Positions 1 to 64,000 of a DNA stretch of 64,000 nt are shown in pieces; position 1 is the first letter of the stretch; each line of letters starts with the position of its first letter. The notes below the pieces were generated by a model. That model was not told where the DNA came from, did not search any database, and saw nothing but the letters and a program-made list of their open reading frames with translations. The DNA is taken from positions 1-64,000 of the forward strand of contig QCUA01000003.1 of assembly GCA_003210915.1 (NCBI GenBank), in the 5' to 3' direction. The position numbers and the translations under genes were made by a program. Source of the DNA: Prochlorococcus sp. AG-676-L21. GTDB taxonomy: Bacteria > Cyanobacteriota > Cyanobacteriia > PCC-6307 > Cyanobiaceae.

Positions 1-249
1 AATCACAAAACAAATCTTTATATAAGAAGAGCTTTAAGACATGAGACGACACATCTAGTCCAGTCATGCAATAACAATAAACCCACAGGGATAATAAAAA
101 ATATAGAAGATAAAATTCATTCAGGAAAATTAAAAGCTTTAAATTCCTCAGTACGAATATCTGGAAATTATTATAAAGAGTTAGAGGCTTATTTTCTGGA
201 GGACAAGCCAAGAAAAGTAAAAGAGGTACTGAAAATTTATTGTTTATAA
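1..249 (+). CDS. C-terminal part of a conserved hypothetical protein, truncated by the window edge (...NHKTNLYIRRALRHETTHLVQSC...VKEVLKIYCL*)
   Basis: Open frame from base 1 to TAA at 247-249, 82 codons without a stop; upstream part lies outside the window. Confidence 0.75.
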   Translation, partial: NHKTNLYIRRALRHETTHLVQSCNNNKPTGIIKNIEDKIHSGKLKALNSSVRISGNYYKELEAYFLEDKPRKVKEVLKIYCL

Positions 250-262
250 ATTCTTAAAAAAT

Positions 263-2299
263 TTATTGGTTAGAAGAAAAATTTCCACAACGTTGTTTAT
301 CAAGAAAATTGATATGTTGTCTTTCTAGATAATATAATTCTTGAAATTTTATAGCATCAGAGTTTAAATCTTTGAATACATCTTCAATCTCTTTATTAGA
401 ATCTGAAGGTTCTAAGGAAGAATTATCGATTAAAATAGAAATACAGTTTTCCAAAGTTTTAAGTCTTTGAGAACCCCAGGATTCAATAAGATGTCTACAT
501 CTTTTTAATGATTTATATCTTTCAAGAAGAGACAAAGTACCCAGAAGATTATGTTTAGAATTTTTTAAAGTGGTTAAAAATAATTCATCTGGATTAATAA
601 AATTATTAATTTTATTAGAGACTTCTAAATCATTAAGAGCTAAATGATCAGGTAATAATAAAATCAAGTTAATTGAAATAAATTCATTATTTAATTGTTT
701 ATTATTAGGATCTTTCAAATCATCTAAATAATTTGCACTTAAATTATTTACTTCTATTGTTGAAATAGATTCCCAAATAAGACGAATGTATTCAGTATTG
801 AAGATGTTAATTTCTCTTTTAAGTAATTCTTCACGAATAAAAAGTCTATGTTCAGGGCAATGCAAATAGTAATAAATAATCTCTGATTCATTTTTTTCAC
901 GCTGACTAACTTCACTTGGCTGCTCAAATTTTTTTGATCTGCCATGCCAACGAAACCCTTTAACTTGTTTTCTTAAGTCTTCTTCAAATTTAATAGCTAA
1001 TCTCGCTTGCCCCATACTTAATCTTTCAGAGACTTTTTGCAAATAGTGAGTTCTTGTCGCAGATTGAGGAAATTTGCTTAATAACTTAACTAACGAAGAA
1101 ATAACGTTCTGAAAAATATCAGATTTAGATAAGTCTTTATTATCAAAAATCTGATCAATCTCCCAATCAATCCAGAAAGAAGCATTATCTATTAAATTAA
1201 AATAATCTTCTGGTGTATTTCCTTTAAGGTACTCGTCAGGATCTTTAAATGATTTTATTTGCAGGATTTTTAAGTTTATTTGATCGTGAAGAGATAAACT
1301 TTCAACTTCGTTTATAACCCTTTTTGTAGCTAATTTTCCTGCATTATCAGAATCAAAGTTAATTATTATATTTTTACTATCAGTACATCTACAAAGTTGT
1401 GAAATCTGATATTTGTTTAATGCAGTTCCAAGAGAAGCGACAGAATTAGTAATTCCTTTTGAATGAAGTGAAATAACATCGAAATAACCTTCCACCACCA
1501 CTGCCTTGTCTCGTTTTCTAATATTGCTGGATGCTTTATCAAAAGCAAATAACATTTTACCTTTCTCAAAAACTTCAGTTTCGGGAGAATTTAAATATTT
1601 AGGTTCCTGACCATCTAGAGATCTGCCTCCAAAAGCAACTACACGCCCTTGCATATCAAAAATAGGAACTATCAATCTATTTCTAAATCGATCGTAAACC
1701 TTATCAGTATTATCCTTTGAGACAACAAGACCTGCACTTAAAATTAACTTTAAAGGAAATTTCTCAACTTTTGAAAGGTAATTGAATAAATCATTCCATG
1801 AATTAGGAGCATAACCTAATTCAAAATCATTAATATTATTAATATTTAAATTTCGTTGTGAAGTTAAATAATGATGTGCTTCCTTACCCAAGGAATTATT
1901 TAATTTAGACTTAAACCATTCCTTTGTTACTCGAAGAATCTTATATAGTTCCTCTCTCCTAGATAATTGTTTTTTATAAATTTCTTGCTGAGGCCCATCA
2001 ACATTTATTACATTAATATCGTTCTTTTTTGCAAGTGAAAGAACAACATCTGTAAAGTTATTACGTGTAAACTCCATCAAAAATTTAATAGAGTTACCTC
2101 CAGCTCCACAAGAGAAACAATAATAAAATTGTTTTGCAGGAGAAACTGTCATAGACGGCTTACTATCATCATGAAAAGGGCATATACCAACAAATTCTTT
2201 TCCCTTTTTCTTTAGTACGATATGTTCAGATATAACGTCTACAATATCTGCTTTATCTTTAACCTCCTGAATAGTTCTTGGATGTATAGCAGGTCCCAT
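263..2299 (-). CDS. dnaG: DNA primase
   Basis: CHC2 zinc finger (CPFHDDSKPSMTVSPAKQFYYCFSCGAGG) and Toprim motifs (VVEGYFDVISLHSKGI). Confidence 0.97.
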   Translation of the reverse strand: MGPAIHPRTIQEVKDKADIVDVISEHIVLKKKGKEFVGICPFHDDSKPSMTVSPAKQFYYCFSCGAGGNSIKFLMEFTRNNFTDVVLSLAKKNDINVINVDGPQQEIYKKQLSRREELYKILRVTKEWFKSKLNNSLGKEAHHYLTSQRNLNINNINDFELGYAPNSWNDLFNYLSKVEKFPLKLILSAGLVVSKDNTDKVYDRFRNRLIVPIFDMQGRVVAFGGRSLDGQEPKYLNSPETEVFEKGKMLFAFDKASSNIRKRDKAVVVEGYFDVISLHSKGITNSVASLGTALNKYQISQLCRCTDSKNIIINFDSDNAGKLATKRVINEVESLSLHDQINLKILQIKSFKDPDEYLKGNTPEDYFNLIDNASFWIDWEIDQIFDNKDLSKSDIFQNVISSLVKLLSKFPQSATRTHYLQKVSERLSMGQARLAIKFEEDLRKQVKGFRWHGRSKKFEQPSEVSQREKNESEIIYYYLHCPEHRLFIREELLKREINIFNTEYIRLIWESISTIEVNNLSANYLDDLKDPNNKQLNNEFISINLILLLPDHLALNDLEVSNKINNFINPDELFLTTLKNSKHNLLGTLSLLERYKSLKRCRHLIESWGSQRLKTLENCISILIDNSSLEPSDSNKEIEDVFKDLNSDAIKFQELYYLERQHINFLDKQRCGNFSSNQ

Positions 2300-2393
2300 T
2301 TATTTTTATAAAAAGAATTCCTAATAATCATTTTGTTATAGGTCAAATTTTTAAAAGAATCTACTTAATTTCACAATAAAACTATTTTTAGTA

Positions 2394-3281
2394 ATGCTTA
2401 TAGAATTTTTAAACCAAAAGAATAATTCATTTAAAAAAGTAAATTTAATATTGGCATCGTTTTTCTTCAGCCTTATGACTGTTTGCGTAAAAAAAATTGA
2501 TAATAGAATACCTATATATGAATTAGTATTTTTTAGATCATTATTAAGCTTGTTAATAACATCATTGATAATAAATAAAAAGAATTTAAATCCCTGGGGA
2601 AAGAACAAACCATTACTAATTTTAAGGGGTATTTTAGGGACGATAGCTTTGGTTTGTATATTTTATGCTATTAAAAATATGCCTTTAAATATTTCTACTG
2701 TTATTCAATATACATACCCTATATTCATATCTATTTTTGCAGGAATTCTAATTAATGAAAAGATTACTAAAAATCTGATTATTGCATCTATAACAGGATG
2801 GTTAGGAATATTAATAATCTTAAATCCCTATCAATTATCGAATTTAAACATTGAGCTAGATAAATTTACTGTATTAATAGCATTTCTTGGTTCTATATCA
2901 ACAGCTCTAGCTTACATAACTGTTAAAAAACTATCATTAACAGAAGATATTTTCATAATAATTAAATACTTTCCTTTAATATCAGTAATAACATTATCAC
3001 CAATTGTATTTTTTAATTGGGTAACGCCCAATATTAATGATTTGATTTGGATAATCGGTATAGGGATGTTTACCCAAGCTGGACAAACATTTTTAACAAT
3101 TGGATTAAAGAAATTACCAACCTCAGAAGCGGCTAGGATAAATTATTTACAAGTAATATTTGGCTCTTTATGGGGAATTCTATTCTTCAATGAACTAATA
3201 AATATAAACTTTATTGTTGGTGCAGTACTTGTTTTATTAGGAACTATTATTTCTACTAGCAAAAAACTAAAAAAGATTTAA
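2394..3281 (+). CDS. EamA/DMT-family transporter
   Basis: About 10 hydrophobic segments; EamA-like repeats (RGILGTIALVCIFYAIKNMPLNISTVIQYTYPIFISIFA). Confidence 0.88.
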   Translation: MLIEFLNQKNNSFKKVNLILASFFFSLMTVCVKKIDNRIPIYELVFFRSLLSLLITSLIINKKNLNPWGKNKPLLILRGILGTIALVCIFYAIKNMPLNISTVIQYTYPIFISIFAGILINEKITKNLIIASITGWLGILIILNPYQLSNLNIELDKFTVLIAFLGSISTALAYITVKKLSLTEDIFIIIKYFPLISVITLSPIVFFNWVTPNINDLIWIIGIGMFTQAGQTFLTIGLKKLPTSEAARINYLQVIFGSLWGILFFNELININFIVGAVLVLLGTIISTSKKLKKI

Positions 3282-3296
3282 AATAAAAGAAAAAGT

Positions 3297-3656
3297 ATGT
3301 TTGTAATGAAATTTTTCTTATTAGCATTTTTCAGTCTTTATCCATTTCTCCAAGTAAAAGCATCAACGCCTAAATCTGTAACATGCACTAGGACTGAATA
3401 TAGGGAAGAATATATTCCCGGTACAAAATCAAGCCCTGGTTATGTAAGAAATTACGAAATTGATGTGGAAATTCCATGTGGAGGAGAAAAGGCTAAAAAT
3501 ATTGATGACAATGACTGTAGTGAGGGATCAGTAATAGGCGGACTCCTTGGAGCTGGAATAGCTCTCTCTTCATCTAGAGGCAAAGATAGATTTTGGGCTG
3601 TCCCAGCAGGAGGTACGGCAGGTGCTCTTCTTGGATGTCAGGTGGATGGTGGTTAA
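3297..3656 (+). CDS. Hypothetical secreted protein with a glycine-zipper-like segment
   Basis: N-terminal signal sequence; SVIGGLLGAGIALSSSRGKDRFWAVPAGGTAGALLGCQV. Confidence 0.75.
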   Translation: MFVMKFFLLAFFSLYPFLQVKASTPKSVTCTRTEYREEYIPGTKSSPGYVRNYEIDVEIPCGGEKAKNIDDNDCSEGSVIGGLLGAGIALSSSRGKDRFWAVPAGGTAGALLGCQVDGG

Positions 3657-4325
3657 TTGATTAGTTGGATAAAGGGAGAATTAGTAAGTTCATGGCAAGC
3701 TAATAATAAATTTTATATTTTAGTAAACTGTCAGGGATTAGGTTATGAAATTCAGACCCTAGAATCAGTAATTTTTGATATCGATACAAATAAGATTTCT
3801 GCAAAGGAAATAATCCTCTGGCTAAAACACATAAAAAAAGAAGATTCTGATATGCTCTTTGGTTTTAACTCCAAGGAGCAAAGAGATTTTTTTATTCAAA
3901 TTTTAAATATTAAAGGTATTGGCTCCCAAATCGGGATGTCTTTATTAAATAAATTTTCTTTAAATCAATTAATTACTGCAATATCTAATAATGACAAAAA
4001 ATCGATTAGTTCTGTTCAAGGTATTGGGCAAAAAATGACTGAACGAATAATTCTTGAATTAAAATCTAAAGTAATTACTCTACAAAAAAATAAAGAAAAT
4101 TTAGAAAATAATAATATATTTGAAGATAATAAAAATTTAAATTCAATATTTAAGGATATTGACTTAACACTACAATCTCTAAATTACCCTAAGAAAGAAA
4201 TAAAAAACTTATTCCCAAAACTTATTCACTATATTAAAAATAACAGTATTTCGACTTTAGAAAAAGAATCTATTTCTTTTGAAAACCTATTAAAAGAAGC
4301 TATGAATTATTTAGACCAGAAATAG
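3657..4325 (+). CDS. ruvA: Holliday junction DNA helicase subunit RuvA
   Basis: TTG start directly after the previous stop; MISWIKGELVSSW...GIGSQIGMSLL...VQGIGQKMTERIILELK. Confidence 0.93.
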   Translation: MISWIKGELVSSWQANNKFYILVNCQGLGYEIQTLESVIFDIDTNKISAKEIILWLKHIKKEDSDMLFGFNSKEQRDFFIQILNIKGIGSQIGMSLLNKFSLNQLITAISNNDKKSISSVQGIGQKMTERIILELKSKVITLQKNKENLENNNIFEDNKNLNSIFKDIDLTLQSLNYPKKEIKNLFPKLIHYIKNNSISTLEKESISFENLLKEAMNYLDQK

Positions 4326-4376
4326 TAGTAATTTAGACCAATAACGTAGTAAAATATTCAAAGGTAGATAAATTTC

Positions 4377-4646
4377 ATGACACTCGATACAGCTGAAAAA
4401 CAAAAACTAATTGAATCGCATCAAGTACATGCGACAGATACTGGATCTGTCGAGGTACAAGTTGCCATGCTCTCTGAAAGAATTTCAAAATTAAGCGACC
4501 ATCTTCAAGGAAATATTCATGATTATGCATCCAGACAAGGCTTATTAAAAATGATAGGAAAAAGAAAAAGATTATTATCATACATAAAAAATAAGAACCC
4601 CAAAAATTATCAAGATCTTATAAAAAAAATTGGAATCAGAGGATGA
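4377..4646 (+). CDS. rpsO: 30S ribosomal protein S15
   Basis: [29 protein letters not shown]...[17 protein letters not shown]. Confidence 0.98.
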
Positions 4647-4655
4647 TTTTTATTA

Positions 4656-5102
4656 ATGAAGAAAAAACAAGGTAAAAAGAAAAATATTACAAAAAAGAAA
4701 AAAATATCCGAGGGAGATGCTTTTAGAAATATAGAAAAAAAAGTTCCAACAGTGACCTCAAGAACCAAACAATCTAGCGGTATACCAAAATATGTAGCTG
4801 ACAGGATGGCTAGGAGAATCTTTTTTACTGCTGGGATACCGACAATTATGGGAATGTCAGTATTTGTTGTAAGTTATATAATTGTCACAAGAAATATTGC
4901 TGAGATACCTCCTTCATCAACAATTGCAATATCAGCATTATTCTTCTTATTAGGACTAGGGGGGCTAAGTTTTGGCATTTTATCTGCTAGTTGGGATAAA
5001 GAACCCGGTAGCTTTTTTGGTATAGAAAATATTCCCTTGAATATAGAAAGAGCCAAGGCTGCTTTTAGGCCAGCATCTCAAAATTTTGAGAAAAAAAAAT
5101 AA
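4656..5102 (+). CDS. PAM68-like (DUF3464) membrane protein
   Basis: Lys-rich N-terminus, two TM segments, GIPKYVADRMARRIFFTAGIPTIMGM...SASWDKEPGSFFG. Confidence 0.85.
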   Translation: MKKKQGKKKNITKKKKISEGDAFRNIEKKVPTVTSRTKQSSGIPKYVADRMARRIFFTAGIPTIMGMSVFVVSYIIVTRNIAEIPPSSTIAISALFFLLGLGGLSFGILSASWDKEPGSFFGIENIPLNIERAKAAFRPASQNFEKKK

Positions 5103-5103
5103 C

Positions 5104-8100
5104 TTAGGCAATCAAAGATTTAAGATTTACTTGAAATGATTTATCAGAAAGTAATTTCGATACACCATGAATATCTCCAACGCAAAATTGATCTCCAAAT
5201 TTAACATAGGTTATAGATTCATTATTTTTTACAGCTGCTAATACTGGAATTTTGATTCCACATTTATCTCTATCTGGTTTGAATTTAACTAAGCAATCTC
5301 TTATTGTGTTTTGAATTCTTATATCTGAAGCTTGTGAACTATCAAGGTCAATGACTAGTAATTTTAAGTTATCAATTTCTCTGCAATCATCAATAATTAA
5401 TTGTGTTTTATCACTTTTTTTATCAATAGTTCCCCAAACTAATAGTCTGGTATCAGTAAGCAGAAATTCAGATAATCTACAATATGTTTTTGGAAATACT
5501 ATTGCCTCACAACTTCCAGAAAGATCTTCAAGTTGAACAATAGCCATTCTGTCACCTTTTCTTGTCGTAATTTGCTTTATTTCAGGAATCATACCCACCA
5601 AAGAGACTTTTGTTCTGTCATGGGAGTTTTCTAATTGAGAGATACTTATAGGAGAAACAAGTTTAGCTGGCTTTGCAAGGTGTTTTAGAGGATGATCTGA
5701 TAAATAAAAACCTAAAAGTTGCTTTTCTAACTTAAGTTTTTCAATTAAGGAGTAATCTTCAACTTTAGATCCTATAGATAAAGAAAATTCTTTATTATCA
5801 CTTTTACTAATTGAATCAAATAAATTCCCTTGTCCAGAGATCCGATCACGATTACGTGACGATGCCCATTCCATTACATATTCAAGATCAGAGAATAGTT
5901 GAGCTCTATTATTATTCTCAGAAAATTCATCAAGGGCTCCACAGTGAATTAAAGATTCGATATTTCTTTTATTTAAAATATTAGATGGTAAACGATCACA
6001 TAAATCAGAAAATGATTTAAAGATTCCTAGTTTATTACGATTCTCTATTATATTTCTTATGGCTGAATCTCCTAAATTTTTAATAGCAGATAATCCAAAT
6101 AAAATTTGATCATTTTTAATAGTAAAATCAATCCCCGATAAGTTAATACTTGGTGAAATAACATCGATTCCCATTGAATAACAATTAGAAATATATCGCT
6201 GCATTTTGTCGTTTGAACCAGAATTAACACTTAGAAGAGAAGCCATATAAGCTACTGGATAATGTGCTTTTAAAAAAGCAGTTTGGTAAGTAACTGCACC
6301 ATAAGCGGTGGAATGACTTTTATTAAAACAATACTCAGCGAATAAAACCATTTGATCAAAAAGATCATTAGCTATTTTTTTATCAACCCCTTTTTTACAG
6401 GATCCCTCAATGAAAATATTACGATGTTTTACCATCTCCGAAACTTTCTTCTTTCCCATTGCTCTACGTAATAAATCGGCATCTCCAAGAGAATATCCTG
6501 CCAAATCTTGAGCAATTTTCATGATTTGCTCTTGATAAACCATTATTCCATAGGTTTCAGTGAGAATAGATTCAATAAAAGGATGAGGAAAATCTATTTT
6601 TTCACTTCCATTTTTTCTATTTATAAACTTTGGTATGAGACCAGCATCAAGTGGACCAGGCCTATATAAAGCCAAAATAGAGGAAATATCTTCAAGAGAA
6701 TTTGGCTTAAAGTCTTTAACAACTTGTTTCATTCCGGATGATTCTAGTTGAAAAATACCTTCTAAGTCTCCTCTTCCAATAAGATCAAAAGTTTTATTAT
6801 CATTTGGAGGTAATTCATCAATATTTACTTTTTGCCCTGAGGAAGTTTCAATTAAAGATATGGTTTTATCTATCATTGTAAGATTTTTAAGGCCTAAAAA
6901 GTCCATTTTTAATAAGCCTAACGATTCAATATCATCCATTGAATATTGAGTAATTATTTGTCCTTCATTGTTCCTTTGAAGTGGTACGAGCATATCTAAA
7001 GGCTCTGATGCTATAACAACTCCTGCTGCGTGAACACCATAGGTTTTATTCGTTCCTTCAATTCTTAATGCTAAATCAACCCATCTTTTTACCTTACTAT
7101 CTTTTAAATATTTATCCCTAAATTCAGGACTAGGAGATTTCTTATCAATCATTTCATTAAGCTTATATGGTTTTCCTCTTACAACTGGTATTAATTTAGC
7201 CAACTTATCCGATTCTCCATAAGGAATATCTAGAACTCTGGCAACGTCCTTTAATACAGCTTTCGATGTCATTTTATTAAAGGTAATTATTTGCGCAACT
7301 TTATCTTCACCATATCTATTAGTTACATAATCAATAACTTCATTTCTCCTATCAATACAAAAATCCGTATCAATATCAGGCATAGATTTTCTTGCTGGAT
7401 TTAAGAATCTCTCAAATAATAATCCATGTTTAACTGGATCAATGTTTGTAATTTGAAGAGCATATGCTACAAGTGAACCTGCAGCAGAACCTCTGCCTGG
7501 GCCAACAGGTATAGAGCTATCTCTAGCAAATTTTATATAATCCCACACAACTAAGAAATAGTCTGGAAAACCCATATCATCTATTATTTTTAATTCTGAA
7601 GTTAACCTTCTCTTATAGATTTCATCGATTTCATCAAGATTATTTTTATTAAGCCTACTTAAAAGACCCTGCTTAGTTATTTTGGTCAAAAATGATAAGG
7701 AGTCAGTTTCTTCTTTTAAAGGGAATTTTGGCATTCTATAGGTACCGAACAACTCAAATTCTTCAATCTTTTGTGAAACCTCAACCGTATTATTTATTGC
7801 TTCTTTAATAGATTCTTTATCAATATGATCGTTAAAAAGTCTAAGCATTTCATCTTCACTTTTAATATATTCTGTTCCGGTATATCTCAATCTCTTTTCG
7901 TCACTTATTAATTTTCCCGTAAGAACACAAAGTAAGGCATCATGAGCCTCAACATCCATGTTTGAAATATAATGCGCATCATTTGTAGCAATAACTTTAA
8001 TTTGGTGCTCTTTACCGATTCTTATTAATTCAACATTTACAATTCTGTCTTCGATAGAACCATGATCTTGTATTTCTAAATAAAAATCATCTCCAAATAA

Positions 8101-8601
8101 TTTCTTATACCAAACAGCAGTATTCTCAGCGACATCAATCCTTCCTTTTAAGATTGCTTGAGGAATCTCTCCACCTAAACATGCTGTTGAAATAATAAGT
8201 CCATCACTATATTTTTCTAAAAGAGATTTATCAATACAAGGTCTAGAAAAGATACCTCTACCCCTCATACCATTAAGATGGCTAATTGTCGTTAACTTAA
8301 CAAGATTCTTATAACCTGTATGATTTTTGGCTAGTACTACCAAATGATATCTCTTTTCCTTTTTTGGCTGTGGATCATCAATGGAACCATTGATAATATA
8401 CATTTCATTACCAATGATTGGTTTTATACCCTTATTTTTACATTTTTTTACTAAATCAAGAACTCCATACATTACTCCATGATCAGTCAAGGCAATTGAA
8501 TCCATTCCAAGTTCAACAGCCCTGTCAACAATTTTCGAAACTTGACTTGCTCCATCTAGAAGGCTGTAATCGCTATGATTATGAAGTGGAATAAATCCCA
8601 T
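5104..8601 (-). CDS. dnaE: DNA polymerase III subunit alpha
   Basis: PHP domain (PLHNHSDYSLLDGA) and polymerase core (PDIDTDFCIDRRNEVIDYV, VGPGRGSAAGSLVAYAL); no intein seen. Confidence 0.98.
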   Translation of the reverse strand: MGFIPLHNHSDYSLLDGASQVSKIVDRAVELGMDSIALTDHGVMYGVLDLVKKCKNKGIKPIIGNEMYIINGSIDDPQPKKEKRYHLVVLAKNHTGYKNLVKLTTISHLNGMRGRGIFSRPCIDKSLLEKYSDGLIISTACLGGEIPQAILKGRIDVAENTAVWYKKLFGDDFYLEIQDHGSIEDRIVNVELIRIGKEHQIKVIATNDAHYISNMDVEAHDALLCVLTGKLISDEKRLRYTGTEYIKSEDEMLRLFNDHIDKESIKEAINNTVEVSQKIEEFELFGTYRMPKFPLKEETDSLSFLTKITKQGLLSRLNKNNLDEIDEIYKRRLTSELKIIDDMGFPDYFLVVWDYIKFARDSSIPVGPGRGSAAGSLVAYALQITNIDPVKHGLLFERFLNPARKSMPDIDTDFCIDRRNEVIDYVTNRYGEDKVAQIITFNKMTSKAVLKDVARVLDIPYGESDKLAKLIPVVRGKPYKLNEMIDKKSPSPEFRDKYLKDSKVKRWVDLALRIEGTNKTYGVHAAGVVIASEPLDMLVPLQRNNEGQIITQYSMDDIESLGLLKMDFLGLKNLTMIDKTISLIETSSGQKVNIDELPPNDNKTFDLIGRGDLEGIFQLESSGMKQVVKDFKPNSLEDISSILALYRPGPLDAGLIPKFINRKNGSEKIDFPHPFIESILTETYGIMVYQEQIMKIAQDLAGYSLGDADLLRRAMGKKKVSEMVKHRNIFIEGSCKKGVDKKIANDLFDQMVLFAEYCFNKSHSTAYGAVTYQTAFLKAHYPVAYMASLLSVNSGSNDKMQRYISNCYSMGIDVISPSINLSGIDFTIKNDQILFGLSAIKNLGDSAIRNIIENRNKLGIFKSFSDLCDRLPSNILNKRNIESLIHCGALDEFSENNNRAQLFSDLEYVMEWASSRNRDRISGQGNLFDSISKSDNKEFSLSIGSKVEDYSLIEKLKLEKQLLGFYLSDHPLKHLAKPAKLVSPISISQLENSHDRTKVSLVGMIPEIKQITTRKGDRMAIVQLEDLSGSCEAIVFPKTYCRLSEFLLTDTRLLVWGTIDKKSDKTQLIIDDCREIDNLKLLVIDLDSSQASDIRIQNTIRDCLVKFKPDRDKCGIKIPVLAAVKNNESITYVKFGDQFCVGDIHGVSKLLSDKSFQVNLKSLIA

Positions 8602-8679
8602 GTTTAACCAATTTATATTTACAAGATAGAGAATATTTTCAAAAATTCTATATTTTACTAATACAAATTAATTATTAAT

Positions 8680-10134
8680 TCAAATTTCAATATTAGGTTT
8701 CCTATTCATAACTTCAGCATCCTTTTCAAATATATTTGCAACATTCAATATTTGATGCTCCTTCAAAACGTTTCCTATTAATTGGAGACCAATAGGTAAG
8801 CCCTTTTTATCAAATCCACAAGGGATACTGATAGCTGGGAGTCCAGCAAGATTTGCTGGAACAGTTAAAAGATCAGACAAATACATAGATAAGGGGTCAT
8901 TTACAAAATCACCTTTTAAGAATGCAGTGGTAGGACATGTGGGGGTTAATAAAACATCTACTTCATTAAAAGCTGTATCAAAATCCTTTCTAATTAAAGT
9001 TCTGACTTTCTGAGCTTTCTTGTAATATGCATCACTATATCCTGCAGACAAAGCATAGGTACCAATCAAAATTCTTCTTTGTACTTCATCTCCAAATCCT
9101 TCAGCTCTACTCCTAGATATCATTTCTAATAAATTAGTATCACCTTCTGATCTATATCCATATTTAACGCCATCATATCTAGCTAAATTAGCTGAAGCCT
9201 CACATGGAGCAATAACATAATAAGTAGCAATACCGTCATTAAATCTTGGACACTTTATGTCGTGAATTTCAGCTCCTAAAGATCTGAATCTCTCAATACT
9301 TGATAAAACTGATTCCTTAACTTCAGGATCAAGCCCAGGATGATCAAAACATTCTTCAATAATGCCTATTTTAATACCTTTAATAGATTTATCTAAATCT
9401 GATAAGTAATTAGGGACTGATTTATCAAGACATGTTGAATCTAGATTATCCTTACCAGAAATTGAATAAAGAATCTCAGCAGCATCTGAAACAGTATTTG
9501 TAATTGGACCAATTTGATCTAGAGAACTTGCAAATGCAATTAGTCCCCATCTACTTACTCTTCCGTATGTTGGTTTTAGTCCCACAACTCCACAAAAAGA
9601 TGCTGGCTGCCTTATGGAGCCTCCGGTATCTGATCCAATAGCGGCTAAACATAGACCTGCAGCTACTGAAGCGGCACTCCCACCTGAACTTCCACCAGGT
9701 ACTCTATTTACATCCCAAGGATTTGATGTAGTACCAAATACGGAAGTCTCAGTAGAACTTCCCATCGCAAATTCGTCTAAATTAGTCTTCCCTAAGCAAA
9801 TACCACCTGATGACCATAATTTACCTGACGCAGAAGACTCGTATGGAGAAACAAAGTCTTTAAGCATTTTACTTGAACAAGATGTAACAACTCCTTTAGT
9901 ACAAATATTATCTTTTATCGCAATAGGTATTCCTGCAAGCGGAGGAAGTTTTTGATTATTAGTTATTAATTTATCAATGTTTTCAGATTGAGAATTAGCA
10001 ATGCTTTTTGTTAAGCATGTATAAGCATTTATTTTTGGATTTAATGAATCTATTTTTAAAAAGAATTCATTAATTAATTCCTTAACTGAAGCATTTCCAC
10101 TATTAATTTCTTTTCTAAAAGAATTAAAGTTCAT
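8680..10134 (-). CDS. gatA: Asp-tRNA(Asn)/Glu-tRNA(Gln) amidotransferase subunit A
   Basis: Amidase signature [32 protein letters not shown]. Confidence 0.97.
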
Positions 10135-10165
10135 ATCAAAATCAAAATTTAGTTTAAATTAGTTA

Positions 10166-10411
10166 TCACACAGTTAGAGGTTCTTCTTTATTACATCTAA
10201 CAATATGGTGTTTAATATCTGTTGAACCCTCGTCTGAAAGATCAGAAAGAAATTTTTCTAGATTTTCATTAAGACTACGTTTTGTAAGAAATGGACCATA
10301 CCAATAAATTCCCGAAGGATTTCCTGTCTCAACTTTTGCCCACCAAGCCAAACCAAGTTTGTTACCTAAATTTCTAATCAATATTTTTTGGCCTTCATTT
10401 AAGACCATCAA
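10166..10411 (-). CDS. DUF1816-like small cyanobacterial protein
   Basis: LAWWAKVETGNPSGIYWYGPFLTKRSL... Confidence 0.8.
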   Translation of the reverse strand: MMVLNEGQKILIRNLGNKLGLAWWAKVETGNPSGIYWYGPFLTKRSLNENLEKFLSDLSDEGSTDIKHHIVRCNKEEPLTV

Positions 10412-10532
10412 TTCTTGTTAAATTCTATACAATTTTTAACTAATTATTCAAGTAATTAATTCGATTTAAATAAATATATTGAAATAACGATAAATATTTA
10501 ATCAAAATAGGAATTTTTACATAATAATTACT

Positions 10533-11819
10533 TTAATTATTTGATAAATAACATAAGGAAATAGCAGCTGCTACAGAGGCATTTAAGCTCGAGGTCTTCC
10601 CTTTAAGAGGGATTTTAAGTAAATAATCACATTTTTTTTGGACTAGCAAAGAGATTCCCTTATTTTCTGCTCCAACTATTACAACAAAAGGAGCTTTTTC
10701 TTTAAATTCTGAAATGGGGACTTGCCCATCTCCAGATAAACCAATAATTATAAACCCCTTTTTCTTTAATTCATCAATAGCCCTATTTAGATTTACTACT
10801 CTGCTTACAGGTATATGCTCTAATGCTCCAGCAGCAACTTTTGCAACAGTTCCAGTTAAACCAGCAGATCTTCTTTGAGGAACAATAATACCTTTGCAAT
10901 CAAAAGCTTCTGCTGATCTAATAATTGCACCAAAGTTGTGAGGATCTGTCACCCCATCCAATGCAACAATAATAGGATTAGAGGCTTTACTTTTCGATAT
11001 ATCAATTAATTTTTCTAAAGATATTGACTCAGTAGAAGCATGTTGTAAAGCAATACCTTGATGAACGGCTCCGGATGTTAGTTGAGAGAGTCTAGACCAG
11101 TTCACCTCTTCTATTAAAACGCCTTTAGACTTAAGGTCTTTTAATAATAGGTAAAATTTTTCTGAAGAAAAAATTTCAGAAGTACACCAAATTCTATTGA
11201 TTGGTCTTTCACTATTTAAAGCAGCAAAAACAGAATGCTTACCCCAAATCCAGTCTTCAAAATTTCTTTCATTTGGACTTAATTGAAATTTTTTTGAACT
11301 GTTTTCAGAATAATTTTCAGTTTGCGGAGCGTTAGAGGAGAATCTTGTTTGTGGTTGATTAAAATTATTTCTAGGTTTTTCTTTTGATTTTAAGTAATTG
11401 TATTCATTACTTTTAAAATCGTCTTTTCTTTCGTAATCGTCTCTTCTATTAGAATCATCTCGCCTTTTAAAATTATCTCTTCTATTTGAATCGTCTCTTC
11501 TTTTAAAATCTTCTCTTCTATTAGAATCATCTCGCCTTTTAAAATTATCTCTTCTATTTGAATCGTCTCTTCTTTTAAAATCTTCTCTTCTATTAGAATC
11601 ATCTCGCCTTTTAAAATTATCTCTTCTATTTGAATCGTCTCTTCTTTTAAAATCGTCTCTTTTATTAGAATCGTCTCGCCTTTTAAAATTATCTCTTCTA
11701 TTTAAGTCGTCTCTTCTTTTAAAATCGTCTTGCCTTTTAAAATTATTTTTTGATTGTGATCTTCTATTTTCTGTATCATTCCTTTTTGTTGAATAATTAT
11801 TTTTAGAAAAGTTTTTCAT
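10533..11819 (-). CDS. rlmB: SpoU-family rRNA 2'-O-methyltransferase with a long charged repetitive N-terminus
   Basis: SPOUT motifs (LDGVTDPHNFGAIIRSAEAF, VIVGAENKGIS, IPLKGKTSSLNASVAAAI) after (FKRRDDSNRRDN)n-type repeats. Confidence 0.9.
   Translation of the reverse strand: MKNFSKNNYSTKRNDTENRRSQSKNNFKRQDDFKRRDDLNRRDNFKRRDDSNKRDDFKRRDDSNRRDNFKRRDDSNRREDFKRRDDSNRRDNFKRRDDSNRREDFKRRDDSNRRDNFKRRDDSNRRDDYERKDDFKSNEYNYLKSKEKPRNNFNQPQTRFSSNAPQTENYSENSSKKFQLSPNERNFEDWIWGKHSVFAALNSERPINRIWCTSEIFSSEKFYLLLKDLKSKGVLIEEVNWSRLSQLTSGAVHQGIALQHASTESISLEKLIDISKSKASNPIIVALDGVTDPHNFGAIIRSAEAFDCKGIIVPQRRSAGLTGTVAKVAAGALEHIPVSRVVNLNRAIDELKKKGFIIIGLSGDGQVPISEFKEKAPFVVIVGAENKGISLLVQKKCDYLLKIPLKGKTSSLNASVAAAISLCYLSNN
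11437..11722. repeat. Coding tandem repeat: about 12-aa units within a longer 24-aa/72-bp unit (FKRRDDSNRRDN/FKRRDDSNRRED)
   Basis: 'ttagaatcatctcgccttttaaaattatctcttctatttgaatcgtctcttcttttaaaat' recurs about every 72 bp. Confidence 0.9.
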
Positions 11820-11831
11820 AAATCTTATAGC

Positions 11832-12224
11832 TTATTTACACTCTAGGTATTCAAATAATTTAGACAATCTTTTAGGGTCTTTTAGAAATAACCAACCAAC
11901 TAAAGCTTCAAAACCTGTTGCTCTTGAATAGATAACAGGGTCTGACGATTTTGGAAATCGCTTTGTTTTATTTCTAGCTCGTCTTATTAAATTAATTTCA
12001 GATGAATTTAATAAATGTTCAATTTCATCTAATGATTTTGATTGAGCTTGAGCTTTTACTTCATTAACAACTGAAAGATGAAGATCTCTTGATTTTAATG
12101 GGATATGAATATGGCGTAATCTTTGATGTAACTCCCATACAGAATCCCCTAGCCAAGCAAGTTGAATAACACCTATCTCATCAGGAGAACCATGAGGAGC
12201 AAGATTTTGTATCCAATAATTCAA
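11832..12224 (-). CDS. mrnC: Mini-ribonuclease III
   Basis: IQLAWLGDSVWELHQRLRHI...YSRATGFEALVGWLFLKDPKRL; TTG start. Confidence 0.85.
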   Translation of the reverse strand: MNYWIQNLAPHGSPDEIGVIQLAWLGDSVWELHQRLRHIHIPLKSRDLHLSVVNEVKAQAQSKSLDEIEHLLNSSEINLIRRARNKTKRFPKSSDPVIYSRATGFEALVGWLFLKDPKRLSKLFEYLECK

Positions 12225-12586
12225 TGCTTCAAATAGAGCAAGGCTTCTTCAAGAGTAGCTTTCAAATTAAGAAAGTCTGCTAATCTTACAAGTTTTATAG
12301 TTTGAGCAACTCTAGAATTTCCAACTACAGAAAAACTTAGTTTAAGTTTTTTGCATTCCTTGGAAGTTTGAACAAGGGCACCTAATCCGGATGAATCAAG
12401 GAAATCTATTTTACTTAAATCGATTACAAATGACAGAGGTTCTTTTTTAAGGGTATTGGTAATAAAAGTTTTAAATTGTTTTTCAGAAAATGCGTCTAAT
12501 TGCCCTTTTAAAGTAAAAACAATTATATTTGCCTTTATTTCAATGTTGCCTCTTAAAGAAACAGTTAACTTTTGGAAATCTTCTAT
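12221..12586 (-). CDS. STAS-domain anti-anti-sigma-factor-like protein (absent from the supplied ORF track)
   Basis: Frame translates to (I)EDFQKLTVSLRGNIEIKANIIVFTLKGQLDAFSEKQFKTFITNTLKKEPLSFVIDLSKIDFLDSSGLGALVQTSKECKKLKLSFSVVGNSRVAQTIKLVRLADFLNLKATLEEALLYLKH*; STAS motif DLSKIDFLDSSGLGAL; GGAGGG 8 nt before ATA. Confidence 0.85.
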   Translation of the reverse strand: MEDFQKLTVSLRGNIEIKANIIVFTLKGQLDAFSEKQFKTFITNTLKKEPLSFVIDLSKIDFLDSSGLGALVQTSKECKKLKLSFSVVGNSRVAQTIKLVRLADFLNLKATLEEALLYLKH

Positions 12587-12652
12587 GGTTTAATCCCTCC
12601 AAAAAAAATTAATTTACTAAATGTAATTATCAAATCAAAAAGAATCAATATG

Positions 12653-13795
12653 TCAACATCTTTCTAACATTAGAGAAACAAATTTTTCAAATAAATAATC
12701 TGAATCATGAGGACCAGGACTTGCTTCTGGATGATATTGAACACTAAATATAGGCTTATTTATAAGTTTCAATCCGGCAACAGTTTTATCATTAAGATTC
12801 AGGTGGGTTATTTCAACTAATTCAGTGGACAAAGAATTTGGATCTATAGCAAAACCATGATTCTGACTTGTAATTTCAATATTATTATTATTCATGCCAC
12901 AAGGATGATTTAATCCACGATGTCCAAAAGGTAATTTATATGTTTTTCCACCTAATGCCAAACCAAATATTTGATGACCAAGACAAATACCAAACATAGG
13001 AATTTTTCCAAAATCTATTAGTGATTTAGCTAAGTTTATTCCATCAAGGACAGATGAAGGATCCCCTGGACCATTTGAGAAAAATATTCCATCAGGATCA
13101 TGATTTAAAACATCTTCAAATGAAGAATTTGAAGGCAAAACCAATATTTCACATCCATGTGAAACTAATCTATTGAGAATTGATTTTTTAATACCAAAAT
13201 CAATTGCGACAATTTTGAATTTACTTATATTAGTGTGTATTTTTTCTCTTACATCAAAATCAGTCATTGTAGTTTCTTTAAAAATATAATTTTTCTTTGT
13301 TGAAACATCTTTTGCTAAATTCAAACCTTGCATATTGGGAGTATTAGAAATAATTTCAAGACAACTATCAAAATCATTTTTTTCAGTAGTGATAACTCCA
13401 TTCATGGAACCATTCGATCTTAAAATTTTAACAAGAGCTCTTGTATCAATTCCATAAAGTCCAATAATATTTTTTTCTATTAGCCACTGATTAAAGTTTA
13501 ATTTAGATCTCCAATTACTATTATTATTTGAAAAATTACGCACAACTATACCTCTGACAGAATTATCTGATTCTGAATCTTCGAAATTGATTCCTGTATT
13601 TCCAATCTCAGGATAAGTAAATGTAATAATCTGGCCAAAATAACTTGGGTCAGTAATTACTTCCTGATAACCAGTCATACCAGTATTAAAAACAATTTCA
13701 CCAACAGTTGAACCCATCGCACCAAACGAATAACCAGTAAAAGTAATCCCATTACTCAAAACAAGTTTTGCATTTTTCTTAAAAGGATGATTCAT
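12653..13795 (-). CDS. carA: Carbamoyl-phosphate synthase small subunit
   Basis: Class I glutamine amidotransferase motif MFGICLGHQIFGLALGG; NTGMTGYQEVITDPSYFGQI. Confidence 0.97.
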   Translation of the reverse strand: MNHPFKKNAKLVLSNGITFTGYSFGAMGSTVGEIVFNTGMTGYQEVITDPSYFGQIITFTYPEIGNTGINFEDSESDNSVRGIVVRNFSNNNSNWRSKLNFNQWLIEKNIIGLYGIDTRALVKILRSNGSMNGVITTEKNDFDSCLEIISNTPNMQGLNLAKDVSTKKNYIFKETTMTDFDVREKIHTNISKFKIVAIDFGIKKSILNRLVSHGCEILVLPSNSSFEDVLNHDPDGIFFSNGPGDPSSVLDGINLAKSLIDFGKIPMFGICLGHQIFGLALGGKTYKLPFGHRGLNHPCGMNNNNIEITSQNHGFAIDPNSLSTELVEITHLNLNDKTVAGLKLINKPIFSVQYHPEASPGPHDSDYLFEKFVSLMLERC

Positions 13796-13810
13796 TAAAT
13801 GAAAAATTTA

Positions 13811-14842
13811 TTATGATTCAAGGTAGTTTTTCAAAAGCAAAAATTTATTCCAAGGTTCTGCTTTACTCATAGAGAACAAAGCTTTTTTAAATCCCTTTTC
13901 AATATCATCTTCAATTCCTGCAACCCAGAGTACTAATGCTGTATTTAAAGCGACTACATCCAAATGAGCCTTTTGACCTGAACCATTCAAAACAGATTTT
14001 AATATGTCTTCATAAGAGTCATCATTAGATACGATTAAATCTTTATTTGAAGTGTTTTGATAATTAAAGTCAGAGACATTTATTTTTGAATGTTTAAGCT
14101 TACCTTTATCTACAAATATTATTTTATTATCTCCTTCTAACGAAGCCTCATCTAGACCACCATAGCCATGAACAACGATTGCTCTATCCATTTCCATTCT
14201 GCTCAAAGCTGAAGCCATAGGATTAAGTAATTCATCAGAAGCAACCCCTAAAACTTGAGCATTAGGTCTTAAAGGATTTACTAATGGACCTAGTTGGTTA
14301 AAAACAGTTCTTATGCCAAGAGCCTTTCTCAAAGGAGCTAGTTTAATTAACGATTTGTGCCAAACAGGAGCAAATAAGAAAGTTATCCCAATTTGATCTA
14401 TTGAAGAAATAACCTTTTCTAAAGTGGAATTTAAATTAATCCCAAGATTTAACAAAACATCTGCAGAGCCAACTTTTCCACTAGCACTTTTATTACCGTG
14501 TTTTGCAATATTTACACCACATGATGAAGCTACGAAAGCAACAGCAGTAGAAATATTAAAAGTATTAGCCCCATCCCCACCAGTACCACAAGTATCAACC
14601 ATAAACAAATTAGGTCGTTCGACAGGCAATTTACAAGCATTTAAAAGTACATCTGCCATAGAAGATAATTCAGTTCCTGAAGCTCCTTTAGCTCTCAATG
14701 CACTCAAAAAAGCACCTGTTTGAACCTCCAATATTTCATCATTTAGCCATCTTTTCATTAAAATATTTGATGTCTCAGCATCAAGATCTTGCCCATGTAG
14801 CAACTGGTTTAGAATTTCAGAATTTGTTTTAATAACAGACAT
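13811..14842 (-). CDS. trpD: Anthranilate phosphoribosyltransferase
   Basis: [48 protein letters not shown]. Confidence 0.97.
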
Positions 14843-14871
14843 TTATCTTTAGTGGATTTAAGGTTCGTGGC

Positions 14872-15186
14872 TCAATTAGAAGTATCAAAACCTGAACCGA
14901 CTAAATCTTTATTCGTATTTGAAGGTCTAAAATTATTTGACCATAATTTTATAGTCTTTAAAAAAAGATTATCCTTTGTTATGTTCCAAAATTTAAGTGT
15001 TTTTTCAATATCGTCTTTGATCTCGATTTCACCAGGGAAATTATCGTATCTATTAATTAATCTAGCTAAATTAATTAAGTCAAAATCTTCTGGTATCTCC
15101 TTAGATATAAGAGAATCTATAATCTTTTTATCAGTTGCATGCAAAGGATGAGTTTGTTCATTGCTCATAATAAAAAAAGAAATCAT
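14872..15186 (-). CDS. DUF3288-like conserved cyanobacterial protein
   Basis: MSNEQTHPLHATDKKIIDSLI...LARLINRYDNFPGEIEIKDDIEK; the ATG of MSNEQ (about 15168) is the likely start. Confidence 0.75.
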   Translation of the reverse strand: MISFFIMSNEQTHPLHATDKKIIDSLISKEIPEDFDLINLARLINRYDNFPGEIEIKDDIEKTLKFWNITKDNLFLKTIKLWSNNFRPSNTNKDLVGSGFDTSN

Positions 15187-15248
15187 TTATCAAACTAGCT
15201 CACATATTCGAAAATGAAACATTATCTTAATCATATGGGAATTTTTAA

Positions 15249-16994
15249 ATGAAGAATCTTAAATTAAAAGTCATATTTAAGTATTTAAAACCTTACAAAA
15301 AAGAATTTTTATATGGTGGGATCGCTCTCCTAGTAGTGAATATTTTGAGCATTCTAATACCTTTAGAAGTTAAAAACATAATAGATCAACTGAAAGATGG
15401 ATTTTCCTCTAGTTTCGTTATATCAAAATCATTATTGCTCATGTTTCTAGCAACATGCATGGGTCTTATAAGATTATTTTCAAGGCAAATTGTATTTGGG
15501 ATAGGAAGAAAAGTTGAAGTAAATCTTCGTCAAAAATTATTTGACCATCTACTAATTCAAGACCCTGATTGGATACAAAAAAAAGGTAGTGGAGATATTA
15601 TTAGTAGAGCTACTAGTGATGTAGAAAACATTAGAAGACTCTTAGGTTTCACAGTCTTAAGTTTATGTAATATCGTCCTAGCTTATTCTTTAACAATTCC
15701 TTCAATGTTATCGATTAATAAAACATTGACAGTAGCTGCATTAATGATATTTCCAATGATATTAGTAATAGTTAGTTTATTTGGAGGAAGAATGGTAAGT
15801 CAAAGAAAAATTCAACAAGAATCACTTTCCAAACTAAGTGATTTAATACAAGAAGATTTATCAGGGATAAGCGCTATAAAAATTTATGCACAAGAGGAGG
15901 CTGAAAAGAAACAATTTAATAATTACAATAAAGTTTATCGCAATTCAGCTATAAAGCTCGCAAGAACAGCAAGTACATTATTCCCTCTATTGCAAGGAAT
16001 ATCTTCAATTTCATTATTGATACTTTTAGGTCTAGGGACCTCTCAACTAGAAAACGGATTTATCACAATTGGTGGACTAGTTGCATTGATATTATTTGTT
16101 GAAAGACTTGTATTTCCAACAGCTCTATTAGGATTTACATTAAATACTTTTCAATTAGGACAAGTAAGTCTAGATAGAGTTGAAGAGATATTTCAGAACA
16201 ATCCAAAAATTACTGATAAACCAAAAGCTAAATTCATAAAGAAAAAAGTTAAAGGTACAATTGAGGCAAAGAATTTAAAAATAAAATACGAGGGTGCAAA
16301 ATTCAACTCCTTAAATAGATTAAATTTCAAAATTAATCCTGGAGAACTTATTGCGATAGTTGGTCCAGTAGGCTGTGGAAAAACAACTTTAGCTAAATCA
16401 TTAGGTAGAACTATTGAAATACCCGATGGACAATTATTTTTAGATGATATTGATATTAAGAATATTAAATTAAGAGATTTAAGAAAACACATTGCTATAG
16501 TGCCTCAAGAAGCATTTTTATTTACATCTACAATTTCTGAAAATTTAAAATTTGGAGATCCAAAAGCTTCAAGAAATGTAGTAAAAAAAAGTGCAGTAAA
16601 CGCAGGATTGATAGATGATATTAATAGTTTTCCAGAAGGTTTTAAAACAATTGTAGGTGAAAGAGGTATTACACTGAGTGGTGGTCAACGCCAAAGAACA
16701 GCATTAGGAAGAGCACTTTTAGTTGATGCTTCTGTAGTAGTACTTGATGATGCGTTGGCGAGTGTAGACAATAAAACTGCTTCTAAAATAATCGAGGAGA
16801 TGAGAGGAAATAAAAGTAAAACAATATTGATGATTAGTCATCAATTATCCGTGGCAGCAACTTGTGATAGGGTACTAGTAATGGATAAAGGTGAAATTGT
16901 GCAGGAGGGAATTCATAAAGATTTAATAACAACAAATGGTCTTTATAAAAAACTATGGGAGAGAGAAATAGCTACTAATATAATAAAAAGTTGA
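15249..16994 (+). CDS. ABC exporter, fused permease and ATPase (multidrug/lipid type)
   Basis: TM domain plus Walker A (GPVGCGKTT), signature LSGGQRQR, Walker B VVVLDDALASVD. Confidence 0.95.
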   Translation: MKNLKLKVIFKYLKPYKKEFLYGGIALLVVNILSILIPLEVKNIIDQLKDGFSSSFVISKSLLLMFLATCMGLIRLFSRQIVFGIGRKVEVNLRQKLFDHLLIQDPDWIQKKGSGDIISRATSDVENIRRLLGFTVLSLCNIVLAYSLTIPSMLSINKTLTVAALMIFPMILVIVSLFGGRMVSQRKIQQESLSKLSDLIQEDLSGISAIKIYAQEEAEKKQFNNYNKVYRNSAIKLARTASTLFPLLQGISSISLLILLGLGTSQLENGFITIGGLVALILFVERLVFPTALLGFTLNTFQLGQVSLDRVEEIFQNNPKITDKPKAKFIKKKVKGTIEAKNLKIKYEGAKFNSLNRLNFKINPGELIAIVGPVGCGKTTLAKSLGRTIEIPDGQLFLDDIDIKNIKLRDLRKHIAIVPQEAFLFTSTISENLKFGDPKASRNVVKKSAVNAGLIDDINSFPEGFKTIVGERGITLSGGQRQRTALGRALLVDASVVVLDDALASVDNKTASKIIEEMRGNKSKTILMISHQLSVAATCDRVLVMDKGEIVQEGIHKDLITTNGLYKKLWEREIATNIIKS

Positions 16995-17026
16995 AAAAGA
17001 CTTTTTAATAATTTACGTAGTTAAAA

Positions 17027-17755
17027 ATGTTTGAGTTTCTTAAAAAAATCATTAATAACCAAGAATCCATTGCAGGAGATGAAAAAATTTTTCTTCATAG
17101 AATATTAAATACAGACATAAAAGGGGATCCCAAGTCTCAAGAGGATTCAATAATATTTGGATGTGGATGTTTTTGGGGAGCAGAAAAGTGTTTTTGGAAA
17201 CTTCCAGGAGTTATTACAACTTCCGTAGGTTATGCAGGAGGAGAAAAAATTAACCCTAATTACTATGAAGTATGTTCTGGCATAACTGGACATGCAGAGG
17301 TGGTTAAGGTGGTTTGGAATATAAATGAAATAGATATTAGTGATTTATTAAAAATGTTCTGGGAATGTCATAATCCAACCCAAAAAGATAGACAAGGTAA
17401 TGATATGGGGACTCAATATAGATCAACAATTTACTATACGAATGACAGTAATAAAGAAAAAATTTACTCGAGCAAAGAAGCTTACCAAAAAGAACTTTAT
17501 AAGTATAATTTAGGAATAATAGAAACAGAGATAAAAAAAATTGAAACTTATTATTACGCTGAAGACTATCATCAACAGTATTTAGCTGTAGAAGGTAGTA
17601 GGCAATATTGTTCGGCATCTCCAACCAAGGTAAAGTTAGGAAGTTTCAAAAACTGTAATTACAAACTCCCTACTAAAATCTGGGATAATTTTAATTGGAA
17701 CATTGATAAATGTGTATTGAGATCTAATAATAAACCTATAGATATTAACAATTAA
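17027..17755 (+). CDS. msrA: Peptide methionine sulfoxide reductase MsrA
   Basis: FGCGCFWGAEKCFWKLPGVITTSVGYAGG...YHQQYL. Confidence 0.95.
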   Translation: MFEFLKKIINNQESIAGDEKIFLHRILNTDIKGDPKSQEDSIIFGCGCFWGAEKCFWKLPGVITTSVGYAGGEKINPNYYEVCSGITGHAEVVKVVWNINEIDISDLLKMFWECHNPTQKDRQGNDMGTQYRSTIYYTNDSNKEKIYSSKEAYQKELYKYNLGIIETEIKKIETYYYAEDYHQQYLAVEGSRQYCSASPTKVKLGSFKNCNYKLPTKIWDNFNWNIDKCVLRSNNKPIDINN

Positions 17756-17782
17756 AAGGCTTTTATATTTATAGTGACATTA

Positions 17783-17856
17783 CGGGGCGTAGCGCAGTTT
17801 GGTAGCGCACCACTTTGGGGTAGTGGGGGTCGTGGGTTCAAATCCCGCCGTTCCGA
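17783..17856 (+). tRNA. tRNA-Pro (anticodon GGG)
   Basis: Cloverleaf: CGGGGCG/CGTTCCG acceptor, CCACT-TTGGGGT-AGTGG anticodon arm, GTGGGTTCAAATCCCGC T-arm; CCA not encoded. Confidence 0.95.
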
Positions 17857-18015
17857 TTAAGATTCATAATCGTCTTTATTTATTAACGATTTGTAAAGCT
17901 TATACGAACTAATTCCAACAGCGATGAAAGTAAATGAAGAAAAAATTACACATATAATAATAGTAAGATTTGAGACTTCAACCTCTCCTAATTGATATGA
18001 GATAAAATAAATCAT
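17857..18015 (-). CDS. Small membrane protein, 52 aa
   Basis: MIYFISYQLGEVEVSNLTIIICVIFSSFTFIAVGISSYKLYKSLINKDDYES*; one TM helix; 3' end abuts the tRNA 3' end. Confidence 0.6.
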   Translation of the reverse strand: MIYFISYQLGEVEVSNLTIIICVIFSSFTFIAVGISSYKLYKSLINKDDYES

Positions 18016-18075
18016 TCGTAAAAAAAATTAAAAAAACACTAACATAGAATTGCTGATATATTTTAATTTAATTTG

Positions 18076-18876
18076 TTATAAATTTAAAAGGATCAAAATT
18101 CCAAATGCCAATCTGTAGTAAATAAATATTTTAAGTCCATTAGAGGAAACATACTTTATACAAAAATCAATAGCTAATAAAGAAGAGAAGAAAGTTGTAA
18201 TTAATCCAACACAAAGAGGAAGAAATGGAAATATTGAAAATTGATTTAATGATCTAAAAAACTCAACAATCGCCGCTAATAAGATTGCAGGAATACCAAG
18301 AAAGAATGAAAATTTAGCTGCATCTTTTCTATTCCATCCTGACAAAAGAGCAATAGAAATAGTAGCTCCTGAACGAGATACTCCTGGTAAAATTGCAAAG
18401 GCTTGGGCAATACCTATATATAAACTGTTTAGATATTTATGATTATTTAAATTAATTGATTTATTAGTAGCTGTATCAGCAAAAAGCATAATTAACGACA
18501 TCAAAATAGAAATTAGAGCTATTGAAAGATTTGAACGTAAAAACGAATCAGAGAATACTGGAAGAAATAGAATTATAATTCCACCAAAAAAAACAATTGG
18601 AATTGTACCTATAAAGATAGATTTATATAATTTATTAATCAAAAATGAATATCTTAGATTTCTAGAATTTGTATTATTGAATTTAAAAATACTTTTCCTG
18701 AAATACCAAAATATCGCAAAAACACTTCCAATTTGTATGATTGCAGATAAGGAAGAACCAGGATCATCAATTCCAAATAATAGAGAGATAATTTTTAAAT
18801 GAGCAGTACTACTTACAGGAATAAATTCCGTTAAACCTTGAATAATTCCATAAAAAATAAACTTTAAAAATTCCAA
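18076..18876 (-). CDS. uppP: Undecaprenyl-diphosphatase
   Basis: GIIQGLTEFIPVSSTAHLKI...ILPGVSRSGATISIALLSGW. Confidence 0.96.
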   Translation of the reverse strand: MEFLKFIFYGIIQGLTEFIPVSSTAHLKIISLLFGIDDPGSSLSAIIQIGSVFAIFWYFRKSIFKFNNTNSRNLRYSFLINKLYKSIFIGTIPIVFFGGIIILFLPVFSDSFLRSNLSIALISILMSLIMLFADTATNKSINLNNHKYLNSLYIGIAQAFAILPGVSRSGATISIALLSGWNRKDAAKFSFFLGIPAILLAAIVEFFRSLNQFSIFPFLPLCVGLITTFFSSLLAIDFCIKYVSSNGLKIFIYYRLAFGILILLNL

Positions 18877-18955
18877 TAGTTTATATACAAAATATTTCCA
18901 ATAATAATATCAATTAAAATAATACAATTTACTTTCTAATAAGAAAAGCTAAGAT

Positions 18956-19243
18956 ATGAATGTTATGAAAAAATATTTTTTTAAAATAATTCTTTTTCTA
19001 AGTATTTTCATATATTCTGATGGTGTTAAAGCTGATTATTGGTTAGTAATTGGAACCTACAGACAAGGACCAGGAGGAAGACCTGAGGTAAGTGGAATAA
19101 CAAGCCCATCTTTGCATACTATTCCAATGAAAGATATAGATACATGTGAAAAAGCTGGTAATAAAATTTCAAACGAAATTTATAAACCTGTGTGGCAATT
19201 TGATAATAAATGGACTTGTATATATGGCGGAATTTCTAAATAG
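18956..19243 (+). CDS. Small secreted hypothetical protein
   Basis: Signal peptide; DYWLVIGTYRQGPGGRPEVSGITSPSLHTIPMKDIDTCEKAG. Confidence 0.7.
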   Translation: MNVMKKYFFKIILFLSIFIYSDGVKADYWLVIGTYRQGPGGRPEVSGITSPSLHTIPMKDIDTCEKAGNKISNEIYKPVWQFDNKWTCIYGGISK

Positions 19244-19245
19244 TA

Positions 19246-19380
19246 TTATCTTTTCACGTCGTGGGCGCAACCATCTCCCTTGTAATTTTCACTTTCGTAA
19301 AAATCATTTTTTGTTCCAAAAAATAATGTTAATAATACAAAAGGCAAACTAATTATAAAAAGTACTACTGTGAGATCCAT
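19246..19380 (-). CDS. Small membrane protein, 44 aa
   Basis: MDLTVVLFIISLPFVLLTLFFGTKNDFYESENYKGDGCAHDVKR*. Confidence 0.6.
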   Translation of the reverse strand: MDLTVVLFIISLPFVLLTLFFGTKNDFYESENYKGDGCAHDVKR

Positions 19381-19414
19381 TATGATTCAGTATGTCTAAT
19401 ATTTTAAAAAGAAA

Positions 19415-19540
19415 TTAATAATCGGTTGGTCCTTTTAATCCAAGGTAAAAAAAAGCTCCAAGACCGATCAATACTAAAACTCCCGCAATAGCGGCTGAGG
19501 GAACAAAACCCCCGATTGCAAAAGTTGCTAATTGACTCAT
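19415..19540 (-). CDS. Small single-TM protein, 41 aa (family also at 52554-52691)
   Basis: MSQLATFAIGGFVPSAAIAGVLVLIGLGAFFYLGLKGPTDY*. Confidence 0.75.
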   Translation of the reverse strand: MSQLATFAIGGFVPSAAIAGVLVLIGLGAFFYLGLKGPTDY

Positions 19541-19625
19541 TATAATAAACAAAAATATAACTTAATAATATCAATAAAACCCATACAGGTCGTTAAAAAT
19601 TCTGACTCGAAGACAATTAAAATTA

Positions 19626-19853
19626 TTATGCAACTAAAGTTGCATCTTCATTCTCAGATGAAATTCTTATCCTCTCTTCTAGTTTAGGGCCATACAATTC
19701 ATTACCCCAAATCTCAACTCTAGAATCATTAGGAGCCATAAAAGTAAGAATATCAGTAGGAAATAAAACTCTCTCTAGAAAAAAATTCGAAGGGCCAATA
19801 CACCTCAAAACCACCATTCTGGAGCCTTCATTTTTATAAGAAAACTCAATCAT
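19626..19853 (-). CDS. DUF1830-like protein
   Basis: MIEFSYKNEGSRMVVLRCIGPSNFFLERVLFPTDILTFMAPNDSRVEIWG. Confidence 0.75.
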   Translation of the reverse strand: MIEFSYKNEGSRMVVLRCIGPSNFFLERVLFPTDILTFMAPNDSRVEIWGNELYGPKLEERIRISSENEDATLVA

Positions 19854-19946
19854 CTAAGAAAATCAAAAAGTTAATTAATTAAACACTAAGAAAATAAATT
19901 AAAAATGTATAAAAAATTACAAAATAAAATTTTATTTGGAAAAAGG

Positions 19947-20888
19947 TTATTTTAATCCGACACTAATTAGTTTTCTATCTTGATTTATCAATAATAAAAC
20001 ATCCGAACTTATAAGATCAAAACTCTCATGAGGGATAGATACATTTAACATGCGAAGAAAATCACTCAATTTATTATCTTTAAGAGAACTTCCCCTTTTA
20101 ACAAACATCCTTTTTTCTTGACTAGATTTCCAATCATTCATATATTCAAATTTCAAAGGTTTTAAATGCCAAATTTGATCAATCATGTTCCATATATCTA
20201 TGTAATGTTCTAAATTATTTTGGATATTATATCTGTATGAGGATTCAGAAGAACTCAATGGTGGTGAAATAATCTCAGAATTATCTGAATCTATAGATAA
20301 AGGTTTAACACCTAAAAACCAACCTTCTATTATTAGCAGATCAGGAGCTTCATATTTCCAATGAGATCTATCTCCTAAACCATTTCTTAAAGATTTATCA
20401 AAAACAGGTACATTCAATTGCCCATTATTTTTCCATTTAAGTAATTTTTCTTTCATTAAATCAATCGAATGACTGCCTGGAAAACCTCTGGAAACATTCC
20501 ATGGATTATTCTTAAGAGTTAATTCCATTTCTTTAGAAGGTAGATAAAAATCATCAATGGAAATAACAGATATTTTAAATTTTAATTTCAAAGATATAGT
20601 CTCCAACCATTTACCTAAAGTTGTTTTACCAGTCCCTGGAAGAGCTGAAATACCAATTATTTTCCGATCAGGAGAATTTTTATTAAATTTATATGCTTGT
20701 GATAAAAGAGGTAAGGCCAATCCCCAAATCCAATCATCATTTACATTATCATCCCAAAATTTATCAATGGAGAGTATCTCTTTCTTAAGATTCCAAAACA
20801 TAAACCATTCATCCAATGTTCTCCATCCAATTTGAGAAATTAATTTTTCAAAATCATCCAATGGAAATTCAATATTTAAATCTTTCAT
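19947..20888 (-). CDS. P-loop kinase resembling D-glycerate 3-kinase (GLYK type)
   Basis: IIGISALPGTGKTTLGKWL...SIDDFYLPSKEMELTLKNNPWNVSRGFPGSHSIDLM...LLIIEGWFLGVKPL. Confidence 0.8.
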   Translation of the reverse strand: MKDLNIEFPLDDFEKLISQIGWRTLDEWFMFWNLKKEILSIDKFWDDNVNDDWIWGLALPLLSQAYKFNKNSPDRKIIGISALPGTGKTTLGKWLETISLKLKFKISVISIDDFYLPSKEMELTLKNNPWNVSRGFPGSHSIDLMKEKLLKWKNNGQLNVPVFDKSLRNGLGDRSHWKYEAPDLLIIEGWFLGVKPLSIDSDNSEIISPPLSSSESSYRYNIQNNLEHYIDIWNMIDQIWHLKPLKFEYMNDWKSSQEKRMFVKRGSSLKDNKLSDFLRMLNVSIPHESFDLISSDVLLLINQDRKLISVGLK

Positions 20889-21688
20889 TGTTTACTTAAT
20901 ATTAATTTATTTATTAACTTATTTATTTCACTTTTCCAACCATAACCGTTTGGTTCACTCGCTAAAGTAAATCTATAGCCATTTAATTTCTCTAATAATT
21001 TCAAGTTTGGTCCACCAGGACTCGGAATTACAATTTTGTAATCTGAATTCAATAATAAAGGCAAATCATTAGGCGAATCTCCTAAACCAATAATTTTAAT
21101 ATTTGAATTATTTGAATATTTCTTTAGCGCATTTATTGCTTTTCCTTTGTTTGAGTTAATTGACAACATGTGACTCATCCTATTACCTCTAAAAATTTCT
21201 ACATTAAATCTTTTACAGCAAATATTAATCTCTTCTTCCTTTCCTTCAGGAGGATTTAAGAATGGCATACTCCAGTGTCTGTCCCTCATTAATTTTAAGG
21301 AATTGCCTTTTAATCCAGTTAGATCTGTTGCTTCTTTATCTGAGATGTTATTAAGTGGTACTAAATCATAATTAATTTCATTGGAAATACTACTTAAAAT
21401 TTTTTCAAGTTTTACGTATTTTTCTCCAAGAATAATCTCTCCGTTTACATTCTTTAAAGATTCACCATGTATGGCAGCTCCATTTTCAACGATAAAAGGA
21501 TCAGTTAAATTAAGTTGTTTTCTAATAACCTTAACTTCTGCGGCCGTTTTGCTGGTACATAGTATTACTGGGATAGATAGTTCTTGAAGCAATTTTATAG
21601 TTTCTTTTGCTGGAGTTAAATCATAAGAATGATCCATTAATGTTCCATCAACATCACTAACTACCCATAGGGAAGAATTTTCAATCAT
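20885..21688 (-). CDS. HAD phosphatase of the mannosyl/glucosyl-3-phosphoglycerate phosphatase family
   Basis: VVSDVDGTLMDHSYDLTPAKETIKLL...FIVENGAAIHGE...IIGLGDSPNDLPLL. Confidence 0.85.
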   Translation of the reverse strand: MIENSSLWVVSDVDGTLMDHSYDLTPAKETIKLLQELSIPVILCTSKTAAEVKVIRKQLNLTDPFIVENGAAIHGESLKNVNGEIILGEKYVKLEKILSSISNEINYDLVPLNNISDKEATDLTGLKGNSLKLMRDRHWSMPFLNPPEGKEEEINICCKRFNVEIFRGNRMSHMLSINSNKGKAINALKKYSNNSNIKIIGLGDSPNDLPLLLNSDYKIVIPSPGGPNLKLLEKLNGYRFTLASEPNGYGWKSEINKLINKLILSKQ

Positions 21689-23450
21689 CTGTCAAAAAAC
21701 AAAGCCAAATTACTTGAAAAGGATCAAGTTCAATATTATTAGAATTATATTTATTTGATGTTAGGTAATCCTGCATATTCAGATCATTATTAATTAATTT
21801 AGTAAATTTATATTCACTTAATCTATAGTTAATTTTGTTATCCGTCATATTGTGAATTGTAAATACAGCTTTTGAACCAATACCCCTTTTAATTACAACA
21901 ATATCACCTCTACTTCTAGATAAGCATTCCATCTTAGACTGAGGATGGAATTGAGGTAACATTGCTCTAATATCCATTGCATTTCTAAGATATTTAAGAT
22001 TTTTATTAGCATTAGATTCAGGATTTTTAAAAACAGCAGAAAGTTTCTCCGACTTAAATTTTTCCCTATTTAGATCTCTTCTTTGTCCTGTCATTGAAAA
22101 ACTTTTTATATCATTTTCTGAAGCCAGCAATGCCGGCAGATAAAAAGCAGGAACTCCTTTAAGTGACATTACAAGTAATTGCGATAACAAGAACCTTTGA
22201 TATTGAAAACGATTTGAATCTCTACCTGGATCCTCCATTGCGCTCCACCAACTAATATTTAATTCATATGGTTTATCTTCTCCATTTGATAATCTTCTAT
22301 GACTTACTAGACCTCCTCTTTTCTCGCAATTAATCAACAAATCTTTAATTCTTTGTTCATTCATTAGACCCTCTAAAGCCCTTAACCCTACCCCATCATG
22401 AGAAGCAGTGAAATTAAATAGCGTTGTAGTATTGGGTAATTCTGGCCAATCACAAATCCATGAATTTAAAATATCTGCTCTTGAAGTAATTATTGCTTCT
22501 AAAAGAAGAGGTGGTAATGGGAAATTATAAGCCATGTCAGCCTCATCCTCTGGTATTAAATAAGAAAGATTTTCCTTCTGCGGAACATTAGTTTCAGTAA
22601 TTAATACTCCATCATTTAGAAGGTCATTTAGTAATATTCTTAAAATTTTTACTATTGAATGTGCTTGTGGCAAATGCAAACATGTTGTACCAGGTTCCTT
22701 CCAAATAAAACCTACAGCGTCTAGTCTTAACCATTTAATACCATTTGATAAATAAGTAATAATCAGGTTAAGAAACTCTATTGTCATTTTGGGATTAAGC
22801 CAATTCAAATCAATTTGATCTGGACCAAAAGTTGTCCAAACTTGTTTTTGTCCATCCTCTGTATTTATTTGGGAAAAAAGAGATGAACTTCTTGGTCTGA
22901 TAACATTTTTCCAGTCAAGATCTTGTGAAGGAGAAAAGACATTAGATAAGCCAGGTTCTTGGCATTTAATAAATTGTTGAACCCATGGATGAGATGATGA
23001 AACATGGTTTAAAACTAAATCAGCCATTAAATAATGTTCATTAGAAATACTTTTCAGATCCTCCCATCTACCAAATTTTTCTTCTAAAGAATTATGACTT
23101 GATACAGCAAAACCACCATCACTAGTTGATTTCAGGAAAGGAAGAATATGAACTACTTTTGATAAACTTCCAAAATATTTACTTAGTAATTCTCGAAGCG
23201 TTACAAGTGTAGCTTCTCCTTTTTTATAAACCCCATCGGCATAGGTTATTAAAACAGCGTAAGATTCGTCCCATTTTTTATCGTCACTTATTTCTTCATA
23301 ACGAGACTTCTCTGAGAAATTATCTAAAATCTGCAATAATTGATTACAAATAAAGTTAAGCTCTTCGGTAGTATGATCCTCATAAATTGTTTCTAGCAAT
23401 TTATAGAGCCTTAATCTATCAAATTTTTTCTCTGAATCAATTTGCGTCAC
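21681..23450 (-). CDS. GH13 sucrose phosphorylase-like / candidate glucosylglycerate phosphorylase
   Basis: GH13 motifs DLVLNHVSSSHPWV, GIKWLRLDAVGFIWKE, VLITETNVP, NFTASHDGVGLRALEG. Confidence 0.85.
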   Translation of the reverse strand: MTQIDSEKKFDRLRLYKLLETIYEDHTTEELNFICNQLLQILDNFSEKSRYEEISDDKKWDESYAVLITYADGVYKKGEATLVTLRELLSKYFGSLSKVVHILPFLKSTSDGGFAVSSHNSLEEKFGRWEDLKSISNEHYLMADLVLNHVSSSHPWVQQFIKCQEPGLSNVFSPSQDLDWKNVIRPRSSSLFSQINTEDGQKQVWTTFGPDQIDLNWLNPKMTIEFLNLIITYLSNGIKWLRLDAVGFIWKEPGTTCLHLPQAHSIVKILRILLNDLLNDGVLITETNVPQKENLSYLIPEDEADMAYNFPLPPLLLEAIITSRADILNSWICDWPELPNTTTLFNFTASHDGVGLRALEGLMNEQRIKDLLINCEKRGGLVSHRRLSNGEDKPYELNISWWSAMEDPGRDSNRFQYQRFLLSQLLVMSLKGVPAFYLPALLASENDIKSFSMTGQRRDLNREKFKSEKLSAVFKNPESNANKNLKYLRNAMDIRAMLPQFHPQSKMECLSRSRGDIVVIKRGIGSKAVFTIHNMTDNKINYRLSEYKFTKLINNDLNMQDYLTSNKYNSNNIELDPFQVIWLCFLTDD

Positions 23451-23500
23451 TTTGAAAAAATCATCGAAGTATTAACACTATTCTGCACATCAAATAGAAA

Positions 23501-24727
23501 ATGGACTTTCAACAAGGTTTAATCACAACAATACATGAATATGGTGTCACTAAGGATCTACTTAGAGAATTAAATAAAAGTCTTAAGAAAAGATCTACAG
23601 CAATATTAATTCCGTGTCTATATGAAGAATTTGAACGGCCAGCGCTAAAAGAAATTAAAGAAGTTTTAAAAAATCTTACCGGATTAAATGAATTAGTTAT
23701 TGCTCTATCTGCAAAGACGACAGATCAAGTAAAATCTGCAAAATCATTTTTTGATTCAATGCCATTCCCTGTTCATATTCAATGGACAAATTCACCATCT
23801 GTAATTGAACTATTAAAAAATCAAGAAAAAAATGGATTGGAACTTCTTGGAACTCCAGGGAAAGGATGGGCGGTATGGCAAGGAATAGGGGTTGCGACAA
23901 GACAATCTGATGTAGTTGCTTTATTTGATGCTGACATAAGAACATTCACCCCTTTATATCCATCAAGAATGATTCTTCCCTTGTTAGACGAATCATATGG
24001 AATTTCCTATGTAAAAGCCTTCTATAGTCGATTATCATTAGAAACAAATCAATTACAAGGAAGAGCAACGAGATTATTTGTAGGCCCTTTATTGGCAAGC
24101 TTGGAGCAGTTAGTTGGAAATGGCCCCTTTTTGCAGTATTTACAATCCTTTAGATATCCTCTAGCAGGTGAATTTGCCTTTACAAAAGATTTAGCTATGA
24201 ATTTAAGAATTCCATGTGATTGGGGATTAGAGATAGGTCTTCTGTCAGAGGTTTATAGGAATGTCAGAACTTCAAAAATAGCTCAAGTTGACCTTGGATT
24301 ATTTGATCATAAGCATAAAACTATAGGATTATCATCCAAGGAGGGTCTTCAAAAGATGTGTACAGAAATTCTATCTAGTGTCTTAAGAGGACTTATGGAA
24401 CATCAAGCTCAGACTCTAACAAGCACTCAATTATCAACACTTGAAGTTCTTTATAAAAGAGTAGGAGAAGATAGAGTTAAACAATTTGGACTAGATTCTG
24501 CAGTTAATAAGCTTCCATATGACAGACATGAAGAGGAATTGTCTGTTCAAAAATTTGCAAAATTATTACGACCTGCTACTCAAGGCTACTTAGCAAATCC
24601 AACAACTCAACAACTTCCTAGTTGGTCAAGAGTTCTTTCATGTGAGAATAAGCTTCAAGAAGATTTAGCAAATGCAGGATCTAAAGAAATAAATACAACT
24701 AAAAAAGAATTAATTAATAACTACTAA
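23501..24727 (+). CDS. gpgS: Glucosyl-3-phosphoglycerate synthase-like GT
   Basis: [21 protein letters not shown]...[39 protein letters not shown]. Confidence 0.85.
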
Positions 24728-26433
24728 AGTAAAAAATATTTTTGAGCCATCGGCACTTCTTCGAGAGGTTCACAAGAAAGTAATACTCCATCAGCAAATA
24801 CTTCATAAGTTTGTGGATCAACTGTGATATTTGGTAATTTATTATTCAATTTGAGATCTGATTTATTAATAGATCTTGTGTCTTCTACAGCCAAACATTT
24901 TTTTTGTAAAGAAAGTTTGTTAGGAATATCAAGTTCGATTGCATTTTTACTCAAAAAAGTGAACGAACTTTTTAAAAGTGATTGTCCATAATTCGCAAAC
25001 ATGGGTCTACCATGAACAGGTCCTGGCGTTGGAATTGAAGCATTTGCATCACCCATCTGAGACCAAACTATAGACCCCCCCTTGACGACTAGTTCTGGCT
25101 TAACACCAAAAAAGGAAGGTTTCCACAAAACCAAATCCGCTATTTTACCCTTTTCTATAGAACCAACAAACCTATTTATTCCATGAGCAATAGCTGGATT
25201 AATAGTAACTTTAGAGATATATCTTTTAACTCTATAGTTATCATTTCTATTAGAATCTTCAGGTAAAGGGCCTCTTTGCACTTTCATTTTATGCGCGGTT
25301 TGAAAAGTTCTTGTAATTACTTCACCAACTCGTCCCATAGCCTGTGAATCACTTGCAATAATTGAAAAAGCACCTATATCATGCAAAATATCTTCGGCAG
25401 CTATTGTCTCCCTCCTAATTCTTGACTCTGCAAATGCAATATCTTCTGGAATTTTAGAATCTAAATGATGACAGACCATTAACATATCAAGATGTTCTTC
25501 TAGAGTATTTTTGGTGTAAGGCCTAGTTGGATTAGTACTACTTGGTAAGACATTATTTTCTCCACAAATTTTAATAATATCTGGAGCGTGGCCACCTCCT
25601 GCTCCTTCAGTATGAAAAGTATGAATAGTTCTACCTGCAATCGCATTTATAGTATCTTCAACAAAACCTGCTTCATTCAAAGTATCAGTATGAATACATA
25701 CTTGAACGTCTAGATTATCTGCAACATTAAGACATGAATTTATCGTTGATGGAGTTGTACCCCAGTCTTCATGTAATTTTAAACCACAAGCACCAGCGTT
25801 TACTTGTTCAAAAAGATTTGTCTCATTAGATGAATTACCCTTCCCAAAAAAACCTAAATTCATAGGGAATGCTTCTGCAGATTGAAGCATACGTGATATA
25901 TGAAAAGCACCTGGAGTGCAGGTAGTAGCATTTGTTCCGGTAGCTGGCCCTGTTCCACCTCCTAACATAGTTGTCACGCCAGAAGCTAATGAAGTTTCTA
26001 TTTGTTGAGGACAAATAAAATGTATATGTGTATCTATAGATCCTGCAGTAAGAATGTGTCCTTCACCAGCTATTACTTCAGTTGAAGAGCCAATAATAAT
26101 ATTTATATTATCTTGTATATCGGGATTCCCAGCTTTACCAATTTCATAAATTTTTCCATCTTTCAATCCGACATCAGCTTTTACAATTCCCCACCAATCA
26201 ACTATTAAGGCATTAGTTATTACTGTATCCACAGCTCCATCATCTCTAGTTACTTGAGACTGGCCCATCCCATCTCTGATAACCTTTCCTCCTCCAAATT
26301 TTACTTCATCTCCATAAGTTGTGAAATCCTTTTCTACTTCAATTATTAATTCTGTATCTGCAAGTCTTACTCTATCTCCTCTTGTAGGTCCATATGTTTG
26401 AGCATAAGTTTTTCTATTAATTTTATAAGACAT
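24724..26433 (-). CDS. ureC: Urease subunit alpha
   Basis: [16 protein letters not shown]; active site [36 protein letters not shown]. Confidence 0.98.
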
Positions 26434-26438
26434 AATAT

Positions 26439-26759
26439 TTAAGAATCTAAAGGACCATTAATTAAAGCATTAAAACCAAAGGCATTTCTATATCCTGAAT
26501 AAGGTACCAGTTTTACTTCTGTAGTATCTCCAGGTTCAAATCTAATAGCCGTTCCTGCAGGAATATCTAGACGCATACCAAGCGTAATTTCTCTTGTAAA
26601 AATTAAAGCTTTATTAGTTTCGAAAAAATGATAATGAGATCCAACTTGAATAGGTCTATCCCCAGTGTTAGAAACAGTTATAGTTTTCACATTTTTACCA
26701 GAATTTAATTCAATAAAACCATCTTCAGTAATTATTTCACCAGGTATTAAATAGTCCAT
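26439..26759 (-). CDS. ureB: Urease subunit beta
   Basis: [19 protein letters not shown]...[24 protein letters not shown]. Confidence 0.98.
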
Positions 26760-26761
26760 AG

Positions 26762-27064
26762 TTAATTAATAGGATTATGAATAGTTACTAATTTAGTACC
26801 ATCTGGAAAGACAGCTTCAACTTGAACTTCATCGACCATTTCAGAGATACCATCCATTACTTGTTTTTTACTAAGCCAAGTTGTCCCTTCAGACATTAAT
26901 TGGCTAACACTTTTGCCATCTCTTGCACCCTCTAAAACTTGAAAGCTTAAGAAAGCAACTGTTTCCGGATAATTAAGTTTTAGACCCCTATTGAGCCTTC
27001 TTTCAGCTAGTTGTGCAGCTGAAAAAATTAATAGTTTATCTTTTTCTTGAGGTGAAAGATGCAT
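26762..27064 (-). CDS. ureA: Urease subunit gamma
   Basis: [34 protein letters not shown]...[17 protein letters not shown]. Confidence 0.98.
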
Positions 27065-27125
27065 AAATAAAAAATTAATCTAAAAATTGTCTTTAAAAAA
27101 GTTCTAAATGAACATAATAACTAAT

Positions 27126-28019
27126 TTAAAGATCTTGCAAAGGCCATACACCCTGATATTCTGGCTTACAAAACCCACAAACAGTTCTTATTTGTGTCCA
27201 AATAGAAAAAAAACATTTTCTTGCATCTTGCGATGAAGTGCCCAAGAATCTTATTGATATCCCATTTTCTAAAGTTCCTAAAGACAAATAATTATTATTT
27301 TCTTTGAAAATTATTTTTATTTTTTCTTTTAAGTAACTTATTTTTGTTTTAGGAAATTCTTTTTCACATATCCAAATTAAAGAACCAAAAACTGGCTTAT
27401 AATCCATTCCACTTTTCGCTTCAAAACTAAATTTATTTAATTCAATTTGATCTACAAATTCCCAATCATCACATAAATTTCCATTCCTCATAATCTCTAA
27501 TTTTGATCTAAAAACGCCGCTCTCAATTGATTCGCCAGCAGAAGATCTTCCAAGTCTTATTAAATCTGTAAATAAAAAACTAGAGTTATCGGAAATCTTT
27601 ATATTAAATTCCTGTGAATATAATCCGTTTGCAAAAACTATGGTTTCTTGCGGGAGGTACTCTAAATGAGAATTATCAAGAATATTTATCTTTGTTTTCT
27701 GCGAAGAAAAAGTCCCTTCAGGATTAATTTTTGATCTACCAACTGATCCATATACTTTCTGAGCTGAAGAGGTGGTTAATAAAACTTTCGAATTAATTCC
27801 AATATTTGCTTCAAATTCAAGCAAATCACCGCCAACAAGTCCTCCTGCCGTATGAAGTATAGGTAAAATACATCTTCCCTCTTGGTCATAACTGCATTTT
27901 AGTAATTTATAGGGAGATGTAAATTTAGATTTAAAGATTGTTTTATCGTCTTTCCCAAAAATTGATTTATTATTAAAAAAATTTAAGAAACAATTACCTT
28001 CCCAAGAAGATTTAGACAT
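27126..28019 (-). CDS. ureD: Urease accessory protein UreD
   Basis: [38 protein letters not shown]. Confidence 0.95.
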
Positions 28020-28066
28020 AATTGTTTTCTTGAATACTCTATTTAAGTTACTAAAAATATTTTGTT

Positions 28067-28522
28067 ATGAGTAATAAAAAAGAAATTGTTGTAACTGATT
28101 GGATTAAGCAAAATTGCGATGAGGGTAATTATTTAAACCTTACACTAAGTTCTGATCAAAGAAGAGTCTTAAGGGGAAAAAGAAAATCAGATTGCAATCA
28201 AGAACTTCAATTACAATTACCAAGAGAGGGGAAATTGAATGATGGTGATATCCTTCGAACAAATCAAAAAAAACTCTTTATACAAATCATTGCGCAAAAA
28301 GAAAATTTAATAGAAATTACTGCTAAAAGGAATTTAGAGCTAATAAAGGTTGCTTATCATCTTGGAAATAGACATGTGGAAATTGAGATTAATGAAAATA
28401 TCTTATTAACTAAAAATGATTACATAATTGAGGAATTGCTTAAGAACTTTGATGTTATTTTCTCAAAAGTTGAAAAAAAGTTTTTTCCAGAAATAGGAGC
28501 TTTTCATCATGAAAAAAAATAA
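28067..28522 (+). CDS. ureE: Urease accessory protein UreE
   Basis: AYHLGNRHVEIEI and neighbourhood. Confidence 0.93.
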   Translation: MSNKKEIVVTDWIKQNCDEGNYLNLTLSSDQRRVLRGKRKSDCNQELQLQLPREGKLNDGDILRTNQKKLFIQIIAQKENLIEITAKRNLELIKVAYHLGNRHVEIEINENILLTKNDYIIEELLKNFDVIFSKVEKKFFPEIGAFHHEKK

Positions 28523-29195
28523 CTTAGTTAAGTATTTATTAATTAGTCCAAGTTTACCTGTGGGAGGTTTTTGTTATTCTGAGGGATTAGAGAGTTATTT
28601 AAAAATTAAGAATTTAGAAGAATCAGACCATATAAGGGATTTAATTACAAATGAATTAAAAATTGGGCAAATTAGAATTGAAGCTAAATGTTTAATAGAA
28701 TTTTTTGATATTTTTGTAGAATTAAAAGTTGCTAATAATGTTAAAAATAACAAAAGAAGATTATTGAGTTTAGATAAATGGCTATTGTCTTTTAGAGATA
28801 CTGTTGAGATAAGAGATCAACAGACTCAAATGGCTAAATCACTTTTTGAATTGACTAAAGAATTTGGATTTGAATATTTATATGAAAAAAATAAAAATAT
28901 CTCTTGGTCTTTAGCATGGAGTTGGGCTTGCTTCTCTTTTCAAATAAATAAATTAGAAATGATCGAAAATTTTATATATGCATGGACTGCGAATCAACTT
29001 AGTGCTGCAATAAGACTTATACCCATGGGTTCAATAAAAGCACAAACTATTCAACTTGAGTTGTTGGATTTAATCTCAGAAGTTTCCCAAAAAATTGTAG
29101 ACAGTAATATCAATGATCTTTATGTTGGGAATATAAGCTTATCTATGGCTCAACAAAACCATAATGATCTATATACAAAACTTTTTAGAAATTAA
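28509..29195 (+). CDS. ureF: Urease accessory protein UreF
   Basis: YLLISPSLPVGGFCYSEGLES...SAAIRLIPMGSIKAQ. Confidence 0.95.
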   Translation: MKKNNLVKYLLISPSLPVGGFCYSEGLESYLKIKNLEESDHIRDLITNELKIGQIRIEAKCLIEFFDIFVELKVANNVKNNKRRLLSLDKWLLSFRDTVEIRDQQTQMAKSLFELTKEFGFEYLYEKNKNISWSLAWSWACFSFQINKLEMIENFIYAWTANQLSAAIRLIPMGSIKAQTIQLELLDLISEVSQKIVDSNINDLYVGNISLSMAQQNHNDLYTKLFRN

Positions 29196-29198
29196 TTT

Positions 29199-29804
29199 AT
29201 GAGCAGCAAATTAAGAGTAGGAGTTGCGGGCCCAGTAGGCTCGGGAAAAACAGCATTAGTTGAAACTTTATGCATAGGTCTTAAAAAGGAATATAAAATA
29301 GCTGTTGTTACTAATGACATTTATACAAAAGAGGATGCTAATTTTCTCATAAAGAAAAAGATTTTAGAGGAAGGAAGAATTGTTGGAGTAGAAACTGGTG
29401 GTTGTCCTCATACTGCAATAAGAGAAGATTGTTCACTTAATAAAAATGCAGTAATGGATCTTGAAAACAAATATGATCCATTGGATTTTATTTTTGTTGA
29501 AAGTGGAGGTGATAATCTTGCGGCAAGTTTTAGTCCAGAACTTGTAGATTTATCTATTTACGTGATTGATGTATCGGCTGGGGATAAAATTCCGAGAAAA
29601 GGAGGTCCAGGCATTACAAGATCTGATTTGTTATTAATCAACAAAATTGATTTAGCTGATATGGTTGGTGCAAATTTAAATATTATGCAAAACGATACAG
29701 ATATGATGAGAGATGGTAAACCATGGTTTTTTACAAATCTTAGTTCCGGCAGTGGTGTTGATGATGTTATTAAGTATCTAGTCGGTCAAATACCAAACAT
29801 TTAA
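29199..29804 (+). CDS. ureG: Urease accessory GTPase UreG
   Basis: [19 protein letters not shown]...[18 protein letters not shown]. Confidence 0.98.
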
Positions 29805-29848
29805 AGTCAAAAAAATAATCGGAAGTTTTATATTGGATTCAACAAAAT

Positions 29849-29890
29849 GTTACTTACGCTACAAAACTAAATCCCACTCGTTAATAACTT
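29849..29890 (+). promoter_or_regulatory. Putative NtcA-activated promoter of urtA
   Basis: GTT-ACTTACGC-TAC (29849-29862; consensus GTA-N8-TAC), 22 bp, then TAACTT (29885-29890; TAN3T). Confidence 0.7.
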
Positions 29891-29938
29891 TTACTTTATC
29901 CCCCCAATGTGGGTCAATTACCTAATTTAAACGAATTC

Positions 29939-31228
29939 ATGAGAATTTCAAGGCGTATTTTGGCAGGTTTAGCTACTGCCTCTCTTGCCGTTTCAGTTAC
30001 TTCATGCGGAGGAGGTTCAGACACTTCCGGAAGTTTCGATGACACAGTAACTGTTGGTATTTTACATTCCCTTTCAGGAACAATGGCCATATCTGAATCA
30101 ACTCTTGTTGATACTGAAAAAATGGCTATTGCAGAAATCAACGCTGCCGGAGGAGTAACCGTTGGTGGCAAAAGCTACAAAATCGATTATATCGTTGAAG
30201 ATGGAGCTTCTGACTGGCCAACATTTGCTGAGAAGTCTAAAAAATTAATCGACCAGGATGGAGTTCCAGTTGTATTTGGTGGATGGACATCTGCTAGTAG
30301 AAAGGCAATGCTTCCTGTGTATGAATCAAAAGATGCATTCCTTTACTACCCAATTCAGTATGAAGCTCAGGAATGTTCAAACAACATTTTCTACACAGGT
30401 GCTTCACCAAACCAACAATCAGAACCAGCAACTGATTTCATGTACAAGAGATCTCCTGCCGCTGGAAAGCCATTTTTCCTAGTTGGTTCAGACTATGTTT
30501 TCCCAAGGACATCAAATACAATTACCAAAGAACAACTTAAATCACTTGGTGGAAAGGTTGTAGGTGAAGATTATTTACCTCTAGGAAATACTGAAGTTGC
30601 TCCTATTATTTCCAAGATCAAAAAAGCATTAGCACCATCTGGTGGTGGAGTAATTATCAACACACTTAATGGTGACCAAAACGTTGCTTTCTTTAAACAG
30701 ATTCAGGATGCTGGGATTACTCCAAGTAATGGATATTATGTAATGAACTATTCTATTGCAGAGGAAGAAATCAGTACTATTGGACCTGAATTCTTAGAAG
30801 GCCATTATGGTGCTTGGAACTACATGATGTCTATCGACACACCTGAATCCAAGAAATTTGCAGCCGATTTCAAAGCTCTATATGGAAGTGACAGAGTAGT
30901 TGCCGATCCACAGGAATCTGCTTATAACATGGTTTATTTATGGAAACAAGCAGTTGAAGATGCAGGTACATTTGAGAACAGTGCTGTTAGAGAAGCTCTA
31001 GTAGGACAAACATTCGATGCTCCTCAAGGACCAGTTGAGGTTATGCCTAACCATCACCTTGCTCAAACAGTAAGAATTGGTTTAATCAAGCCAGAAGGTG
31101 GATTTGAGATTCTTGAAGAAACTGATGGAGTTGTATACCCACAAGCATGGAACCAATTTGAACCTAGTTCAAAAGGTTATGCATGTGACTGGACAGACCC
31201 ATCTAAAGGAGAAAGATATAAGCTTTAA
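29939..31228 (+). CDS. urtA: Urea ABC transporter substrate-binding protein
   Basis: ATG at 29939 gives a lipoprotein-type leader (MRISRRILAGLATASLAVSVTSCGG); VTVGILHSLSGTMAISESTLVDTE. The track ORF begins at an in-frame GTG at 29909. Confidence 0.95.
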   Translation: MRISRRILAGLATASLAVSVTSCGGGSDTSGSFDDTVTVGILHSLSGTMAISESTLVDTEKMAIAEINAAGGVTVGGKSYKIDYIVEDGASDWPTFAEKSKKLIDQDGVPVVFGGWTSASRKAMLPVYESKDAFLYYPIQYEAQECSNNIFYTGASPNQQSEPATDFMYKRSPAAGKPFFLVGSDYVFPRTSNTITKEQLKSLGGKVVGEDYLPLGNTEVAPIISKIKKALAPSGGGVIINTLNGDQNVAFFKQIQDAGITPSNGYYVMNYSIAEEEISTIGPEFLEGHYGAWNYMMSIDTPESKKFAADFKALYGSDRVVADPQESAYNMVYLWKQAVEDAGTFENSAVREALVGQTFDAPQGPVEVMPNHHLAQTVRIGLIKPEGGFEILEETDGVVYPQAWNQFEPSSKGYACDWTDPSKGERYKL

Positions 31229-31250
31229 TTTCAAAGTTTACTTCTAAAGA

Positions 31251-31277
31251 GAAGAGGAGGCTTAATGCCTCCTCTTC
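31251..31277 (+). terminator. Strong hairpin between urtA and urtB (possible partial terminator or mRNA-stabilising stem-loop)
   Basis: GAAGAGGAGGC-TTAAT-GCCTCCTCTTC, perfect 11-bp stem, with only a weak U-tract. Confidence 0.8.
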
Positions 31278-31309
31278 TTATATCCACTTAAATTTTCTTC
31301 TTATTAAAA

Positions 31310-32464
31310 TTGGAATTGCTTCTTGATAGTTTATTCAACGGTGTAGCGATCGGATCAGTTTTACTAGTAGCAGCTTTGGGCTTAGCTATTGTATTTGGTT
31401 TGATGGGTGTAATCAATCTTGCACATGGTGAACTAATGATGCTAGGTGCTTACACAACATATGTAACTCAATTAATTTTCAAACTCCCACTATTAAAACC
31501 CTATTACAACGCTTACGTTATAGTTTCTATTTTTTTTGCATTTATTGTCAGTGGAGTAGTAGGAATACTTTTAGAAAAAACTGTAATTAGAAAGTTATAC
31601 GGAAGTCCATTAGAGACTTTACTTGCAACATGGGGAGTAAGCCTTATACTACAACAGTTTGTCCGCAGTGTTCCTTTAGCTTATGGGACAGGACTAGTAA
31701 TAAGTCTCATAATAGGTTTATTTCTACCATCAGTATTTTCATCAAAAGTAAAAGAATCTATAAATTTTAAATATGTAAAATTTAGTTCATGGATATTTGC
31801 AGCTTTAGCGGGAGTTCTCTCTGGTAATTTAATTTCATCTTCAGTTAGCAAATTAAGTCGAGCTAGTGCAAGAAATGTGGATGTCACGGCTCCAGCTTGG
31901 ATGAGGGGTCAGGTTGAAATTCTTGGAACAAACTTCCCAAAAACAAGATTAATGATAATAATAATTACTTTAATATCTGTGATTGCAATAACTTTATTTT
32001 TGAATCAAAGTGCTTGGGGTATGAGGATAAGAGCCGTAACTCAAAATAGAGAAATGAGTGACTGTCTTGGAATTTCAACAGAAAAAGTTGATGTTCTTAC
32101 TTTTGGAATTGGTTCTGGATTGGCAGGTGTAGCAGGAGTTGCTGTATCTCTTTTGGGATCGGTTGGGCCTAATGTTGGAGGAAATTATATAGTTGGGTGT
32201 TTTATGGTTGTAGTTCTAGGAGGTGTAGGGAACCTATTGGGTACAATTTTTGCCTCTTTTGGAATAGGAATAATGACTGATTTAATTGGAGCTGGTCGCC
32301 TTTTATCAATATGGCCTGATATGCCTCTACCACTATCAAACACAATTAATTTCTTTGCAACTACCAGTATGGCTAGAGTTATGATTTTTGCGTTAATAGT
32401 AATATTCCTGCAATTCAAACCTACTGGTTTATTCCCCCAGAAAGGAAGGATGGTTGAGAGTTAA
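31310..32464 (+). CDS. urtB: Urea ABC transporter permease
   Basis: GLAIVFGLMGVINLAHGELMMLGAY; TTG start. Confidence 0.95.
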   Translation: MELLLDSLFNGVAIGSVLLVAALGLAIVFGLMGVINLAHGELMMLGAYTTYVTQLIFKLPLLKPYYNAYVIVSIFFAFIVSGVVGILLEKTVIRKLYGSPLETLLATWGVSLILQQFVRSVPLAYGTGLVISLIIGLFLPSVFSSKVKESINFKYVKFSSWIFAALAGVLSGNLISSSVSKLSRASARNVDVTAPAWMRGQVEILGTNFPKTRLMIIIITLISVIAITLFLNQSAWGMRIRAVTQNREMSDCLGISTEKVDVLTFGIGSGLAGVAGVAVSLLGSVGPNVGGNYIVGCFMVVVLGGVGNLLGTIFASFGIGIMTDLIGAGRLLSIWPDMPLPLSNTINFFATTSMARVMIFALIVIFLQFKPTGLFPQKGRMVES

Positions 32465-33600
32465 TGGAATTTAAAAACTTAAAACTAAGCAAAAAAACAA
32501 CTTTTGTTATTTGGGTTATCATTATTGCTTTTATTATCGCAGCTCCATCAATTCTTCCTGTTTTCAGATTGAATCTTCTTGGTAGATATTTATCATTAGC
32601 TATTGTTGCTTTGGGTGTAGATCTAATTTGGGGATTTACTGGTTTATTGAGTCTTGGTCAAGGTATATTTTTTGCTCTTGGTGGTTACTGTGCAGCAATG
32701 TACCTACAGATAACAAGCTCTTCTGAATTTCCAAATAATATTCCAGAATTCTTTGGACTTTATGGCGTAGATAATTTACCATTTTTCTGGGAACCATTTA
32801 GATCTTCAATCTTTAGTTTATTTGCAATTTGGGTGATACCTGCATTAGTTGCAGGAATACTTGGATTTCTTGTTTTTAGAAACAGAATAAAAGGTGTGTA
32901 TTTTTCAATACTTACCCAAGCTGCTCTTTTAGTATTCTTTAATTTCTTTAATGGACAACAAAAACTTATTAATGGTACTAACGGGTTAAAAACTGATGTA
33001 ACTCAACTTTTTGGACAAATGGTTGGTTCAGAATCAATCCAAAGAATGTTTTTTTGGATTACAGCCTTATTAGTTATTGCGGCATGGTTTTTTTCAAAAT
33101 GGGTAGTAAAAGGAAGATTTGGGAATATTCTTATAGGGATAAGAGATGACGAACCAAGAGTCAGATTCACAGGTTACAATCCTGTCTTATTTAAAACAAT
33201 AATATTTTCTATAGCAGGTGGTTTAGCAGGAATATCTGGTGCTTTGTATACTGTTCAATCAGGAATAGTATCTCCTCAATTTATGACAGTACCATTTTCA
33301 ATAGAAATGGTTATTTGGGTTGCAGTGGGAGGAAGAGGGACTTTATTGGGAGCAATACTAGGAGCAGTCTTAATAAATTATGCAAAAAGTTTAGTAAGCG
33401 AAGCTTTGCCGGCAAGCTGGATGTTTATTCAGGGTGGATTATTTATCCTGGTAGTCACAGCATTACCAGAAGGTGTTTTAGGATGGTTACAAGGAGAGGG
33501 GCCAAGGAATCTGCTTCAAAAACTTGGTCTTAAAAGGAAAATCGAAACATACCCAAGTCTAGAAATTAAAAATGAAACGGAGGGATTAAAAAATGAATAA
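32464..33600 (+). CDS. urtC: Urea ABC transporter permease
   Basis: LGRYLSLAIVALGVDLIWGFTGLLSLGQGIFFALGGY. Confidence 0.95.
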   Translation: MEFKNLKLSKKTTFVIWVIIIAFIIAAPSILPVFRLNLLGRYLSLAIVALGVDLIWGFTGLLSLGQGIFFALGGYCAAMYLQITSSSEFPNNIPEFFGLYGVDNLPFFWEPFRSSIFSLFAIWVIPALVAGILGFLVFRNRIKGVYFSILTQAALLVFFNFFNGQQKLINGTNGLKTDVTQLFGQMVGSESIQRMFFWITALLVIAAWFFSKWVVKGRFGNILIGIRDDEPRVRFTGYNPVLFKTIIFSIAGGLAGISGALYTVQSGIVSPQFMTVPFSIEMVIWVAVGGRGTLLGAILGAVLINYAKSLVSEALPASWMFIQGGLFILVVTALPEGVLGWLQGEGPRNLLQKLGLKRKIETYPSLEIKNETEGLKNE

Positions 33601-34348
33601 GAATACTAATTTTCTATTAAGCTTAGAAAATATAAGTGTTAGTTTTGAAGGTTTTCTAGCATTAAATGATCTAAACCTCAGTTTAAAAAAAGGAGAATTA
33701 AGAGCTGTAATTGGTCCAAATGGTGCGGGGAAAACAACATTTCTAGATGTAATAACAGGTAAAGTAAAACCTACTAAAGGTGATGTTTTTTTTAAAGGAA
33801 AATCATTAATAGGAAGAAAAGAACATAAAATTGCACGTTTAGGTGTAGGAAGAAAATTTCAAAGCCCAAGAGTATTTGAAAATCTAACTGTTAAAGAAAA
33901 TCTTGAGATATCAGTAAGTACTCCTAAAAGTCCTTTAAATCTAATAAATAAAAAGATCAAAAATGATCAATTAGATGAAATAGAACATTTAATGAAAGTT
34001 ATAAACTTATCTAAAAAAATCAATTCAAAAGCTGGTGCTTTATCACATGGTCAAAAACAATGGTTAGAAATAGCAATGTTACTAGGCCAAAAACCTGATT
34101 TAATGCTCGTTGATGAACCCGTTGCAGGTCTTACAGATGAGGAAACTGATTTGACAGCAGATTTATTAAAATCATTATCTGGAGATAATACAGTGGTTGT
34201 TATAGATCACGATATGGAATTCATAAGAAGACTTGATAGTAATGTTTCAGTTCTAAATCAAGGAACAGTATTATGTGAAGGTACAATGGATACTATTCAA
34301 AATGACAAAAGGGTAATTGATGTTTATTTAGGAAGACCGGAGGAATAA
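33593..34348 (+). CDS. urtD: Urea ABC transporter ATP-binding protein
   Basis: GPNGAGKTTFLDVITGKVKPT; LSHGQKQWLEIAMLLGQKPDLMLVDEP. Confidence 0.95.
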   Translation: MNKNTNFLLSLENISVSFEGFLALNDLNLSLKKGELRAVIGPNGAGKTTFLDVITGKVKPTKGDVFFKGKSLIGRKEHKIARLGVGRKFQSPRVFENLTVKENLEISVSTPKSPLNLINKKIKNDQLDEIEHLMKVINLSKKINSKAGALSHGQKQWLEIAMLLGQKPDLMLVDEPVAGLTDEETDLTADLLKSLSGDNTVVVIDHDMEFIRRLDSNVSVLNQGTVLCEGTMDTIQNDKRVIDVYLGRPEE

Positions 34349-34350
34349 AT

Positions 34351-35061
34351 ATGAAAAATCTACTAGAAGTAAAATCATTAAATACTTATTATGGAGAAAG
34401 CCATATCCTCAGAGATGTAGATTTAAACCTTCAATCTGGAGAAATGATCTGTTTAATAGGTAGAAATGGAGTAGGGAAAACTACTTTATTAAAATCATTA
34501 ATAGGGTTATTAAAAGCAAAGAAAGGAGAAATAAACTTTATTGGAGAGAATATAAACAGAAAGGCCCCGCACCAAAGAGCTAGAAAAGGAATGGCATATG
34601 TTCCTCAAGGAAGAGAAATAATACCTTATCTGACTGTAGAAGAAAACTTAATGTTGGGAATGGAATCGCTTCCTGGAGGGTTATCTAAAAATAAAAATAT
34701 TGATTCAAGTATCTATGATTTATTTCCTATTTTAAAAGACTTTCTTTCAAGAAAAGGAGGTGATCTAAGTGGGGGGCAACAACAACAACTTGCAATAGCT
34801 AGAGCACTATTAGGTAAACCAAAATTATTGTTATTAGACGAACCTACTGAAGGAATTCAACCAAATATAGTATTAGATATTGAAAACGCTATAAATCTTA
34901 TAATTAAAGAAACTGGTATCGGAGTTTTATTAGTTGAACAACACTTACACTTTGTTAGGCAAGCAAGTAGATATTATGCAATGCAAAGGGGAGGAATTGT
35001 TGCAAGCGGTCGAACAAGTGAATTAAGCCAAACAGTTATTGATAAATTTTTAAGTGTATAG
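34351..35061 (+). CDS. urtE: Urea ABC transporter ATP-binding protein
   Basis: LNTYYGESHILRDVDL...GRNGVGKTTLLKSL...LSGGQQQQLAIARALL. Confidence 0.95.
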   Translation: MKNLLEVKSLNTYYGESHILRDVDLNLQSGEMICLIGRNGVGKTTLLKSLIGLLKAKKGEINFIGENINRKAPHQRARKGMAYVPQGREIIPYLTVEENLMLGMESLPGGLSKNKNIDSSIYDLFPILKDFLSRKGGDLSGGQQQQLAIARALLGKPKLLLLDEPTEGIQPNIVLDIENAINLIIKETGIGVLLVEQHLHFVRQASRYYAMQRGGIVASGRTSELSQTVIDKFLSV

Positions 35062-35091
35062 AAATTAAACTTTCAAATATCTATTTAAAAA

Positions 35092-35271
35092 TCACTTTTC
35101 GCATCTTATTAAATCAATACTATTAGGATGTGCATTTATATATTTATTAAACTCCATAGCTAGTGTTCTTGCTTCATAAGCATCTAATGCATAAAAACAA
35201 TTTTCTAATCTAAGATTTTGAAAATCTCTATAATGAACAGTATATGGTTTTAAAAAAGACTCGTTATTCAT
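35092..35271 (-). CDS. Hypothetical protein, 59 aa
   Basis: MNNESFLKPYTVHYRDFQNLRLENCFYALDAYEARTLAMEFNKYINAHPNSIDLIRCEK*; coding-like composition. Confidence 0.7.
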   Translation of the reverse strand: MNNESFLKPYTVHYRDFQNLRLENCFYALDAYEARTLAMEFNKYINAHPNSIDLIRCEK

Positions 35272-35537
35272 AAAATTTTTAAATAGTTAAAATACTATTT
35301 GTTTAGATACTTTAACCATGCATAATTTTTTTAATTAAAGAAATATGTTTTGTTGCTTTCAATATATATTCAACCAAATACCAATAAAAGTATTAAAAAT
35401 AATTCATTAAAAATTCAGCTTTTTTTATTTTTTCTAGTTTTATTTTTACCTTCAATCAAAAAAACAAACTTTGATAGAATCCCCCCAAATAAAGGAACCC
35501 ATAATTTTTCATAAAAATATTTCATAATCTTCAACTA

Positions 35538-35708
35538 TTAGGCCACATTAATATCTTCTAGACCTTCCATTTCCTTTAATAATTCAAGATCTATCGAATT
35601 AAATAGATACTGCATCAAAAGAAAATCAAGCTCATTTTTTAATAAATTAACTTCCGAAGAAAGTAGATCATCAACGAAATAATCGAATGGTTCCAAATCA
35701 TTATTCAT
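35538..35708 (-). CDS. Hypothetical acidic protein, 56 aa
   Basis: MNNDLEPFDYFVDDLLSSEVNLLKNELDFLLMQYLFNSIDLELLKEMEGLEDINVA*. Confidence 0.6.
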   Translation of the reverse strand: MNNDLEPFDYFVDDLLSSEVNLLKNELDFLLMQYLFNSIDLELLKEMEGLEDINVA

Positions 35709-36130
35709 GAAAATAATCTATAATTTTGATTATTATTAATCATATAAAATATAAAAGTCAATTAAATTTTAAAATCAAAATATTACTAAAGTATTTTTAT
35801 AAAATTTATTTAATTTTTTGAGTATTAGGAAGTTTTAAAAAGTTACATAATTTTTTTAATTAAGAGAGGAAATTATTATAAATCCTTTTGAATCATAAAT
35901 TTAAAATCAATACGCACTATTAAGCCAACTAGGATTAAAAAAATTCCTAAATATGAATTTAAAGAGAGATCCAAATTAATAAACTTTACCTTAATTTATT
36001 TTAGCCTATGAAATCAAATCATCAAATCTTGAATTTAAACTCAGTTAAATAACAATAATTTATAAGCTTTTATATTAAATTGACAAATAAACTAAAAATA
36101 TAAATTAAAGTTTAAAAAATTTCATTCTCT

Positions 36131-36283
36131 ATGCAGGAATTTTTACAAAGAGATCTTGGTTCAAGCTTATTATCAATTTCAGTATTATTGGGGTGGCTGG
36201 GCATTAGTTTTGTTTTACTAAGAATAGTAGCGATAACAATTAAAAAAATATTAGAAGCCGTATTCAAAAACTCTAATCAATAA
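36131..36283 (+). CDS. Small single-TM protein, 50 aa
   Basis: MQEFLQRDLGSSLLSISVLLGWLGISFVLLRIVAITIKKILEAVFKNSNQ*. Confidence 0.65.
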   Translation: MQEFLQRDLGSSLLSISVLLGWLGISFVLLRIVAITIKKILEAVFKNSNQ

Positions 36284-36347
36284 TAATAAAAATTATATTT
36301 AAAATTTATCACAATTATAAAGACTAAATAAGTATAATGTCTTATAA

Positions 36348-36743
36348 ATGACAATCTTAGATGAAGTAAAAATAGGAAACAAGGTTAAGGTTAATCTGGA
36401 GCTATCAAAAGATAGACTAACTAAAGAGACGATTGAAGCAATAAACATCTCATCAGAATGTACTATAAGTGATTTCAAAATCACTGATGGCATGGGTATT
36501 GGAGTAATTTTGAACTTATCAAATGGCAAAAATGAGTGGTTTTTTGAAAATGAAATTCAAATTCTTGATGAGAAAGGCAACATAATAGAAAAAAAAGTAA
36601 ATAAAACTAAAAATAAAGAAAATAATTTTATATTGAATGCAGTTAATAATATCAATTACGAAGCTAAGTTTAAATCCAGTGAACTTTTAAACCCGATTAA
36701 TTTTATATCTTGGATTATTTTTTCATTAAAAGATATTTTATAG
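36348..36743 (+). CDS. DUF2862-like hypothetical protein
   Basis: IGNKVKVN...CTISDFKITDGMGIGVILNLSNGKNEWFFENEIQILD. Confidence 0.7.
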   Translation: MTILDEVKIGNKVKVNLELSKDRLTKETIEAINISSECTISDFKITDGMGIGVILNLSNGKNEWFFENEIQILDEKGNIIEKKVNKTKNKENNFILNAVNNINYEAKFKSSELLNPINFISWIIFSLKDIL

Positions 36744-36827
36744 TTAATTTTAATATTCAACTAAATAAATATATTTAGATTTTTAAAATTTATAGAATCC
36801 AAAATTAAAACTGACTTTTCAAATAAT

Positions 36828-37817
36828 ATGGGAGAGAATATTATTCAGGTTGAAAATTTATCAAAATCATTTGATATTTCATCAAAAGAACCTGGACTAA
36901 AAGGTACACTTCAGCATTTTTTTAAAAGAGAAACAAAAAGTATTGAGGTTATAAAAAATATAAATTTCGGAATAAAAAAAGGAGAAATAGTAGGTTTTCT
37001 TGGGGCTAATGGAGCTGGGAAAACAACCATTCTTAAAATACTCTGTGGTTTAATTCACCCAACCCAAGGTCGGTTGTCGGTTGCAGGTAACCTGCCTTAT
37101 AAAAGAAGGTCTAATTTCCTGAAAAATATAACCTTAATAATGGGGCAAAAACAACAGCTAATTTGGGATCTTCCTCCAATAGAATCTTTTTACTTAAATG
37201 CCGCAATTTATGACATAGAAAAATTTGAAGCTAAAAAAAGAATTAAAAAGTTGTCAGAAATGCTTGAAATTGAAAAGGAGCTTTATATACCTGTTAGAAA
37301 ATTATCTTTAGGTCAAAGAATGAAATCAGAATTATTGGCAGCTTTAATACATAAACCAAATATATTATTTTTAGATGAACCGACACTAGGCCTAGATATT
37401 AATGCTCAAAGGAATCTTAGAAAATTTCTGAAAATTTATAATAAAGAAACAGGTGCAACAATTTGTCTAACTAGTCATTACATGAAAGATATTACATCTT
37501 TATGCAAGAGGGTATTATGTATTCACGAAGGTTGTCTTACATATGATGGGAGACTGGAAAAACTATTAAAAAAAATATCTCCTATTAAAGATATCCTAAT
37601 AATTTGCAAGACGGATAAAGATGCTAAAGAACTAAGCAATTCAGGATTTAATATTAAAAATCAAAATCAAAAAGAAATTACAATAACAATTAAAAAAGAT
37701 TCTATTAAATCTACTTTAAATAATATTCTTAACAAATTTGAGATCGAGGATCTATATATAAATGAGCCTCCTGTTGACGAAATAATTGGGGATATTTTAG
37801 TGAAGGAAAAAGTATAA
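36828..37817 (+). CDS. ABC-2 type transporter ATP-binding protein (DrrA-like)
   Basis: GFLGANGAGKTTILKILCGLIHPTQG; LSLGQRMKSELLAALIHKPNILFLDEPTLGLD. Confidence 0.93.
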   Translation: MGENIIQVENLSKSFDISSKEPGLKGTLQHFFKRETKSIEVIKNINFGIKKGEIVGFLGANGAGKTTILKILCGLIHPTQGRLSVAGNLPYKRRSNFLKNITLIMGQKQQLIWDLPPIESFYLNAAIYDIEKFEAKKRIKKLSEMLEIEKELYIPVRKLSLGQRMKSELLAALIHKPNILFLDEPTLGLDINAQRNLRKFLKIYNKETGATICLTSHYMKDITSLCKRVLCIHEGCLTYDGRLEKLLKKISPIKDILIICKTDKDAKELSNSGFNIKNQNQKEITITIKKDSIKSTLNNILNKFEIEDLYINEPPVDEIIGDILVKEKV

Positions 37818-38609
37818 ATGTTTAATTTAAATAAAAATAAGCTAATAACATTATTAAAAGTACAGTACTCAAATATGTTGGAATATAGAGTAGAAATAGC
37901 TTTATGGGCAATATCAGGAATAATACCTTTTTTTATGCTCAATATATGGACAAATAATAACTTAAATGAATCTATTAACTTAAGTAATGTAATGCTCTCA
38001 AGATATTTTTTGAGTGCGTTTTTTGTAAGGCAATTTTCCGTAGTTTGGGTTGTCTTTACTTTTGAAGAAGATGCTCTCTTGGGTAAAATTTCCCCATATT
38101 TAATTCAACCTTTAAACCCATTTTTTAGATACTTTGCTCAACACATAGCAGAACAAATAACACGCTTCCCTTTTGCCATAATAATTGCGTTAATTTTTTT
38201 TCTAATAAATCCAGAAAGTATATGGATACCAAACTTAAGTCTATTTTTATTAGCATGTTTTTCTACATTTTTTTCTTTTCTAATTCAATTTCTGATTCAA
38301 TCAATTATTGCTTGCTTCTGTTTTTGGACAGAAAAGGCTTCTTCAATAGAAAGATTGTTATTTATCCCAACTTTATTCCTTTCAGGACTTTTAGCCCCAG
38401 TGATATCATTCCCAGAATATGTTAAATCATGGATATACCTAACCCCATTCCCTTACTTAATTGATTTTCCAGCAAATATATTATCTGGGAATAATACAAA
38501 CATAATTTCTGGATTTTTTATGCAGATATTTTGGATTTCAGTTCTTTTCCCCATATTTATAAGGACTTGGTCTCTGGGAACAAAAAAATATACAGCGATG
38601 GGTTCATGA
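37818..38609 (+). CDS. ABC-2 type permease
   Basis: Six hydrophobic segments; directly follows the ATPase. Confidence 0.88.
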   Translation: MFNLNKNKLITLLKVQYSNMLEYRVEIALWAISGIIPFFMLNIWTNNNLNESINLSNVMLSRYFLSAFFVRQFSVVWVVFTFEEDALLGKISPYLIQPLNPFFRYFAQHIAEQITRFPFAIIIALIFFLINPESIWIPNLSLFLLACFSTFFSFLIQFLIQSIIACFCFWTEKASSIERLLFIPTLFLSGLLAPVISFPEYVKSWIYLTPFPYLIDFPANILSGNNTNIISGFFMQIFWISVLFPIFIRTWSLGTKKYTAMGS

Positions 38610-39400
38610 AAATAAAAAAATATTTAAAAATTTATTCATTATTTTTAAGTACTTCTATAGCCTCAGAATTGGAATATAAGACTAACGTAATAATTGACTT
38701 TATTACTGCAATTTTAAGCTTAGTAGGGAGCGTATTTTTATTAACTATATTTTTCCAAAATACTGATAATATCGGAGGATGGAATTTTGAACAAGCCTTA
38801 ATTATTCAAGGAATATATACAATTTTAAATGGAATTACTAATACATGGTTCAATCCAAATCTTACCGAAATAGTAAAACACATAAGAGAAGGAACCTTAG
38901 ATTTTGTTCTTCTTAAACCCTTAGATAGTCAATTTTTTATTTCCTTAAATAAAATAGCACCGTCTGGATTTTTAGAAATAATATTAGGTTTTGCTCTACT
39001 ATTTTATTGCATAGGTATTAATCAAATAAATATAAACTTAAGTTTTTTATTATTATGTCTTACAACATTGTTTTGTTCTATTGTAATTCTATATAGCTTA
39101 TGGTTTTTAATCTCAACAACAACAATTTGGTTTGTAAAAACATGGAATGCGACAGAAGTCTTACGTTCTTTTCTTTATATAGGAAGATTTCCTTTAAATT
39201 CATTTTCATTCTCATTAAGGATATTCTTTAGTATTTTTGTTCCAATTGCATTCATAACGACAATTCCCTCTGAAGTTTTCCTAGGAATTGCACTACTATG
39301 GGAAATATTATTAGAAATAATAGTTGCTGTAATATTTTTTTTAGTTTCAAGAAGATTTTGGTTATTTGCCCTAAAGTATTACACTTCAGCTTCTAGCTAA
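38606..39400 (+). CDS. ABC-2 type permease, second subunit
   Basis: ATGA overlap with the preceding gene favours ATG 38606 (MKIKKYLKIYSLF) over the upstream ATG 38531; GTLDFVLLKPLDSQF. Confidence 0.88.
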   Translation: MKIKKYLKIYSLFLSTSIASELEYKTNVIIDFITAILSLVGSVFLLTIFFQNTDNIGGWNFEQALIIQGIYTILNGITNTWFNPNLTEIVKHIREGTLDFVLLKPLDSQFFISLNKIAPSGFLEIILGFALLFYCIGINQININLSFLLLCLTTLFCSIVILYSLWFLISTTTIWFVKTWNATEVLRSFLYIGRFPLNSFSFSLRIFFSIFVPIAFITTIPSEVFLGIALLWEILLEIIVAVIFFLVSRRFWLFALKYYTSASS

Positions 39401-39403
39401 TTT

Positions 39404-39694
39404 TTATTTAACAATTTCTCGACATAAATCCCACATTTTTTGCTTAGTGTTTAAATTAGTTAATTTTGATAGTTTTTTGAAATTTAATGATGACTTTTCA
39501 ATGGTAAGAAGACGACAAAGATAATTTATTTCATGATATCTTGATATCGTTCCAAGTTTAATTGAAACATTAGAAAGGATTACTATTAATGAAAGAAGAG
39601 CAAATATTAATAAGAAAGAAAAAGAAGAATTCCAAAGGTCATCATTTTGAGTCTTAACTTCGAATTTCATTATTCCATAATATGTTGAGGGCAC
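39404..39694 (-). CDS. Hypothetical protein with TM segment
   Basis: Long ORF; overlaps the next ORF by 25 bp. Confidence 0.5.
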   Translation of the reverse strand: MPSTYYGIMKFEVKTQNDDLWNSSFSFLLIFALLSLIVILSNVSIKLGTISRYHEINYLCRLLTIEKSSLNFKKLSKLTNLNTKQKMWDLCREIVK

Positions 39695-39900
39695 TTGATA
39701 GCGGCAATTGCAATTGCAGACACTTTAAAATTATCTGATTTTTCAATTACTTCTTTAACTTCTAGTGGACCAAATTTTTCACTTGCATCACTATAAGAAA
39801 GAAGTAAAGATTTATAATTATCATGACCTACATTCCTATATTCACAGAAATTATCACCAACAAAATTCAATAGTGTTAGTAAGGTTAATTCGATCATCAA
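39670..39900 (-). CDS. Hypothetical protein, 76 aa
   Basis: MMIELTLLTLLNFVGDNFCEYRNVGHDNYKSLLLSYSDASEKFGPLEVKEVIEK. Confidence 0.65.
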   Translation of the reverse strand: MMIELTLLTLLNFVGDNFCEYRNVGHDNYKSLLLSYSDASEKFGPLEVKEVIEKSDNFKVSAIAIAAIKCPQHIME

Positions 39901-40068
39901 ATTTTAATTATTAATAACTTTTACCGATAATACATTGTATCGAATCTTTAACAAGCACGTTTAGTTAATAAATTTCTTAATCTATAACTTAATTACTTGA
40001 ATAAAAAATTTAGAATATTACAAAATATTATCATAATTAAAAGACTATTTAAAAATCTCACAAAAAAG

Positions 40069-40193
40069 CACTACCTGTAGTGTGTTAATTGAAATTATAC
40101 TCCACTACCTATGGGGGGTTGCAATTTTATTAAAATTGGTTTAAAAATAAGATTCCCCATCACCCGGTCTCACTAATGTGAGGCCTTTTTTTT
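40069..40193 (+). ncRNA. Candidate structured small RNA
   Basis: CACTAC-CT-GTAGTG hairpin (40069-40082), second ACTACCT (40104-40110) before a G6 run, CAATTTT-ATT-AAAATTG hairpin (122-138), terminal hairpin with T8; no ORF. Confidence 0.5.
40166..40193 (+). terminator. Rho-independent terminator
   Basis: GGTCTCAC-TAAT-GTGAGGCC followed by TTTTTTTT. Confidence 0.9.
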
Positions 40194-40302
40194 ACTTCTA
40201 ATAACCTTAGAAATTATAAAAAATTAAATTTGGTCTGAAAGTATTTTCTAATACAACATCAATCCAGGAAGATAATTAAAATTTTAAAAAATTGTTCTTA
40301 AA

Positions 40303-40386
40303 ATGAACCTCTCACTATTAACAGCTACAGCAGCTGTTGGGCTTTTTTTAACTACAACAGTTGTTCTAACATTTGCCATAAGTTAA
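40303..40386 (+). CDS. Very small hydrophobic peptide, 27 aa
   Basis: MNLSLLTATAAVGLFLTTTVVLTFAIS*; one TM helix; similar in size to cyanobacterial photosystem/cytochrome small subunits. Confidence 0.5.
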   Translation: MNLSLLTATAAVGLFLTTTVVLTFAIS

Positions 40387-41201
40387 TTATATATCAATGA
40401 ACCAATTGCTTTTACTAACAAGCTAACTCCAACAAGTAGGCATACAACAGTAAAAGTATTCTTAATGAGTTTATTCCCTTTTAAATTAGATAAATGAGCA
40501 CCAAAATATCCACCAGAAAAAGATCCTAAAATAAGAATTACTAATAAATTTTGAGGTATATAACCAATTCTGTTCAAAAAAAAGGCCCCTATTGCATTCC
40601 AGAAAATACCTACTGTAAGAAAAGTTAAACTAACAGCTCTAAGGAAGTCCATCTTAAAAGTTTTAATTAATAAAATAGTTACTAATAAACCAGTTCCTGA
40701 AGAAATAGAACCGTTAAGGATACCAATAAAAAATATAGAAATAACAAATTTAAATTCTAATTGGGATTTGATAATATTATTTGTTGAATTCAAACCTAAA
40801 CTTGGTTTTAAAAAAGTGTATAAAGCTAAGATTATTGAAATAAGTCCTAATATTAAATACAGATATTGCTCAGAAAGGAATTTCACAATATAAGTTCCCA
40901 AAATAACTCCTGGAGTTCCAAAGAATAATATTTGCCATAAAACATAAATATTATTTTTAATATATTTAAAATTCCTAATTGATCCTCCTAAACCAAGAGC
41001 AACAGTAGCGACTTTATGAGTAGCAAGAGCTTGATAATAAGGTAATCCAAATATAATCAAGGCAGGTAATTGAATTAATCCAGCACCACCTCCAGAGATA
41101 GCTGAAAATGTATTAGAAATAAAAGAAATTAAAAATAATAAAACGTTATTGTAAAAATTAAAATCAGTATAAATTGGTAAATATATCAAAGTTATTAGCA
41201 T
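40383..41201 (-). CDS. TauE/SafE-family permease
   Basis: SAISGGGAGLIQLPALIIFGLPYYQALATHKVATVALGLGG. Confidence 0.9.
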   Translation of the reverse strand: MLITLIYLPIYTDFNFYNNVLLFLISFISNTFSAISGGGAGLIQLPALIIFGLPYYQALATHKVATVALGLGGSIRNFKYIKNNIYVLWQILFFGTPGVILGTYIVKFLSEQYLYLILGLISIILALYTFLKPSLGLNSTNNIIKSQLEFKFVISIFFIGILNGSISSGTGLLVTILLIKTFKMDFLRAVSLTFLTVGIFWNAIGAFFLNRIGYIPQNLLVILILGSFSGGYFGAHLSNLKGNKLIKNTFTVVCLLVGVSLLVKAIGSLIYN

Positions 41202-41339
41202 TAAATATAATTCTTACTTTTTTTAAAAACTTCAATTAAAAGACGTTAACATAATATATTTATAAAGTAGTTTGAAATTTTTTAAGTTATTCAGAACTAA
41301 AGAAAAACTGTTATTATCATTATAGTTATCAAGATTATT

Positions 41340-41681
41340 ATGCATAAGCAAGATGCAATTTATCTTAATCAACTATGTCCTAAAATTGGCAATAAAAACT
41401 GGAGAGATTCTCTCCATAAATTAACTAAGAATACTTGCATTTATTGTGGCAGTCCATCTGAATCTCTTGATCATTTACATCCAAGGTCAAAGGGAGGAGA
41501 AACTATCACAAAAAATTGCGTTCCTTGCTGTTTATCCTGCAATGGTAAAAAATCTGATAATGAAGTACTTAATTGGTACAGGAGTCAAATTTTTTATGAT
41601 CCAAGAAGATCAATGGCAATTAGAGCGTGGTTTAATGATGATTTAAAGTTGGCTTCTGTCTTATTAAACTATATAAATTAA
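41340..41681 (+). CDS. HNH endonuclease family protein
   Basis: CIYCGSPSESLDHLHPRSKGGETITKNCVPCCLSCNGKKSD. Confidence 0.9.
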   Translation: MHKQDAIYLNQLCPKIGNKNWRDSLHKLTKNTCIYCGSPSESLDHLHPRSKGGETITKNCVPCCLSCNGKKSDNEVLNWYRSQIFYDPRRSMAIRAWFNDDLKLASVLLNYIN

Positions 41682-41793
41682 TTTATTTTTATTATTCCCG
41701 TATAAATTATGAAAAGCTATCTTTTATTGATTGAAGTTGAATAAATTTATTAAATATAATTTTGATTATAAAACAATTTATTCATATAAAAAA

Positions 41794-41988
41794 CTAAACA
41801 TGAAAAGATTTTTTCATGTCGACGAAATCATTTTTAAAGAAATAGATGATAGAAAATTCTTTTTTCCAAATTATAGGGGATTCAATCACTTTTCTTTCTG
41901 GTGATTTTACAGAAAAAATTAAAGCAAAAATTACAATAACAGTTCCAAAAATAACTATTATTACATTTTTATCGGAAATATTATTCAT
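41794..41988 (-). CDS. Small membrane hypothetical protein
   Basis: MNNISDKNVIIVIFGTVIVIFALIFSVKSPE; one TM. Confidence 0.6.
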   Translation of the reverse strand: MNNISDKNVIIVIFGTVIVIFALIFSVKSPERKVIESPIIWKKEFSIIYFFKNDFVDMKKSFHV

Positions 41989-41997
41989 AAAAAGATT

Positions 41998-42399
41998 TTA
42001 ACTAGATAATTTTTTATCAGGAGTTGTCTTATCATAGATTTCTAAAAAATATGATTTAAAATAATCAATTCCTTCTTTGCCCATTAATCCAAAAGACCAC
42101 CCGCAATCGTTTATGACTTTTATAGAAATTTGATTAGCCAGATCTTCTTTTTCAATCCATTTTTTCTGAGGATTATATGAAAATGAAGCAATATTTTCGG
42201 TCTTAATTAAAGCGGATGTCATAGCTTCGTCCTTGGACAATCCATTTTTTATTGCATTACAAAACTTTTTTGAAAAATTTTTTGATATCCTATTCTGAAG
42301 AAGACTTACCGTAGGGTCAGAAGTATGAGATGCAAATGAACTCAAAGGATGTAATAAAACAACCACAAAAAATACAAAGCAAAAAAATAGTCTTAACAA
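41998..42399 (-). CDS. Secreted/lumenal hypothetical protein (paralog of 61385-61792)
   Basis: Signal peptide; FSKKFCNAIKNGLSKDEAMTSALIKTE...VINDCGWSFG. Confidence 0.8.
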   Translation of the reverse strand: MLRLFFCFVFFVVVLLHPLSSFASHTSDPTVSLLQNRISKNFSKKFCNAIKNGLSKDEAMTSALIKTENIASFSYNPQKKWIEKEDLANQISIKVINDCGWSFGLMGKEGIDYFKSYFLEIYDKTTPDKKLSS

Positions 42400-42574
42400 A
42401 TCGTCCTATTTATTAATATAAATATTATAAGTATTCACATTTTAATATTTAAAGAGCCAAATAGTGAATAAATTTCTTTGAAATAGTTTTAATTAAGATT
42501 TCAATTTATTAAATAAAAACAACTATAGATGGAACTTAGTAATAGTATTTATAGGTAAATTTTGATTTAATTAT

Positions 42575-42796
42575 ATGGACCATTTAGTATTGACACTCCT
42601 TTTCTTTCCTGATTGGACAAACGGATTACCTTCTGATTTTTTAATTCTCCATTTCTTTGTTGGAGCAGCTATTTTTCCATTTAATATGATACATGCTAGA
42701 GCAAGAAAGATTGATGCTCAAAATCCTGAGGAGGCTGCTGCAGGTTATAAAAATTCAAATAGTACTACTTACTATGGATATGAAGAGATCAACTAG
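42575..42796 (+). CDS. Conserved-type small membrane protein
   Basis: MDHLVLTLLFFPDWTNGLPSDFLILHFFVGAAIFPFNMIHARARKIDAQNPEEAAAGYK. Confidence 0.75.
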   Translation: MDHLVLTLLFFPDWTNGLPSDFLILHFFVGAAIFPFNMIHARARKIDAQNPEEAAAGYKNSNSTTYYGYEEIN

Positions 42797-42828
42797 AAAC
42801 AAATAAAAGTTTTAAATAAGTTACATTT

Positions 42829-43056
42829 TTGATGAAAGTTTTTCTAAACTCCGGGATAGATTTAAAAATCTTCAGCCCTACAGAACCCATTGGGATTTTT
42901 ATTCTATTTATAGGATTAGTTTTTAGTGGAATGATATTCTATATCATTTACGCAGTAAGTATTAATAAAGAATCAGTAGAAGATAAAAAAATGAGAAATG
43001 AAAGAGAATCTATTCAACAAGAAAAAATTGGAAAACTATTTCCTAAGAAAAAATAA
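42829..43056 (+). CDS. Small membrane hypothetical protein
   Basis: One TM helix then a charged tail. Confidence 0.65.
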   Translation: MMKVFLNSGIDLKIFSPTEPIGIFILFIGLVFSGMIFYIIYAVSINKESVEDKKMRNERESIQQEKIGKLFPKKK

Positions 43057-43248
43057 ATTTTATAGTTTTATTTTTAAGTAAAGTTACGTTTATGTAAGTT
43101 ACTAAGATATCAAGTGGATCATTAAACATTAGTCTTAATTCTTTAAATTGAAACATTGCAAAATTTAATCCTATCAAGACTTTTAATGATTCGTGTGAAT
43201 AAATTCAATCTGATTTGGTTGAAATGATATTTTATTTATTCTCCTTTA

Positions 43249-43785
43249 ATGCTAGAACTTAATAGAGAGAGATTATTTATTTTGGAAAATAAATATTTAT
43301 TCCTTTTTTTAGCTAGTGGAATAGTAAATGAAGAGGGTTTTTGGCTTATTGGAGTCAAAAATAGTGACTCAAAAATACTTGATGATAAAACTCTTTTGGA
43401 ATGTCATAGAAAAGAACTAATAGGATATGAATCAGCAAAGGAAATACTTAATGCAATAAACTTGAATTTAGATAATTTAATGAAAGATTTAAAAAAAAAC
43501 AATTTTTCAATAGATGAACCCCCTAAAGGGATTTCATTTAATATTCCATTAAACTTTTTAGAAAATATATTTGATTTCTGGTTAGAAAAATATAAGGATA
43601 AGGAAATATGGGAAATCTGTCTTGGTCTTCTGAAAATCAGAAAAAGAGTATCACTCTCAACTTTAATTAAAAGTGAGAGCATAAAAGGAGATTCAAAAAA
43701 ATTTGCTATAGAAATCGAAAATCTACATAAATATCAGCCAAATTCAATAAAAAATAAACGTTCAAATGAGCCAATGTGGAAATAA
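43249..43785 (+). CDS. Hypothetical protein
   Basis: 178-aa ORF with coding-like composition. Confidence 0.7.
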   Translation: MLELNRERLFILENKYLFLFLASGIVNEEGFWLIGVKNSDSKILDDKTLLECHRKELIGYESAKEILNAINLNLDNLMKDLKKNNFSIDEPPKGISFNIPLNFLENIFDFWLEKYKDKEIWEICLGLLKIRKRVSLSTLIKSESIKGDSKKFAIEIENLHKYQPNSIKNKRSNEPMWK

Positions 43786-43847
43786 TTCCATATTTTTGAA
43801 ATGAAAATGTTTACTTATTTAATATTTAAGTAAAATTAAATATATTT

Positions 43848-44045
43848 ATGTATAAAAATATGAATAAGCCATATTCATTTAATCAAGAACAAATGAACGG
43901 GATCGTTGAAGACGTTTATTCAAAAATAATGAAAGAATGCGAAAAATTAAAAAATGAGACCAACTGTCCTAACGAACAATTAGTAGCACTGTTAAGTGTA
44001 ATTGCCTCAAACTTTGCTCCAATCATTGAAAATAAAACTAATTAG
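43848..44045 (+). CDS. Small hypothetical protein
   Basis: MNKPYSFNQEQMNGIVEDVYSKIMKECEKLKNETNCPNEQLVALLSVIASNFAPIIENKTN. Confidence 0.65.
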   Translation: MYKNMNKPYSFNQEQMNGIVEDVYSKIMKECEKLKNETNCPNEQLVALLSVIASNFAPIIENKTN

Positions 44046-44046
44046 A

Positions 44047-44442
44047 ATGACAAAATATTTTACATGGAGTGAATTTGATAAAAGTGTTGATTATATTGCT
44101 AATCAATGCATAAAACTTAAATTATCAGGAATATATGGTGTTCCAAGAGGCGGTCTATGTCTGGCAGTTGCTTTAAGTCATAAATTAAATGTTCAATTAA
44201 TTGAAAAGCCTTTAAAAAGTTCACTGATAGTTGATGATGTTTATGAAACTGGTATCACATTAAGTAGTTATAAGAATATTGAAGGTGTTAATTTCTTTGT
44301 CTTAGTTAGTAAAAAGAAACCTATTTGGTGGAAGACTGTAAATTTATCTCTTAAAGAAGAATGGATAGTATTTCCATGGGAAAATAAAGAAAATAAGATT
44401 AAAGAAGAAAAAGAATACAAAAGTAAAAGGAGGCTAAAGTGA
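44047..44442 (+). CDS. Phosphoribosyltransferase-like protein
   Basis: IYGVPRGGLCLAVALSHKL; PRPP-binding motif SLIVDDVYETGITLSSY; ATG 44047 preferred over 44002. Confidence 0.85.
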   Translation: MTKYFTWSEFDKSVDYIANQCIKLKLSGIYGVPRGGLCLAVALSHKLNVQLIEKPLKSSLIVDDVYETGITLSSYKNIEGVNFFVLVSKKKPIWWKTVNLSLKEEWIVFPWENKENKIKEEKEYKSKRRLK

Positions 44443-44912
44443 ATAAAAAAAAATTATATTTAGCTAATCCATATGGTTTTTCAAAACAAACTAAAAATCT
44501 ATTACCTGAATTCATTAAAATATTTCAAAATTTAAATGTAGAAGTTTATGAACCTTTTGAGAGAACCAAGCATTTAATTACAAACAAAAATAATTGGGCT
44601 TATGACCTAGCAAAAACAAATTTCAACGATTTAAAGTCATGTGATTGTATTTTTGCGATTGTTAACGGTAACCCTCCAGATGAGGGAGTAATGGTAGAAC
44701 TAGGAATTTCTATTGGGCTTAATAAAGAAATATTTTTATTTAGAGACGATTTTAGAAACTGTTCAGATAGTGATCAATATCCTCTAAATTTGATGTTATT
44801 CGTAGCCCTATCTAAAGAAAGTTGGTCAAAGAATTATTTTGAATCCATAGAGGATATACTTAACCCAAAGAAGAATTTTCTTAATTGGGCAAAAGGAAAT
44901 AAGAATCTTTAG
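44439..44912 (+). CDS. Nucleoside 2-deoxyribosyltransferase-like protein
   Basis: LYLANPYGFS...SCDCIFAIVNGNPPDEGVMVELGISIGLNKEIFLFRDD; GTGA overlap with the preceding gene. Confidence 0.85.
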   Translation: MNKKKLYLANPYGFSKQTKNLLPEFIKIFQNLNVEVYEPFERTKHLITNKNNWAYDLAKTNFNDLKSCDCIFAIVNGNPPDEGVMVELGISIGLNKEIFLFRDDFRNCSDSDQYPLNLMLFVALSKESWSKNYFESIEDILNPKKNFLNWAKGNKNL

Positions 44913-44991
44913 AGTTATTCTCAAAATATTGAGTTATAAAAATCATTAAAATAACCTTTAAAATGATATAATCATATTTATTTAGTAAATT

Positions 44992-45168
44992 TTGACTCAA
45001 GTTACTGTTGGAGAAAATGAGGGTATAGAATCTGCCCTTAGAAGATTTAAAAGGCAAGTCTCAAAATCAGGGATATTTGCTGATTTAAAGAGATTAAGAC
45101 ATCATGAAACTCCTATTGAAAAATATAAGAGAAAATTACAACAAAGAAGAAAAGCAAGAAGAAGATAA
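44992..45168 (+). CDS. rpsU: 30S ribosomal protein S21 (not in the ORF track)
   Basis: TTG start: [58 protein letters not shown]. Confidence 0.95.
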
Positions 45169-45309
45169 TTTATACTATAACAAATATCTTTAATTAGTTA
45201 AAAGGTGGAAATTTATAATTAGGCACTATGAAAATTGTGATAATACCTTTATTAACCACTATGAAACTTAATAGTTAATCTTTTTATATTCCAAAAATAT
45301 TGATATTTT

Positions 45310-45642
45310 TTATTTAATATTCTTTAGTTTCTTAACAAGATTGATTCCTACTCCAGGAACAGAAAGAAGATCTTCATCTTTTGCAGAAGTAATTGACTTT
45401 GGAGTTTTAAAACCAGCCTTATAAAAGGCCTCTGCGCTCTTAGCTCCTACACCAGGAATAGCTTTAAAAGATTCTATTATTTTTTTCGAATCATCTTTCT
45501 TCGTTTTAGATTTGGAGGCCTTAGAAGACTTTACAGACTTCTTCTTGGTTTTTGATACATTTTTTTTAGGTAAAGGAATTTCTGTAGAGGTCTCGCTCTT
45601 AAAAAGGATTGATTTTAACTTACTTAAAAATTTAGTAATCAT
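45310..45642 (-). CDS. Helix-hairpin-helix domain protein with a Lys/Ser-rich N-terminus
   Basis: FKAIPGVGAKSAEAFYKAGFKTPKSITSAKDEDLLSVPGVGINLVKKLKNIK. Confidence 0.85.
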   Translation of the reverse strand: MITKFLSKLKSILFKSETSTEIPLPKKNVSKTKKKSVKSSKASKSKTKKDDSKKIIESFKAIPGVGAKSAEAFYKAGFKTPKSITSAKDEDLLSVPGVGINLVKKLKNIK

Positions 45643-46153
45643 TTATTCAAAAATTAGATAATTTAATAAATTCTACATTTCAATAAAAAATAAATTAATT
45701 TTTTCAAACAATCAATAATTTTAAAAAGAAATAATAGAAAATAATTTTTATTTACATCTATATTAAGTCATATATTTATTTATGATGCAAGTTAAAAATC
45801 AAATGAGGAACTATATAAATATTTTAAAGTTCATATTTAAATTATTGATCTAATCCAAGAATGAAATATTAAATTTATTATTATTTGCAGTTTAATAATT
45901 CAAATAAGATATTTAATTGAAAATCAAGTATTTTTTAAAAGATAAGTTAATAATAAATCCTTTGAAATAATTTTACATATCCGTACTCTACTAAAAAATA
46001 AAATCCAAAATTTTAATTTCTAATATAAAAACTATTTTAAAAATATTAACCTAAAACCATACCAAAATTTAATAATAAATTGACTTATTAAATTTTTTTG
46101 ACTTAACTATTATGAGATACATTTCTTCAATCTTATTCAACTAATTTTTGAAT

Positions 46154-46759
46154 ATGCAATTAATAGTTATTAGTGGACCATCTGGAAGCGGAAAAACTAC
46201 ATTATCCGAAAGGATATTAAATAAAATAAAAAATGGAATAATATTAAATACAGATAATTACTATAGAACAGGTATAATAAGTCAGATATTATCACGAACA
46301 TTAACTTCGTATTTTGACAGAAAAATAAGCTTCAACTTTGGATTATTTAAAAGTGATCTTGAATTTATTGTAAAAAACGGATTTTCTGATTTCTATTATA
46401 AATATAATTTCAAAAGTAAATCTATAAAAAAAGTATATAAAAATACTAAAAATATAAGATTTCTTATTATAGAAGGAATATTTGGACAAGAAATATTAAA
46501 AAACCTTTCAAAAGATAATTGCCTTTTAATTACATTAAAAGCTAATAAACAAACTTGTTTGAATAGAGTAATTAAAAGAGATTTTTTAGAAAGAGGTAAA
46601 AGTAAAGATCTTGCAAAAAGAGACTTTATAAAAGCATGGGAATTATTTCATAAAAACAAAAAAAAATATAATTCAAGAAATTATTTCAACACAATTGTCA
46701 TTAGGAAGAAGAGTGATATAGACATTCTATTAAAAAAAATAATTAATCTAGTGAACTAA
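46154..46759 (+). CDS. P-loop kinase, uridine-kinase-like
   Basis: MQLIVISGPSGSGKTTLSERIL...NTDNYYRTG...FLIIEGIFGQEIL. Confidence 0.8.
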   Translation: MQLIVISGPSGSGKTTLSERILNKIKNGIILNTDNYYRTGIISQILSRTLTSYFDRKISFNFGLFKSDLEFIVKNGFSDFYYKYNFKSKSIKKVYKNTKNIRFLIIEGIFGQEILKNLSKDNCLLITLKANKQTCLNRVIKRDFLERGKSKDLAKRDFIKAWELFHKNKKKYNSRNYFNTIVIRKKSDIDILLKKIINLVN

Positions 46760-47906
46760 TTTTATAAGACAATTTTAATGCACTCAATATTGCGCCTTCA
46801 ATCCTGCCAAACCCCTCTAAATCAAACCAATCACCACAAAAAGCTATATTATATTTATCACAAACTTGCAAATTTTCAGGTATCCCTAAACCAGATGGTT
46901 GAGATGCTCTCCATTTCATAATAGAAATATCCTGATAATCTATTAGTTTATTTATATAAGAATTATTATTAAATATTTGATTGAAATTATCTAATAAGAT
47001 ATTTTTAAATTTCTTTTTATTTTTGCTTTGAAAATATTCAGCTATAAATTTTTTATTTCTCGTATGTAGGACAATACCTATTTTATTATTAATTTGTTTT
47101 TGAAATATAATCCTTTCAAATTTAAATTTTTCTTCTAGAAGATTATTTAAAAGGAAATACCTAAATCTATTCTTATAGTTATCTTTATAACAATAATTGG
47201 ATTTTGTATAAATCAAAAAAGTTAATCTTTGAACATATTCTTGCTTATTAAGAAGATTTAAAATTGTATCAATTTTTTTATCATTATTGATTGGAATAGC
47301 TTCCCTCAAGGGGATTTGATTTATCTTCAAAATATCTAAAGATCTTTTATGTAAAATTAAATTACTTGAACATACAAGAAATTTCGTTTTAAATTTATAC
47401 CCATTTTTTGAGGTTAAAATCCAATAATTATTTTCATATTTTAATTTAACTATTAAAGTCTGAAAGAAAAAATCAACTTGATTTTTCAAATTATTATGAA
47501 TAAGAATATTTTTAGATAAATCAGACATAGAAGAGATTGAAGTATAATTTTCGCAATTATGAAAATCGCAAATTATTTTTTTTTGATCTCTAGGATCTTC
47601 ATATAATTCAATTAAATCAGAAGGATCTGATTGGATAATTTTTGAATCTAATAATTCCTGAATGAAAGTTTTTAACAACTCATTATTATTACTGTTGCAA
47701 ATATTGAAATTTGGGGAACCATGATTGAGTTGCCATCCACTATTACTAATACTATTTCTTGTACTAGAACGTCCTCCAAGATTTCGACCATTTTCTATTA
47801 TCGCAATCCTACCTTGGTAGCCATTTTTCAGATGAAAAGATGAAAATACACATGAAGATATTCCTCCACCAATAATTGCAATATCATAAAAAGTATCATT
47901 AATCAT
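46743..47906 (-). CDS. FAD-dependent oxidoreductase (renalase-like)
   Basis: DIAIIGGGISSCVFSSFHL...GRNLGGRSSTRNS; C-terminal NIAFCGDWFDLEGFGRIEGAILSAL. Confidence 0.88.
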   Translation of the reverse strand: MINDTFYDIAIIGGGISSCVFSSFHLKNGYQGRIAIIENGRNLGGRSSTRNSISNSGWQLNHGSPNFNICNSNNNELLKTFIQELLDSKIIQSDPSDLIELYEDPRDQKKIICDFHNCENYTSISSMSDLSKNILIHNNLKNQVDFFFQTLIVKLKYENNYWILTSKNGYKFKTKFLVCSSNLILHKRSLDILKINQIPLREAIPINNDKKIDTILNLLNKQEYVQRLTFLIYTKSNYCYKDNYKNRFRYFLLNNLLEEKFKFERIIFQKQINNKIGIVLHTRNKKFIAEYFQSKNKKKFKNILLDNFNQIFNNNSYINKLIDYQDISIMKWRASQPSGLGIPENLQVCDKYNIAFCGDWFDLEGFGRIEGAILSALKLSYKISSLD

Positions 47907-47919
47907 AATTTTTTCGTAT

Positions 47920-48738
47920 TTATTTTTTCATTAAAGAATGAATATCTTGTAATTTTTTTATTGAAGAACATTCAGTTTCAATTATTGGGCAAATATTGTT
48001 ATCAAGATAGATTTCAATTAAATCTTTTGTAAATGCGTAAAAATAATCAAGCGAATTAAGATACTTCTCTGAAATAAAAACTCCTTTCCAGGGACGAAAT
48101 TTAAATCGGGAAATAAATTCCTTTGATGGAATTAATAAGCTCCCGAAAATTTTCACATTTTGATCTTTAATATTAGATGAATTATTAAGAACAGAATCTT
48201 TTAAAAAATTAATTTCTTTTTCAAGTAATTTAATATCAGTTCCAAATTGAAGCCATATTGATTTAGTTAATCTAGAAGAAAATTTCTTTTTTATTCTTTC
48301 TCTTTCTCCGCAACTATTGTAATGATTTTTCAAGTATGGGTTATAAGCAATTCCTATATTAATATTTAAATTTTTTTCATTTTTGACATCTTTCAATACA
48401 TCTAATACTTCAAAGTTTTTTTTCTTATTAGATCCTGAAACCAGTAAAATTTCCTTATTTTTATAAAACTTACATGTTTTAATAAAATTTAAAAACTCTA
48501 AATATGAATATTCTCTATTCTTTGTATATTGATGATAAAGACTATAATGATATATGACATCTAAATTTTTATAGTTTTCACCAATATATTTTATAGTCTC
48601 ATTTAGGAAATCTTTTTTTATTACCCCTTTGCATGGGATATTGATTTTATTAATATTATTGGATATGCAAAAATTAAGTTTTTTTTCTAATTGAAAAGTA
48701 TTTTTAAAAGATAACTCGAATCTTAAATCATTTAACAT
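47920..48738 (-). CDS. Methylenetetrahydrofolate-reductase-like TIM-barrel protein
   Basis: ILLVSGSNKKKNFEVLDVL...NINIGIAYNPYLKNHYNSCGERERIKKKFSSRLTKSIWLQFGTDIKLLEKEI. Confidence 0.65.
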   Translation of the reverse strand: MLNDLRFELSFKNTFQLEKKLNFCISNNINKINIPCKGVIKKDFLNETIKYIGENYKNLDVIYHYSLYHQYTKNREYSYLEFLNFIKTCKFYKNKEILLVSGSNKKKNFEVLDVLKDVKNEKNLNINIGIAYNPYLKNHYNSCGERERIKKKFSSRLTKSIWLQFGTDIKLLEKEINFLKDSVLNNSSNIKDQNVKIFGSLLIPSKEFISRFKFRPWKGVFISEKYLNSLDYFYAFTKDLIEIYLDNNICPIIETECSSIKKLQDIHSLMKK

Positions 48739-48772
48739 GTTCCAATTATAAAAAATTTATAAGTAAAAAGAG

Positions 48773-48968
48773 TTAACGAAAGCATGCGTCAAATACAACT
48801 CTTTTTTTTGAATTATTATTTATTCTATTACCTTTTAATATGTAATTTGGAGAAATAGCTAAAGCAGCCTTTAAAGAGATTTTTTCTTTGGAATATTTTT
48901 TCAATTATATCTTTAAAACATTTCCAATTGTTAGGTATAACTATCCCTGGCCAAGGGTTCCATAAACC
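48773..48968 (-). pseudogene. Possible frameshifted small gene remnant
   Basis: Upstream frame GLWNPWPGIVIPNNWKCFKDIIEKIF; other frame from TTG KKYSKEKISLKAALAISPNYILKGNRINNNSKKRVVFDACFR*; they join at the A-rich 'attgaaaaaatattcc'. Confidence 0.4.
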
Positions 48969-49185
48969 TTAAACTAATCCTGATAATAATAAAAATGAAG
49001 TTCTCATATGAAAAACAATAAAAACATTATAAAAATAATTATATTCTGAGGAAAATAAAGATTGGAAGAACTTACAAAAAATTACCTTATAATTTTGTAT
49101 TTTTATTAATACAATTATTCTTATCAAATGAAATATATGAAGAGGTCGAGGGGTTAGAATAATCTAAACAAGATTACAAAAAAAT

Positions 49186-49590
49186 ATGGCAAGTCAGGAT
49201 TATCTAATTGCAATTGCATTAATAGAGCAAAATAATGTCAGGGCCATGCCTTTAGGTGGGAAAGAGATTAAAGAAAAACTAGAAGAAGAAGGTAATTTAA
49301 TTAAACTTGGGGAAGAAGTAATTCTAAATCTTCTTTTAAGAGTTTTCCAAAGAAGTGATGAAGGAGCCTTAAAAAGAGTATCCGAAGATAAAGGCCTACT
49401 ATTAGTTCATATGCATCCAAAAAGAATGCAGAAAGAACTTCCATTTATAAAATCTGAATGGATAAGAGACGGAGATACAACACAATTTTTAAAATATTTA
49501 GGTAATCTATCAAAAGAAATATGGACAGCTTCTTTTCTAAAATATAAGGGTCTGGAATTAGTATCAATAGCAAAAAACGAAGATATATAG
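49186..49590 (+). CDS. Conserved hypothetical protein
   Basis: 134 aa ORF with clean coding composition. Confidence 0.75.
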   Translation: MASQDYLIAIALIEQNNVRAMPLGGKEIKEKLEEEGNLIKLGEEVILNLLLRVFQRSDEGALKRVSEDKGLLLVHMHPKRMQKELPFIKSEWIRDGDTTQFLKYLGNLSKEIWTASFLKYKGLELVSIAKNEDI

Positions 49591-49594
49591 CTTT

Positions 49595-50293
49595 TTATAT
49601 ACAATCATAATTTTTAAAATATTCTTTAATTAATTCATTATTTTCGCTAGATATTTTTATACACTTCTTTTTATTTCCAAAATTAATTGATACATAATTA
49701 AAATCATTTTTAATATGCAAGGCACAATTGCCTTCTATACAAATACAAGAATCAATTCTTTGGTTTTTAATTATTTTTTTTACGAAAGGTTCTCTTTCTT
49801 TTTCCTCATCATAATGAGGGCATGCTATCCCCTTTATTATTCCCAAACAATTTATTATCTCTAATTTATCAGCGAAAGAGTCCGTAATTCCTTGATCAAA
49901 CCAGCATATCGCGCCGGCACTGACACCACTCATTATTATGCCTTTTTCATAAGCAATTTTCAGAATATTCTGCAGATCCCATTCTTTCCAAACCGCCAAC
50001 ATACTTTTTGTATTTCCTCCCCCAACATAAATAATATCTTGGGATAGAATTTTTTTTCCCAAGTTTTCTGTTCTTGAAAAGAAATCAAGATGACTAGTTA
50101 TACAATTTAATTTTGAAAAAGCTCTATAAAAATTTAATTTATATGAATCATTATCTCCTGATGCAGTAGGAATAAAGCAGATTTTTGGTCTTTTCTTTTT
50201 AACTAATGAAGTAATATATTTCTCTATCTTAAGTTCACCTAAGGACCTTCCAAAACCTCCACCTCCAATTGCCACAATATTTTTATTTGACAT
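49595..50293 (-). CDS. Peptidase S51 / peptidase E-like protein
   Basis: IIYVGGGNTKSMLAVWKEWDL...GIIMSGVSAGAICWFDQGITDSF. Confidence 0.92.
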   Translation of the reverse strand: MSNKNIVAIGGGGFGRSLGELKIEKYITSLVKKKRPKICFIPTASGDNDSYKLNFYRAFSKLNCITSHLDFFSRTENLGKKILSQDIIYVGGGNTKSMLAVWKEWDLQNILKIAYEKGIIMSGVSAGAICWFDQGITDSFADKLEIINCLGIIKGIACPHYDEEKEREPFVKKIIKNQRIDSCICIEGNCALHIKNDFNYVSINFGNKKKCIKISSENNELIKEYFKNYDCI

Positions 50294-50313
50294 TGCAATT
50301 TGAACTCAACTCA

Positions 50314-50775
50314 ATGAATTTAAAACAAATTACCCAAAAAGATCAACTTGATTTAAAAAAAATATATTTTGATTCAATAATTTCTATAGATGAGAAAATT
50401 TATACTTCAGAACAAAAAAGAGCTTGGGCAAGTCAAGCCTGGGATAATGAATATTTTAATTTATCCTTAAAGGAAGGTAAAGGATGGCTTATTTATGAAA
50501 GAGAGAAGATAATTGCATTTGCCTCAAGATATCCAAATAATAGAATTTCCCTTTTATATTGCAGAGGAGATTCACAAAGGAAAGGTTATGGGACAAAGTT
50601 ACTTCAAAAAATAGAAAAGGAAGCCATAAAAGAGGGTTTATCTTGCTTAACAACAGAGGCAAGCTTAATTAGTTATAAATTATTTCTAAAAAATAGCTGG
50701 AAAATAATTCGTAAAGAAAAAATAATTATCAAGAATATAACATTTGAAAGATATAAGATGATAAAAAATTTTTAA
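50314..50775 (+). CDS. GNAT-family acetyltransferase
   Basis: SLLYCRGDSQRKGYGTKLLQKIEKEAIKEGL; ATG 50314 preferred over 50269. Confidence 0.85.
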   Translation: MNLKQITQKDQLDLKKIYFDSIISIDEKIYTSEQKRAWASQAWDNEYFNLSLKEGKGWLIYEREKIIAFASRYPNNRISLLYCRGDSQRKGYGTKLLQKIEKEAIKEGLSCLTTEASLISYKLFLKNSWKIIRKEKIIIKNITFERYKMIKNF

Positions 50776-50791
50776 TTGCTTAAATAAAAAA

Positions 50792-51109
50792 ATGAGTAGC
50801 AGAAGCAAAAAATTATTATTATTGCAAAGATCCCTTATTTGGTTTTTATATTTATTTTCAGGTTACATACTCTATTCAAAAAAAGGATATTTATTTTCTA
50901 TATTTATTACCTTCGCAAAGGTAATTTATCCATTATCAATTTTTTGGTTACAAATAAGGATAAAAAGGAGTGAAAAGTTCTTACCAATAGATTCAGCCAT
51001 GAAAACATCCCAATTATGGTTTAATCTATTGCCTGTTCTAGCATCCTTTATTACCGTAGTCTTAAGTATATTAAATACAATTTTTTACCTCATAGATAAG
51101 GTTATATAG
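50792..51109 (+). CDS. Membrane hypothetical protein
   Basis: Three hydrophobic segments. Confidence 0.7.
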   Translation: MSSRSKKLLLLQRSLIWFLYLFSGYILYSKKGYLFSIFITFAKVIYPLSIFWLQIRIKRSEKFLPIDSAMKTSQLWFNLLPVLASFITVVLSILNTIFYLIDKVI

Positions 51110-51202
51110 ATATTAAGGCTAAAAAGACAAAACATTATGTAAAGAAAATTGCGATTTCAGATAAATTGCTTAAATTTTAAATAGTAATAAATTATTTTTT
51201 TC

Positions 51203-51358
51203 ATGCAAAACATTACTTTTAAAGGAAATGTTAATTTTGATAATCAAAAGGAAGAATTGAACGAAAATGAATTGTTCTCTCTAAAAATTACTGACAGTTT
51301 ATATAAAAAAGATATTGGGAAATTCCTAGAAATATTATCATCTCATTTCATCCCGTAA
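51203..51358 (+). CDS. Hypothetical small protein, 51 aa
   Basis: MQNITFKGNVNFDNQKEELNENELFSLKITDSLYKKDIGKFLEILSSHFIP*. Confidence 0.5.
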   Translation: MQNITFKGNVNFDNQKEELNENELFSLKITDSLYKKDIGKFLEILSSHFIP

Positions 51359-51446
51359 AAAAATCCCTACATGATGTTCAAATTAAAACAGTGCAAGAAA
51401 TAAGTTTGTTTTTGACAGATAATATATTTAAATAATAAAAAATCTA

Positions 51447-51764
51447 ATGCAAATGTATCTTGCGGATTGTCAATTTCCAGATATTGATAATCAGGTTAAG
51501 GCCTATAAATTATTTGTAGAGGCATGGGAGAATGGCGAAATGGCTAAAGCTGACAAAACTGAAAATTTTGAAATGCTCTTTAGAGTGCATGCTCCTGGTG
51601 AAGGAAGAGTAGTTTGTTTATGTAAAGCTTATAGTGATAAGGAAGTTTTTGAACATTTCGCCCCTTGGAGAGCAAAATTTGGAATTCATATGGAATTTAC
51701 TCCTGTGACCAGTTGTCAAAACATTGTCGATTATCACAAAGACTTATTTAAATCAATGAATTAA
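51447..51764 (+). CDS. DUF3303-like protein
   Basis: MYLADCQFPDIDNQVKAYKLFVEAWENGEMAK...RVVCLCKAYSDKEVFEHFAPWRAKFGIHMEFTPV. Confidence 0.75.
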   Translation: MQMYLADCQFPDIDNQVKAYKLFVEAWENGEMAKADKTENFEMLFRVHAPGEGRVVCLCKAYSDKEVFEHFAPWRAKFGIHMEFTPVTSCQNIVDYHKDLFKSMN

Positions 51765-51777
51765 TAACCTATTAAAT

Positions 51778-51963
51778 TTGTTTTTTAATGTGAAAAAACC
51801 ATTCTCAAATATTATTAATAAAGATAAAAATACATCTTTATCTAAAAAATTTCCTAAAAAAGAAGATAGTGAAAAATCAAAACCTTTAATAATTTTCGGA
51901 ACTATTGTTTCATTATCTTCTATATTTTTGCTCCTTTATACAATAAATAACAAATTTGGCTGA
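51778..51963 (+). CDS. Small membrane hypothetical protein
   Basis: C-terminal TM helix; TTG start. Confidence 0.55.
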   Translation: MFFNVKKPFSNIINKDKNTSLSKKFPKKEDSEKSKPLIIFGTIVSLSSIFLLLYTINNKFG

Positions 51964-52031
51964 TATGAGTAATTTACACAATTACTTTTATCTTGTATTT
52001 GAATTATATTTGTAAAAAATAACTAAATTTT

Positions 52032-52148
52032 ATGGCATTTGAACAGGGTGGCATGGCTTCAGGCCTTCTGATTATCGCAGTTTCAATCGTTTTTGCTGCT
52101 GGATTTGGATTTTTAGTATTACATTTTGTACCCGGAACACCTTTCTAA
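52032..52148 (+). CDS. Small single-TM protein, 38 aa
   Basis: MAFEQGGMASGLLIIAVSIVFAAGFGFLVLHFVPGTPF*. Confidence 0.65.
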   Translation: MAFEQGGMASGLLIIAVSIVFAAGFGFLVLHFVPGTPF

Positions 52149-52179
52149 TAACATTATTTATTAATTAATTTGATCAAAA

Positions 52180-52446
52180 TTATATGTTCACTGTCTCAAG
52201 ATCTTGCACAGTGTTATCTTCTTCTTTTTTATTTTTGACTCTATAAGCATAAATTAGTGAACCTAGCGCAATAGATGTAGAAGCTAATATTCCTGAAATA
52301 AGTATCAAAGCAAACAGGCCACCTATCAACCCCCCTTTTAATCTAAGTAAATTAGACTTTATGAGAAGAATTAGTAGAAAAAATGTAGTAGCTTTCAGAG
52401 AAGTAATTTTAATGAAAGCTAGAGGAGCAAAAGGGTTTAATAACAT
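52180..52446 (-). CDS. Membrane hypothetical protein
   Basis: Two TM segments; KGGLIGGLFALILISGILASTSIALGSLIYAYR. Confidence 0.7.
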   Translation of the reverse strand: MLLNPFAPLAFIKITSLKATTFFLLILLIKSNLLRLKGGLIGGLFALILISGILASTSIALGSLIYAYRVKNKKEEDNTVQDLETVNI

Positions 52447-52500
52447 TTAAATTTTTTATATTTATTACTCTAAAAAATATTTCTTAAAACTGCTAAAAAA

Positions 52501-52524
52501 AAAAGACTCAAAAAGAGTCTTTTT
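52501..52524. terminator. Bidirectional rho-independent terminator
   Basis: AAAAGACTC-AAAAA-GAGTCTTTTT. Confidence 0.85.
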
Positions 52525-52553
52525 ATACTTAACTTAAAAAAACTATTAATTAT

Positions 52554-52691
52554 TTATTCATCAGTATCAAACTTGCTAAGATTTGGTCCCGCGACTAAAC
52601 CAACAAGCCCAAAGAGGACTAAAGAACCAATCCCAACACCTGCTGCCCAAGGATTAAAACCGCCAATGGCGAATGAAGCTAATAAATTCAT
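52554..52691 (-). CDS. Small single-TM protein, 45 aa (related to 19415-19540)
   Basis: MNLLASFAIGGFNPWAAGVGIGSLVLFGLVGLVAGPNLSKFDTDE*. Confidence 0.75.
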   Translation of the reverse strand: MNLLASFAIGGFNPWAAGVGIGSLVLFGLVGLVAGPNLSKFDTDE

Positions 52692-52911
52692 AGATTTTTA
52701 AATACAATTATCTCGGAGATAGCATACAGAATTATTGAAGGTAATATACCAAAATTGAGACATTTCTTTGTAATTCAAAGGTGATTCGATCGAGAGAAGG
52801 TTTTGTAGCTAGATAAATATTTGACAAAGAGCATACTTTACTTGTAAGTCATTGATGTACAACAGGTCACTATTTTTTCACTTAAGATCAAATTATTGAA
52901 AATAAATCGTC

Positions 52912-53292
52912 ATGAATACAAATTTAACATTTATATATGATGGAGAATGTCCTTTTTGTAATCATTTTGCAGAACTTTTAGAACTTAAAAGTAAAATAAA
53001 TAAAATTTCTATTCTCGATGGTAGAAAAAATCCAAAAATAATTAAATCTCTTTTAGAGAAAGGTTATGACATAGATAGAGGTGCAATCCTTCTTAAGGAT
53101 GATGATATATTTCATGGAGCTGAAGCAATAAATAAATTATGTAATCAAATAAATAACCCGTCTGGCAAACTTTTAAAACTCTTATCAAATATCTTTAAAT
53201 CAGACAAAAGAACAAATTTATTGTTTCCCTTCCTTATAAGAGCAAGAAGATTAGCCTTAATTGCAAAAGGTGTGCCAACTTCTTTGGTTTGA
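52912..53292 (+). CDS. DCC/DUF393 thiol-disulfide-like protein
   Basis: LTFIYDGECPFCNHFAELLELK. Confidence 0.9.
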   Translation: MNTNLTFIYDGECPFCNHFAELLELKSKINKISILDGRKNPKIIKSLLEKGYDIDRGAILLKDDDIFHGAEAINKLCNQINNPSGKLLKLLSNIFKSDKRTNLLFPFLIRARRLALIAKGVPTSLV

Positions 53293-53400
53293 AAAAATGA
53301 TTCCCTCCAAATTAATAAATGACATATTTTTAAGCTTATTTGTGATTAAAAGATAATTTATTATTTCTTAGCTAGAACATAGAAGTAATATCTAAAAATA

Positions 53401-53586
53401 ATGATAGAAAACTTCAATCCATTTATTTCTTTAGGTGGTAAAGATCAGAAAATAAATCATATGGCAGAAGCAGCACTAGAAATGAATTTAACATGCAATG
53501 ATTTAAAAAAAGATCTTGATTTAACTGATGGGGACGTTATTGATATGTTGCAATTAGTGATGGATGGGTTTAAAAATAGAAATTAA
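53401..53586 (+). CDS. Small conserved-type hypothetical protein
   Basis: MIENFNPFISLGGKDQKINHMAEAALEMNLTCNDLKKDLDLTDGDVIDMLQLVMDGFKNRN. Confidence 0.7.
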   Translation: MIENFNPFISLGGKDQKINHMAEAALEMNLTCNDLKKDLDLTDGDVIDMLQLVMDGFKNRN

Positions 53587-53629
53587 ATAAATAATCTCAC
53601 TCAAAAATTTAGTTTTCCTTAAATTTTTA

Positions 53630-53935
53630 ATGAAAAGTATACAAATAGAATTTTCAAAATATGAGTCAGTAAATTCATTATGGTCTGAATTGATAGAACA
53701 TCATGGATTTGAAAGAGCTAAAAATATTGTTTCACAAGCTATAGATTTACAAAAAATGAATGGCAATAAAAATGTAACCATGCCAATTATATTTTCAGGG
53801 ACTGGAGGATTAGCATTAATTCCTATTCAATCATTAAAAGAAAAAACTTTAAAAAGTAAATCAAAAGAAAATCAAGTACTTATATTTAATCTCAAAAAGA
53901 AATCATTTCAAATTTTAAATGAAGCTAAACATTAA
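53630..53935 (+). CDS. Hypothetical protein
   Basis: 101 aa ORF. Confidence 0.65.
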   Translation: MKSIQIEFSKYESVNSLWSELIEHHGFERAKNIVSQAIDLQKMNGNKNVTMPIIFSGTGGLALIPIQSLKEKTLKSKSKENQVLIFNLKKKSFQILNEAKH

Positions 53936-54080
53936 TAAAATTTTTTGAAAACCTTTAAATAAAACAAATTAGATTAAAAAATATCTCATAACAGAATTAA
54001 TTGATATACCAAACCTATAGAAAATTTTTACTCAATATTTACAAATTTAATTTATAGTCTATTTATATTTATAACGAATA

Positions 54081-54797
54081 ATGACTTTTGAAGCCAAATA
54101 TCTAGGTTCAAACGGTTGGTTAATCAAATTTGATAAAACCAACTTAATAATAGATCCCTGGCTTACAGGTGATTTGATATTCCCTCCAGGAGAGTGGTTT
54201 TTCAAAGGTTCACTAGATAATGAAATTTTAATTGAGGAAGACATTAATATAATTCTCTTGACGCAAGGGTTACCAGATCATTGCCATATTCCTTCATTAA
54301 AAAAGTTTAAAAAAGATATTGATATCATCTGCCCCAATAGTGCAAAAGGAATTCTTGAAAAATTAGGATTTACTTCGATCAAAGTTCTTAAACCAACAGA
54401 AAAAATCAGGCAAAAGGATCTAGAAATAGAAGCTACTGCTGGTGCTCCCGTACCACAAATAGAAAATGGATATATAGTAAAAGACTATAAAGGAAAGGGT
54501 TTCTACATAGAACCACATGGTTATCTTGATGAAAATGTTAATTCTCAAGAATTAGATGCAGTTATAACTCCAATAATTAACCTTGAACTTCCTCTTGTTG
54601 GATCTTTTGTAAAAGGGGCCGATGTGCTTCCCAAATTAATAAAAACTTTTAATCCAAAATATATACTTTCAAGTACTGCTGGAGGAGAAGCAAAATATAC
54701 AGGCCTTTTAAACAAATTTATATCAGTTCAGGAATATGAAGAAGAAGTAAAATGTAACTTGGTAAATTTAAAAACTATGGATTCTGTAAAAATTTAG
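54081..54797 (+). CDS. MBL-fold metallo-hydrolase-like protein with atypical metal motif
   Basis: AKYLGSNGWLIKFDKTNLIIDPWLTGDL; TQGLPDHCHIPSL in place of HxHxDH. Confidence 0.82.
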   Translation: MTFEAKYLGSNGWLIKFDKTNLIIDPWLTGDLIFPPGEWFFKGSLDNEILIEEDINIILLTQGLPDHCHIPSLKKFKKDIDIICPNSAKGILEKLGFTSIKVLKPTEKIRQKDLEIEATAGAPVPQIENGYIVKDYKGKGFYIEPHGYLDENVNSQELDAVITPIINLELPLVGSFVKGADVLPKLIKTFNPKYILSSTAGGEAKYTGLLNKFISVQEYEEEVKCNLVNLKTMDSVKI

Positions 54798-54870
54798 ATA
54801 TTTTTAATAAAGATAATTTATAACTATATCGTTAGTGCTTATAAACTAATAAAATAGAAAAAGATAAGGG

Positions 54871-55233
54871 TTATCTAAAATTTATTCGTTATTTTTCTCA
54901 ACAATTTGTCTATTTGCACTAAACACATCCTATTTTTGCGACAATAATAAGCTCGATTTAGTAATTAGAAATAATATTAATGGAGATTTCTCAATAGTTA
55001 AAACCATCTCTGAAATTGAACCTGGAGCATTTATTAATATAGATTGGAATGGAAAAAAGCTAATGCTACCATATTCTCTTAGAAAAGATTACTTATCATT
55101 TACGGACAGAAAATGGGATTGGAGATACGAAATAAATCAAGAGGGATTGGTAAAAGATAAAAATCCGATATTGTATGAGTTACTTCCATCTGGAGTAATC
55201 AAAGATCATATATGTCAATTAGGAGAAACCTAA
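54871..55233 (+). CDS. Secreted hypothetical protein with no canonical start codon
   Basis: 120-codon open frame (LSKIYSLFFSTICLFALNTSYFCDNNKLDLVIRNNINGDFSIVKTISEIEPGAFINIDWNGKKLMLPYSLRKDYLSFTDRKWDWRYEINQEGLVKDKNPILYELLPSGVIKDHICQLGET*) with a signal-like N-terminus; no ATG/GTG/TTG at its 5' end. Confidence 0.7.
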   Translation, partial: LSKIYSLFFSTICLFALNTSYFCDNNKLDLVIRNNINGDFSIVKTISEIEPGAFINIDWNGKKLMLPYSLRKDYLSFTDRKWDWRYEINQEGLVKDKNPILYELLPSGVIKDHICQLGET

Positions 55234-55303
55234 TTATTTTAATTTATCATGAACATAATAATCTTTAATAATTTATTTAGTTCAGAAGATTAATTAATTA
55301 AAT

Positions 55304-57913
55304 ATGCTTAACCTTTCAGACAATAAGAACAATAATCAATATATAAAACTGGAGGATTATAAATCCTTTGATTATGAAATACCTAATATTTTTTTGGATT
55401 TCATAATTGAAGACAAAAGAGTAATTGTTAAAACCGAACTAAAATTGATCAAAAAGAATATCAATATAAATTCCCTTATTCTTGATGGGATAGATATATT
55501 TGTTGAAAAGATATATTTAGATGAATCTTTATTAGAAGAAAATAACTATTCAATACAAAAAAATAGATTATTAATTAAACCCATACTCAAAGAAACTTTT
55601 ACGTTAAAGATTGTGGGAACAATTAAACCAAAGGAGAATTTTTCACTTTTAGGAATGTATGAAAGTAATGGAATTATTACTACGCAATGCGAAGCAGAAG
55701 GCTTTAGAAGAATAAGTTACCATTGTGATAGACCTGATATTTTAAGTAAATACAAAGTAAGGATAGAGGCAAATAAGGAAGATTATCCTGTTTTACTTTC
55801 TAATGGAAATCTAGTCAAAGCAAATGATCTTGAACACAGAAGGCACGAAGTGATATGGGAAGATCCATATCCTAAACCCTCATATCTTTTCGCTTTAGTT
55901 GCAGGAAAACTTAACTGCATAAAAGATAACTTCAATACTAAATCTAATAAAAAAGTAGAAATAAATATTTACGTGGAAAAAGGTGATGAAAAATATGTAC
56001 AACATTCAATAAATTCATTAAAGAAGTCAATGAAATGGGACGAAGAAAAATATAATCTTGAATACGATTTATCTTTATTTAATATTGTTGCAATTAGGCA
56101 TTTCAATATGGGAGCGATGGAAAATAAAAGCCTCAATATATTCAACTCTAAATTAATACTTGCGAATAAAGAGACTACGACTGATGAAGAGCTAGAGCGT
56201 ATAGAAGGTGTAATCGCTCATGAGTACTTTCATAATTGGACGGGAAATAGAATAACTTGTAGAGATTGGTTTCAATTATCACTAAAAGAGGGTTTAACAG
56301 TATTTAGAGATCAGGAATTTACAGCAGATCTTCATAATCGTTCAATAAAAAGACTTGAAGATGCAAAATTCTTAAGAAAAGCACAATTTAGAGAAGACTC
56401 TGGTCCAACATCACATCCAGTGAGACCTGAAAAATATTTAGAGATAGACAATTTTTATACAACTACTATCTACGAAAAAGGAGCAGAAATAATAAGGATG
56501 CTTAAAACATTAGTAAAAGATGAAAATTTTAATAATGGTTTTAGTAATTTTATTTCTACTTATGATGGGAAAGCAGCAACTATTGATCAATTTGTTGATA
56601 AGATTTTAGAGAATAACAAAGAAATAAATATTGAAAAATTTAAAATTTGGTATAAACAAAATGGGACTCCACTAGTTAAGTTTAAAAGAAAATGGGATAA
56701 AGAAAAACAAATCCTTAAGATACAAGTCTCGCAAATAAATTCAAATAAAAATAATCTTTATAACGATTTACCTCTAATAATTCCTATTAATATTGCAATA
56801 TTCTTGAATAGTTATGAAAAAATAAATAAGACACTTATCTTAAAAGAAAAGGAAGAAGAATTCACTTTAGAAAATATAAACTCCAAATTTGATAGCCCAA
56901 TAATTTCTTATTTTCGAAATTTCTCAGCTCCCATTAAATGGGAAACAGATACTACATTTGCAGAGAAATTATTAATACTAGAATTTGAAACTGATTATTT
57001 CACAATATATGACACGATAAAAGGTATATACAAAAAAATAATTTGCAAAAGAATATATGAAGAACCCGATATAAATATTGAAAATAAATTAATAGCAACA
57101 TTAAGATCAATAATTAGAAATAATAAAAAAATAAATTTATCTCTCTTATCTGAAATACTTAGTATCCCAACCTTCTCTGAAATAGAATCAGAAATCAAGA
57201 AAATTGATCCATTAAAAATTTATAAAACTATTGACGAGTTAAATTACCTTTTTGGTACTGAATTAAAAGTAGAACTTTTGATTAAGCTTAAAGAGATTGA
57301 TAAAAATATTAGTAAAATATGGCCTGAGGGTAAGGATGAAAGAAAACTAATAGAAACAATATGGAGGTTACTTTTACATAGTAGAGATCAAGGAATTAAA
57401 AGTAAAATAATTAGTTATATAGATAGTAATTCAATGACACTTTCTAAAGCTGCTTTGAATGTATTTACAAGAATTAATTGTCCGGAAAGAGAATTAATTT
57501 CAAATATTTTTTTTAATAAATGGAAAAATAATGCAGTAGTCCTAGATAATTGGTTCTTTTTTAAAGCATCTGTTGAGATAGATAGTAATCAAAAAAGTAT
57601 TGAGGATCTATTTAAAAATGAATATTTTGATATCAAATCACCAAACACTTTAAGGTCTATATTAAATGCCTACGTAACAAGAAATTCATTATTCCATTCC
57701 ATAGATGGATCAGGTTATAAATACATCGCAGATAAAATTCTAAAATTTGACAAATCTAATCCAATAGTAATTTCACGTTTTTTAAAAATATTTAGTACTT
57801 TTAGAAAATATGAAAATCCTTATAAAAGAAATATAGTTAAAGTTCTTAATTATATAAAAAAAAATAAACTCTCACCAAATACAAGAGAAGTAATAGATGC
57901 GATTTTAAATTAA
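55304..57913 (+). CDS. pepN: Aminopeptidase N
   Basis: GAMENKSLNIF; VIAHEYFHNWTGNRITCRDWFQLSLKEGLTVFRDQEF. Confidence 0.97.
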   Translation: MLNLSDNKNNNQYIKLEDYKSFDYEIPNIFLDFIIEDKRVIVKTELKLIKKNININSLILDGIDIFVEKIYLDESLLEENNYSIQKNRLLIKPILKETFTLKIVGTIKPKENFSLLGMYESNGIITTQCEAEGFRRISYHCDRPDILSKYKVRIEANKEDYPVLLSNGNLVKANDLEHRRHEVIWEDPYPKPSYLFALVAGKLNCIKDNFNTKSNKKVEINIYVEKGDEKYVQHSINSLKKSMKWDEEKYNLEYDLSLFNIVAIRHFNMGAMENKSLNIFNSKLILANKETTTDEELERIEGVIAHEYFHNWTGNRITCRDWFQLSLKEGLTVFRDQEFTADLHNRSIKRLEDAKFLRKAQFREDSGPTSHPVRPEKYLEIDNFYTTTIYEKGAEIIRMLKTLVKDENFNNGFSNFISTYDGKAATIDQFVDKILENNKEINIEKFKIWYKQNGTPLVKFKRKWDKEKQILKIQVSQINSNKNNLYNDLPLIIPINIAIFLNSYEKINKTLILKEKEEEFTLENINSKFDSPIISYFRNFSAPIKWETDTTFAEKLLILEFETDYFTIYDTIKGIYKKIICKRIYEEPDINIENKLIATLRSIIRNNKKINLSLLSEILSIPTFSEIESEIKKIDPLKIYKTIDELNYLFGTELKVELLIKLKEIDKNISKIWPEGKDERKLIETIWRLLLHSRDQGIKSKIISYIDSNSMTLSKAALNVFTRINCPERELISNIFFNKWKNNAVVLDNWFFFKASVEIDSNQKSIEDLFKNEYFDIKSPNTLRSILNAYVTRNSLFHSIDGSGYKYIADKILKFDKSNPIVISRFLKIFSTFRKYENPYKRNIVKVLNYIKKNKLSPNTREVIDAILN

Positions 57914-57927
57914 TAATTATTCTATTT

Positions 57928-58155
57928 TTATAAACTTATAAGTATTATTAATAAAATAATAATAATAATAATTAAAAAAACTTTTGTAGAGATAAGAATT
58001 TTAAAATTAATGAAACTATCTTTTTTATATTCTTTATTCCACTTCCTTTTTACGTAATTATTAGTTACAAATTTATTAGGTCTACCACAGAATAGGCAAG
58101 TTGGAGCTGTTGTTGAGATTAAATTCTTACATTGTGGACACTTTTTTTGCTTCAT
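57928..58155 (-). CDS. Zinc-ribbon membrane protein
   Basis: KKCPQCKNLISTTAPTCLFCGRPNKF plus C-terminal TM. Confidence 0.75.
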   Translation of the reverse strand: MKQKKCPQCKNLISTTAPTCLFCGRPNKFVTNNYVKRKWNKEYKKDSFINFKILISTKVFLIIIIIILLIILISL

Positions 58156-58313
58156 AATTATTTTATTTTAGCAAATAGTTTTTGACATTTTTAATTAAAA
58201 AACTATATATAAACAAGTCTCTTAAGAAGAGAAATATTAAAGATTTTTATAAAAATGTTTTAGGAATAATTAAATTAAGTTTCAAAAGAATACTCAATTA
58301 AAACTAATTAATA

Positions 58314-58511
58314 ATGTGGAATATAATTAATTATTATTTTAATTTTTACATGTTTGCAATTGCATTAGGATTGAGTCCTTTAGAGACAATTACGATAGCA
58401 ATATCAGCTACAGTTTTTATTGCTGCTTTTACATGGGTATCAATTAAAGGTGATTTAAGAGAACTTGCAAACGAACTTATTGATGATAATAATCAGAAAG
58501 AAGAAAATTAA
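58314..58511 (+). CDS. Small membrane protein
   Basis: MFAIALGLSPLETITIAISATVFIAAFTWVSIKGDLRELANELI; ATG 58350 is a plausible alternative start. Confidence 0.7.
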   Translation: MWNIINYYFNFYMFAIALGLSPLETITIAISATVFIAAFTWVSIKGDLRELANELIDDNNQKEEN

Positions 58512-58527
58512 TTTATTCTCTAAATAA

Positions 58528-58725
58528 TTAATTATGTAGCCTTGGATAATCAATAATATGTCTTATTTCCTTAAGAGATGCTCCGTAAATACTATTACCA
58601 TTTAAATTAACTCCTTTCCACTTTTCTTTTTGGTTAAAAGTATCTTTAATACTAGAGTTATTCATAAAAGAATGCTGATCATCCCATGTCAAACTTATAT
58701 CCCAACCTTTATAGTTTTCTATCAT
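58528..58725 (-). CDS. Small hypothetical protein
   Basis: MIENYKGWDISLTWDDQHSFMNNSSIKDTFNQKEKWKGVNLNGNSIYGASLKEIRHIIDYPRLHN. Confidence 0.65.
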   Translation of the reverse strand: MIENYKGWDISLTWDDQHSFMNNSSIKDTFNQKEKWKGVNLNGNSIYGASLKEIRHIIDYPRLHN

Positions 58726-58827
58726 AGAAAAAAATAATAATACATTTAAATACTACATACAAAGACAGAAAAGAAAAACGAAGGAAATAAGTAGTTTTTT
58801 TATAATATTTATTTTATATTCTATAAA

Positions 58828-60003
58828 TTAGGAAACAATTTTAATTTTAAGTGCTGACTTGTCCGCATTTTCTCGAGCAATATTTAGGTCTTCATGTGAT
58901 GAGAGGACTACCCCCATTCTCCTTCCTTTCTTTGATGCTGGTTTCCCAAATATTAGAACTTTAGTACTCTCTACTTCTAATGCCTCGTTTAGTCCAGTGT
59001 ATGAAGGATTATTAGATTCTTTATCTGATATTATTACTCTGGTTGCTGATGGCTTTAATAGAGAAATATTTGGTATGGGTAGATTTAAAAAGGCCCTTAA
59101 GTGTAATTCAAATTCGTTTATGTTTTGACTAACTAATGTGACCATTCCCGTATCATGAGGCCTTGGAGATAATTCTGAAAATATAACCTCTTTTCCTCTA
59201 ACAAAAAACTCAACCCCATATATACCTGAACCATTTAAATTATTTAATATTTTTGTTGTCATTTTTCGGGCTTCATTAATCAAGGATTGATTAATATCCA
59301 ATGGTTGCCAGCTACATTGATAATCTCCTTTGTATTGTTCATGACCTATTGGCTCACAAAATACATTCTCTCCACTAGTTTTTCTAATAGTTAAAAGAGT
59401 AAATTCATAATCAAAATCTAAAAATTCCTCAAGTATTACACCAACTATTTTTCCTCTTGAATTTTTCAATGCATCATTCCAAGCTAATAAAAGATCCTCT
59501 TTCCTATTAACTAAACTTTGACCTTTACCTGATGAACTCATTAGAGGCTTTAGCAAAAGAGGGAAGCCAATTTCAGATGATTTTATTTCTAGATCATCAA
59601 CATTAAAAACATAACTAAATTTTGCAGTTTTTATCTTTAATTCTTTAGATGCCAGGTCTCTTATTTTATCCCTATTCATAGTTATTTCAACAGTTCTAGC
59701 ATTAGGAACGATATTTATTCCTTCTTCCTCCAATTCCTTTAAAGCTTCAATTGATAGTGCTTCAATTTCTGGAACTACAAAATCAGGTTTGAGTTCTTTT
59801 ATCTTTTTTTTTAAAATTTCCTTATCACTCATATCTATGACGAAAGAATGATCAGATAATTGCATCGCAGGTGCATTTTCGTATTTATCAATAGCTATTA
59901 CTTCTAAGCCTAATCTTTTAGCTTCAACCACTAATTCTTTTCCAAGTTCGCCACTGCCAAGTAATAATATTTTCTTGGGAATAAATTTAAAACTGCTCAT
60001 CAA
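58828..60003 (-). CDS. purT: Formate-dependent phosphoribosylglycinamide formyltransferase
   Basis: ILLLGSGELGKELVVEAKRLGLEVIAIDKYENAPAMQLSD...ELSPRPHDTGMVT. Confidence 0.96.
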   Translation of the reverse strand: MMSSFKFIPKKILLLGSGELGKELVVEAKRLGLEVIAIDKYENAPAMQLSDHSFVIDMSDKEILKKKIKELKPDFVVPEIEALSIEALKELEEEGINIVPNARTVEITMNRDKIRDLASKELKIKTAKFSYVFNVDDLEIKSSEIGFPLLLKPLMSSSGKGQSLVNRKEDLLLAWNDALKNSRGKIVGVILEEFLDFDYEFTLLTIRKTSGENVFCEPIGHEQYKGDYQCSWQPLDINQSLINEARKMTTKILNNLNGSGIYGVEFFVRGKEVIFSELSPRPHDTGMVTLVSQNINEFELHLRAFLNLPIPNISLLKPSATRVIISDKESNNPSYTGLNEALEVESTKVLIFGKPASKKGRRMGVVLSSHEDLNIARENADKSALKIKIVS

Positions 60004-60017
60004 TAAATAAATTTATG

Positions 60018-60260
60018 TTATTTGTTATCGTCAGATAGCTTGTTAGAGAGTTTATCTTCACTTTTATTAGCTTTTAAATTAGACAAAAAAGAATTATTTC
60101 CTAACCAATCATTTTGCTTCATTGATCTTGAAATTGAAGTTGAAATAGCACCAAGAAAGAAAAAACCCATCATTACCCAAAGGATTCGTTCTAGAGCAAT
60201 TGAAGGCGAGAATCCCTGTCCTGATTTAATAATTTCGGTAAGAGGGTCTAAGGGGTCCAA
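60018..60260 (-). CDS. Small membrane hypothetical protein
   Basis: MDPLDPLTEIIKSGQGFSPSIALERILWVMMGFFFLGAISTSISRSMKQNDWLG. Confidence 0.7.
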   Translation of the reverse strand: MDPLDPLTEIIKSGQGFSPSIALERILWVMMGFFFLGAISTSISRSMKQNDWLGNNSFLSNLKANKSEDKLSNKLSDDNK

Positions 60261-60411
60261 GTTAATTTTTTAGTATGTTTACTTAATTATATAAGTTGAG
60301 AAAAAAACTTTTTACTAAAAATTACAAATAAAAATAATAGGCAAATAAGGTCTTAAACAACACAAAAACATTTTTTCAATGTTATCTTCAAAATATAAAT
60401 TTATTAAACAT

Positions 60412-60891
60412 ATGGTAGTAGAAGTCCAAAACACAACCGTTGTTACAGCAAGTGGAGAAGCTAAAAAACTTAGTCAATATTCAGAAAATGTAATTTTGAT
60501 AGTAAACGTTGCTAGTTATTGCGGTAATACTGCTCAATATAAGGATCTCCAGAAGCTTCACGATAAATATTCAAAAAAAGGTTTAAGGATTCTTGCTTTC
60601 CCTTGTAATGACTTTGGAAATCAAGAGCCTGATTCTCTTAAAGAGATAAAGAACTTTTGTTCTACAAAATATGGTGTTGAATTCGAAATTATGGAAAAAG
60701 TTCACGCGAAAGGTAATACTACTGAACCATATACAACACTAAATAATGTTGAACCAAAGGGTGATGTTGAATGGAATTTTGAAAAATTCTTAATTGGCAA
60801 AGATAGTAATGTAATTGCAAGGTTTAAACCTGGTATTCAGCCATTCGATGAAAATTTAATTGCCGCAATAGAAGTAGCATTAGATTCTTAA
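60412..60891 (+). CDS. Glutathione peroxidase family protein
   Basis: ILIVNVASYCGNTAQYKDLQKLHDKYSKKGLRILAFPCNDFGNQEPDS...VEWNFEKFLIGKD. Confidence 0.93.
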   Translation: MVVEVQNTTVVTASGEAKKLSQYSENVILIVNVASYCGNTAQYKDLQKLHDKYSKKGLRILAFPCNDFGNQEPDSLKEIKNFCSTKYGVEFEIMEKVHAKGNTTEPYTTLNNVEPKGDVEWNFEKFLIGKDSNVIARFKPGIQPFDENLIAAIEVALDS

Positions 60892-61009
60892 TATTGAATT
60901 TATAAAAAAAATTTTTTTACCAAATAAAACTAATAGACTGTAATTATTTCTGAACTTATTATTGAAAAAATAATTTTTAGATTATTTTTTTTGGATTATT
61001 TATTTTTAA

Positions 61010-61345
61010 TTATTTTTCATTTTTAACTTTATTTAGGTTAGGTTTTTTTCTTTTTGACTTTTCTCCCACTACCTCTTCTTTAACTTCAATTGCCTCTGGT
61101 TTCTCTGACTTTTCTCCCACTACCTCTTCTTTAACTTCAATTGCCTCTGGTTTCAAATCTAATTGCGATCCTAAATTTAATTTATCTTTAGAAATATCCT
61201 CTTTATTACTAAGGAGAAACTTTAATAAACGTTGGAATAACAACCACCCTTTTTCTACTCTTTTTGGGCCTAAAATTATAAGAACAATAACTGAAATTAC
61301 AAAAATTACTGGAGAATTTAAATTTAAAAAATTCATAAATTTCAA
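61010..61345 (-). CDS. TatA/TatB-like protein with repeated acidic tail
   Basis: VIFVISVIVLIILGPKRVEKGWLLFQRLLKFL, then two copies of EKPEAIEVKEEVVGEKS. Confidence 0.7.
   Translation of the reverse strand: MKFMNFLNLNSPVIFVISVIVLIILGPKRVEKGWLLFQRLLKFLLSNKEDISKDKLNLGSQLDLKPEAIEVKEEVVGEKSEKPEAIEVKEEVVGEKSKRKKPNLNKVKNEK
61057..61156. repeat. Tandem duplication of a 51-bp coding unit
   Basis: 'tgacttttctcccactacctcttctttaacttcaattgcctctggtttc' occurs twice in tandem. Confidence 0.9.
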
Positions 61346-61384
61346 ACATTCTGAATTTACTTTAGTACATCATAAAAATTAAGG

Positions 61385-61792
61385 CTAATTATTCTCAAAA
61401 GTAGGTAAATAAAGCTCTCTATTTGAAGCAATAATACCTTCTTCTTTAAAGAAAATTTCTAATTCTTTTAAATCGCTTATATTAATTTTATCTCCACAGT
61501 TATCTAAAATATTATTAGAAGTAAACTCCCAAAGGTCATCTAAATATTGATCATCATCGGGAAAAGCTACAAATTTTAAATATGTATTATTTAAAGCATA
61601 TTCACTTGCAAACTCAGAGTCTAATCCCTCATTTTTAGCATCACAAAAAACTTTAGCGAACCTCTTACCTACGGAAGTTTGAGCACTGGACAAATCAAGA
61701 CTTCCTTGAATCGCATAAACATTATTAGGAGCAATAAAAAGAAATATTGGAAGAAAAATTGATAATAAAAGGATCAAAAATACAGCACCCAA
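61385..61792 (-). CDS. Secreted/lumenal hypothetical protein (paralog of 41998-42399)
   Basis: Signal peptide; VGKRFAKVFCDAKNEGLDSEFASEYALNNT...ILDNCGDKIN. Confidence 0.8.
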   Translation of the reverse strand: MGAVFLILLLSIFLPIFLFIAPNNVYAIQGSLDLSSAQTSVGKRFAKVFCDAKNEGLDSEFASEYALNNTYLKFVAFPDDDQYLDDLWEFTSNNILDNCGDKINISDLKELEIFFKEEGIIASNRELYLPTFENN

Positions 61793-61940
61793 AAAATTTT
61801 AATCTTGTATAATTTAACAAATATAGTAACTAATTAAGACTTTAAAAAGAAATCTAATTAAATTTTGAAAATAAAAAACAGAACCAAATAAATGTTAATT
61901 ATTCCATCTATAGTGTATATATCAGAATGATTTTTAGATA

Positions 61941-62948
61941 ATGTCTTCAATCATAAAATTAAGAGGCAATGGTGTATCGAGAATATTAAATAGTAAAGTA
62001 ATTTTGTCTCCTCTAGCAGGAGTTACCGATAAAATATTTAGAAAATTAGTAAGAAAATGGGCTCCAGACTCCTTACTATTTACAGAAATGATTAATGCGA
62101 CAAGTCTAAAACAAGGATATGGCACTCAAAAAATTAAACAACTTGAATTAGAACAAGGTCCTATAGGTGTGCAGATATTTGATAATAGACCTTTCGCTGT
62201 TTCAGAGGCAGCAAAACTGGCAGAAGATTCAGGAGCATTTCTTATTGATATAAACATGGGATGTCCAGTGAAAAAGATCTCAAGGAAAGGGGGTGGAAGT
62301 GCTTTAATAAATGATCGTTTATTAGCTGTGGAATTAGTAAAAAAAGTTTCTAATGCTGTTAAAGTCCCTGTTACAGTCAAAACAAGACTTGGTTGGAACA
62401 ACAAAGAAGAAAATATAGAGGAATTTCTATTAAGTCTTCAAGAAGCAGGAGCTGAAATGATAACTCTACATGGGAGAACACGAAAAGAAGGCTTTTCAGG
62501 TAAAGCAGACTGGGAAATGATTGGAAAAATTAAAGAGCTTTTAGAAATACCAGTAATTGCGAATGGAGATATCAAGAATCCTAAGGACGCACTTAATTGC
62601 TTCAAAAAAACAAATGCTGATGGTTTAATGATTGGGAGAGGCATACTTGGTTCTCCATGGAAAATAGGAGAAATAGATTATGCAGTTAAAGAAATTAAAG
62701 GTTTTAAAGAACCAAATATTGAAGAAAAATTGTTATTGATTATTGAACATTTAGATGAACTTATAAAAGAAAAGGGCAGTCATGGTTTATTAATAGCCAG
62801 AAAACATATTTCATGGACTTGTAAAAATTTCCAAGGAGCCACAAGTCTTCGAAATAAATTAGTAAGAGCGATAGACGCCAATGAGGTTAAAGAATTAATA
62901 AATAAAGCCATTAAAACTTTAAATAATGAACAAAAAATATTAATCTGA
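61941..62948 (+). CDS. tRNA-dihydrouridine synthase
   Basis: SPLAGVTDKIFRKLVRKWAPDSLLFTEMINA...IDINMGCPVKKISRKGGGSAL...TLHGRTRKEGFSG. Confidence 0.95.
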   Translation: MSSIIKLRGNGVSRILNSKVILSPLAGVTDKIFRKLVRKWAPDSLLFTEMINATSLKQGYGTQKIKQLELEQGPIGVQIFDNRPFAVSEAAKLAEDSGAFLIDINMGCPVKKISRKGGGSALINDRLLAVELVKKVSNAVKVPVTVKTRLGWNNKEENIEEFLLSLQEAGAEMITLHGRTRKEGFSGKADWEMIGKIKELLEIPVIANGDIKNPKDALNCFKKTNADGLMIGRGILGSPWKIGEIDYAVKEIKGFKEPNIEEKLLLIIEHLDELIKEKGSHGLLIARKHISWTCKNFQGATSLRNKLVRAIDANEVKELINKAIKTLNNEQKILI

Positions 62949-62966
62949 AAATAAAGAATTTTAAAA

Positions 62967-63221
62967 ATGAAAATAATTAGTTCAAAAACGAGTGAAAGAG
63001 TTTGTAAACATATGAATAAAGATCACATTGGATCTGTACATAAATATCTAGAACATTATGGCAAGATTTCAGAATTTAAGGAGGCTTATTTGGAAGAAAT
63101 TTCCAGTCAATTCATGAAAATTAAATATGATGATAAATTTGCAATTATAAATTTTAAAAATGAAATCTCAGAAGATGAAATTCATGGCACATTAGTTTCT
63201 ATGATAAAAGAAATTGAATAA
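62967..63221 (+). CDS. DUF2470-domain protein
   Basis: ISSKTSERVCKHMNKDHIGSVHKYLEHYGKI. Confidence 0.85.
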   Translation: MKIISSKTSERVCKHMNKDHIGSVHKYLEHYGKISEFKEAYLEEISSQFMKIKYDDKFAIINFKNEISEDEIHGTLVSMIKEIE

Positions 63222-63253
63222 ATTTATTGTGCCATCTTCGTAAAAAAGAACAT

Positions 63254-63418
63254 CTAAGAATTTCTCTCATAGTAATCCGTAATTTTTTTACATTCTTCAA
63301 ACGTAAGCATACTCAATCTTGAACTTGCTTTACATTTTAAGATTGCACAAACAGCTAACAGATCTGAGCTATCTACATTAAGTGCTTCAGAAAGCTCAAT
63401 AACTCTAAGACCTTTCAA
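63254..63418 (-). CDS. Stand-alone IF2_N-like mini-protein, 54 aa (not in the ORF track)
   Basis: TTG start: LKGLRVIELSEALNVDSSDLLAVCAILKCKASSRLSMLTFEECKKITDYYERNS*. Confidence 0.65.
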   Translation of the reverse strand: MKGLRVIELSEALNVDSSDLLAVCAILKCKASSRLSMLTFEECKKITDYYERNS

Positions 63419-63462
63419 TATTTTTACTTAAAAATGAATTAATAAAAACATTGTACTTTGAA

Positions 63463-63708
63463 TTAATGTGCAGCATTTTTCCCTAAACCAGCTATAAATG
63501 GGAAAGCTTGTTCATCTCCAAAAATATCCTCATTAGAAGTTATGGGGATATCACCTTTATCCTTAATATCATTTTTAACATCACTAGATTTTGATTCCAT
63601 TGATAAATCATTACTTAATTCGCCACCAATTTCATCGGCTAAGCAATTACTAAAACTAAAAAAAAAGGAACTAATAAAAAAAAATGAAATTAAAATGATG
63701 TTTTTCAT
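63463..63708 (-). CDS. Secreted hypothetical protein
   Basis: Signal peptide MKNIILISFFFISSFFFSFSNCLADE. Confidence 0.65.
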   Translation of the reverse strand: MKNIILISFFFISSFFFSFSNCLADEIGGELSNDLSMESKSSDVKNDIKDKGDIPITSNEDIFGDEQAFPFIAGLGKNAAH

Positions 63709-64000
63709 AAAAAAACTAATAAAAAATATTCTCTTACAAAAATAATTCTTTGAAAAAAATTTTACTTATATTAAAACAATTCTAAATATATAAATTAATA
63801 CAAACTATTTATTTAATTTATTTCTATTCTTGAATCTTACCAAGAAATAAATTCCAATCATTATGAGAATAGCCATTGAATATTTAAAAAGGAAAACATA
63901 AACGACATAAACTAAGAAAGGAAACAAGCATGCTCTTTTAAAATTAATTTTTTATTTTATTTTAATTTAATTAATAAAAACCAACTTCAATAACTATATT

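Follow-up and report, generated by a model that had tools for sequence, protein, structure and literature searches.

The window analysed here, a stretch of 64,000 nucleotides from a high-light (HL) Prochlorococcus, likely carries at positions 40069-40193 a small RNA (sRNA) gene in which two operator-like sites and a sigma70-type promoter would produce an RNA of about 40 nt, here called A1, that represses translation of the sigma factor gene rpoD4, with a second small RNA, B, found at other loci, as its probable decoy. The source assembly comprises 1,366,184 bases in 72 contigs and is 81% complete. It lacks rpoD4, so the sRNA of the window was tested against the rpoD4 genes of its relatives.

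The 144-nt stretch that holds the element folds better than 200 of 200 dinucleotide shuffles (z -2.84), which together with conservation across the genus argues that the element is not there by chance. With positions 40040-40200 as the blastn query it was found in 202 of 266 congeneric genomes, usually as a single copy, and in 80 of the 87 near-complete congeners; family-wide it is present in Prochlorococcus and marine Synechococcus. The seed motif YCCCCATCACCYRG occurs in 2-11 copies per genome in 10 of 10 picocyanobacterial genomes, and the reversed pattern had 0 matches in all of them. MED4, recognised among the relatives because Yfr2-type matches fall on the published places of Yfr2, Yfr4, Yfr3 and Yfr5, has its copy at 936,683-936,837 (+). 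A search of the locus against Rfam 15 gave no family at its gathering threshold (best 20.6 bits against a gathering score of 81), and the RF01701 (Yfr2/Cyano-1) covariance model had no match there. The ACTCCTCACAC motif is absent from the sequence, which agrees with the initial annotation in setting this element apart from Yfr1.

That annotation had described a structured sRNA transcribed from about 40050, and its sequence features are all present. The CACTAC/GTAGTG inverted repeat forms the palindrome CACTACCTGTAGTG at 40069-40082, CACTACC recurs at 40103-40109 ahead of GGGGGG at 40113-40118, an A/T inverted repeat lies at about 40122-40138, and the strong intrinsic terminator GGTCTCAC-TAAT-GTGAGGCC-T8, a conserved hairpin, occupies 40166-40193 (+). 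No plus-strand gene ends near this terminator: the ABC permease gene stops at 39400, and both intervening open reading frames are on the minus strand. The conserved promoter-like and terminator sequences suggest a separate sRNA gene with its own terminator, and the structured-RNA reading stands for the terminator itself, whereas the upstream "RNA structure" is probably promoter DNA and the predicted start moves from about 40050 to about 40153-40155.

The CACTAC palindrome and its repeat look like two operator-like sites in DNA. Site 1 (40069-40082) is the palindrome, centred at about -78 from the predicted start, and the exact palindrome is nearly unique to the element's locus in six HL genomes; site 2 (CACTACCTATGGGG, HL consensus CACTACAGATAGGG) lies at 40103-40116 with its centre at about -44. 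Across an alignment of 69 distinct HL loci the two sites are 34 bp apart without exception (69/69), the bases between them are free to vary, and both sites are altered jointly in low-light (LL) Prochlorococcus and Synechococcus, for instance to CACCAGATATGGTG. This is the pattern expected of paired protein-binding sites. In NrdR-box promoters, paired boxes of about 16 bp stand in phase ahead of the genes for ribonucleotide reductase, and NrdR is encoded. NrdR may be the operator protein: the operator-like sites resemble the consensus of the NrdR box, although a spacing of 34 bp is unusual for NrdR.

Downstream of site 2 lie a -35 element, TTGCAA (40119-40124, +), and a -10 element, TAAAAA (40142-40147, +), 17 nt apart, and we predict that TTGCAA-N17-TAAAAA is a sigma70-type promoter. 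The -10 hexamer sits 7 nt before CCCC and does not vary in the HL alignment; in this HL form it lacks the final T. Its counterparts are TAGAAA in LL strains, TATGTT and CATATT at Synechococcus copies of the element, and the better boxes CATTAT and AATAAT in other HL copies. In the 40 non-HL loci used for promoter comparison, the -10 score reaches its maximum 7 nt 5′ of the seed, and TTG is found at the matching spacing in 34 loci (26 at offset 7 and 8 at offset 6) as against 0-3 at other offsets. The position of the -35 and -10 elements relative to the seed is fixed, and the spacer bases vary. Based on this distance, the 5′ end would lie at about 40153-40155, near CCCCATCACC and with about 3 nt of uncertainty, giving an RNA of about 40 nt that consists of seed and terminator; we infer both the transcription of A1 and its exact 5′ end from the sequence. 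Transcription starts at U or C are less usual than those at a purine, and the predicted start of A1 falls on U/C.

An HLR1-like direct repeat, ATTACAAA-N2-ATTATC, was also seen at about 40019-40036; it is kept in loci close to the window's, is absent from other HL loci, and is a possible RpaB site. Near the loci of A and B RNAs in LL Prochlorococcus and Synechococcus there are DnaA-box-like sequences (TTATCCACA/TTTTCCACA), at times as inverted pairs (L113, L122, L124, L182, L183, L101 and L192).

A longer structured sRNA of about 85-140 nt, starting at about 40056 or about 40109, in which the seed stays buried by a GGGG/CCCC stem until a partner frees it, would fit the good fold of the 144-nt stretch, the invariance of both GGGG and CCCC, and the presence of TATACT in the window's spacer. 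We nevertheless consider this unlikely given the pattern of substitutions. Over the 69 loci the terminator covaries, with 4 of its 8 pairs changed on both sides and 92.9% paired, whereas compensation in the G/C and A/T stems is unconvincing, a single such cell having turned up among 17 pairs, and unpaired cells are frequent (pairing fails at column 48 in 52 of 69 loci and at column 59 in 43). The regions proposed as stems behave like promoter DNA, in that the spacing is fixed and the spacers are free. In several Synechococcus copies GGGG is missing while the seed, the -10 element and the terminator are retained, and the spacer TATACT is unconserved. The expectation that the hairpins would be kept or compensated in relatives was thus borne out for the terminator, and RNA stems formed by CACTAC/GTAGTG, GGGG/CCCC and the A/T hairpin were rejected for want of convincing compensation. 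A Yfr19-like RNA of about 82 nt, with TATACT at 40097-40102 as its -10 element, was also rejected, as the hexamer is unconserved and the MED4 coordinates differ.

The predicted sRNA A1 (40153-40193, +) would comprise UUCCCCAUCACCCGG, the terminator hairpin and U8. Its 5′ seed, UUCCCCAUCACC (= TTCCCCATCACC; 40153-40164, +), is invariant in 69 of 69 distinct HL loci. The pairing sequence had originally been sought in ACUACCU. We rejected this seed on two grounds, as its second copy is variable (alignment column 42 has A, C, G or T) and it lies 5′ of the predicted transcription start; ACUACC(U) reads as operator-like DNA, and the invariant seed is elsewhere. The accompanying idea of antisense pairing at ribosome-binding sites survives in part: a translation start is probably targeted, but in one specific mRNA, that of rpoD4, rather than at generic purine-rich sites. 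The seed is complementary to an mRNA encoded elsewhere and the pairing site is itself constrained, as predicted for an antisense RNA.

The stretch UCCCCAUCACCC (40154-40165, +) is complementary at every position to GGGUGAUGGGGA; the latter extends across the rpoD4 start codon and perfectly complements the seed in 15 of 15 matched genomes. Besides the sRNA loci, the 9-mer GGTGATGGG, the complement of the seed, has one site at the same place in 7 of 7 complete HL genomes tested, and this site is the start of a gene whose product begins MGILLESG... and is an RpoD-like sigma factor of cyanobacteria. The two PMM1697/rpoD4 qPCR primers that have been published are found in this gene at the correct distance apart (positions in the paper are shifted by 60 nt); the target gene is the group-2 sigma factor rpoD4, PMM1697 of MED4. 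The other GGTGATGGG sites in MED4 and in genome G022 lie within or opposite coding regions, and no other conserved start-codon site was seen in these two. Transcript levels of rpoD4 follow a daily cycle with a daytime peak (PMC2663038), rise on nitrogen depletion (PMC2758279) and fall under UV (PMC2921402).

The 14-mer GGGTGATGGGGATC lies on the rpoD4 start codon in all 15 genomes in which the pattern search could be matched to the protein search, and further loci that were read likewise have it at the rpoD4 start. It occurs in 108 of 116 HL genomes, nearly always once, with 0 matches for the reversed control. The idea that the start motif is common to cyanobacteria at large was rejected: beyond the family it appears in about 14 of some 210 genomes, in a chance-like manner, and none of the 9 matched loci read there is at a sigma-factor start. 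In marine Synechococcus a membrane-like protein of 126 aa, belonging to no Pfam family, likewise begins at GGGTGATGGGGATC (L285, L353, L354). Its gene is a possible second target, being preceded at about 117 nt, in the same orientation, by an sRNA-like copy whose seed is intact in L285.

Constraint at the rpoD4 start extends to the choice of codons. Among 17 orthologues 213 residues are invariant and only 3 of these use a single codon throughout, namely codons 2 (GGG), 3 (ATC) and 5 (CTG), all within the start hairpin; GGG and ATC count among the minority codons of the HL genes. The 17 orthologues were gathered via the start motif, so that their carrying it is in part a product of how they were chosen, and the independent check is a protein search, the best match of which fell on the start-motif gene in every genome except the window's own. 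The computed duplex between the seed and the rpoD4 start has an energy of -29.3 kcal/mol. As background, 61 start regions in the window averaged -5.96 (sd 3.03) and the best of them reached -13.7; target scoring also drew on genome-wide pattern searches. Complementarity by itself is no proof of regulation, and the 14-nt start motif could be conserved in its own right, serving rpoD4 translation rather than sRNA pairing.

In the mechanism that we propose, the two operator-like sites (40069-40082 and 40103-40116) and the promoter (40119-40147) would drive an RNA of about 40 nt made up of a single-stranded 5′ seed, UUCCCCAUCACCC, the terminator and little else. The seed would pair with the rpoD4 translation start, GGGUG-AUG-GGG-AUC. 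This start region adopts, in the computed fold, a hairpin with a GGGG loop, and the CCCC at the 5′ end of the RNA probably nucleates on that loop. The duplex would then span -5 to +7 about the start codon and block ribosome entry. At other loci, a divergent B would mimic the rpoD4 start and titrate the sRNA, relieving repression.

Further copies of the sRNA are arranged divergently with small RNA B at a distance of 110-204 nt, and this holds for LL strains, Synechococcus, MED4 and HLII strains. In B, a hairpin containing invariant GGTGATGGGGAT is followed by a terminator, and 5 of the 10 pairs in the hairpin stem are changed on both sides. The rpoD4 start has the same predicted fold; since the B hairpin repeats that start, B resembles a copy of the target, and it is probably a decoy that titrates sRNA A. 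B is intact in MED4 and HLII strains (L189; L271-L278), and some HL genomes have no clear B. A and B are perfectly complementary, adjacent in many loci, and form a duplex of -30.9 kcal/mol, as would suit an A/B antisense pair in which B is the main partner and regulator and the likeness to rpoD4 a by-product. We do not think this probable, because the seed is invariant even though B is missing beside the window locus and the only B found in the genome, next to its other sRNA copy (contig 25, L002:615-671), is degenerate; moreover, the codon-level constraint is located in rpoD4. Yfr2-type (Cyano-1) genes were observed from a few hundred to about 1100 nt from sRNA copies (L108, L112, L116, L183, L200). 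Rfam Cyano-1 was rejected as the complementary partner, as it is the Yfr2 family and only nearby in some loci.

Repression as the direction of control is what we infer from the position of the pairing site. The same pairing might instead activate rpoD4 by opening the hairpin into which its start region folds, but this is quite unlikely, as the start codon and the bases on either side of it would be covered by the duplex, and the hairpin core already leaves an AGGAGG-like sequence further upstream exposed. That the element is a premature-termination leader (attenuator) of the mRNA for a 27-aa peptide, whose open reading frame follows 110 nt further along the same strand, is scarcely credible: in about 44 of the 69 HL loci no peptide can be recognised, yet the sRNA is kept, the peptide has its own NtcA-type promoter, and other sRNA copies are at unrelated loci.

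With the peptide recognisable in about 25 of 69 HL loci and the sRNA present in 69 of 69, the sRNA is independent of the peptide. The peptide itself, MNLSLLTATAAVGLFLTTTVVLTFAIS (40303-40386, +), is single-helix-like and stands just 3′ of a canonical NtcA-type promoter, GTA-N8-TAC-N22-TAAAAT (40241-40282). Peptide and NtcA-type box occur together in 20 of 69 HL loci, which suggests a candidate nitrogen-stress microprotein. Elsewhere in the window, Rfam gave a match to RF02514 (5_ureB_sRNA) at 25992-26276 (+).

Among known systems, Yfr1/Yfr10 with the partner Yfr2 (Cyano-1, RF01701) likewise features a very short sRNA (Yfr1 is 54 nt) composed of seed and terminator, and Yfr2 is a second sRNA family with a complementary motif for which crosstalk has been suggested (PMC6778093). 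The Yfr1 seed ACUCCUCACAC and its targets differ from those of A1, and a study that tested PMM1697 ruled it out as a target of Yfr1 (PMC3142192). Yfr8-Yfr21 of MED4 are also HL Prochlorococcus sRNAs in intergenic stretches, most of them verified by Northern blot (PMC2518516, Table 1); when the MED4 copy of our element (936.68-936.84 kb, +) was compared with their coordinates in that table, no entry matched. Hfq is absent from most Prochlorococcus strains (PMC2518516), so dependence on Hfq is not to be assumed for A1. Yfr103 has several copies in CC9605 and is also found in LL Prochlorococcus and marine Synechococcus, with HL strains unlisted; it is reported to be 290-328 nt long and has an imperfect palindrome from -29 to -58, centred at -43.5 (PMC5069720). 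By its published description, this palindrome sits where site 2 of A1 does, whereas A1 is predicted to be only about 40 nt long.

Bacterial sRNA repressors are known to cover start codons, and sponge RNAs that resemble the target titrate such sRNAs. The proposed system likewise combines an antisense RNA at a start codon with a decoy, the difference being that the decoy here would be the divergent neighbouring gene. By extension, marine picocyanobacteria may share a three-RNA switch consisting of a repressor of about 40 nt, the rpoD4 start hairpin and a multi-copy divergent decoy, of which the abundant Yfr103 transcripts are maybe part; we offer this broader picture tentatively, as plausible though not quite probable. 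No description of A1 or of sRNA control of rpoD4 was found in the literature covered, which included the 2008 table of MED4 sRNAs; the 2014 MED4 transcriptome may already list a transcript here.

Prochlorococcus and marine Synechococcus are dominant phototrophs of the ocean and have few protein regulators. Most Prochlorococcus sRNAs are without known targets, and the A1 family has a predicted one that is clear and testable; pairing with the sRNA also gives a ready explanation for the freezing of the rpoD4 start at the nucleotide level. If our reading is correct, part of the control of sigma-factor output in these organisms would be exerted at translation, through RNAs short enough that they might escape standard screens.
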